Part shown: one piece after another, positions 1 through 39,815 of the stretch
Position numbering within the stretch: position 1 is the stretch's first letter
Layout of the letters: each line of letters starts with the position of its first letter
Assembly (NCBI GenBank): GCA_014378705.1
Contig: JACMND010000127.1
Span: 1-39,815, forward strand
DNA: 39,815 nucleotides
Direction of reading: 5' to 3'
DNA from: Pedobacter sp.
Lineage (GTDB): Bacteria; Bacteroidota; Bacteroidia; Sphingobacteriales; Sphingobacteriaceae
Notes under the pieces: generated by a model
Seen by the model: only the letters and a program-made list of their open reading frames with translations
Told to the model about the DNA's origin: nothing
Database searches by the model: none
Translations under genes and position numbers: made by a program

Positions 1-131
1 AAGTGAGCCCTTATGATAAAAATCTTTTAAAAGCCAATTGTGTAATCGCAGCTTTTAGTGAGGATAAGAAATTGATGGTTTCTTATTTACCACAGATTCA
101 GGTTGCGCATGTTGATTTCGGCTTCCTTTAG
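1..131 (+). CDS. C-terminal end of an unrecognised protein (partial)
   Basis: An open frame enters from the left edge (frame starting at base 3) and ends at the TAG at 129-131, giving about 42 visible residues that finish with the sequence AHVDFGFL. The residue mix is ordinary for a folded protein, which supports a real gene end. No family can be named from this fragment. It runs toward the convergent purL gene, and I see no strong terminator between them. Confidence 0.4.
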   Translation, partial: VSPYDKNLLKANCVIAAFSEDKKLMVSYLPQIQVAHVDFGFL

Positions 132-160
132 AGAGATATTTTGTCTGCAGCTGGTACAAT

Positions 161-268
161 ATGGTTACTAGCCAAAAGGAAAAAGAATTTATAGTCGCCA
201 AAAAGACGGTCCAGCAGTTGTCACCCAAAAACAGCGAAGATTGGGATCTGGTTTATCAGGGTAGGTAA
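161..268 (+). CDS. Possible 35-aa ORF or gene remnant
   Basis: ATG at 161 opens a 35-residue frame ending at TAA 266-268. The peptide is charged and coil-like (it begins MVTSQKEKEF and ends DWDLVYQGR), unlike random AT-rich translation. It begins 30 bases after the upstream partial gene ends. It could be a genuine small protein or a fragment of a decayed gene. No family is recognised, and confidence is low because of the length. Confidence 0.2.
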   Translation: MVTSQKEKEFIVAKKTVQQLSPKNSEDWDLVYQGR

Positions 269-407
269 CCTGAGTTCGACTGGTATTTTCTGCATAGTCT
301 CGCCTAATGACTGGTTTATGCTTTAAGTAGTGCTTTTAGTTTCCTTCTCCCACTGGAGAGGGACTTTCTGACAGTGCAAAAACCATTTCTGAAAATAAAG
401 TAAGGCT

Positions 408-2630
408 CTACGCACCTAAAATGTCATGAAGCACATTATGATATACTTTTTTAACATCAGTTACTTTTCCAAAACTTTGTTCGTCCACTATTAGATCTCC
501 AATGTTTACCTCACCCAAAAAACTGAATTCAGTTTCTGATGTAGCCATCAATTCTATAAAAGAATCTTGTTTATCCGGTTTAACCGAAACGATAACCCGG
601 CCTTGCGCCTCACCAAAAAGAAAAGCGTCTTTACGGATATCAGCCTCTGCCTGAATCTTAAAGCCTAAATTATTGGGCATGGCAGATTCTAATAAGGTAA
701 TGTATAAACCGCCATCGGATACATCATGCGCAGATTCGATAACTTGTTGAATGATCAGTTGTTTTATAACCTGGTGCATTCCATATTCCTTCTCTATATT
801 AAAATAAGGCGCCGGACAAGCAGTTATATGATGATAAGAAGCTAAATATTGAGAGGATGAAATATCATTTATGCTTTCGCCGATCAGGTAAATTAAATCA
901 CCTTCGGCTTTAAAATCTGAAGACATGAAAGTTTTAACATCATCTAAAACACCAAGCATTCCTATAGTCGGGGTAGGAAAAACCGGCCCTTCGTCTGAAG
1001 ACTGATTATAAAAACTCACATTCCCACCTGTAACCGGTGTTTCAAATCGGGTACAAGCTTCGCTCATCCCCTTAATTGCACCAACAAATTGCCAGTAAAC
1101 TTCCGGGATATAGGGGTTACCAAAATTGAGGCAATTGGTAATGGCAACCGGTTCTCCACCAGCACAGGTAATATTTCTGGCAGCTTCAGCAACCGCAATG
1201 GCGCAGCCTTTTTGCGGATCGGCATAAACATACCGTGAATTGCAGTCTACAGTCAGCGCAATTGCCTTATTCGTTCCTTTTATATTTACTACCGCCGCAT
1301 TACTCGGCCTATTGGTTGTCATGGTCGCTGTTCCAACCATAGAATCGTACTGTTCGGTAACCCAACGTTTAGAAGCTATATTGGGATGAGAAACTAAATG
1401 CATGGCCACTTCTTTCAGATCATCCGGTTCTTTAACGTCCGTTATATTAAATTTTAGATTTTCGCGGTAGTAAGCCGGTTCTTTATATTCACGTTGATAA
1501 ACCGGAGCCCCACCGCCTAAAACCAAATCATCAGCGGGTACATCCGCAACCAGTTCTCCATCCATAAAATACTCCAGGCGTTTGGTATCCGTAACTTCAC
1601 CTATGATGGCACAATTGAGATCCCATTTATCAAAGACAGCTTCTACTTCACTTTCGCGGCCTTTATCAACCACAATTAGCATCCGCTCCTGTGATTCTGA
1701 AAGTAATATTTCAAAAGGTTTCATGTTTTGCTGACGAACAGGGACTTTGTTGAGGTCGATACGCATTCCATGTCCGCCTTTGGCGCTCATTTCTGAATTC
1801 GAGCAAATAATTCCGGCCGCCCCCATATCCTGCATCCCAATAACAGCACCGGTTTTAATAACCTCAAGTGTAGCTTCTAATAAAAGCTTTTCCTGAAAAG
1901 GATCACCAACCTGAACGGAGGGCAAATCATTTACAGAGTCTTCAGTTATATTTTTAGAGGCAAAGGCCGCACCGTGAATTCCGTCTTTACCGGTGGCAGA
2001 ACCTACAATGTAAACCGGGTTTCCTACTCCGTAAGACGTTGCTGAAACCGTTCCTCCATCTTCCACAATTCCTGCCGACATGGCATTGACAAGTGGATTA
2101 ATGGTATAACAGTCATCAAAAAACAATTCGCCGCCAACAGTTGGAATCCCGAAAGCATTCCCATAATCACCTATTCCTTTAACTACACCTTTTAATAACC
2201 ATTTATTCCGTTCAGAATCAAGATTGCCAAACCGAAGGGAATTTAGCTGGGCAATTGGCCTGGCACCCATAGTAAAAATATCCCGGTTAATTCCACCAAC
2301 ACCTGTTGCCGCACCCTGATAAGGCTCTAAAGCCGAAGGATGATTGTGGGATTCAATTTTAAAAACACAAGCGATTCCATCTCCTAGGTCAACCATGCCC
2401 GCATTTTCTTCTCCAGCTTTAGCCAGCATCCGAGAACCTTCTTTTGGAAGTGTTTTTAACCAGGTGATGGAATTTTTATATGAACAATGCTCGCTCCACA
2501 TGACCGAAAAAATAGAGAGCTCTGTAAAATTTGGAGTACGGCCTAAAATTTCTTTGATGCGATCAAATTCTTCTGGTAGTAATCCAAGGTCTTTTGCGGT
2601 TTCCAGTGTGGTTGTTTGCTGTTTTTCCAA
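408..2630 (-). CDS. purL: Phosphoribosylformylglycinamidine synthase II, short PurL form
   Basis: The 740-aa protein is the synthetase subunit that converts FGAR to FGAM with ATP and ammonia in purine synthesis. Its length is that of small PurL, which lacks the glutaminase domain and works with separate PurQ and PurS proteins; neither is in this window. Visible family motifs include HCSYK at about residues 48-52 and ESHNHP at 93-98 in the ATP/FGAR-binding half, with a second AIRS-like half downstream. The start is TTG (bases 2628-2630). It is preferred because the next in-frame Met is residue 44, inside conserved sequence, and because a promoter lies just upstream at 2657-2685. The gene is divergent from glnA. 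PurM, encoded at 5235-6413, uses the PurL product, so two consecutive pathway steps flank glnA. Confidence 0.96.
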   Translation of the reverse strand: MEKQQTTTLETAKDLGLLPEEFDRIKEILGRTPNFTELSIFSVMWSEHCSYKNSITWLKTLPKEGSRMLAKAGEENAGMVDLGDGIACVFKIESHNHPSALEPYQGAATGVGGINRDIFTMGARPIAQLNSLRFGNLDSERNKWLLKGVVKGIGDYGNAFGIPTVGGELFFDDCYTINPLVNAMSAGIVEDGGTVSATSYGVGNPVYIVGSATGKDGIHGAAFASKNITEDSVNDLPSVQVGDPFQEKLLLEATLEVIKTGAVIGMQDMGAAGIICSNSEMSAKGGHGMRIDLNKVPVRQQNMKPFEILLSESQERMLIVVDKGRESEVEAVFDKWDLNCAIIGEVTDTKRLEYFMDGELVADVPADDLVLGGGAPVYQREYKEPAYYRENLKFNITDVKEPDDLKEVAMHLVSHPNIASKRWVTEQYDSMVGTATMTTNRPSNAAVVNIKGTNKAIALTVDCNSRYVYADPQKGCAIAVAEAARNITCAGGEPVAITNCLNFGNPYIPEVYWQFVGAIKGMSEACTRFETPVTGGNVSFYNQSSDEGPVFPTPTIGMLGVLDDVKTFMSSDFKAEGDLIYLIGESINDISSSQYLASYHHITACPAPYFNIEKEYGMHQVIKQLIIQQVIESAHDVSDGGLYITLLESAMPNNLGFKIQAEADIRKDAFLFGEAQGRVIVSVKPDKQDSFIELMATSETEFSFLGEVNIGDLIVDEQSFGKVTDVKKVYHNVLHDILGA

Positions 2631-2656
2631 TTTTAAACGGGGTATTTAGAAGAAGC

Positions 2657-2685
2657 CAAAAGTAGGAAAATTTGCTGATTAGCAA
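2657..2685 (-). promoter_or_regulatory. Bacteroidota-type promoter for purL
   Basis: On the minus strand the box TACTTTTG (2657-2664) matches the Bacteroidota -7 consensus TAnnTTTG exactly. It is preceded by TTG (2683-2685) at a spacing of 18. Transcription from it would leave a leader of only about 20 bases before the TTG start, which supports that start. The consensus is family knowledge; use of this site is inferred. Confidence 0.65.
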
Positions 2686-2750
2686 CCGCAAATCTGTTTG
2701 AACTGTATTTCAGCATTGATATTAATGGGGTCGTAACACGAAAGTTGATA

Positions 2751-2793
2751 TAATATCTTACAAAATTTATAACAACAGTTTATTAAGATATTA
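2751..2793. repeat. 10-bp inverted repeat in the purL-glnA intergenic region
   Basis: TAATATCTTA (2751-2760) and its exact reverse complement TAAGATATTA (2784-2793) are separated by 23 bases. The dyad lies between the divergent purL and glnA genes, upstream of both likely promoters. It may be a regulator site with half-sites about three helical turns apart (33 bp start to start). In AT-rich DNA chance is also possible. Confidence 0.35.
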
Positions 2794-2933
2794 ACCAGCA
2801 AATAGGTTAAACACAGGAAATAATTAAATTGATTGATATTATTCCAATTTTTTTTTAGTTTTCTTTGATTTTTTAACACTTTTTAAGAAAGTATCTTTTA
2901 TTTTTACCCATATTTAGAAAAAAAAAGTAAAAA

Positions 2934-5120
2934 ATGTCAAGTTTACGATTTCAAGCCATTAATGCTGTTCTATCCAGAACAATTCCAGAGGTTAAACCAC
3001 CTTCTTCAAAAATTTCAGACTTTTACGGAGTAAACGTTTTTGATAAAAAGAAAATGAAAGACTTTTTATCTAAAGAAGCGTTTCAAAGTATAAGTAATTC
3101 CATAGAATCCGGAGAATCTCTTCACAGAGAAGTTTCAGAACAAGTTGCATCAGCCATGAAAGCATGGGCAATGAATAAAGGTGCTACGCACTACACACAT
3201 TGGTTTCAGCCTTTAACCGGTTCCACGGCAGAAAAACACGATTCCTTTTTTGAGCCAACACTTGATGGTTCTGCTATTGAACGTTTTTCGGGCGATGCAT
3301 TGGTTCAGCAAGAACCAGATGCTTCAAGTTTTCCAAGCGGCGGCATTCGCAATACTTTTGAAGCTCGGGGCTATACCGCATGGGATCCTTCCTCACCAGC
3401 ATTTATCATAGAAAGTGCTTCCGGTAAAACCTTGTGCATCCCAACCGTTTTTGTTTCTTACACCGGTGAAGCATTAGATTATAAAGCCCCTCTTTTAAAA
3501 GCCTTATCAGCTTTGGATAAAGCATCAATTGATGTCTGTCATTACTTTGACCGGTCAATAGAAAAAGTAACTGCATCATTAGGAATTGAACAGGAATACT
3601 TTTTAGTAGATACAGCCTTGTTTAACGCACGGCAGGATTTATCAATGACCGGTAGAACACTTTTCGGACACATGTCTGCAAAAGGACAACAATTAGAAGA
3701 TCACTATTTTGGTACGATACCCGAGCGGGTTTACGCTTACATGCTTGATTTTGAAACTGAGGCCTTAAAGTTAGGTATTCCACTAAAAACAAGGCATAAT
3801 GAAGTAGCTCCTTCACAATTTGAATGTGCCCCAATTTATGAAGAAATCAATTTGGCCATTGACCATAACCAGTTACTTATGGATTTAATGGACAAAGTGG
3901 CCAAGCGTCATCATTTTAAAGTTTTGCTTCATGAAAAACCATACGCCGGCATTAATGGATCAGGAAAGCACAACAATTGGAGCTTAATTACCAATACAGG
4001 CAAAAATCTTCTTTCACCAGGCAAAACCCCTAAGAACAACCTGATGTTCTTAACATTTTTTGTTAATACAGTACGTGCGGTTTATGAACATGCTGATTTA
4101 ATGAGAGCTTCCATTTCATCTGTAAACAACGACCATCGCCTGGGAGCAAATGAGGCTCCACCTGCCATTATTTCTATCTTTTTAGGAAGTCAGTTAAATG
4201 ATGTTTTAGATGAAATAGAAACTTCTAGGGTAACTAAAAAGGTAAAAGAAGATCCCAATTTATGGCATGGAATACCAAAAGTGCCAAGTATATTGTTAGA
4301 TAACACCGACCGTAACCGTACTTCGCCATTTGCTTTTACAGGAAACAAGTTTGAATTCCGTGCGGTTGGTTCCTCAGCAAATTCATCGGCACCCATGACG
4401 ATATTGAATACCATCGTGGCGGATCAGTTGGTAAAATTTAAAACGGAGGTTGATAAACTTATTAAAAAAGGTGATAAAAAAGATCTGGCAATTTTAACCG
4501 TTATCAAGAAATACATCAAAGAATCTAAAAATATTCGGTTTGAAGGGAATGGTTACAGTGATGAATGGGAGAAAGAAGCGGCTAACCGTGGATTATCTAA
4601 CATTAAAACCACTCCAAAAGCTCTTGATGCTTACATAAGTGAAAAAGCAAGCGAGTTGTTCGAAAAAACAGGGGTTTTCAGCAAACGTGAAATACACGCC
4701 CGACATGACATCTTGCTTGAAAGCTTTTATAAAAAATTACAGATCGAAGCAAGGGTTATGGGCGATATGGTGAATAGCATCATCATTCCGGCGGCTATTT
4801 CTTATCAAAGCAAACTTGTAGAAAACGTAAAGGGGCTAAAAGACATCGGCTTTAAGCCTGAAACGTACAAAGCGCAAATGGAAATCATTACCAAATTATC
4901 GGAACACATTAACTTTATTAAAACCAATGTTGATGAAATGGTTGAAGAACGCAAAAAAGCAAATGTTATAGAAGACAGCCGTGAAAAATCTATCGCGTAT
5001 GATGAAAATGTAAAGAAATATTTTGATCCGATCCGGTATCACGTAGATAAAATTGAGCAGATGGTTGATGACTCAGATTGGCCTTTGCCCAAGTTCAGAG
5101 AACTACTTTTTATCATGTAA
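2934..5120 (+). CDS. glnA: Glutamine synthetase type III (GSIII)
   Basis: The 728-aa protein makes glutamine from glutamate, ammonia and ATP in the cytoplasm. Its length is typical of the GSIII (GlnN) class found in Bacteroidota, against about 450-470 aa for GSI. Visible features are an N-terminal GSIII-specific region, the catalytic segment with EQEYFLVD, a loop with AGINGSGKHNN near residues 338-348, SVNNDHRLGANEAPP near 400, and NRTSPFAFTGNKFEFR near 460-475, which contributes ATP and metal ligands. The ATG at 2934 follows a purine-rich stretch. It ends in a strong terminator (5143-5176), so it is probably monocistronic. Its position between purL and purM places a glutamine maker beside a glutamine-consuming pathway. 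It is often called glnN. Confidence 0.96.
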   Translation: MSSLRFQAINAVLSRTIPEVKPPSSKISDFYGVNVFDKKKMKDFLSKEAFQSISNSIESGESLHREVSEQVASAMKAWAMNKGATHYTHWFQPLTGSTAEKHDSFFEPTLDGSAIERFSGDALVQQEPDASSFPSGGIRNTFEARGYTAWDPSSPAFIIESASGKTLCIPTVFVSYTGEALDYKAPLLKALSALDKASIDVCHYFDRSIEKVTASLGIEQEYFLVDTALFNARQDLSMTGRTLFGHMSAKGQQLEDHYFGTIPERVYAYMLDFETEALKLGIPLKTRHNEVAPSQFECAPIYEEINLAIDHNQLLMDLMDKVAKRHHFKVLLHEKPYAGINGSGKHNNWSLITNTGKNLLSPGKTPKNNLMFLTFFVNTVRAVYEHADLMRASISSVNNDHRLGANEAPPAIISIFLGSQLNDVLDEIETSRVTKKVKEDPNLWHGIPKVPSILLDNTDRNRTSPFAFTGNKFEFRAVGSSANSSAPMTILNTIVADQLVKFKTEVDKLIKKGDKKDLAILTVIKKYIKESKNIRFEGNGYSDEWEKEAANRGLSNIKTTPKALDAYISEKASELFEKTGVFSKREIHARHDILLESFYKKLQIEARVMGDMVNSIIIPAAISYQSKLVENVKGLKDIGFKPETYKAQMEIITKLSEHINFIKTNVDEMVEERKKANVIEDSREKSIAYDENVKKYFDPIRYHVDKIEQMVDDSDWPLPKFRELLFIM

Positions 5121-5142
5121 TCAATTTTTAATAATTATTTAC

Positions 5143-5176
5143 CAAAGTTCCGCTCTTGGCGGAACTTTGTTGTTTT
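5143..5176 (+). terminator. Intrinsic terminator of glnA
   Basis: A perfect 11-bp stem, CAAAGTTCCGC (5143-5153) with GCGGAACTTTG (5159-5169), encloses a 5-base loop and is followed by a T-rich run. It lies 23 bases after the glnA stop and separates glnA from purM. Confidence 0.85.
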
Positions 5177-5192
5177 CTGGCAATATCATTTA

Positions 5193-5212
5193 TCATGAGT
5201 ATCATCTCATGA
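5193..5212. promoter_or_regulatory. Palindromic operator candidate before purM
   Basis: TCATGAG (5193-5199) and CTCATGA (5206-5212) form a perfect 7-bp dyad with a 6-base spacer, ending 22 bases before the purM ATG. A degenerate -7-like box, TAACTTTA, follows at about 5221-5228. The geometry suits a dimeric repressor covering the purM promoter. The regulator is unknown. Confidence 0.4.
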
Positions 5213-5234
5213 CTAAATCCTAACTTTACCGCTG

Positions 5235-6413
5235 ATGTCTGATCTCAAATACAACCAACGCGGCGTTTCTGCCGGTAAAGAAGATGTTCATAACGCCATT
5301 AAAAATATTGACAAAGGAATTTTCCCGAAAGCATTTTGTAAAATAACTTCAGATATTTTAGGCGGGGATAATGACTGGTGTAATATTATGCATGCGGATG
5401 GGGCCGGCACAAAATCTTCCCTTGCCTATATTTACTGGAAAGAAACCGGTGATATTTCTGTGTGGCGGGGTATTGCACAGGATGCGATTGTAATGAACCT
5501 GGACGATTTGCTTTGTGTTGGTGCTACGGAAAATATTCTCCTGTCTTCAACAATTGGCCGAAATAAAAATCTGATACCGGGTGAAGTTATTGCCGAAATT
5601 ATTAATGGTACGGAAGATATTTTGTCTGAACTTCGCAATTTAGGCATCGGAATATATTCTACCGGAGGTGAAACAGCTGATGTGGGCGATTTAGTACGGA
5701 CTATAATTGTTGATTCTACAGTAACCAGCCGAATGAGACGAAACGAAGTGATTTCAAATGACCGGATTAAAGCAGGTGATGTCATTGTGGGATTATCTTC
5801 ATCCGGACAAGCATCCTACGAAAAAGAATATAACGGTGGTATGGGCTCAAATGGCCTCACCTCGGCCCGTCATGATGTATTTAGTAAATATATCGCAAAT
5901 AAATATCCGGAAAGGTTCGATCCTTCCCTTCCTCATGATCTTGTTTTTTCAGGCAACAAATTGCTTACAGACAAAATTGAAGTTGAACCCGGAAAATTTA
6001 TAAATGCCGGCAAACTGGTACTCTCGCCAACACGAACTTATGCGCCGGTAGTAAAAAAGATACTTCAAAAATTTAGAAAACAGGTTAATGGCATGGTGCA
6101 TTGCAGCGGCGGAGGTCAAACTAAAGTTTTACATTTTATAGATAACCTTCACATCATTAAAGACAACTTATTTTCTGTTCCGCCGCTTTTTAAATTGATT
6201 CAGGAACAGTCGGATACCTCCTGGGAAGAAATGTATAAAGTTTTTAACATGGGCCACCGGATGGAGTTTTATGTGGCGGAAGAAATTGCCGAGGAGATTA
6301 TTTCTATTTCATTAACCTTTAACATCAAGGCTCAAATTGTTGGTCGTGTTCAGGCAGCAGAAAAAAAGCAGGTTGAAATAAGATCGGAATTCGGTGTTTT
6401 TAATTACGGTTAA
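5235..6413 (+). CDS. purM: Phosphoribosylformylglycinamidine cyclo-ligase
   Basis: The 392-aa protein belongs to the AIR synthase (PurM) superfamily and closes FGAM to AIR with ATP, the step after PurL. The nucleotide/phosphate-binding segment HADGAGTK is at residues 53-60, followed by WRGIAQDAIVMNLDDLLCVG and the glycine-rich STGGETADVGD. The C-terminal AIRS half contains VHCSGGGQTKVLHF and FNMGHRMEFYV. It is longer than the about 345-aa proteobacterial PurM and fits the longer Bacteroidota form. The ATG at 5235 gives the expected N-terminus (YNQRGVSAGKED). A terminator isolates it from glnA, and a dyad just upstream suggests its own control. A different AIR-synthase-related role is possible but less likely. 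Confidence 0.9.
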   Translation: MSDLKYNQRGVSAGKEDVHNAIKNIDKGIFPKAFCKITSDILGGDNDWCNIMHADGAGTKSSLAYIYWKETGDISVWRGIAQDAIVMNLDDLLCVGATENILLSSTIGRNKNLIPGEVIAEIINGTEDILSELRNLGIGIYSTGGETADVGDLVRTIIVDSTVTSRMRRNEVISNDRIKAGDVIVGLSSSGQASYEKEYNGGMGSNGLTSARHDVFSKYIANKYPERFDPSLPHDLVFSGNKLLTDKIEVEPGKFINAGKLVLSPTRTYAPVVKKILQKFRKQVNGMVHCSGGGQTKVLHFIDNLHIIKDNLFSVPPLFKLIQEQSDTSWEEMYKVFNMGHRMEFYVAEEIAEEIISISLTFNIKAQIVGRVQAAEKKQVEIRSEFGVFNYG

Positions 6414-6434
6414 CACTTTTTAAATAAGTTAAAC

Positions 6435-7448
6435 TTACCAGTTTCTTTGCGGACAAGTAACTTTGTATCTGTTGTTAAGCAACAAACCGATGACAATTTC
6501 GTGCGTTCCGTTAGTTACAGAACGTAATTCAGAAGTTGTAAAATCATAAGAGTAACTCATATTAAAAAAGTGCCCTACATTCAATCCTGCTAATGCAGCA
6601 AAAGAATCGTCTTTACGGTAGCTTGCTCCTACCCAAAATTTATCCTGGAAGGCAATTTTTGTATTTAAATCAATTGAAACCGGAGCAGGTGAAACTACTT
6701 TAAACATAACAGAAGGAATTGCAGCAATGTCATCTCCTAGATAAATTTTATAACCTGCGGTCATAAAAAAATGTTTCTGCTGTTTTCCCAGATTGTAATT
6801 GGTGTTGTCTGAAAAGCTGATTGTTTTACCTAAAAGTTGCTGTGCAGAAACGCCTGCAAAATAACGCGGTCCATATAGCCAAATTCCTGCACCAAGATCC
6901 GGCTGGATCTGACTTTCTGCATTCATGCCAATGGCCGGATCTGAGGGATCTTCTAAAATGATTTTGGTACGATCTAAAGCAATCCTGGAAACTCCCGCAG
7001 CAACTCCAACAGCAAGGTTCATGTTTTGTGTAAGACCAAGATGATAAGCATATGTAAAATTAAAGTCCGTTCTAACAAATGGACCTATCTTGTCAGACAC
7101 TAAATGAAATCCCACTCCGTGATGGGGTTCTGAAGCTTTATAAGTCTGGACAAAACTCCGGTTCATCGGATTGTTACCCTCACCTGAAAATGATGTTGCG
7201 CTGCCCTGGGTAAATTGTTTGCCTATTGGCGCATGAACAGAAATATAGGATGTTACGGGTGCGTCTGTAAGACCCTGCCACTGATTGCGATATCCTGCCT
7301 TTACATCTATGTAATTTTCTATCCCGGTTATAGCCGGATTTAAAATGTAATTGTTAAAAATATATTGTGTGTATTGAGGTCTTTGTTGGGCACTAAGACT
7401 TTTAAAACAGCATAATAGTATAACTATGACGGTTAGTTTCTTGTTCAT
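6435..7448 (-). CDS. PorP/SprF family outer membrane protein (type IX secretion associated)
   Basis: The 337-aa protein has a signal peptide (MNKKLTVIVILLCCFKSLSA, then QQRPQYTQYIFNNY). The N-terminal pattern QYTQYIFNNYILNPAITG is the hallmark of the PorP/SprF family, and the rest alternates like a beta-barrel, ending near the C-terminus with YDFTTSELR. In Flavobacterium, SprF supports secretion or anchoring of the large adhesin SprB, and such genes usually follow the gene of their partner. Here the start overlaps the stop of the upstream 1187-aa secreted protein by one base (TAATG), so translation is probably coupled and that protein is the likely partner. The exact partner role is inferred. 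Confidence 0.92.
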   Translation of the reverse strand: MNKKLTVIVILLCCFKSLSAQQRPQYTQYIFNNYILNPAITGIENYIDVKAGYRNQWQGLTDAPVTSYISVHAPIGKQFTQGSATSFSGEGNNPMNRSFVQTYKASEPHHGVGFHLVSDKIGPFVRTDFNFTYAYHLGLTQNMNLAVGVAAGVSRIALDRTKIILEDPSDPAIGMNAESQIQPDLGAGIWLYGPRYFAGVSAQQLLGKTISFSDNTNYNLGKQQKHFFMTAGYKIYLGDDIAAIPSVMFKVVSPAPVSIDLNTKIAFQDKFWVGASYRKDDSFAALAGLNVGHFFNMSYSYDFTTSELRSVTNGTHEIVIGLLLNNRYKVTCPQRNW

Positions 7449-10400
7449 TATCTAATTATTGTAACAGAGCCAGTTATTGTTTTTCTGCCTTCTCCCGGAT
7501 CGATCACATAAAAATAAGTTCCAACGGGTAGATCAGTCCCGTTAAATTTTCCTTTCCAAGCTTCAGTATAGCCTACGGAAGTATACACTTTATTTCCGAA
7601 ACGGTTAAAAACTTTTACAACAACAGCCGGATAACTGTTCAGGTATTTAATGTTCCATTCATCATTTACCCCATCGTTATTTGGTGTAAACGCATTTGGT
7701 ACAACCGGTGCTTTTAAAACTTTAACAATAACCTCATCCGCGGAAGCGCAATCTTCCCCTGCAGAAACTGTAAGTATATAGGTAATATCTTCTAGTGCCG
7801 TAACTATTGGATTCAGGACATCGTCTTTATCCAAACCTATTGAAGGGGTCCATTTATATTTAAAATTGAACCCTCCCGTGGATGTTGCAGGAAGAACGAT
7901 ACTGCCCCCTTCTAAAATAAACTGATCCGGACCAGCATCTGCCACCGGCATACCTGTAACTTCTATAGTTTGAGTAGTAGTCTCTGTACAACCATTTACG
8001 CTTATAAAGTTATAGGTTATTGTGTGCAGACCGGTTCCAGCTATTAAAGGATTAAATTCTCCCTGATCCGTTACGCCTGCGCCTGAATATGTACCTCTGC
8101 CCGCTATATTGTTCGTTACAGTTCCCTGGGTTAATGAGAAAGATTGTTTATCGATACAAACTACTCCAAGTGAATCAAAAAATAGCTGTGGCTGTGCTCC
8201 CAAAACTATTTCTTTTATTTGCTCATCAACGCACACAATTCCTGAGTAAGCAAGCATTTTTACAAGATAGCTTTTTGTTGCCGGAGAAGTAAAAGCAGGG
8301 TAAAGATGTTCGTATACTTTATTCTTTGAGCCGCGTTTATTGGGGATACTGTCTACTACAATGTTTTCAGGATTATTGGCTAAATCAAAAACCCATTCTA
8401 TTCGCGTTATCTCGCCAAAATCAACTTTTGCGTTATCTTCAAAAACAACTGTTTTATTGCTGCACAGTTTATCAGGATTCAAAACATTAAATTCTGATTT
8501 AGGTACACTTCCGTTAACGGTGAATAATTTTAATATCGATGTTTCGCAACCGCCTGCGGTTTTTAAAGTTAACCTGATGTTGTATGTACCAACTGCTGTG
8601 AAAACATGTTCCGGATTTTCAAGGGCAGATGTATTTGGATTTTGAGAGGTTGCGTTTTGATCTCCAAAATCCCACGAGTATGTGAATTCATCCAAAACAC
8701 CATCTGCAACGACAGACTGATCTGTAAAAATAGCAACCGCATCTGTAAGGCAAATTTGCGGAATTTTAAAGTTTGCAACGGGCAAGGAATTAACGGTTAT
8801 CGTTTTTTTTGCCGGATCACTTACACAACTTTTTTCTCCTTCAGTAGTCAGGATAACCTCATAAACACCCGGTTTCGAATAAATATGAATCGGATTTTTA
8901 TCTGTAGATGTTTGTCCGTCACCGAAATCCCATATCCATTTGGTTATGCTTCCACCGTTTAATTCAGACTGGTCTTCAAACACAGCCGGTATGTTTTCAC
9001 ATACCACTTCCGGGCTGCTAAATCTTGCTTCTGGTTTATTAAGAACCAAAACATCATGACTTATTGTTACCGGAGCACAGTTTGATTCATTCGTAATGGT
9101 AAGCGTAATTTTATAGGTGCCTGCGGCAGAAAAAACGTGCCCCGCAGTTTGCAAATTGGATACATTATTATCTCCGGAAGAGGTATCGCCAAAATTCCAT
9201 AGCCATGTAGTAACAGACCTGCCCTGCCCGTTACTCTTATCTACAAATTCTGCGTTTTGTCCACTACAAATAGTGTCAGAAAATGAAAAGTCAGGCAAAG
9301 GAGAATTAAAAATAGAAAAGTCAAAAAACAGTTGTTCACTGCTCCCGCAACCATCTACTAAACTTTTTTCTGCAATAACACTCACCGAATAATCACGGGC
9401 TTCCGCATAAGTAATTACTTCATCCAACTCATAAACATAGTATAAAACATCGTTTAAAACATAGGTAAGGCTCTCTATAGGTTTTGAAACTGTTCTCACA
9501 GAAGAACTGTCATTAAGGTCCCATATTAGTTTTGTGGCTTTATAAGGAAGGGTTACCTTAAATCTGAGCGGCTCATATACACAACCGTTCGTGGTTTTTA
9601 TATTGGTAACCCGGGTTTCAAGTTCTACACCTAAACTTTTAACATTAGCACCTGCAGAGTAACCATAAGATTCGGCAGCTCCGAAACCATACGCAATCGC
9701 ATTAAAACCTTTATCAGCTTTTAAATTATGAACACCGCTGCTAACAGATATCCTGGCAACGGAATAAGCAGGATCAGCCGGCACCTTTGTAAATGTTGCC
9801 GGGACACCGTCGATTTTAAAACTTGCAGCCGCACTACTTTCAATAATTACATTAATAAAATGGCTGCTTATTAAAAATGCAGGTGAAGAAAAAACAGTTA
9901 TATTGTCAATATTCTGCTCAACAGAATTTAAGGTGATCATTTCGGGATCTCCAATATCTGATAAGTCGACCGAACAATTTATAGTGCGACGTTGTGTTAC
10001 CGCATATTGAACCACTTGTATTGGTTTATCCGATTCAATAACGTTTGTTGTTTGGGACGAAAACTCGTAATATATGTTTTTAGTAAAATCTATATTGTTA
10101 ATCACTTCTCCATTTAACTTTACAATAGCAGATGCATCACTTTTTAAAATTCTGAAAATATCGTAGTTTCTAGAGCTTAATGGAGCGGTTATAAACTTCT
10201 TGCCCCATGAGTTAGTCGGGTAAAGTTGCTGATATAAGTTGTCTGAGGTACCGCTGCCGTCTTCTCCGCAACCAATTGCAATTTTTCCGCTGCCCGAAAA
10301 AACAGCGATACGTTTACAAGGCTCCATGGTAGTGGTTATGGATCTGATTGTTGATCCGGTAAGATCAACACCCCGTGAAAAACTGTTAAAGAGGCTGAAC

Positions 10401-11011
10401 GTATTTCTTCCCAACACTTGGTAAACTTCTCCCTTTTTAAGATTTATAATAAACGGTTTACCTGCAGGGTGACTTTGAGTTGCCGCTGATGGCGTTATCT
10501 CTACTTGCGTATTATCTTCAACAGCAACCACAAAAAAGTAGGAAAAAGAATTTTCCTGATTAGAAATTTGAGTATAGTTTATAGAATAGTATTCTTTACC
10601 TAAAGCCGCAACTGGTAAAACAAGGGTGGCCCCGGAAACATTCTGGTTAAAAATATGAGCGTAAATAACAACAGGCCTAACAGCCGTAATATGGATACCC
10701 CGATTGTATAAACCTTCGCCTTGTAAGTAAGCTGATTGGGGAATGATTACGGTAGTAATGGAATTAGCTGTTACATTAAAAATAGCGGAGTAACCGATAC
10801 CTGGAATTTCCACCTTTCCGCTGGTACTTACATCGGATGTTATATAAACAGCCATTTTTTGGGAGTTGTCTATAAAACCACGGACATGATTACCATAACC
10901 TAACCAGAAATCTTTTCCTTTATTTGAAGTACTTTGCGCCGAAAGAGGGTTTGCTGCAACCTGCAATAACAACAGCAGAAAAACTGCTTTGAGGAAGAGC
11001 CTTACAAACAT
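7448..11011 (-). CDS. Secreted PKD-domain protein with IgGFc-binding-like N-terminus and gliding-motility/T9SS C-terminus
   Basis: The 1187-aa protein has a signal peptide of about 25 residues (ending ANPLSA). Residues of about 30-450 resemble the IgGFc-binding N-terminal family, a module common in bacterial surface proteins. Several PKD domains follow from about 570 to 920 (cues WLWNFGDTSSG, WIWDFGDGQTS, YSWDFGDQNAT, each with a C-terminal GTYxIxLT-like strand), then Ig-like repeats with GRGTYSGAGV and DAGPDQFILEGG. The last 85 residues, from VPNAFTPNNDGVNDEW, match the gliding-motility-associated C-terminal domain used as a type B type IX secretion signal. It is probably exported across the outer membrane and displayed or released. 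It is in an operon with the PorP/SprF gene. The adhesive role is inferred, and no catalytic motif is seen. Confidence 0.92.
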   Translation of the reverse strand: MFVRLFLKAVFLLLLLQVAANPLSAQSTSNKGKDFWLGYGNHVRGFIDNSQKMAVYITSDVSTSGKVEIPGIGYSAIFNVTANSITTVIIPQSAYLQGEGLYNRGIHITAVRPVVIYAHIFNQNVSGATLVLPVAALGKEYYSINYTQISNQENSFSYFFVVAVEDNTQVEITPSAATQSHPAGKPFIINLKKGEVYQVLGRNTFSLFNSFSRGVDLTGSTIRSITTTMEPCKRIAVFSGSGKIAIGCGEDGSGTSDNLYQQLYPTNSWGKKFITAPLSSRNYDIFRILKSDASAIVKLNGEVINNIDFTKNIYYEFSSQTTNVIESDKPIQVVQYAVTQRRTINCSVDLSDIGDPEMITLNSVEQNIDNITVFSSPAFLISSHFINVIIESSAAASFKIDGVPATFTKVPADPAYSVARISVSSGVHNLKADKGFNAIAYGFGAAESYGYSAGANVKSLGVELETRVTNIKTTNGCVYEPLRFKVTLPYKATKLIWDLNDSSSVRTVSKPIESLTYVLNDVLYYVYELDEVITYAEARDYSVSVIAEKSLVDGCGSSEQLFFDFSIFNSPLPDFSFSDTICSGQNAEFVDKSNGQGRSVTTWLWNFGDTSSGDNNVSNLQTAGHVFSAAGTYKITLTITNESNCAPVTISHDVLVLNKPEARFSSPEVVCENIPAVFEDQSELNGGSITKWIWDFGDGQTSTDKNPIHIYSKPGVYEVILTTEGEKSCVSDPAKKTITVNSLPVANFKIPQICLTDAVAIFTDQSVVADGVLDEFTYSWDFGDQNATSQNPNTSALENPEHVFTAVGTYNIRLTLKTAGGCETSILKLFTVNGSVPKSEFNVLNPDKLCSNKTVVFEDNAKVDFGEITRIEWVFDLANNPENIVVDSIPNKRGSKNKVYEHLYPAFTSPATKSYLVKMLAYSGIVCVDEQIKEIVLGAQPQLFFDSLGVVCIDKQSFSLTQGTVTNNIAGRGTYSGAGVTDQGEFNPLIAGTGLHTITYNFISVNGCTETTTQTIEVTGMPVADAGPDQFILEGGSIVLPATSTGGFNFKYKWTPSIGLDKDDVLNPIVTALEDITYILTVSAGEDCASADEVIVKVLKAPVVPNAFTPNNDGVNDEWNIKYLNSYPAVVVKVFNRFGNKVYTSVGYTEAWKGKFNGTDLPVGTYFYVIDPGEGRKTITGSVTIIR

Positions 11012-11397
11012 TCTACTATTTAAGAAAAATAAACGATATGAATGTAAAATTAAACACAGCTTAATTAAATAATCCCCTCATTTAAAATAAATTGTAGGTG
11101 TAAATGTGTTTAATTGTATTTAATTATTTAAATCAACTGAATAGGTTTAGAAGCTACTGAACAACAAGCTACTTTGTGGTTTTAAATTAAAACACTGCTC
11201 ATCAAAATAAAAAATTAAGCTGGCTGTGAAACAGTATTAATTATCGAAGTACGAATTATTTTAACCCGTAAAACCCGAATTTAAATGCATTAAAATGAAA
11301 GACCCTGATGCCTCAATCTCACATGCTTGAAACATATATCCCATGGTTAAATGGAATCTTTTTCCTGTTTAACAAGAATTTAAGTAAGAAGGGGAGA
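11012..11397. other. AT-rich intergenic region without a gene
   Basis: This stretch separates the secreted PKD operon from a 76-aa ORF on the same strand. I find no ORF with protein-like composition, no strong hairpin and no exact TAnnTTTG box. It presumably holds the promoter of the PKD operon near its left end. The string ATGCATTAAA occurs at about 11285 and again near 11402, probably by chance. Confidence 0.5.
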
Positions 11398-11628
11398 TTA
11401 TAATGCATTAAAGGTGTGACTGTTAAATAATGTAGTCAGATTATTCTCGCCATCTTTATCCAATCCAGCGGAAAACTGAGCCTTACTTTCCTTACATTTT
11501 TGATATTCAGCTTGTAACCTTTTGGCCATTTCGACAGAAATCTGTCTTAATCCGGCGAATGTTTCAAGATAATTTAAAGGTTCAGAATTTTGATAAGTAA
11601 CAGGAAACTGAGAATATTGACTCTTCAT
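11398..11628 (-). CDS. Hypothetical 76-aa protein
   Basis: The frame can begin at a GTG (11664), but the ATG at 11626-11628 gives a more natural start (MKSQYSQFPVTYQNSEP). The 76-residue product is polar and has a likely helix around ISVEMAKRLQAEYQKCKESKAQ. There is no signal peptide, membrane segment or recognised family. It lies 53 bases downstream of the DUF3820 gene on the same strand and could be cotranscribed with it. The composition (many K, E, Q, N) favours a real gene over a random frame, but short length keeps confidence moderate. Confidence 0.45.
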   Translation of the reverse strand: MKSQYSQFPVTYQNSEPLNYLETFAGLRQISVEMAKRLQAEYQKCKESKAQFSAGLDKDGENNLTTLFNSHTFNAL

Positions 11629-11681
11629 TTGGAGCGATGTAAATCTTATATTGAAATAATGCACACAGGTCCTAAATTGTT

Positions 11682-11891
11682 TTACTTTTTTAACGGTTTT
11701 AGTAAATATTCTAATCCATTTAGCTTAATCTCATAAATTGTAGAAAGCAACATTCCCAATTTACCTTCCGGAAATCCCTTGAAATGATACCAGGATAAAT
11801 AATATTCAGGTAAATTACAAATAACGTAGCCTTTGTATTTGCCATAAGGCATTTTAAATTCAACCAAATCATTTAATATTTTCCTATCCAT
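11682..11891 (-). CDS. DUF3820 family small protein
   Basis: The 69-aa product begins MDRKILNDLVEFKMPYGKYK and contains the MPYGKYKG...LPEYYLSWYHFKGFPEGKLG pattern typical of the DUF3820 family (short proteins of about 70 aa; one relative is described as a quorum-sensing-regulated virulence factor). The function is not established. The ATG at 11889-11891 is the only sensible start, and the whole family length is present. A terminator at 11961-11985 lies upstream, so transcription is probably independent of the HTH-like gene at 12014-12361. Confidence 0.8.
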   Translation of the reverse strand: MDRKILNDLVEFKMPYGKYKGYVICNLPEYYLSWYHFKGFPEGKLGMLLSTIYEIKLNGLEYLLKPLKK

Positions 11892-11960
11892 AAATTGTAA
11901 TAAAATCTTGTGTCATCAAATTTGCGATTTTAAGATTTAATTGGTTAATAAAAAAAACAT

Positions 11961-11985
11961 AAAAAAAAGGCACCGAAGTGCCTTT
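11961..11985 (-). terminator. Intrinsic terminator with a UUCG tetraloop
   Basis: On the minus strand, AAAGGCAC-TTCG-GTGCCTTT forms a perfect 8-bp stem (11966-11985) capped by the very stable UUCG loop and followed by a run of T (A run at 11961-11968 on the plus strand). It lies 28 bases past the stop of the gene at 12014-12361, which it should terminate. Confidence 0.85.
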
Positions 11986-12013
11986 AAAACCAAACTATAA
12001 TCAAACTAAATAA

Positions 12014-12361
12014 CTATTTATCCATTTGTAACCCAATAGCTTTTGCGATGAGCGCCATTTTTTGCAACCAACTATTTAATAAAAACGCTTTACCAGAGGG
12101 GTATTTGATCCTGATATTCACCTCTTCGGTAGCTTCTTCTTCACAGCCAGACATAAAATTAAATTGTACTACAGGATTAAAGAGCTTACCAAAATCATAA
12201 TTAAGTGCGGTAGCTGCAAGTTTTATGTTCCCGGAAGTCCAGTCATTCTGTTCATAAAGAAATAAAAGTTCAGTTGTGGAGATTTCCAAAAGCAACGCGA
12301 ATTCTTCTGCCGAAAACCCTTTTGAGTATGAGGCGTTTTTTACGATTTTTCCAAAATGCAT
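12014..12361 (-). CDS. Hypothetical protein with HTH-like N-terminus
   Basis: The 115-aa protein begins MHFGKIVKNASYSKGFSAEE. Residues of about 1-60 follow the spacing of a Cro/C1-type helix-turn-helix (FSAEEFALLLEISTTELLFLYEQNDW, then a last helix ending NYDFGKLF), as in small Sphingobacteriales proteins that start MHFG. Residues 70-115 (NIRIKYPSGKAFLLNSWLQKMALIAKAIG) are unassigned. DNA binding is inferred only, since the recognition helix is poor in basic residues, so a protein-protein role is also possible. The gene is divergent from the methyltransferase at 12528 and ends in a UUCG terminator, so it is probably monocistronic. Confidence 0.7.
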   Translation of the reverse strand: MHFGKIVKNASYSKGFSAEEFALLLEISTTELLFLYEQNDWTSGNIKLAATALNYDFGKLFNPVVQFNFMSGCEEEATEEVNIRIKYPSGKAFLLNSWLQKMALIAKAIGLQMDK

Positions 12362-12475
12362 CCGAAGTGTAATTTATATCAACATTAAGCCCGTTAGTAT
12401 GCATTCGTTTTTTTCGGGATAAAGTTTCAATTAAAAAAAATCAATATTTAATAACTGGTTTTAAGATCATAGAAT

Positions 12476-12509
12476 TTGTAAGCCAATTTTTAAAAGAACA
12501 ATATCTTTG
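12476..12509 (+). promoter_or_regulatory. Bacteroidota-type promoter for the methyltransferase gene
   Basis: TATCTTTG (12502-12509) matches TAnnTTTG exactly, with TTG at 12476-12478, a spacing of 23. The -7 box overlaps a possible TTG start at 12507, so translation must begin downstream, at the ATG at 12528. Confidence 0.6.
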
Positions 12510-12527
12510 TTTTTTAAAATCCAATCA

Positions 12528-13217
12528 ATGGATGTTTTTGGGAAAGCCTTACTTGATTATTATCGTAATAAATCTGTTGCTACATTGTGGCTTCATAATA
12601 ATTATGCAGAGGTAGAAGAAATGCCGGTTGACTTGTTCTTTCGGAAAGAAACAGAAATGCCCGAAATGGAACTGGTGGCATTAAATCACTGCAAAGGTAA
12701 AATTTTAGATATAGGTGCCGGAGCAGGAAGCCATGCACTAGCATTACAAATCAGGGGTTTTGATGTTTCTGCCCTGGATTGTTCAGCCAAGGCCTGCCGG
12801 ATAATGAGAAACCGGGGTATTCACAAAGTGATCAACGATACTATTTTAAAGTTTTCCGATAAAAAGTATGATACTTTGATTATGCTGATGAACGGAATTG
12901 GCCTCACACAAAATATTGATGGACTCAAACAATTTCTTTTAAAAGCAAAAGATATGCTTCATCCAGGTGGACAGTTAATTTTTGATTCATCTAATATATC
13001 TTATTTGTATGAAGGAATTGCTTTTCCTGAAGGTAAATACTACGGTGAAATATCTTACAGATATGAATACAAAAGCCAGCTTGGAAATTGGTTTAGCTGG
13101 TTATATATTGATAAGTTTCTTCTGGAAAAAATAGCAGTTGAGTTAGGATGGGAAATGAACACTCTCTTTGAAGATAACTTAGATCAATACTTAATTAAAC
13201 TTACAATCATTGAATAA
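12528..13217 (+). CDS. Class I SAM-dependent methyltransferase
   Basis: The 229-aa cytoplasmic protein has a Rossmann-type methyltransferase core. Motif I is ILDIGAGAGSHALALQ at about residues 59-74, the acidic end of strand 2 is VSALDCS, and motif IV/post-I regions include YDTLIMLMNGIG and the LHPGGQLIFDSS strand. The substrate is not evident. A TTG 21 bases upstream would also keep the frame open, but it lies inside the promoter -7 box, and MDVFGKALLDYY is the natural family start. The 3' end overlaps the convergent epimerase gene by 11 bases. A small-molecule or metabolite substrate is a guess from the small size. Confidence 0.85.
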   Translation: MDVFGKALLDYYRNKSVATLWLHNNYAEVEEMPVDLFFRKETEMPEMELVALNHCKGKILDIGAGAGSHALALQIRGFDVSALDCSAKACRIMRNRGIHKVINDTILKFSDKKYDTLIMLMNGIGLTQNIDGLKQFLLKAKDMLHPGGQLIFDSSNISYLYEGIAFPEGKYYGEISYRYEYKSQLGNWFSWLYIDKFLLEKIAVELGWEMNTLFEDNLDQYLIKLTIIE

Positions 13218-14076
13218 TAATATTAAAGAGTGCTTCAAAAACATGCCCTTTATGAAGCTCAAGAATACCTTCTTTATCTCTTAACTCTGTAATTTTCCCT
13301 TCTGTATCCGCACAACCAATCCATGGCTCCAGGCAAATAAATTTTGAGGGATCTTTAGACCAGATTCCAAGGTAATTGAAATTAGCATACTCTATGCAAA
13401 TGTGGTGATGATTTTTTTTACTTTTGATACTTACCTTCCTGGATTTTAAATCTTTAAAAACCAAGGCATCTTTTTTAAAAATATCCGGGGTAATAGGTAA
13501 TGTTTTTCCGGTGTCTGAAAGATTTTCAGTTTCACCGTTAAAAAATCCGGCCGGAGAAAGTAAGTGTGAAATTAAAGGTTCTTCTAATTCAAAATCAAAG
13601 TAATAGTCATTTATAGATTCTCCGTCAAAAAACGGAACTTTAAAGGCCGGGTGGGCCCCAACTGAAAATAATATCGATTGTTCATCATAATTTATCACCT
13701 TATAAGTTACCTTTAAATAGCTTTCTTCCAAAGAATAAATAACTTGAAAAGCGAATTTATATGGATAAATCTTAAAAGTTTCCGGGCTATATGAAAGTGA
13801 TAACTTGGCGGATTTTAAATCTTGCTCAACTAACACAAAATCATTATGCCTCGCAAAACCATGCCTTTGCATTTCAAAACTGGTCCCATTAATTGTAATT
13901 TGATTGTTAAAACAACCTCCAACTACCGGGAATAAATTTGGCGCATGCCATGCCCAAATTTCGGTATCTGCTTGCCATAAACGTTCTACGCTTAATTTTT
14001 TATCAAAAATAGAGACAATTTCAGCTCCCTTGTTTTTTATCGCAATTTTTAAAAAATCGTTTTCAAGTGTTATCAT
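13207..14076 (-). CDS. Aldose 1-epimerase family protein
   Basis: The 289-aa protein belongs to the galactose mutarotase-like superfamily, which interconverts alpha and beta anomers of sugars. Visible cues are the N-terminal beta strands ENDFLKIAIKNKGAEIVSI, WHAPNLFPVVGGC with the proline-rich active-site approach, MQRHGFARHNDF carrying the conserved His of the family, VGAHPAFKVPF with the second His, and CLEPWIGCADT near the C-terminus. The length suits the short YeaD/LacX-like subgroup rather than long GalM with a signal peptide. The sugar is unknown. It overlaps the convergent methyltransferase gene by 11 bases and has no obvious sugar-operon neighbours. Confidence 0.88.
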   Translation of the reverse strand: MITLENDFLKIAIKNKGAEIVSIFDKKLSVERLWQADTEIWAWHAPNLFPVVGGCFNNQITINGTSFEMQRHGFARHNDFVLVEQDLKSAKLSLSYSPETFKIYPYKFAFQVIYSLEESYLKVTYKVINYDEQSILFSVGAHPAFKVPFFDGESINDYYFDFELEEPLISHLLSPAGFFNGETENLSDTGKTLPITPDIFKKDALVFKDLKSRKVSIKSKKNHHHICIEYANFNYLGIWSKDPSKFICLEPWIGCADTEGKITELRDKEGILELHKGHVFEALFNIIIQ

Positions 14077-14172
14077 AAAGTAAGTGCAGAACCAGTAATA
14101 AAATCAAATGCACTTTAAGTTAAGATTTTCTGAGTGACAATAGAAGTATATATATCTGAAAGAAAACGGCAA

Positions 14173-15384
14173 TTACGCACTTGCTTTTTTAGGCCAGGGC
14201 TGTTTTCTTTTTTTAAAAGGGCTTTTTCTCTTTAGCTCTGGTTGGTATACCGGACCTTCACCAAGTTCTGCAGGTAGCGGTATTCTTTCTATTTCACGAC
14301 CGATTAAGCTCTCAATAAAAGAAAACTTTTTTTGATCCCTTTCATTAACAAAAGTGATCGCTGTTCCGGTAGTTTCTGCCCGGGCAGTCCGGCCTATTCT
14401 GTGAATATAATCTTCCGGGTCTGGGGGTACATCAAAGTTAATTATCAGACTGATTCCTTCCACATCAATACCCCTACTTAAAACATCCGTTCCAATTATA
14501 ACAGGTAGTTGCCTTGATTTAAATTGTCTGAGTAATGTTTCCCTCTGTTCCTGTTCCAGGTCAGAGTGAAACGCTTCTGCATTAACCCCTTCCCTTCTTA
14601 AAGTTTTATTAAGCTCTTTAACAGTTTCTTTACGGGATGCAAATATTAAAACGCTTTTGAAGTCTCCTGATTTTAACAAACCGGTAATTAATTTAATCTT
14701 CTGATGGTCAAAGGTCATGTAAACCTGCTGTAAAATACCAATAGCAGGTTGCGAAAGAGCGATGTTTATCTGCTCGGGATTTTTTAAAATCGTATTCGCA
14801 AGTTTCCTTATTTTAGATGGCATGGTAGCAGAAAACAATAAGGTTTGCCGGTTTGCAGGAAGAAAATTGATAATTCGAATTAAATCATCATAAAAACCCA
14901 TGTCCAACATTCGATCCGCTTCATCAAGCACAAGATATTGTACATGTTCCAATTTAATCACACCTGAAGATAAATGAGCTATTAAACGGCCGGGGGTAGC
15001 AATAATAATATCCACACCATCTGCCATCGCCCGCCTCTGTTGTTCATAAATCATTCCGTCTCCACCGCCATATACAGCTATTGAGCTAATTCCCGCAAAA
15101 TATGCAAGGCCCTCTACTTGCTGATCAATTTGTTGAGCCAGTTCCCTTGTAGGTGCTAACACCAATGCTTTTGTAAAAACTTTATCTGTTTTGCTAATTT
15201 GCTGCAACAGAGGCAGAAGATAAGACGCTGTTTTACCTGTCCCGGTTTGGGCACAGGCAATCAGATCTTTGTTATCAAGTATGATGGGAATTGCTTGTTC
15301 TTGAATTGGTGTAGGCTTTAAATAACCCATGCTTTGCACACCTTCAAAAAGCTGAGCGTCGAAATTAAAATCTTTAAATGTCAA
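14173..15384 (-). CDS. rhlE: DEAD-box RNA helicase, RhlE type
   Basis: The 403-aa ATP-dependent RNA helicase probably acts in ribosome assembly or mRNA turnover. Motifs are in order: F and the Q motif (PTPIQ, 24-28), motif I AQTGTGKT (45-52), Ia PTRELAQQ, TPGR, DEAD (154-157), SAT (185-187), and HRIGRTAR at about 325-332. The short basic tail (KRKSPFKKRKQPWPKKASA) should add non-specific RNA binding. It fits the RhlE group common in Bacteroidota, although related groups cannot be fully separated by eye. The ATG at 15384 starts directly at the conserved TFKDFNF. A promoter box lies 27 bases upstream. Confidence 0.92.
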   Translation of the reverse strand: MTFKDFNFDAQLFEGVQSMGYLKPTPIQEQAIPIILDNKDLIACAQTGTGKTASYLLPLLQQISKTDKVFTKALVLAPTRELAQQIDQQVEGLAYFAGISSIAVYGGGDGMIYEQQRRAMADGVDIIIATPGRLIAHLSSGVIKLEHVQYLVLDEADRMLDMGFYDDLIRIINFLPANRQTLLFSATMPSKIRKLANTILKNPEQINIALSQPAIGILQQVYMTFDHQKIKLITGLLKSGDFKSVLIFASRKETVKELNKTLRREGVNAEAFHSDLEQEQRETLLRQFKSRQLPVIIGTDVLSRGIDVEGISLIINFDVPPDPEDYIHRIGRTARAETTGTAITFVNERDQKKFSFIESLIGREIERIPLPAELGEGPVYQPELKRKSPFKKRKQPWPKKASA

Positions 15385-15410
15385 AGTTTAACGAACTGTA
15401 TGGTAAAATT

Positions 15411-15436
15411 CAAAAGTAAGAAAAATTGTTCGGCAA
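15411..15436 (-). promoter_or_regulatory. Promoter candidate for the RhlE-like helicase gene
   Basis: Minus-strand TACTTTTG (15411-15418) is an exact TAnnTTTG box. The nearest TTG (15434-15436) is only 15 bases upstream, shorter than the usual spacing, so the -33 part is uncertain. Confidence 0.5.
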
Positions 15437-15761
15437 TTAAGTCATACTTATGCTTCTCTGGTTTGTATTCAGTACGGTAATGCGCTTTAAAGATTGTTAA
15501 AAATCTGAAATCTTTTGCAATTTCAAAAAATGATTCAAGGATTACAAAATTTATTGCCTCTAATTTTTGATGATGGCAATATGTTTTAATCCATTTAGCA
15601 GTGATTTTAGATACAAAAGGAGAAGACTTGGGTAAACTAGTATGATTATAACTTCTGGTTTAACAACCTTTAATCCTTTTTAAGTTTATGTGCAACCTTA
15701 AATAAAAATTATACTTGTGAAACTGCACTATTCTATTTAATAATTGAAGGTTTTTGGTGGC
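15437..15761. other. Intergenic stretch, no gene seen
   Basis: No protein-like ORF appears on either strand. A weak hairpin, ATTGCC...GGCAAT, lies near 15552-15580. A near-consensus -7 box, TATACTTG, lies at about 15710-15717 and could serve the tiny ORFs beginning at 15762. Confidence 0.4.
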
Positions 15762-15872
15762 ATGAATTTCTTGCGAGTGTTGCCTTACTCTATTATATTT
15801 TTTGCATTACGATTGGCATTTGCTTTGTATATAATTTTATATCTACAATATTATTTAAACAGCTATGAATAA
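15762..15872 (+). CDS. Candidate 36-aa membrane peptide
   Basis: ATG at 15762 opens a frame to TAA 15870-15872. The peptide (starting MNFLRVLPYSIIFFALRLAF) is almost wholly hydrophobic or aromatic, with Arg only at positions 5 and 17 and a polar tail NSYE, so it would form a single transmembrane helix with a positive N-terminus. It overlaps the next tiny ORF by 8 bases, the geometry of a translationally coupled pair. A -7-like box (TATACTTG) lies about 45 bases upstream. AT-rich DNA often yields hydrophobic frames, so expression is uncertain. No family is recognised. Confidence 0.35.
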   Translation: MNFLRVLPYSIIFFALRLAFALYIILYLQYYLNSYE

Positions 15873-15996
15873 AATATTAAATTATTCCGCGTTAAAACTG
15901 TTCAAGCTTCCTACAAGAAAAACTACATTTAAATATGCAGATGCCATCATCGCTGTCATTTTCCTAATTATGCTAATAAAGCAACTTTTTAGTTAA
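15865..15996 (+). CDS. Candidate 43-aa single-pass membrane protein
   Basis: ATG at 15865 lies inside the end of the previous ORF, and the frame stops at TAA 15994-15996. The product has a basic N-terminal half (KLFKLPTRKTTFKYAD) and a C-terminal membrane helix (AIIAVIFLIMLIKQLF). This is a well-organised small membrane protein layout with an inside-positive end, more convincing than the upstream peptide. A terminator-like hairpin (16070-16094) follows after 73 bases, and pyrG begins on its own promoter beyond it. The function is unknown; regulatory or toxin-like membrane peptides are possible but not shown. Confidence 0.4.
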   Translation: MNKILNYSALKLFKLPTRKTTFKYADAIIAVIFLIMLIKQLFS

Positions 15997-16014
15997 TACA
16001 AAAATTCAAGGTCT

Positions 16015-16050
16015 CGTTCGCCTTGTCGTTTTCTGATTCGATCGCGAACG
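16015..16050 (+). repeat. Inverted repeat upstream of a terminator
   Basis: CGTTCGC (16015-16021) pairs exactly with GCGAACG (16044-16050) across 22 bases. The pair is GC-rich amid AT-rich DNA and sits 20 bases before a terminator hairpin, so it may be a structured 3' UTR or part of a small RNA. Confidence 0.35.
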
Positions 16051-16069
16051 TTTTAACTCTGTAATTTTT

Positions 16070-16094
16070 AAAATTCCCGGAAACGGGAATTTTT
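16070..16094 (+). terminator. Intrinsic terminator with a GAAA tetraloop
   Basis: AAAATTCCCG (16070-16079), a GAAA loop and CGGGAATTTT (16084-16093) form a perfect 10-bp stem ending in a T run. It terminates whatever is transcribed from the 15762-15996 region ahead of pyrG. The upstream A/T content means it could also act on the other strand. Confidence 0.7.
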
Positions 16095-16167
16095 AGTTTA
16101 ACCTTCGTTTATAGTTTCTCCACAATTCTTATTTCTCAACAAACAGGCAGGATCAATAAAAAGTTCC

Positions 16168-16175
16168 TACTTTTG
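16168..16175 (+). promoter_or_regulatory. -7 promoter box for pyrG
   Basis: TACTTTTG matches TAnnTTTG exactly and lies downstream of the terminator at 16070-16094, leaving a leader of about 85 bases before the pyrG ATG. No TTG is found at the usual -33 distance. Confidence 0.45.
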
Positions 16176-16266
16176 AATCCCGTACAGGCAATGTTCTTTA
16201 ATGTTAAAATTCTGGGTTAAAACCTGATAACATTCATTCATTTGCTAAATCCCTTTTTTAATTATC

Positions 16267-17877
16267 ATGACTAAATACATCTTTGTTACGGGCGGCGTCA
16301 CCTCGTCGTTAGGAAAAGGTATTATTTCCGCTTCATTAGCTAAACTTCTACAGGCTCGGGGCTACCGGATTACCATCCAAAAATTTGATCCTTACATTAA
16401 TATAGATCCCGGAACATTAAATCCTTACGAGCATGGCGAGTGCTATGTTACCGAGGATGGCGCTGAAACAGACCTGGACCTTGGTCATTATGAGCGTTTT
16501 TTAAACGTACCAACATCACAGGCTAATAACATTACAACCGGACGCATTTATCAGAACGTGATTAACAAAGAAAGGGAAGGTGCATATTTGGGTAAAACTG
16601 TACAGGTTGTTCCTCACATTACGGATGAAATTAAGCGGAACATGCTCATTTTAGGGCAAGGTGGCGAATTTGATATTGTAATTACAGAGCTGGGGGGTAC
16701 GGTAGGTGATATTGAATCTTTGCCATACATTGAATCTGTAAGACAATTACGGTGGGAATTGGGTTCCGGAAATTCTGTAGTAATTCATTTAACGCTCGTG
16801 CCGTATTTAGCTGCTGCCGGAGAGCTGAAAACAAAACCCACACAACATTCTGTAAAAATGCTTTTGGAGTATGGAATTCAGCCGGATATTTTAGTTTGCC
16901 GTACAGAACATCATATTTCACAAGAGATTAGGCGTAAAATCGCTCAGTTTTGTAACGTTAACATCAATGCGGTGGTTGAATCGATTGATGCTTCTACTAT
17001 TTACGATGTGCCGTTGTTGATGTTAAAAGAACAGTTAGACCGTACCGTACTCAGCAAACTAAAATTGCCCCTTAAAAATGATCCGGATCTGGATAGCTGG
17101 AAGGTATTTTTAGGAAGACTTAAAAATCCAACAAATGAAGTGGAAATTGGCCTGGTTGGAAAATATGTTGAATTACCTGACGCTTATAAATCAATTATAG
17201 AATCTTTTATTCATGCAGGAGCGAAAAACGAATGCAAAGTAAATGTTAAATACATACACTCAGAAAGCTTATCTGCTGAAAATGTAGCTGACAAACTTAA
17301 AGGTCTAAATGGTGTTTTGGTCGCCCCCGGATTTGGCAGCCGCGGAATTGATGGAAAAATAAACGCAATAAAATTTGTAAGGGAAAACGAAATTCCGTTT
17401 TTCGGGATTTGTTTGGGAATGCAGTGTGCCGTAGTTGAATTCGGAAGAAATGTGATGGGTTTTGAAAACGCACAAAGTACCGAGATGGATGACAGTACCG
17501 AGTTCCCGGTTATTTCCATGATGGAAGAGCAAAAGAAAATTAAAAATAAAGGCGGAACAATGCGTCTTGGTTCTTATGCTTGCGAATTAAAAAAAGGAAG
17601 TAAGGCTGCTTATTTTTATGGGAAAAGCCGTATTAACGAACGCCACAGGCACCGTTATGAATTTAATAACGAATTTTTTGATCGGTATGAAAAGGCGGGT
17701 ATGATTGCCTCCGGCATCAATCCTGAAAATAACCTGGTTGAAATAATTGAATTGAAAAATCATCCATTTTTTATTGGATCTCAATTTCACCCTGAATTAA
17801 AATCAACCGTTGATAATCCACACCCACTTTTTGTTAACTTTGTCGCCGCTTCTATAAACCACTCAAAAAAGAAGTAG
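16267..17877 (+). CDS. pyrG: CTP synthase (glutamine-hydrolysing)
   Basis: The 536-aa protein aminates UTP to CTP using ATP and glutamine-derived ammonia. The N-terminal synthetase domain (1 to about 270) begins with the phosphate-binding [11 protein letters not shown] and contains [16 protein letters not shown] and [12 protein letters not shown]. The C-terminal class I glutaminase domain carries the nucleophile Cys382 in FFGICLGMQ and the His508/Glu510 pair in SQFHPE, so the triad is complete. The length is standard, and the ATG at 16267 gives the canonical N-terminus [10 protein letters not shown]. It is followed 27 bases later by yidC with no terminator between them, so the two are probably cotranscribed. 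Confidence 0.97.
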
Positions 17878-17904
17878 CTGCTGTAGCAATACGAATTATT
17901 TAAA

Positions 17905-19767
17905 ATGGATAGAAATACTTTTACAGGACTTTTTTTAATCCTGATCATTTTAGCGGGCACCACTTTTCTTCTTAAACCTTCTGATAAAGAAATAATAAAA
18001 GAAAAATTAGTTCAGGACTCAATTGCCCGGGTTAAAAACAATATACCTTTAAAAAGAACTGTTGTAGATTCTGTTAAACAAACTACAACTAAACCAGTTA
18101 TTGACGCCGCAGTTTTAAACGGCCCGTTTGGTGCTGCCAGCAATGGTACTAACCAGTTAGTAACTTTAGAAAATGATGTTATGAAAATTAGCGTCAGTCC
18201 TAAAGGAGGCCGGGTAGCTTCTGTTATCCTTAAAAAATTTAAAACTTACGATCAAAAACCACTTGTGTTATTTGAAGGTGAAGAAGTAAAGTTTGGGCTT
18301 CTGTTTGGTGCGGCAGGTAAGAACATCAATACCAACGATCTTTATTTTATCCCATCTGCTCCTTCTCTTTTTGTATCCAAAAGTGATTCCGCTGCGTTAA
18401 CCATGCGCCTTAATTACGATGAAGGAAAGTATATTGATTATGTATATTCTTTAAAAGGCAGCAGTTATCAGGTGGGCTTAACCATCGCTGCAAAAGGGAT
18501 GCAGGATGTTATTAATACTCAACAACAGCAACTGGTACTAAACTGGGAAGCCGTTCTTAAACAAAAAGAAGGAGATATTGTCAACGAAAAACGATATTCC
18601 ACAGCATATTTTAAACATGTTGATGGAGATGTAGACCATTTAAGTTTAACTGAATCAGAGAATAAAGATATTAAAGAAGGTGGTAAAATTCAGTGGGTAT
18701 CTTTTAAGCAACATTTTTTCTCAAATGTGCTAATTGCTAAAAACGGTTTTACCAGCGGATCTCTTGCTGTTAGTACTTCAATCCAAAAAAATGTGGTTAA
18801 AGGGTTTAAAGCGAACTTGCAACTTCCGTTTACAGGGCAGGATGTGAGTTATCCTATGGAATTTTACTTTGGCCCCAATAAAATAAGCACTTTAGAAGAT
18901 ATTGGCTATGATATTTCCAAGCAGGTTGATCTTGGGTACTGGCCTCTTAAATACATAAACCGTTGGGTTGTTTTGCCTGTGTTTAACTTTTTGGAAGGTT
19001 TTAATTGGGGTTACGGCCTAATTATTTTAGTTTTAACCATTTTGCTTAAAACTGTATTACTGCCTCTAACCTATAAATCTTACCTATCCATGGCCAAAAT
19101 GAGGATATTGAAGCCGGAGATGGATGAAATTAAAGGTAAAGTTGGCGACGATAATCCCACGCTTTTACAACAGGAATATTTAAAGCTTTACAAGAAAGCT
19201 GGCGTTAATCCATTGGGCGGATGTTTGCCAATGTTGTTGCAGTTGCCCATAATTATGGCATTTTTCTTTTTCTTCCCTAACCTCTTTGAGTTACGTCAGG
19301 AAAGCTTTTTATGGATGAGCGATTTATCCACGTATGATGCTTTTTTCAATCTCGGTTTCACCGTGCCTTTTTTAGGAAATCACATCAGTTTGATGTGTAT
19401 TTTGATGACCATTTCTACGCTTATTTACACGTATTTTAATAACCAGGTTTCAGGCGCAACCGGTCAGATGAAATATATCGGTTACATTACCCCTATTATT
19501 TTCTTTGGAGTTTTAAACAGTTATCCTGCCGGATTAAACTACTATTATTTTCTTGCCAACATGCTCACATTCGCTCAGCAGTATCTTATCCGTCAATTTG
19601 TAAATGACGAGAAAATTCATGCGAGAATTCAGGAAAATAAGAAGAAACCAGCCTCAGAAAAAAAGCAAAGTGGATTTCAAAAGCGAATGGAAGATTACAT
19701 GCGCCAGCAGCAGGGATCTAAAACCAAGCAAATAGCAACTACCAAACCTGTTGGAAAAAAGAAGTAA
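17905..19767 (+). CDS. yidC: Membrane protein insertase YidC
   Basis: The 620-aa inner membrane insertase works with or without SecYEG. Residues of about 5-23 form the N-terminal signal anchor (TFTGLFLILIILAGTTFLL). Residues of about 75-345 are the periplasmic beta-sandwich domain, typical of Gram-negative YidC. The Oxa1-like core follows from about 360 (WVVLPVFNFLEGFNWGYGLI, then LLKTVLLPLTYKSYLSMAKM with its conserved positive groove region, and GGCLPMLLQLPIIMAFFFF). The tail is strongly basic (KKKPASEKKQSGFQKRMEDY and QIATTKPVGKKK), as expected for ribosome contact. It lies 27 bases after pyrG. Confidence 0.96.
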   Translation: MDRNTFTGLFLILIILAGTTFLLKPSDKEIIKEKLVQDSIARVKNNIPLKRTVVDSVKQTTTKPVIDAAVLNGPFGAASNGTNQLVTLENDVMKISVSPKGGRVASVILKKFKTYDQKPLVLFEGEEVKFGLLFGAAGKNINTNDLYFIPSAPSLFVSKSDSAALTMRLNYDEGKYIDYVYSLKGSSYQVGLTIAAKGMQDVINTQQQQLVLNWEAVLKQKEGDIVNEKRYSTAYFKHVDGDVDHLSLTESENKDIKEGGKIQWVSFKQHFFSNVLIAKNGFTSGSLAVSTSIQKNVVKGFKANLQLPFTGQDVSYPMEFYFGPNKISTLEDIGYDISKQVDLGYWPLKYINRWVVLPVFNFLEGFNWGYGLIILVLTILLKTVLLPLTYKSYLSMAKMRILKPEMDEIKGKVGDDNPTLLQQEYLKLYKKAGVNPLGGCLPMLLQLPIIMAFFFFFPNLFELRQESFLWMSDLSTYDAFFNLGFTVPFLGNHISLMCILMTISTLIYTYFNNQVSGATGQMKYIGYITPIIFFGVLNSYPAGLNYYYFLANMLTFAQQYLIRQFVNDEKIHARIQENKKKPASEKKQSGFQKRMEDYMRQQQGSKTKQIATTKPVGKKK

Positions 19768-20102
19768 CCGGCCTAATTAAACCAAGTCTTCTGTAGCCAA
19801 CTTCTTTTGCTGGTTAAATCAATTAAGGATCATTTTACTTATTGTTTGATAAACAGTATCCGGTACTTTTCGGTTACTTTGGTCCCGCTATTCGTTTCAA
19901 GACCTGATAAAAATCGAGGGCTTTTCACTCCCATCGGCTTATTTTTGATTGGTTTTCAAAAATCTACAATCACACCTGCTAAATTTTAAATCCCTTAAAG
20001 CAATAGCATCTTTCTATACATATCGTCGCGATCTACCCTAAAATTGCCGTAATAACACCACTACACATCCAACTATAAGCAATAAATTTGTTCTAGCAAA
20101 CT

Positions 20103-20119
20103 TTTACATTTCATGTAAA
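20103..20119. promoter_or_regulatory. Operator-like palindrome TTTACAT-N3-ATGTAAA
   Basis: TTTACAT (20103-20109) and ATGTAAA (20113-20119) form a perfect 7-bp dyad with a 3-base centre. A further half-like GTGTAAAT occurs at about 20130-20137. A compact dyad like this suits a dimeric repressor. It lies about 140 bases before the first SRPBCC gene. Confidence 0.35.
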
Positions 20120-20206
20120 TATCATTCCGTGTAAATTAACGTTTCAAATAACTAAATAACATGATAGGTAAAAGCTTAATGAAATCAATGATATAATTAC
20201 AAGCAT

Positions 20207-20235
20207 AAATTGATAGTCTAAGATCTTGTCAATTT
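20207..20235. repeat. Inverted repeat AAATTGA-N15-TCAATTT
   Basis: AAATTGA (20207-20213) and TCAATTT (20229-20235) are exact 7-bp inverted copies about two helical turns apart, ending 26 bases before the SRPBCC start. It may be a regulatory site or chance in AT-rich DNA. Confidence 0.25.
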
Positions 20236-20261
20236 TCAAAAACCAAGTAATAAATAAATCT

Positions 20262-20702
20262 ATGGAGAAGCTTAATTTTTTAATCAGCATTAACGCACCA
20301 AAGGAAAAAATATGGAAGGTTCTTTGGAATGATGCCAGTTACCGGGAATGGACCAGCGTATTTTTCCAAGGATCTTATGCAAAAACCGATAATTGGAAAG
20401 AAGGAACCGAAGTAAAATTTATCGACTCAAATGGTAACGGGATGGTTAGTAAGGTCTTAGCGAATAAGCCTAATGAATATATGTCATTTCAACACTTAAG
20501 AGAGTTGAAAGATGGGGTTGAAGATCGGACTAGCGATAAAGTAAATGAATGGACCGGGGCAATGGAAAATTACACACTCAAAGAAACAGATAGCGTTACA
20601 GAACTGGCCGTGGATATGGCGGTAACCAAGGAGCATAAGGATATGTTTACAGAAATGTGGCCTAAAGCATTGGAAAAGATAAAAACGCTATCAGAACAAT
20701 AA
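20262..20702 (+). CDS. SRPBCC (AHSA1/START-like) domain protein
   Basis: The 146-aa cytoplasmic protein has the START/Bet v 1-like fold signature of the AHSA1-type subgroup. The first strand is MEKLNFLISINAPKEKIWKV, followed by LWNDASYREWTSVFFQGSY, a glycine-containing turn, and a long C-terminal helix (HKDMFTEMWPKALEKIKTLS). These proteins bind small hydrophobic ligands, and the ligand here is unknown. A TTG 36 bases upstream keeps the frame open, but the ATG at 20262 gives the canonical start. It lies 17 bases before the VOC-VOC-AHSA1 fusion, so the two are likely cotranscribed. Confidence 0.88.
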   Translation: MEKLNFLISINAPKEKIWKVLWNDASYREWTSVFFQGSYAKTDNWKEGTEVKFIDSNGNGMVSKVLANKPNEYMSFQHLRELKDGVEDRTSDKVNEWTGAMENYTLKETDSVTELAVDMAVTKEHKDMFTEMWPKALEKIKTLSEQ

Positions 20703-20719
20703 ATCTAAAAACTAAGACG

Positions 20720-22126
20720 ATGGAAACAGAAAATCAAACAGCAACATTGGGCGATAAAAAACAACCCATTGCAAACAAACAAAGAATCACGCCATTTTTA
20801 TGGTTTGATGGTAAAGCCGAAGAAGCTGCGGACTTCTATAGCTCAGTTATTAAAAATTGTACGATGTTAAGTACGATGCCCGGTCCCGGAGGTTCAGTCA
20901 TGTCTGCAACTTTCCAGATTAACGGACAAGAATTTATCGCGTTTAACGGCGGGCCGATGTTCAAATTTTCTCCGGCAATATCCTTCTTTCTGCCCTGCCA
21001 AACCGAACAGGAAATTGACGCTTTATGGGCGGAACTTTCCCTGGGTGGAAAAGTTTTGATGGCACTTGATAAATACCCGTTTAGCGAGAAATATGGCTGG
21101 ATTGAAGACAAATTTGGAATTTCGTGGCAACTACTACTTGGCGAACCTGGTCAAAAAATTTCACCTTCTTTCTTATTTGCCGGCCAACATCATGGAAAGG
21201 CTGAAGAGGCCATCCATTTTTACACTTCTATATTTCAAAACTCGGACATTGGCCAAATAGAACGTTACAGCGAAGAAGATAATGACCCAACAGGAACAAT
21301 TATGTATGCGTCGTTTACCCTCGCCGGACAAGAGTTTGCAGCAATGGATAGCGCCATGGATCACGCATTTAATTTCACGCCGGGTATATCGCTGTTTGTG
21401 AAATGCGAAACCCAGCTAGAAATAGATCAATTTTGGAACAGCCTTTCTGAAGCTGGGAAAACGAACAGATGTGGCTGGCTTGAGGATAAATTTGGTGTAT
21501 CATGGCAAATTGTGCCACCTGTTTTGGGAGAAATGCTAAGCGACCCCAATCGCGAAAAAGCAAAAAGAGTAATGGATGCGATGTTAAAAATGGATAAAAT
21601 TATTTTAAAGGATTTAGAACAAGCCTATAATAATGACTCCGAAATTATAGGATCAGAAAATGATCAAAAACCATTGGTTATAAACAGGATTTTTAATCTG
21701 CCTCTAAGTAAGGTTTGGCAGGCGTGGACAGAGTCTGAAAGCATTAAAAAATGGTGGGGACCAAAAGATATTACTTGCCCGTATGCATTTATCGATTTGA
21801 AAGAAGGCGGCAAATACCTAAGTTGTATGCTTTCTCCAAATGGCGATGAATTTTGGACAACCGGTGTATACAAAGAAATAGTTATAAACAAAAAACTGGT
21901 TTGCACCGATAGTTTTTCAGACAAAAATGGAAACGTTGTCCCAGCGTCTGATTATAAGATGCCGGGAAATTGGCCTTTGGAATCGTTTTTGACGGTTACT
22001 TTTGAGGAAACGGAAGGAAAAACAGAAATGCAGTTGCAGCATCAGGGTTTACCGCCCGAAATGCTGGATGACTGCAAAATTGGCTGGGAACAATCATTTG
22101 ATAAATTGGATGAATACGTCAAATAA
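20720..22126 (+). CDS. Triple-domain fusion: two PhnB-like VOC domains plus an AHSA1/SRPBCC domain
   Basis: The 468-aa protein joins three modules normally encoded separately. VOC/PhnB-like domain 1 spans about residues 23-141 (ITPFLWFDGKAEEAADFY to KFGISWQLLLG). VOC domain 2 spans about 147-300 (FLFAGQHHGKAEEAIHFYTS to DKFGVSWQIVPP), and an AHSA1-type domain spans about 318-468 (NRIFNLPLSKVWQAWTESES, WWGPKDITCP). The two VOC halves are clearly paralogous, but domain 2 lacks about 10 residues in the loop before GWxEDKFG. PhnB-like VOC proteins are metal-enzyme-fold proteins often of unknown substrate; AHSA1 domains bind small ligands. The reaction is unknown. Both neighbours belong to the same two families, suggesting one functional cluster. 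Confidence 0.88.
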   Translation: METENQTATLGDKKQPIANKQRITPFLWFDGKAEEAADFYSSVIKNCTMLSTMPGPGGSVMSATFQINGQEFIAFNGGPMFKFSPAISFFLPCQTEQEIDALWAELSLGGKVLMALDKYPFSEKYGWIEDKFGISWQLLLGEPGQKISPSFLFAGQHHGKAEEAIHFYTSIFQNSDIGQIERYSEEDNDPTGTIMYASFTLAGQEFAAMDSAMDHAFNFTPGISLFVKCETQLEIDQFWNSLSEAGKTNRCGWLEDKFGVSWQIVPPVLGEMLSDPNREKAKRVMDAMLKMDKIILKDLEQAYNNDSEIIGSENDQKPLVINRIFNLPLSKVWQAWTESESIKKWWGPKDITCPYAFIDLKEGGKYLSCMLSPNGDEFWTTGVYKEIVINKKLVCTDSFSDKNGNVVPASDYKMPGNWPLESFLTVTFEETEGKTEMQLQHQGLPPEMLDDCKIGWEQSFDKLDEYVK

Positions 22127-22198
22127 AAACATAAACTATTTGGAAGGCATGAGATAACAGCATTATTAATAATCGATTTACTTAAAACACAAGAAATC

Positions 22199-22594
22199 AT
22201 GTTTAAAAACACTAAAGCGTATAGCAGTTTTTCAGTTGATGATACACAAAAAGCAAAACAATTTTACGGCGACATTCTGGGTCTTGATGTGATCGAAGAT
22301 AAAATGAACACACTCACTTTGCATATTTCAGGTGGAGCAACAATCATCGCTTACCCCAAAGGGGCGGATCATACCCCGGCCAGCTTCACAATTCTTAATT
22401 TTTTAGTAGATGATATTGATAAGGCCGTTAACGAACTTGTCACGAGAGGAGTAACGTTTGAACAGTATAACAACAGCTATTTGCAAACCGACGAAAAAGG
22501 GGTGTTCCGAGGTGTTGACACAGGCCAAGGGCCTAATATCGCCTGGTTTAAGGATCCGGCTGGAAATATTTTATCTGTGCTGGAAGAATCATAA
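22199..22594 (+). CDS. VOC (glyoxalase/bleomycin resistance-like) family protein
   Basis: The 131-aa protein is a complete single VOC unit of two beta-alpha-beta-beta-beta modules: [20 protein letters not shown] opens module one, [20 protein letters not shown] opens module two, and [15 protein letters not shown] closes it with the usual metal-ligand Glu region. It differs from the PhnB-like domains of the upstream fusion and is closer to the general VOC/YaeR-like type. The substrate is unknown. It lies 72 bases after the fusion gene and before a VOC pseudogene. Confidence 0.88.
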
Positions 22595-22682
22595 TCTTTA
22601 AAGTAATTTTATTTTAAAGCAGGAAAAGAAGCGATTTACAACTCTTTAAATAAATTTAATAAGTTTTCATAATCCTAAAATC

Positions 22683-23096
22683 AAGGTAACAATAAACCCC
22701 TAATTAACCTTTAACGGCAATGCCGAAGTTGCGTTTAATTTTTACAAATGAGTTTTTGCCGGAGAATTTATGGGCGAGATTGATAGATTTAAAGAAATGC
22801 CAGACTATGAAAACCTTTCACCTGAAGATGCAAATAAAGGAATGCATGTGGCACATCGTATAGTTAAAGGAACCATACTGATGGCCAGAGACACAATTCC
22901 AACAATGGTTTAGCCTTTTTCTATGGGGACTAACCTTGCAATTTTTACTCAACCTGAAAATGAAGAAGAAGCCAATCGGCTTTTTGATGATCTTTAAGCC
23001 GGGGGATGCATTGCCATGCAATTAGAAAAAGTGTTTTGGACTTCTTTGTTTGATATGTTTACAGATAAATTTAGCTTACAACGGATGTTAAATTAG
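22683..23096 (+). pseudogene. PhnB-like VOC pseudogene with four in-frame stops
   Basis: One continuous frame translates to a PhnB-like VOC protein: LTFNGNAEVAFNFYK, VFAGEF, RFKEMPDYENLSPEDANKG, MHVAHRIVKGTILMARDT, NLAIFTQPENEEEANRLFDD, then AGGCIAMQLEKVFW and LFDMFTDKF. It is interrupted by TAA (22701-22703), TGA (22749-22751), TAG (22911-22913) and TAA (22995-22997), and ends at TAG 23094-23096. The expected ATG is AAG or GTA (22683-22688). No insertion or deletion breaks the 138-codon frame. At three of the four sites a single base change restores the residue usual for the family (Tyr in PYLTF, Ser in YKSVF, Ser in LSAGG). All three stop codons occur, so recoding is unlikely. It is a decaying paralogue of the neighbouring VOC genes. 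Confidence 0.85.
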
Positions 23097-23179
23097 AATA
23101 CATCGCAACTAAACCGATCTGTTTGGGTATGCTTTTGTGTGTTCTGATGAGACGCTAAGCAGAACGAAAAAATCTACTT

Positions 23180-23218
23180 AAAAAATAGAGATGTACCAAG
23201 CATCTCTATTTTTTTTTT
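23180..23218 (+). terminator. Strong intrinsic terminator
   Basis: A long A/T-extended stem centred on ATAGAGATG (23185-23193) and CATCTCTAT (23201-23209), with a 7-base loop, is followed by a run of ten T. It closes the VOC/SRPBCC cluster and lies just before the peptidase gene. Confidence 0.85.
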
Positions 23219-23252
23219 GGCATCTTTAAATTTTTGGGGAGTAAAGCTAAAT

Positions 23253-26087
23253 ATGTTTAGAAACTATACTATCTTCTTTCTGGTAATTATCAGCTGTAGT
23301 GCTAATTCACAATCAAAAAAACCTTTAGATCATTCCGTTTACGACGCCTGGCAAAGTATATTTTCAGAACATGTAAGTGATAATGGACAATGGATTTTGT
23401 ATTCTGTAACCCCACAGGAAGGTGACGCGACATTAAAAGTTACAAACATTAAAACCAAGTTATCAGTTAGTGTCGCCCGTGTAAATTCCGCACAATTTAC
23501 CCCTGATTGTAAATACGCGATTTTTATGATCAAGCCGTTTTTTAAAGATTTAAGACAAGCTAAGATTAAAAATAAAAAACCTGATGAAATGCCAAAGGAC
23601 AGCCTTGGTATTTTGATTTTAAAAAACAGTAGTGTGTTGAAAATACCGGAGGTAAAATCTTTCACGATTTCAGAGAACTCTTCAGAATATCTAGTTTATC
23701 TCAAAGACCCGGGCAAGAAGGATACAGCTTCCAAAAAACCAGTTAAAAATAAAGACAATGATCGCTTTTTAGCGGTTGATGAAAAGGAAATATCTTCATT
23801 TAAAGAAGGAAATGATTTGATTCTACGAAATTTAAGCGACAGCCTTGAAACTGTTTTTAAATACGTTACAGACTACATTATTAGTAAAAACGGGTTGCAT
23901 CTTGCCTATGTGTGTGCAGGTTCTAATAAAGATTCTTTAACTAAGCCAGGCGTATATTGGTATGATATTACCAACAAGAAGCTTTTAAAGTTAAGTACAG
24001 GAATTGGCCAATATAAAAATTTAGCTTTTGATGAATCAGCGAAACAACTCGCTTTTCTATCAGAAAAAGCAATAATCAATACTCCACAAAAATTTTACGA
24101 TTTATATTACTACACAAATTTACAAGACAGTGCCATCATTCTTGCCAATCGAAATACGATAGGGATGCCAGTAAACTGGATGGTAAATGACAACGGAAAA
24201 GTATTCTTTAGTAAAAACGGAAAAAAAATATTTTTCGGAACGTCTCCCGTGCAGCCTCTTGCGGATAGCACCCTTGTGGAATTTGAAAACGCTAAAGTTG
24301 ATATTTGGAATTATAAAGATGATTATCTACAGCCAATGCAACTTAAAAATCTGGAAAAAGATCTAAAAAGAAACTATCTGGCTTTAATATATCCTCACGC
24401 AGCTCAAAAAAAGGTAATTCAACTTGCGGATGAAAAAATAAATAATGTGGTTTTGGCAGACGAAGGGAATGCAGAATACGCCCTGGCATTTACAGATTAT
24501 GGGAACCGCATAGAAATACAATGGATAGGGTCAGCTAAACTTAAACTTTATATCGTATCAACTATTAACGGACAGCAAATTAAAATAGCCGATGATATTC
24601 GTGGTTTAAGCAGCATTTCGCCGAAGGGAAAATACATTGCCTGGTACAACCGGCCGGATAAGAATTGGTATGCCTATTCTTTACTTACCAGAAAAATGGT
24701 TCAGTTAAATAAAGGTTTAGATGTAAAGTTTTATGATGAAGAAAACGATGTTCCGGATGATCCAGCACCGTATGGTTTTTCTACCTGGACAAAAGACGAT
24801 AAAGAAATACTCATTTATGACCGCTATGATATATGGAGTTTTAACCCCGAATCAGGTACACAAAAAAATCTTACCAAAGGAATAGGCAGAAAGCAAAAAA
24901 TAACGTTTAGGTACAACAAACTGATTAATGACGAGAAATTTATAGAGCCAACACAAACCTTATTTTTAAAGGCTTTTGATACTAATTCCAAAAAATATGG
25001 TTGGTATAAAACCAAAGCAAATAGTACCAAGAGCCCTCAATTGCTATCTTTAACTGGTTACTCTTACTCACAACCCGAACGATCTAAAAATGCTGAAGTG
25101 CTGGTGTATGAAAAATCAAATTACAGAGAATCTCCTGATATTTATGTTTCCAAAGGATTTAAGAACGAAGTAAAGCTTAGTTCATTAAATCCACAACAAA
25201 CAAATTACAATTGGGGAACCGCGGAACTATTTAAATGGAAAACGCCTAAAGGATATAATTCTGAAGGTATATTGTACAAACCAGAAGATTTTGATCCTTT
25301 AAAAAAATATCCTTTGATCGTTTATTTTTACGAAAAACTATCTGATGGCCTGTATAATTACATATATCCAGCTCCTACTCCCTCCAAACTAAACATTTCT
25401 TATTTTGTAAGTAATGGTTACCTGGTTTTCGCCCCCAATATTAGTTATGAAGCCGGTTATCCGGGAAGATCCGCCGAAGAGTTTGTGAATTCAGGCGTGG
25501 AAGAATTAAAAAAAAATAGCTGGGTAAACGGGTTAAAAATAGGTCTACAAGGTCAAAGTTGGGGAGGTTACCAGGTTGCGCATTTGATAACCCGCACTAA
25601 CATGTATGCCGCAGCCTGGGCCGGTGCGCCGGTTGTTAACATGACATCCGCTTATGGGGGAATAAGATGGGAAACCGGGGTAAACAGGCAATTTCAATAT
25701 GAAAAAACGCAAAGCCGGATTGGCGCTACATTATGGGAAAAACCTGAACTTTACATTGAAAATTCACCATTATTTAATCTTACTAAAGTGAACACACCTG
25801 TTGTAATTATGGCTAATGATGCCGATGGAGCAGTTCCTTGGTACCAGGGAATTGAAATGTTTACAGGCTTGCGCCGATTAGGGAAACCGGTGTGGTTACT
25901 AAACTACAATAACGAAGCACATAATTTAGCTTTGCGTCAGAATAAAAAAGATGTTCAAAGACGCGAACAACAGTTTTTTGATCATTATTTAAAAGATAAA
26001 CCGGCTCCTGTTTGGCTTGAAAGAGGAATTCCGGCAACCGAAAAAGGAAAAACCTGGGGTTTTGATTTGGTTCCAGCAAAAAAATAG
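23253..26087 (+). CDS. S9 family (prolyl oligopeptidase-like) serine peptidase, exported
   Basis: The 944-aa protein has an N-terminal signal peptide (MFRNYTIFFLVIISCSANSQ), possibly a lipoprotein signal at the Cys, so it should act in the periplasm or at the outer membrane. Residues of about 40-650 are WD40/beta-propeller-like repeats that gate access. The alpha/beta-hydrolase domain runs from about 660 (TPKGYNSEGILYKPEDFD). The catalytic triad is visible: Ser769 in GQSWGGY, Asp858 in NDADGAVPW and His890 in NNEAHNL. Such enzymes cleave peptides, often releasing dipeptides or cutting after proline. The TTG at 23217 lies inside the upstream terminator, so the ATG at 23253 with its signal peptide is chosen. 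It is probably transcribed alone. Confidence 0.93.
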   Translation: MFRNYTIFFLVIISCSANSQSKKPLDHSVYDAWQSIFSEHVSDNGQWILYSVTPQEGDATLKVTNIKTKLSVSVARVNSAQFTPDCKYAIFMIKPFFKDLRQAKIKNKKPDEMPKDSLGILILKNSSVLKIPEVKSFTISENSSEYLVYLKDPGKKDTASKKPVKNKDNDRFLAVDEKEISSFKEGNDLILRNLSDSLETVFKYVTDYIISKNGLHLAYVCAGSNKDSLTKPGVYWYDITNKKLLKLSTGIGQYKNLAFDESAKQLAFLSEKAIINTPQKFYDLYYYTNLQDSAIILANRNTIGMPVNWMVNDNGKVFFSKNGKKIFFGTSPVQPLADSTLVEFENAKVDIWNYKDDYLQPMQLKNLEKDLKRNYLALIYPHAAQKKVIQLADEKINNVVLADEGNAEYALAFTDYGNRIEIQWIGSAKLKLYIVSTINGQQIKIADDIRGLSSISPKGKYIAWYNRPDKNWYAYSLLTRKMVQLNKGLDVKFYDEENDVPDDPAPYGFSTWTKDDKEILIYDRYDIWSFNPESGTQKNLTKGIGRKQKITFRYNKLINDEKFIEPTQTLFLKAFDTNSKKYGWYKTKANSTKSPQLLSLTGYSYSQPERSKNAEVLVYEKSNYRESPDIYVSKGFKNEVKLSSLNPQQTNYNWGTAELFKWKTPKGYNSEGILYKPEDFDPLKKYPLIVYFYEKLSDGLYNYIYPAPTPSKLNISYFVSNGYLVFAPNISYEAGYPGRSAEEFVNSGVEELKKNSWVNGLKIGLQGQSWGGYQVAHLITRTNMYAAAWAGAPVVNMTSAYGGIRWETGVNRQFQYEKTQSRIGATLWEKPELYIENSPLFNLTKVNTPVVIMANDADGAVPWYQGIEMFTGLRRLGKPVWLLNYNNEAHNLALRQNKKDVQRREQQFFDHYLKDKPAPVWLERGIPATEKGKTWGFDLVPAKK

Positions 26088-26143
26088 ACCTTGGTATAAA
26101 AACCATTTTTTGATATAGCTTATAATTTACCTGGGATCATCAA

Positions 26144-27331
26144 ATGGAACTTCTAAACCCTTTTTTAAAGTACGAAGAAAAATCAATCATTAATCGTTTT
26201 TTCAAGCACTCCGATGTTATAAGCCTTCTCAACAATTTAGATCCTGAAAAATTTTTCTTAACCAATCTAGGTAGTTCGGCTGAAGGACGATCCATAAACC
26301 TTGTCAAATTTGGGATTGGTAAAACTCGAATTTTGTTATGGAGCCAGATGCATGGAGATGAGCCTACAGCGACTATGGCACTGTTTGACCTCTTCAATTT
26401 TTTACAGGATACAGATGAAAGGGACAATCTGCGCAACTCAATTTCTACTAATTGCACTCTTTTTATTCTGCCAATGCTGAATCCGGATGGTGCTGAAATT
26501 TTTACGCGAAGAAATGTCCAGGGAATAGATATAAACAGGGATTTTTTACAAAGACAAACCCCTGAAGGGAAAGTTCTTGCAGCGTGCCGCAATGACGTCA
26601 ATCCTCATTTTGCTTTTAATTTACATGATCAAAGTACGATCTGGTCGGCAGGAAAAAGCGGTAATCCGGCTACCATTTCACTTCTTGCGCCCGCATTCGA
26701 CGTGAACTTATCAGTTAATCCGACACGAGAAAAAGCAATTCAGGTAATTTCATCGATTAATAAAGAACTTCAACAGATAATACCGGATCACGTTGGTAGG
26801 TTTGCTGACGAATATGAACCCAGGGCCTTCGGGGAAAATTTTCAAAAGGCAGGAACGAGCACCATTCTTATTGAGGCCGGAGGATATGCTGATGATGGTG
26901 AAAAGCAATTTATCCGCAAAGTAACCTTTACAGCCATATTGAAAGGTCTGGAAGTTATAGCTTCAAAAGCTTACCTAAACGAAGATGAAACTAATTATTT
27001 TTCCATCCCAAAAAACGAAAAACTACATTTTCAAATATTATTGCGCAACTGTAAATTAAATCACAGAGGAAATTCATACTACGCAGACATAGGTTTGGTA
27101 GCGGTTGAACGGATAAACGAGGATTTAAAGTCAATTTCTATAACTTATATGATAGAAGATATGGGCGATTTGAGCGGCTTTAATGGCTATGAATGGTATG
27201 ATGCATCAGGCTTACAGATTACATTAATAAAACCACTGATTTGTCAGCAAAATGCCGATATAATTATTCAGGACGGCATGACCAACATTTTAACAATTGA
27301 AAACGGCCGGATTACATGTAAAAACTTTTAA
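26144..27331 (+). CDS. M14-type zinc carboxypeptidase family protein
   Basis: The 395-aa protein shows M14 metallopeptidase features. The zinc ligands His70 and Glu73 are in SQMHGDEPTA, the third ligand His161 is in FNLHDQST, NPDGAE and the substrate-binding region DINRDF follow, and the likely catalytic Glu244 is in TILIEAGGY. A C-terminal beta-rich domain of about 100 residues (270-395) is unassigned. No signal peptide is visible, so it is likely cytoplasmic, perhaps acting on cell-wall or small peptides. It lies 56 bases after the S9 peptidase gene on the same strand without a clear terminator, so the two peptidases may be cotranscribed. Confidence 0.9.
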   Translation: MELLNPFLKYEEKSIINRFFKHSDVISLLNNLDPEKFFLTNLGSSAEGRSINLVKFGIGKTRILLWSQMHGDEPTATMALFDLFNFLQDTDERDNLRNSISTNCTLFILPMLNPDGAEIFTRRNVQGIDINRDFLQRQTPEGKVLAACRNDVNPHFAFNLHDQSTIWSAGKSGNPATISLLAPAFDVNLSVNPTREKAIQVISSINKELQQIIPDHVGRFADEYEPRAFGENFQKAGTSTILIEAGGYADDGEKQFIRKVTFTAILKGLEVIASKAYLNEDETNYFSIPKNEKLHFQILLRNCKLNHRGNSYYADIGLVAVERINEDLKSISITYMIEDMGDLSGFNGYEWYDASGLQITLIKPLICQQNADIIIQDGMTNILTIENGRITCKNF

Positions 27332-27420
27332 TTTACGCCCATCTGTAAAAATTATTATGCTAAAATTTATGCCCTCTGCCCTGCTATTATTACACTTAAG
27401 ACTTAATCCTTAAATTATAA

Positions 27421-28665
27421 ATGGCTCTTAATTACGTCTGGATAGGTTTTTTTGTGATCGCTTTTGTAGTAGCGCTTATCAAACTGATATTTTTTGGTGA
27501 TACAACCATTTTTACCAATGTGGTTAGTGGCATGTTTGATAGTGCAAAAACAGGTGCTGAAATTTCTATTGGGCTGATCGGTATTATGACTTTTTGGTTG
27601 GGCATCATGAAAATAGGCGAAAGGGCCGGTATGATTACCTTATTTGCCAAAGGCGTAGCACCATTTTTTGGCAAGCTATTTCCGGATGTTCCTAAAAATC
27701 ATCCGGCTAACGGCTCAATCATCATGAACTTTTCAGCCAATATGCTGGGCCTTGATAATGCGGCGACACCAGTGGGCTTGAAGGCCATGAAAGAATTGCA
27801 GGATATAAATCCAGAAAAGGATACAGCCAGCAATGCTCAGATTATGTTTTTGGTACTTAATACAGCCGGCTTAACCCTTATTCCAACATCGGTTATTGCT
27901 TTACGGATGGCAAACGGAGCGGCGAACCCGGCAGATATATTTATCCCCTCGTTAATCGGCACTTTTATTTCTTTTATATCAGGAATGATTGCGGTTTCTA
28001 TTTTTCAAAAAATAAACCTTTTTAAACTACCGGTATTACTATTTTTTGGAGGTTTTATTACATTGATGGCAGGATTATACTTTTGGCTGGGTAATCTTCC
28101 GCCAGATCAGATCCAGGTTTTCGCAGGTTTAATGGGTGGAATAATTATTTTTTCGGTTATAATCCTGTTTATAACTTATGGTGCTGCAAAAAAGGTAAAT
28201 GTTTACGAAGCTTTTATAGATGGGGCAAAAGAAGGCTTTTCTACATCAATTATGATCATCCCTTTTTTAATTGCCATATTGGTCGCAATCAGCGCTTTCC
28301 GCACAACCGGTTGCATGGATTATGTAGTTAACGCCGTTGGAAGTCTAGCCGCAGCATGTGGGCTGGATACCTCTTTTGTACCTGCTTTGCCCGTTGGTTT
28401 AATGAAAACTTTAAGTGGCGGAGGTGCCCGCGGATTAATGGTAGATGTGATGAAAACCTATGGTGCGGATTCATTTGAAGGCCGCTTGGCCAGTATTATA
28501 CAAGGATCAACCGAAACTACGTTCTATGTACTTGCGGTTTATTTTGGGTCTGTAGATATTAAGAAACCCCGTTATGCACTAATATGTGGATTAATAGCAG
28601 ATTTAACCGGATTAATTGCGGCTATTATTCTTGCATATCTGTTTTTTGGACACACAATAAAATAG
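27421..28665 (+). CDS. Fused SpmA-SpmB nucleoside-recognition (Gate) membrane protein
   Basis: The 414-aa polytopic inner membrane protein has about ten hydrophobic segments. Two Gate (nucleoside recognition) domains are present: the first around residues 45-150 (GLIGIMTFWLGIMKIGERAG; MNFSANMLGLDNAATPVG) matches SpmA, and the second around 265-385 (SIMIIPFLIAILVAISAFRT; MKTLSGGGARGLMVDVM; IIQGSTETTFYVLAVYFG) matches SpmB. In Bacillus, SpmA and SpmB are separate proteins needed for spore core dehydration; Bacteroidota do not sporulate and carry the fusion with unknown substrate. The mgsA gene begins 8 bases after its stop, so both share one transcript. Transport of a small solute is inferred from the Gate family. 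Confidence 0.9.
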   Translation: MALNYVWIGFFVIAFVVALIKLIFFGDTTIFTNVVSGMFDSAKTGAEISIGLIGIMTFWLGIMKIGERAGMITLFAKGVAPFFGKLFPDVPKNHPANGSIIMNFSANMLGLDNAATPVGLKAMKELQDINPEKDTASNAQIMFLVLNTAGLTLIPTSVIALRMANGAANPADIFIPSLIGTFISFISGMIAVSIFQKINLFKLPVLLFFGGFITLMAGLYFWLGNLPPDQIQVFAGLMGGIIIFSVIILFITYGAAKKVNVYEAFIDGAKEGFSTSIMIIPFLIAILVAISAFRTTGCMDYVVNAVGSLAAACGLDTSFVPALPVGLMKTLSGGGARGLMVDVMKTYGADSFEGRLASIIQGSTETTFYVLAVYFGSVDIKKPRYALICGLIADLTGLIAAIILAYLFFGHTIK

Positions 28666-28672
28666 CTGTTTA

Positions 28673-29074
28673 ATGAAAACAATTGCTTTGATTGCTCACG
28701 ATGCCCGAAAAGCAGATATGGTATCTTTTGTTAAAGAGCATGATCATATTTTTAAAAAAATGAGTTTGGTGGCCACCGGAACAACAGGTCGGCGGCTTCA
28801 GGAAGCTGGTTTTAATGTAGTGTGTAAACTGAGCGGACCACTTGGCGGCGACGCTCAGATTGCGGCTATGGCCGCTGAAGGAAAATTACAGGGAATATTT
28901 TTCTTCCGCGATCCACTTGGCAAACATCCTCACGAACCGGATGTGCAAATGCTATTGAGGATTTGCGATGTACACAATGTTCCTCTGGCAACCAACCGGG
29001 CAACCGCTATTTATTTGCTTATTGGTATTGATGGCGAGGTAGAAAATCCCGCCAAAAACAAAATTTTAAAATAA
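28673..29074 (+). CDS. mgsA: Methylglyoxal synthase
   Basis: The 133-aa enzyme converts dihydroxyacetone phosphate to methylglyoxal and phosphate, a bypass that relieves sugar-phosphate stress. The fold begins IALIAHDARKADM (His9, Lys13), phosphate is bound by TGTTGR (35-40), and the catalytic Asp60 is in SGPLGGDAQIAA, followed by FFRDPLGKHPHEPDV and the conserved NVPLATNRATA. Size and all key residues fit the family. It is 8 bases behind the SpmAB fusion gene. Its product is normally detoxified by VOC-fold glyoxalases, and VOC genes lie about 6 kb upstream, though those here do not look like classical GloA. Confidence 0.95.
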   Translation: MKTIALIAHDARKADMVSFVKEHDHIFKKMSLVATGTTGRRLQEAGFNVVCKLSGPLGGDAQIAAMAAEGKLQGIFFFRDPLGKHPHEPDVQMLLRICDVHNVPLATNRATAIYLLIGIDGEVENPAKNKILK

Positions 29075-29094
29075 TAAAAGTATTACACTAATTG

Positions 29095-29126
29095 TTGTTT
29101 TATTGTGATCGTTCTGTATACCTTTA
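29095..29126 (+). promoter_or_regulatory. Weak promoter candidate for the DinB-like gene
   Basis: TTG (29095-29097), 21 bases and TACCTTTA (29119-29126) resemble the TTG-N-TAnnTTTG form with one mismatch in the -7 box. It would give a leader of about 70 bases. Confidence 0.3.
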
Positions 29127-29202
29127 ATATAAATAAGGCTTTATGAAACCGCTATAACTATTAATTACCGAAGGCGCTGCATCAATATCTAAATTCATTA
29201 TC

Positions 29203-29742
29203 ATGACAATCTCAGAGCAAACTTTAAGTCGGTTTTCAACACAACACAAGATCATTAAATATTACATTGACGGTCTTCCGCCGGAAGCTATTTACAAAAG
29301 ATTAAGTTCTGAAAAATGGTCTATCCACGAGATTATAGCCTATATGTGCCGCTATCAGCATATATTTTTTAGCCGTATAAAGTCTATCGTGAGTGAGGTT
29401 AATCCAATGTTTAATATATATAAACCGGATGAAGATCCTGAATTTTCGTTTACCGAATCTAAAACCACCGGATCCCTGTTACATGAAATATATCGTGTAA
29501 GGCAAGATATATTAAATGAACTTGACGCCGTAAAACAAGATGCCGGAAGTCTGACAGGGATCCATGAAGTACTTGGCAAGATGGACTTATCTCAATGGAT
29601 AGAGTTTTTTCTTCTCCATGAATCCAATCAGCTTTTTAAAATCTTTAAGTCCGCAGGCAACTATTGGTCATTTGGAGCCAACCCGGAAAATATCCGTAAA
29701 ACACCTATGAGAACCCCAATGGATGAATTGGCAGGTTACTAA
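29203..29742 (+). CDS. DinB-like superfamily protein
   Basis: The 179-aa protein resembles the DinB/DUF664 four-helix group of likely metal-dependent thiol transferases. The pattern EKWSIHEIIAYMCRYQHIFF supplies the first metal-binding His region, and the C-terminal LSQWIEFFLLHESNQLFKIF supplies the HExxH-like second His (HESNQ). The true catalytic role of such proteins is usually unknown. The ATG at 29203 is the only sensible start. It is followed by a strong terminator, so it is probably monocistronic. Confidence 0.8.
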   Translation: MTISEQTLSRFSTQHKIIKYYIDGLPPEAIYKRLSSEKWSIHEIIAYMCRYQHIFFSRIKSIVSEVNPMFNIYKPDEDPEFSFTESKTTGSLLHEIYRVRQDILNELDAVKQDAGSLTGIHEVLGKMDLSQWIEFFLLHESNQLFKIFKSAGNYWSFGANPENIRKTPMRTPMDELAGY

Positions 29743-29764
29743 CTAACAGTTCCATCAAAAACAT

Positions 29765-29797
29765 AAGCCGCTAATCCTTTTTTAGCGGCTTTGTTTT
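29765..29797 (+). terminator. Intrinsic terminator after the DinB-like gene
   Basis: AAGCCGCTAA (29765-29774) pairs perfectly with TTAGCGGCTT (29782-29791) over a 7-base loop, followed by TGTTTT. It separates the DinB-like gene from the hexuronate operon. Confidence 0.85.
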
Positions 29798-29859
29798 GAT
29801 AAATAAACAGCGAACATTGAATCACTAAAAGAATGGTTTAGTTATCCTAACAAAAAAAC

Positions 29860-30678
29860 ATGGAAAACGAATTTTCCTTAAAAGACAAAGTAATCGTTGT
29901 AACCGGTGGTACGGGTATTTTAGGCAATTCATTTATTAACGGGATTGCGGAGGCTGGTGCAGCGGTAGCAATTTTAGGAAGAAATGCGGATGTGGCCCAT
30001 CAACGGGCGGCTAGAATAAATAGTAACGGAGGTAAAGCACTGGCGTTGGTTGCCGATGTAATGGACGAAGTACAATTAATCTCCGCAAAGGAATTGGTAT
30101 TAAAAAAATACGGCAAAATAGACGGTTTAGTTAATGCTGCCGGAGGTAACAGCCCGGAAGGTGTTTTATTACCGGATCAGGATCTGTTTGATATGAACCT
30201 TGATGGCATGAAAAAAGTTATGGATCTCAACGTTTGGGGTACCATTAAGCCGACTCAGATATTCGCGGAAGCAATTGTTAAAACTGCAGGATATGGAAGC
30301 ATTGTAAATATTTCTTCCATGAATTCTAAACGGGCCATAACCAGGGTATTGGGTTATAATATGGGAAAAGCAGCGGTAGACTGTTACAATCAATGGTTTG
30401 CTGTTGAGTTAGCACGACGATATGGTGATCACATTCGGATGAACGCCTTGGCTCCGGGGTTCTTTATCACCGAACAAAATAGAAATCTTCTGACCAAACC
30501 CGATGGCGAATTTACAGAAAGAGGAAACCTGGTGATCAATCAAACTCCGTTCAAACGTTTTGGTCATCCGGATGAATTAAAAGGCGCCCTAATTTGGCTT
30601 CTGAGTGATGCTTCTAAATTTGTAACCGGTGCGATGATTTGTGTAGACGGCGGTTTTTCCATTTATGGCGGCGTTTAA
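29860..30678 (+). CDS. uxuB: SDR-type fructuronate reductase (D-mannonate oxidoreductase)
   Basis: The 272-aa short-chain dehydrogenase has the NAD(P)-binding TGGTGILG at 15-22, NAAGG near residue 93, Ser152/Ser153 (NISSMNS), and the Tyr166-Lys170 pair (YNMGK), so the catalytic set is complete. Its position as first gene of the cluster, 2 bases before uxuA, indicates reduction of D-fructuronate to D-mannonate. Unlike the long-chain mannitol-dehydrogenase-type UxuB of E. coli, this is the SDR form also found in Bacillus (YjmF). The C-terminal segment ITEQNRNLL and [12 protein letters not shown] is usual for that group. Substrate is inferred from context; a related hexonate substrate is possible. 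Confidence 0.87.
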
Positions 30679-30680
30679 AG

Positions 30681-31877
30681 ATGAAGGAAAATCAGATAAC
30701 CGGAAAATTTAAAATGTTGCAGACCATGCGTTGGTACGGCCCGATTGACCAGGTTAGTTTATGGGATATTCGGCAGGCTGGTTGCAGCGGCGTGGTATCT
30801 GCCCTGCATCACATCCCAAACGGAGAAGTGTGGCCTGTTGTTGAAATTAAAAAACGGCGGCAGGAAATAGAAGATGCCGGTATGACCTGGGATGTGGTAG
30901 AAAGTGTTCCAGTCCATGAAAATATTAAAACGCGTTCAGGCAATTATAAACTATACATAGATCATTACAAAGCCACCATCCGAAATCTTGCTGATTGCGG
31001 AATTTATACCGTAACATACAATTTTATGCCCGTTTTAGATTGGACACGTACCGATCTGGCATACGTTCTTACCGACCGTTCAAAGGCCTTGCGTTTTGAA
31101 AAAGCAGCTTTGATCGCTTTTGATCTTTATATTCTGAAAAGAGCCGCAGCGAAGACCGATTACACTGCAGAAGAAATGGAACGGGCAAAACTAAAATATC
31201 AGTCCATGTCTGCTCAGGAACTACTTGATCTTGAACGTAATATAATTGCCGGTTTGCCGGGAAGTGAAGAATCTTTTACCGTAGAGAATTTTAAAAAGGC
31301 ATTGAGTAAATATGACGGTGTTACTGCTTCCGATCTTCATGATAATTTGATTTATTTTTTACAACAGATCATTCCGATAGCTGAAGAGTGCAAGATATTA
31401 ATGGCGATACATCCGGATGACCCACCTTACGGGATCTTAGGTTTACCACGAATACTTAGTACCGCTGTTGATTTTGAAAAGATAGTTAAGGCAGTCCCTT
31501 CTTTAAACAATGGCCTGTGTTTTTGTACAGGTTCTTTTGGCGTGAGACCGGATAACGATCTCCCGGAAATCATTAGTCAGTTTTCTGACCGGATACACTT
31601 CTTGCATCTCAGGAATACAAAAAGAAATGAGTTTGGGGATTTTTATGAGGATAACCACCTGGAAGGCGATGTAAACATGTACCAGATAGTAAAAGAGTTA
31701 ATAAAAATGATGCATCTTAGAAAGATCTCAATACCGATGCGGCCGGATCATGGCCATCAGATGCTGGATGATCTTAATAAAAAAACCAACCCCGGTTATT
31801 CTGCAATTGGTCGTTTAAAAGGCCTTGCAGAATTAAGAGGATTAGAAATGGGAATAATTGGAAAATATAAAGAATGA
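30681..31877 (+). CDS. uxuA: Mannonate dehydratase
   Basis: The 398-aa enzyme dehydrates D-mannonate to 2-keto-3-deoxygluconate. Visible family signatures are [20 protein letters not shown] at the start, [15 protein letters not shown], and metal-ligand segments [15 protein letters not shown] (His), [13 protein letters not shown] (Cys), HFLHLRNT (His) and MRPDHGHQM (Asp). The length fits UxuA. An upstream in-frame start at 30639 would overlap uxuB, so the ATG at 30681, just past the uxuB stop, is chosen. Its own stop overlaps the uxaC ATG as ATGA, consistent with coupled translation. Confidence 0.95.
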
Positions 31878-33304
31878 ATCTTGAAAAAACAGGCTCAACG
31901 TTTCTAAACCCAGATTTTTTGCTCTATACAAATCAGGCTAAAAATTTATATCACCGGTATGCAGCGGATCTTCCCATAATTGATTACCACAATCACTTAC
32001 CTGCGGATGAAATCGCGTCAAATAAAAAATTTCATAGCCTTACGGAGATTTGGCTGAAAGGGGATCATTATAAGTGGCGGGCCATGCGGGCATTTGGCAT
32101 ATCCGAGCAATTCATCACCGGAGTGGCAAGCGACGAAGAAAAATTTTTTCAATGGGCTAACATGGTTCCTTATACCATTCGTAACCCTTTGTTTCACTGG
32201 ACTCAAATGGAATTATTAAATCCATTCGAGGTAAAAAAATATTTGAATAAAGATTCAGCCAGAGAGATATATACGCATTGCAATGACCTTTTGCAGCAAG
32301 ACCGCTTTTCAACACGATCATTATTAACACATTTTAAAGTACAAATGGTGGGCACCACTGATGATCCCTGTGACGATTTGGCCGGGCATCGACAACTGGC
32401 AAGTGAAGAAAATAGATTTAAAGTTTTTCCAACTTTTCGCCCAGACAAGATTTTAAATATTTCTGATACCGAGGCCTGGTTTTCTTACCTAAACCGGCTT
32501 GAGAAGGTTTCAGGCAAAACCATTTCTGATATATCCGGATTACTTTCAACCTTAGAATCAAGGGTTGAATATTTTCATCAAAATGGTTGCCAAATTGCCG
32601 ATCATGGATTATCTAACATGCCTGGCCATACTGATTTTTCTATTCAGTTAGAACTAGAATTCACTGATTTTGTAACAAATCGTGCAGTATCAAAAAAGTT
32701 TTCATCCCCAGATCAATTCACCGGATATATATTGATGGAGCTTTGCCGAATGTATCATACAAAAGGCTGGGTGCAGCAGTTTCATTTGGGTGCCATTCGC
32801 AATAACAATTCAAAAATGTATAATGTGATTGGCGCTGACGCTGGTTTTGACTCAATCGGCGACTTTAAACAGGCTCAAAACCTCTCTTATTTTTTAGGTA
32901 AACTAACCGAAACAGATCAATTAGGTAAAACCATACTTTATAATCTAAACCCCTCTGATAATGAGGTTTTTACAGCCATGGCAGGAAACTTTAATGACGG
33001 GCAAATAGCTGGCAAAATTCAATACGGAAGTGGCTGGTGGTTTCTTGATCAAAAAGACGGTATTGAAAAACAGCTTAATACGTTATCAAACCTAGGGCTC
33101 ATCAGTACATTTATCGGCATGATCACCGATTCAAGAAGTTTTCTTTCTTATTCCCGGCATGAATACTTTCGGCGTATTTTATGCAACCTATTTGGAAATG
33201 AAATGAAAAAGGGCGAATTACCGGATGACGAAAAATGGATCGGAAAGATTATCCGGGATATCTGCTACTACAACGCGGAACGCTACTTCAATTTTACTTT
33301 ATAG
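31874..33304 (+). CDS. uxaC: Glucuronate (uronate) isomerase
   Basis: The 476-aa enzyme converts D-glucuronate to D-fructuronate (and galacturonate to tagaturonate). The amidohydrolase-like fold shows the metal motif His39-Asn-His41 in DYHNHLP, then [39 protein letters not shown] and [12 protein letters not shown]. Length and motifs match UxaC. The gene begins by ATGA overlap with uxuA and is followed after 77 bases by kdgK. With uxuB, uxuA, kdgK and eda it gives the full glucuronate branch; no altronate branch (uxaA, uxaB) is seen, so glucuronate is the likely substrate. Confidence 0.96.
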
Positions 33305-33381
33305 AATGTATCTACAGATGAAAACGTCTTTTTCAAAAAATACAATCAACATTCGGTACTTCATACTCAATATTCCCATTA

Positions 33382-34386
33382 ATGGATAAAGTAGTATGTT
33401 TTGGAGAGATTTTACTGCGGTTTACTCTTAATAATACCTGGCTCGAAGATTTAAATATTCCGGTTTTTGCAGGAGGAACGGAGGCCAATGTGGCTTTTGC
33501 ACTTTCCAAATGGAAAATTCCGGTGAGCTATGTCACCTCCGCACCTAACAACTTTCTTGCTGACCAGATGCTTGCATTTTTAGGTAGTAAAGGAATTGAA
33601 ACTTCATTTGTCCACCGTTCAGGAGACCGCATTGGCACTTACTACCTTCCTATTGGAGCAGATCTTAAAAACTCCGGGGTTATTTATGATCGCCAACATT
33701 CTTCGTTTTGGGATTTAAAACCCGGAATGATTAACTGGGAAAATGTTTTAGAAGGGGCAGATTGGTTTCATTTCAGTGCGGTTTGTCCGGCTTTAAATCC
33801 GGATTTGGCTAATGTCTGCCTTGAAGCTTTACAAGCCGCCCGGTTAAAAAATATACTGATTTCTGTTGATCTGAATTACCGTTCAAAGCTTTGGCAATAT
33901 GGTAAAGAACCATTTGAAATTATGCCGGAACTTGTTCAATACTGTGATCTGGTGATGGGCAACATCTGGGCAGCCAATAAAATGTTAAACATTCCTTTAG
34001 AGCAACATTTGCAAAAAAAAGAGCGGAAAGGATACCAGCAACAAGCCAGATTAACTTCAGAATTGATCGTCAAGAATTTTCCGCAATGTAAAATTGTAGC
34101 GAACACCTTTCGATTCAGCAACGAAAACCAGGTAAATTATTACGCAGAACTTTATAACGATCAAAAGTTATACAGTTCCGCAGAATATCGTACAGACCAA
34201 ATAATAGATCAGGTTGGAAGCGGCGACTGTTTTATGGCGGGCTTGATCTATGGATATAAGCATAAATTGGATCAGCAAAGGATAATTGACTTTGCTACCG
34301 CAGCAGCGTTTCAAAAACTTTTTATAAAGGGCGATGCGATCACTAAAAATGCTGAGGAAATTAAATTGTCTATAAATAAACTATGA
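33382..34386 (+). CDS. kdgK: 2-Keto-3-deoxygluconate kinase, PfkB family
   Basis: The 334-aa sugar kinase phosphorylates KDG to KDPG with ATP. PfkB cues are the start VVCFGEILLRFT, the substrate loop GGTEANVAFALSKW, the substrate-contact region DLNYRSKLW, and the ATP-binding/catalytic signature QVGSGDCFMAGLIYG with catalytic Asp282. It sits between uxaC and eda, exactly where the pathway requires it. The stop overlaps the eda ATG as ATGA. The 77-base gap before it is the longest within the operon and could hold a secondary promoter, though no clear box is visible. Confidence 0.93.
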   Translation: MDKVVCFGEILLRFTLNNTWLEDLNIPVFAGGTEANVAFALSKWKIPVSYVTSAPNNFLADQMLAFLGSKGIETSFVHRSGDRIGTYYLPIGADLKNSGVIYDRQHSSFWDLKPGMINWENVLEGADWFHFSAVCPALNPDLANVCLEALQAARLKNILISVDLNYRSKLWQYGKEPFEIMPELVQYCDLVMGNIWAANKMLNIPLEQHLQKKERKGYQQQARLTSELIVKNFPQCKIVANTFRFSNENQVNYYAELYNDQKLYSSAEYRTDQIIDQVGSGDCFMAGLIYGYKHKLDQQRIIDFATAAAFQKLFIKGDAITKNAEEIKLSINKL

Positions 34387-35057
34387 GCTCAAGAGATACA
34401 ACCTTAAAACTGTTAAAATCTCAGGCCTTGTTGCCGTTGTTTTATCACGACAGTGATTTGATCAGCATTCAAATTGTAAAAGCCATATATAAAGGTGGCG
34501 GTAGATTAATTGAATATACCAATCGCGGCAGCAATGCTTTAAAAAACTTTTCTACTTTAAGAAAGCTGGTTAATGATGAACTTCCCGGAATGGAGCTGGG
34601 TGTGGGAACGATCCGCACATTAAAGGATGCCGAAAGTTTTGTTGATGCCGGCGCAGATTTCGTTGTTTGCCCAGTAATCAATAAAGAAATTGCCAACCTT
34701 ATTCATCAGCACCGCTTACTTTGGATTCCCGGTTGCATAACCCCAACCGAAATAGACGCCGCCGAACAAGCAGGTGCATCATTAGTTAAAATATTTCCGG
34801 GGAATCTGCTCGGCCCTTCCTATCTATTAGCTATTAAAGAAATTTTTCCTGATTTATTATTCATGCCTACCGGTGGAGTAGAACCTACAATAGAAAACCT
34901 TAAAAGCTGGTTTGAGGCCGGGGTGTTTGCTGTAGGATTGGGAAGTAAGCTCATCAACCACGAATGTATAATAGCTGAACAATATGAGTTACTTGAAAAG
35001 AGAACCCACGACCTTCTTGCTTTAATCAATACCATAAAACTCAGCGGTAATGTATGA
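34383..35057 (+). CDS. eda: KDPG/KHG aldolase
   Basis: The 224-aa class I aldolase cleaves 2-keto-3-deoxy-6-phosphogluconate to pyruvate and glyceraldehyde-3-phosphate. The Schiff-base lysine is Lys136 in SLVKIFPG, the catalytic Glu44 and Arg48 are in IEYTNRG, and the phosphate-binding region is FMPTGGVEPTIENL. It completes hexuronate breakdown into glycolysis. Both ends are coupled by ATGA overlaps: its start to the stop of kdgK and its stop to the MFS transporter start. Confidence 0.96.
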   Translation: MSSRDTTLKLLKSQALLPLFYHDSDLISIQIVKAIYKGGGRLIEYTNRGSNALKNFSTLRKLVNDELPGMELGVGTIRTLKDAESFVDAGADFVVCPVINKEIANLIHQHRLLWIPGCITPTEIDAAEQAGASLVKIFPGNLLGPSYLLAIKEIFPDLLFMPTGGVEPTIENLKSWFEAGVFAVGLGSKLINHECIIAEQYELLEKRTHDLLALINTIKLSGNV

Positions 35058-36415
35058 GCAATAAAATCGGTAAATACAGGTTTACAATATGTGCGCTTCT
35101 ATTCTTTGCCACTACAATAAACTATCTGGACCGGCAGGTTTTAAGCTTGCTCCAACCACTGCTTGCAGAAGAATTTGGCTGGACGAACACCGATTATGCT
35201 AATATAGCAGCCTCATTTCAGTTTGTATACGCCATATCCTTGCTATTTGCCGGAAGGTTTATTGATCGTATCGGAACAAAATGGGGATTTGCCATTGCTT
35301 TAATTATATGGTCGTTCGGAGCTATTATACATGCGTATGCCGAAGAACTTGGTGCTTATTTTATGCCTCTGGTGGTATTAATAGGATTTACAACTTTTTC
35401 TGTTTCAGTATTGGGATTTATTATTGCACGGGCTGTATTGGCTTTTGGAGAAGCAGGTAATTTTCCGGCCGCCATCAAAGCTACCGCCGAATATTTTCCT
35501 AAAAAGGAACGTTCCTTCGCGACCGGTATTTTTAATTCGGGTACCAATGTAGGTGCTATAATAGCTCCGATTTCAGTTCCATGGATAGCTTACCATTGGG
35601 GTTGGCCCTTCGCTTTTGTCACAATCGGCGCTTTTGGCTTTATTTGGCTAATTTTCTGGCTTATTTTTTACGAGATCCCATTTAAACAAAAGCGACTGAG
35701 TCAGGCAGAAAGAGATTTTATTGAAAGCGATTCAGAGCCAATTTTACAAGAAGATTTAACTAAGGCCACAGAAAAAGTCTCCTGGTTTAAACTCCTTAAA
35801 TTTAAGCAAACGTGGTCATTTGCATTTGGTAAATTCATGACTGACGGCGTTTGGTGGTTCTTCCTTTTCTGGCTTCCTGCATATCTTAAAGCCCAATATG
35901 GAATGAGCATAACCGATATTCAAATACCCTTGGTGGTACTTTACAGCATGACCATGTTTGGCAGTATCGGTGGCGGTTATTTTCCAACTTACTTCATTAA
36001 CAAAGGCATGAAACCTTATGATGGAAGAATGAAAGCCATGCTGATTATTGCAATCTTTCCATTGGTAGTGCTGGCGGCTCAGCCTTTGGGCGTTCATAGT
36101 TTTTGGTTTCCGGTCATATTAATCGGAATTGGTGCCTCGGCCCACCAAGCCTGGTCGGCAAATATATTTACAACCGTTTCTGATATGTTCCCAAAAAAAA
36201 CAGTGGCATCTGTAACCGGTATTGGTGGCATGGCCGGTGGACTTGGTGGTGTACTGATGACCAAATTAGGTGGTTATCTTTTTGACCATTACAAAGCCTT
36301 AGGACACATTGAAACAGGCTACACCATTATGTTTACCATTTGTGCCATATCGTATATTATTGCCTGGTTGGTTATGAAATCATTGGTACCAGAAATGAAA
36401 TTGGTTAAAGTTTAG
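35054..36415 (+). CDS. exuT: MFS transporter, hexuronate (ExuT-like) family
   Basis: The 453-aa inner membrane protein has the 12-helix layout of the major facilitator superfamily. The anion:cation symporter pattern is visible: TINYLDRQVLSLLQPLLAEE in helix 1, the loop DRIGTKWG, the RAVLAFGEAGNFPAAIKATA region, and GTNVGAIIAPISVPWIAYHWGW. These match the ACS family that includes ExuT and glucarate/galactonate transporters. As last gene of the hexuronate operon, coupled by ATGA to eda, it is the likely importer of glucuronate or galacturonate. The exact substrate is inferred from context. Confidence 0.9.
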   Translation: MSNKIGKYRFTICALLFFATTINYLDRQVLSLLQPLLAEEFGWTNTDYANIAASFQFVYAISLLFAGRFIDRIGTKWGFAIALIIWSFGAIIHAYAEELGAYFMPLVVLIGFTTFSVSVLGFIIARAVLAFGEAGNFPAAIKATAEYFPKKERSFATGIFNSGTNVGAIIAPISVPWIAYHWGWPFAFVTIGAFGFIWLIFWLIFYEIPFKQKRLSQAERDFIESDSEPILQEDLTKATEKVSWFKLLKFKQTWSFAFGKFMTDGVWWFFLFWLPAYLKAQYGMSITDIQIPLVVLYSMTMFGSIGGGYFPTYFINKGMKPYDGRMKAMLIIAIFPLVVLAAQPLGVHSFWFPVILIGIGASAHQAWSANIFTTVSDMFPKKTVASVTGIGGMAGGLGGVLMTKLGGYLFDHYKALGHIETGYTIMFTICAISYIIAWLVMKSLVPEMKLVKV

Positions 36416-36444
36416 ACCAAACAGCACAAGTGTAATCTCTGCCG

Positions 36445-36561
36445 ATGGCGTTCTTAAAAATGTACAATTATCGAAATTCCTTAATTGGCATTTTCTTGGG
36501 ACTTTGGCTTATCCCATTTAATCAGTTAACCTATAGGGCAGACTTTATTCCCGCTTGTTAA
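36445..36561 (+). CDS. Possible 38-aa peptide with one hydrophobic segment
   Basis: ATG at 36445 runs to TAA 36559-36561 and encodes a peptide beginning MAFLKMYNYRNSLIGIFLGL, with a short membrane-like stretch and a polar end. It lies 29 bases after the transporter stop. Length and AT-rich context make chance likely. Confidence 0.18.
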   Translation: MAFLKMYNYRNSLIGIFLGLWLIPFNQLTYRADFIPAC

Positions 36562-36688
36562 GGCCTGTTAATAATTTAGATGATTTAAATATTGAGATTT
36601 ATTTTTTTCCTTGTGTTACTTAAAATTTTTTATTTGTTGATGCAAATATGCCTGACATTAATAAAATCAAATGATCTAAAACTGTAAT

Positions 36689-36731
36689 ACTTAACATAAA
36701 CATAATATTACATAAGTATAAACTTAACATA
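36689..36731 (+). promoter_or_regulatory. 10-bp direct repeat before the lysine-rich protein gene
   Basis: ACTTAACATA occurs exactly at 36689-36698 and 36722-36731, 33 bases start to start (about three helical turns). The second copy overlaps a near-consensus -7 box TATCTTCG (36730-36737), 17 bases before the ATG. This is a plausible tandem activator or repressor site. Confidence 0.35.
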
Positions 36732-36753
36732 TCTTCGTTTAAAAAAACAAGAC

Positions 36754-37191
36754 ATGAAAAAATCCAAGATAAAATTCCTTGGCAAATCTGCCAAAAAACA
36801 GATTCAAAAAGAAATTAAAACAAATTTAATCACACACCTGGAAGACTTCGCTAAAAAGTTCAATCAGGATTCAAAAAAATTTGCTAAGGCTATTAAAAAA
36901 GGGTCAGACCGGTTATCAAAAAAAATTTCAAAACAACTGAAAATTGACCAATCAATTATTTTACAAGTGGCTGATCAAACAAACACGAACCAAGGCTCTA
37001 ATCCTGCTTCCGGCAAAAGGTTGAGAACTAACCAGCCCCAGGTTCAGAAACCAACGCGGGGAAATTCACCACAAAGGTCTGTTGCCAAAGTACCTGCTAT
37101 TCAGACAACTTCTCCCGATAAATTAGTAACTGCTAAAGCAACACCTGTTAGAAAGAGAAGAATTAGCAAGGAAAAAGAAAATGTAGTTTAA
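36754..37191 (+). CDS. Lysine-rich basic protein of unknown function
   Basis: The 145-aa protein begins MKKSKIKFLGKSAKKQIQKE and is extremely basic throughout. Residues of about 10-70 form a probable amphipathic, coil-forming helix with many Lys and few prolines (HLEDFAKKFNQDSKKFAKAI). Residues 70-145 are low-complexity and probably disordered, rich in Q, N, P, T and K (PQVQKPTRGNSPQRS, then TPVRKRRISKEKENVV). The layout, helical basic half plus disordered basic tail, recalls H1-like nucleoid or RNA-binding proteins, but no family is recognised and binding is inferred. It has its own putative promoter and direct repeat, and no signal peptide. Confidence 0.7.
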   Translation: MKKSKIKFLGKSAKKQIQKEIKTNLITHLEDFAKKFNQDSKKFAKAIKKGSDRLSKKISKQLKIDQSIILQVADQTNTNQGSNPASGKRLRTNQPQVQKPTRGNSPQRSVAKVPAIQTTSPDKLVTAKATPVRKRRISKEKENVV

Positions 37192-37261
37192 TCCGGTAAA
37201 CATTTATTTAAAATTTATTAGGTTGGATGTTTGAAACCGGATTTATAACCCTGGGAAATGA

Positions 37262-37299
37262 AAACTGATCATTTTAAAAAAAAATTAAACTATCAGTTT
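37262..37299. terminator. Weak bidirectional hairpin between convergent genes
   Basis: AAACTGAT (37262-37269) and ATCAGTTT (37292-37299) are exact inverted copies around a 22-base A/T-rich loop. It lies between the convergent lysine-rich gene and the phosphoesterase gene and may terminate either, but the long loop makes it weak. Confidence 0.3.
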
Positions 37300-37309
37300 C
37301 TTAAAAAAA

Positions 37310-39736
37310 TTAATCCTTGTCTCCTTCCTTTTCTTTAAAAAAAGCAGCCCGCACAGGTGTTGGTACTATTGCATCTAAACCTTTAACTGCCTTCCAGATT
37401 ACTTCGGTAAACTCCAGATCGTTTATACGATCTTCTTTACTAAAATCAAACGTTTCACTTTTTCTCTGCCAGGAGTTTGATGAATTGTTTTTAGCGTTAA
37501 TATCCGTTTGTAAGGGTTTGGCAATAAATGGTTTTAAATTCGCTTCCTTCGAAAAACACTTCCACATTGGCGTAGCTGCGGCATCATACTGGCTCATAGG
37601 TGGAATTCCCAAAATCAGTTCCATAGTTCGCAGCATAGAAGAAGTAGAATACATGGTGTGATCAACAAAACCACGCTTAACAAAACCACCAGCTATGTAA
37701 GCCGGAGAGCGGTGCGCATCCACGTGATCAGGGCCGTTCTGAGCATCGTCTTCTAAAATAAAAACGACGCTTTCTTTCCAAATCGGGCTTTTACTAAGGT
37801 GTTCTATAAACATACCTACCGCAAGGTCGTTATCCGCCACATGCGCAAATGGTGTTGGCCTGCCAATCTTTAAACCTTCCGTATGGTCATTTATCAAACG
37901 CAACGTGTTTAATCTTGGAACAGCGTTTACAGCCAGCAAAGAATCGAAATCACGTTTCCACTGGCCAACACGTGTTGTATCCCGAACGCTTTCGTCCCAA
38001 CTTGTATAATACGGGCAAAAATTACCCTCCAAAACCGGAATGTTAGGTTTATAATCGTCGGCAAACTCGCCATATGTTCTAAAGCTGACCCCGGCCCTTT
38101 TCGCATGATCCCAAATAAAACCGTTTTTATTATTAGCAATCGCACGATTACCTTCTGCATCATATTCTCCTCCCCGGCCACCATAACTGCTTACCCATGT
38201 TTTTTCAAGATAATCTGTTGCGTAGGCACCTAAACTCCAGTTATGCCCGTCGGCACTAACTTCACCATCTACATAAAAATTATCTAACAGCACAAATTCA
38301 CGTGCTAATGCATGTTGGTTGGGCGTAATTTTTTCTCCGAATAAACACAAACTTGTATCCCCATTGCCTTCGGGCATATCACCCAAAACCTGGTCGTAAG
38401 TGCGATTTTCTTTAACGATGTAGAACACATATTTTATTGGCGAGGCGTCCCCCACTTTCATTGGAATTGGGTTACCCACTTCGCCAGATGCCAGGAGTTC
38501 TTTATTTTTATTATAGGACGAGTTGCTGTAAACCAATTTAGATAATTCGTGTAATTGTGTTGTAGCAGGAGTTTCAATAATACTTAAAGTACCTTTAAAC
38601 AAGCCACCGATATATTGGATTTCTTCCATTTTTTTGGTATCCCCTTTTTGGTATGCCACATTCATGGCCTTGCTGGAAGGATTTGGCCCATTGGGATTAG
38701 CCAAAGAAGTGAATCCTTTCCCATTTGTTACGAAAATTTTCTGGCCTACTACTTTTACAGAGGTTGGATACCATCCTACAGGAATAAACCCTTTACTAGA
38801 ACTAAAACCCGGTTTGCTAACATCAAAAACAGCAAGACAATTATTATCAGCATTGGCGATAAATAGTGTTTTTTCATCCGTACTTAAAGCCACGCCATTT
38901 GTTGTTGAACCGGTAAGTGCATCAGGAAACAATGCGGCATTAAGTGTTTCTAAAACCTTTCTGGATTTAATATCAACCACCGAAACAGAATTGTCATTGG
39001 CATTGGCCAGGAAAAGGTATTTACCGTTTTTGGAAACGCAAAAATCATTGGGATTACTTCCTACTTTAACTTCAGACTGGATTTTGTTTGAAGCAGTGTT
39101 ATAAACCTGTATTTTACCACCTCCCCAACTTGAAATATAAAGCTCTTTTTTATCCGGCGAAAGCTGACATGTATAGGCTTCGGCACCCAAAGCAACCTGT
39201 TGAAGAATCTTTTTTGTTTTGAGATCAACAACGTATAAAGAATTATTTTCTTTTGTGGTGACATAAAGCAAGTTTTTAGCATCATCAATATCAAGCCCGG
39301 TAGGTGATATTTTTACGGGCCAGGGTTTGCCCAGAATAATACTGTCTTTCAAAACCAATTTACTATTTAGCACCGCGTATTTTAGGATACAATTGTCGTT
39401 GCCGCCTGAAGCGTATAAAAACTTGTCATCATCGCTAAACTTTAAACCGACAAATGATTTACCAATAGTAACATTGTCTATCACTTTTTCAGTTTTAACA
39501 TTAATTAACTGTAGGGATTGCGTGCTTTGCCCGTTATTTGTTATGGCCATCAGCTTTTTAGAATTTGAAACAGTTATATTCAACGGCAAATCTCCAAGCG
39601 GCAGACTTTTACCTGCCGGAGTAAGGCTCCATCCGTTGGGAAGTTGGATACGCTTATCTGTCAAATCCTTAATACTTTGAGAATAAAGCACAGTCTGAAG
39701 GCCCATCAGGCAAATAATTAGTATAGATTTTTTCAT
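37310..39736 (-). CDS. YncE-like beta-propeller fused to a phosphoesterase (alkaline phosphatase superfamily), exported
   Basis: The 808-aa protein has a signal peptide (MKKSILIICLMGLQTVLYSQ) and is probably periplasmic or surface-exposed. Residues of about 30-400 form a YVTN/YncE-type beta-propeller of repeated strand motifs (YVVDLKTKKILQQVALG, VSVVDIKSRKVLETL). Residues of about 430-790 form a phosphoesterase domain of the alkaline phosphatase/phospholipase C-like superfamily, with ENRTYDQVLGD near 438, SADGHNWS, and the metal-binding EDDAQNGPDHVDAHR near 660-675. The substrate is unknown; phosphate mono- or diesters are likely. An ATG at 39814 is in frame, but the one at 39736 starts directly with the signal peptide and is chosen. 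The window edge is 79 bases upstream, so the start region is complete. Confidence 0.9.
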   Translation of the reverse strand: MKKSILIICLMGLQTVLYSQSIKDLTDKRIQLPNGWSLTPAGKSLPLGDLPLNITVSNSKKLMAITNNGQSTQSLQLINVKTEKVIDNVTIGKSFVGLKFSDDDKFLYASGGNDNCILKYAVLNSKLVLKDSIILGKPWPVKISPTGLDIDDAKNLLYVTTKENNSLYVVDLKTKKILQQVALGAEAYTCQLSPDKKELYISSWGGGKIQVYNTASNKIQSEVKVGSNPNDFCVSKNGKYLFLANANDNSVSVVDIKSRKVLETLNAALFPDALTGSTTNGVALSTDEKTLFIANADNNCLAVFDVSKPGFSSSKGFIPVGWYPTSVKVVGQKIFVTNGKGFTSLANPNGPNPSSKAMNVAYQKGDTKKMEEIQYIGGLFKGTLSIIETPATTQLHELSKLVYSNSSYNKNKELLASGEVGNPIPMKVGDASPIKYVFYIVKENRTYDQVLGDMPEGNGDTSLCLFGEKITPNQHALAREFVLLDNFYVDGEVSADGHNWSLGAYATDYLEKTWVSSYGGRGGEYDAEGNRAIANNKNGFIWDHAKRAGVSFRTYGEFADDYKPNIPVLEGNFCPYYTSWDESVRDTTRVGQWKRDFDSLLAVNAVPRLNTLRLINDHTEGLKIGRPTPFAHVADNDLAVGMFIEHLSKSPIWKESVVFILEDDAQNGPDHVDAHRSPAYIAGGFVKRGFVDHTMYSTSSMLRTMELILGIPPMSQYDAAATPMWKCFSKEANLKPFIAKPLQTDINAKNNSSNSWQRKSETFDFSKEDRINDLEFTEVIWKAVKGLDAIVPTPVRAAFFKEKEGDKD

Positions 39737-39815
39737 TGCAAAAGGTATGAGATGTGGGATATTAAAAATATTAATGCGGTTTTTTATAATGATCTGCCCT
39801 GGCGTCATCTTCATC

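Follow-up and report, generated by a model that had tools for sequence, protein, structure and literature searches.

A relict PhnB/YjdN-like VOC gene in Pedobacter sp. with several in-frame stops, roughly compatible with ordinary neutral decay

Lesions of bacterial pseudogenes have been counted in Salmonella, where, in a published survey, 133 of 346 single-lesion pseudogenes carried point lesions (131 premature stops and two start changes), and more than one lesion was present in 32 of 378 pseudogenes (PMC2916853). The intact counterparts of the locus described here are the single-domain PhnB/YjdN-like VOC proteins (PF06983; PRK10148.1/NF007537), and our literature search for PhnB or VOC pseudogenes found none. 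Here we describe such a relict in a stretch of 39,815 nucleotides from Pedobacter sp. (contig JACMND010000127.1; hereafter the window). Combining profile searches, synteny and a codon model that dates the loss from the remaining sense codons, we conclude with high confidence that it is an ordinary unitary pseudogene, i.e. a dispensable PhnB/YjdN-like VOC gene that lost its function and then drifted neutrally.

A preliminary description of the locus had named a PhnB-like VOC pseudogene disabled by substitutions, with four in-frame stops (TAA, TGA, TAG, TAA), a lost start and no frameshift, and had taken its inactivation to be recent or mutation-biased. Translation confirmed the four stops and the lost start within a full-length single-domain PhnB/YjdN-like VOC frame on the forward strand, and the substitution-type character of the damage is supported for the secure lesions. 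The features of the locus are as follows:

22683..23096, + strand: what remains of a single-domain PhnB/YjdN-like VOC gene, without a start and with four in-frame stops; the closing TAG is probably premature too
22701..22703, + strand: in-frame TAA, where 17/17 intact relatives compared have Tyr
22749..22751, + strand: in-frame TGA, where 14/17 intact relatives compared have Ser
22911..22913, + strand: in-frame TAG, at a position variable among intact relatives
22995..22997, + strand: in-frame TAA, where 15/17 intact relatives compared have Ser or Ala
23094..23096, + strand: closing TAG; 17 intact relatives extend 5-12 codons beyond it
22199..22594, + strand: intact neighbour coding for a 131-aa VOC protein (Pfam PF00903, a family other than the relict's)
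20720..22126, + strand: intact neighbour; its 468-aa product joins two PF06983 VOC domains to an AHSA1 domain and shares 63.4% identity with that of its syntenic counterpart in genome G012
23180..23218, + strand: terminator-like hairpin of 15 pairs (23180-23214) followed by a T run, located 3' of the relict

The relict matches Pfam PF06983 over residues 4-113 (E 6.3e-6, 27.1 bits against a cut-off of 24) and the NCBIfam YjdN profile with E 4.1e-14 (53.2 bits, below the curated cut-off of 122). Its best intact relative, from another species of the genus, is 53% identical over residues 3-137 (E 4.5e-40). The frame has four stops per 137 codons, as against 5 to 17 in the remaining frames of the same stretch. 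Judged from these matches, its PhnB-like character is beyond chance. The codon at 22683-22685 is not a start codon, and two intact relatives read as DNA have ATG at the same place. The disabled frame thus has intact homologues in other genomes, as is expected of a pseudogene.

Alignment with the 17 intact relatives required no internal frameshift, and a variable loop of the relict may contain a whole-codon insertion or deletion. The closing TAG we take to be probably a lesion too, because all 17 intact relatives run 5-12 codons further; it may be a fifth nonsense change or the consequence of a one-base shift. The last codons in an alternative reading looked PhnB-like by eye, yet a profile gave no preference to such a frameshifted tail (150.4 bits for the in-frame and 149.4 bits for the shifted reading). 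The earlier statement that there is no frameshift therefore holds for the inside of the relict and is unproven for its last codons, since both tail readings score alike.

The gene order in this part of the window is an AHSA1 gene, the 468-aa fusion, the 131-aa VOC gene, the relict, the hairpin and an S9 peptidase gene, and the frames of the three genes 5' of the relict are all open. Among 20 genomes of the genus, the fusion has a near whole-length match (residues 8-465) elsewhere only in G012; its two-VOC part is matched in G005, G019, G004 and G009. The hairpin has a folding energy of -17.2 kcal/mol for 23170-23222 (z -5.43), and it is absent from the hits of a consensus terminator scan; the consensus promoter and terminator scan gave no excess over shuffled sequences (13 versus 12.2 and 3 versus 3.2, respectively), and a tRNA scan of the window found none. 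A functional RNA at the relict was considered and rejected, as its predicted structure was no better than that of shuffles (z 0.07). Farther downstream lies a gene (26144-27331) whose product we presume to resemble M14 carboxypeptidases, followed at 30639-36415 by what we take to be a hexuronate catabolism-like cluster (mannonate dehydratase-like, uronate isomerase-like, sugar kinase, aldolase and transporter genes).

Comparison across the genus places an intact orthologue at the syntenic position. In G012 (contig C89) an intact PhnB gene stands between the orthologue of the 468-aa fusion and that of the 26144-27331 gene (57.9% identical), in the same order as in the window; the relict is 53.4% identical to this PhnB gene across 133 sense positions. 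The syntenic stretch of G012 (L003 1-3408) lacks relatives of both the 131-aa VOC gene and the S9 peptidase gene; a relative of the former sits on another contig (C90). G005 has an intact PhnB gene as well, placed after a relative of the 131-aa VOC gene. A survey of the genus, with one genome per species, recovered a match to the relict's protein in 10 of 20 genomes, the window's own counted; among the 17 with a completeness of 90% or more and a contamination of 5% or less, nine had a match and eight had none. Half of the genus genomes lack a match, so the genus can apparently do without the gene, which, from this distribution, seems to come and go.

Judging by two further damaged copies, loss of the gene is also seen elsewhere in the genus. 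G015 has a PhnB relict (L034 990-1236) in a related VOC/AHSA1 cluster, preceded by a VOC gene and followed directly by an 86-aa open frame and then by a relative of the 131-aa VOC gene. It is more decayed than the relict of the window: a protein-query search recovered it with three stops (E 7.5e-8), and its profile match covers model positions 16 to 85 of 143 with two stops inside or just after the match. It was apparently broken by a frameshifting deletion, its 5' end being placed in another frame by eye only. The second is a truncated PhnB copy in G014, a 68% complete genome, with a 5' piece matching residues 3-44. No close copy of the window's relict itself was found among 301 family genomes (one per species, its own included), the best of the matches listed outside its own genome being 81% over 106 query bases.

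To date the loss we used a codon model with three site classes, fitted to 17 intact relatives. These are the nearer ones, picked by eye, of 36 intact relatives out of 37 loci (L011 being left out), aligned without long fusion proteins, weak hits and relicts; the model set comprises these 17 and the window's relict. The branch of the relict starts under constraint and ends in a neutral phase that permits stops, and only its sense codons are used, conditioned on being sense. Of its 138 codons 136 were kept and the start column was then omitted, so that 131 of 135 columns are sense codons. The homologues behind these tests are all at most about 53% identical to the relict.

A model without a neutral phase is rejected by the sense codons of the relict (2ΔlnL 15.57). 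For the intact controls the corresponding value was 0-1.23 in 17/17, with the limit that these controls, unlike the relict, helped to fix the model parameters, which biases them toward low values. The length of the neutral phase, estimated under five mutation spectra, is 0.08-0.10 substitutions per site with a 95% range of 0.03-0.16, corresponding at the estimates to about 33-41 neutral substitutions in 414 bases, with about 12 at the lower 95% limit. The relict has changed at 8 of 32 conserved family positions; for the 36 intact relatives, which themselves served to define these positions, the number is 0-6 of 33. The relict's branch in the protein tree is 0.66 long, versus 0.30 for its nearest relative. 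The remaining codons thus show relaxed constraint. Such a neutral phase argues against both a very recent loss and readthrough maintained by selection, and together with the altered conserved positions it weakens the earlier suggestion that the inactivation is recent.

Against this age the number of stops can be judged. At the estimated age 1.2-1.9 stops are expected and four are seen, with a probability of four or more of 0.07-0.17 depending on the spectrum; for the four stops together with the lost start it is 0.04-0.11. Both counts omit the closing TAG, and adding it lowers the probability, to 0.025-0.08 when it is taken as a fifth stop and to 0.02-0.05 for all six possible lesions (five stops and the start). 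As our literature search for mutation-accumulation data on the ratio of indels to substitutions in this group found nothing, a range of ratios was assumed, and the probability of seeing no indel is 0.30-0.33 and 0.15-0.17 at ratios of 0.03 and 0.05, and 0.03-0.04 and 0.004-0.006 at ratios of 0.1 and 0.2. The excess of stops is mild, in a case selected for its look, and the set of lesions is mildly lopsided.

Could the stops nevertheless come from a burst or from a stop-favouring mutational process? The four stops and the lost start exceed the roughly 1.4-2.2 such lesions expected (stops plus three times the neutral distance), six lesions would be more unusual still, and no internal indel is present in the relict; at the rate of the Salmonella survey (PMC2916853), five point lesions out of five would have a probability of about 0.8%, if lesions are independent and the spectrum is alike. 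However, depending on the lesions counted, the probability under ordinary decay lies between 0.02 and 0.17 even before allowing for the selection of the case by its look, AT-rich spectra lift the expected stops to 1.8-1.9 unless transitions dominate, and a recent event has to accommodate the neutral changes already implied by the sense codons. We therefore regard a nonsense-biased or recent inactivation as quite unlikely, and the earlier reading of mutation bias is weakened: a special mutation process is unnecessary, and a weak one may have acted. Very unlikely, in our view, is that the excess is genuine and arose from selection to silence a still transcribed gene, in which nonsense changes and loss of the start would shorten a useless product.

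Two further readings keep the gene alive. Errors of sequencing or assembly in a living gene are conceivable in an assembly of 209 contigs, and a published account describes false internal stops arising from low-quality reads (PMC11017572). However, the 414 bases hold five sure lesions and one probable one, whereas the frames next to them are open, and missense changes affect conserved positions too, so that random errors would need to cluster in one small gene; this makes the explanation highly improbable. Continued translation past the stops, by recoding or readthrough, would suit a frame that is unbroken and recognisable along its whole length. It is nonetheless at odds with the presence of TAA, TAG and TGA in the same frame, with the missing start codon and with the neutral drift in the sense codons, which demand a neutral phase, whereas a recoded frame would still be under purifying selection across its stops. 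The nine neighbouring genes checked end on TAA (six) or TAG (three) and none on TGA, so that TGA as a stop rests on prfB, and prfB and prfA are both above the cut-off. We give readthrough almost no credence.

The ordinary pseudogene remains our explanation. A dispensable single-domain PhnB/YjdN-like VOC gene, which closes a VOC/AHSA1 cluster on its 3' side, would have lost its function on the lineage to the window's species, probably late on a long branch. Neutral drift since then, over the distance estimated above, would by itself have yielded the loss of the start, the stops and the missense changes at conserved positions, and we infer that the relict makes no product. The preliminary description had also proposed that intact neighbouring VOC paralogues made the gene redundant. 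The neighbours' frames are indeed open, but redundancy is unproven, because a search of its own genome with the relict's protein at E <= 0.001 returned nothing but the relict, and the neighbouring genes code for VOC proteins of other types; the 468-aa fusion may be a more distant substitute. By itself the relict matters little: it adds another decaying gene to a family whose presence varies within the genus. Its value is that of a worked case in which several stops without an indel turn out to be roughly compatible with neutral decay once the sense codons date the relict.

Set beside the known systems, the relict resembles the PhnB/YjdN-like VOC proteins in matching the YjdN profile over residues 3-137, and differs from them in lacking a start, in its four stops, in the altered conserved positions and in a score below the YjdN cut-off. 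With the multi-lesion pseudogenes of Salmonella (PMC2916853) it shares an intact orthologue elsewhere, several lesions and a loss of constraint, while differing in that its secure lesions are all substitutions, a mildly lopsided mix.
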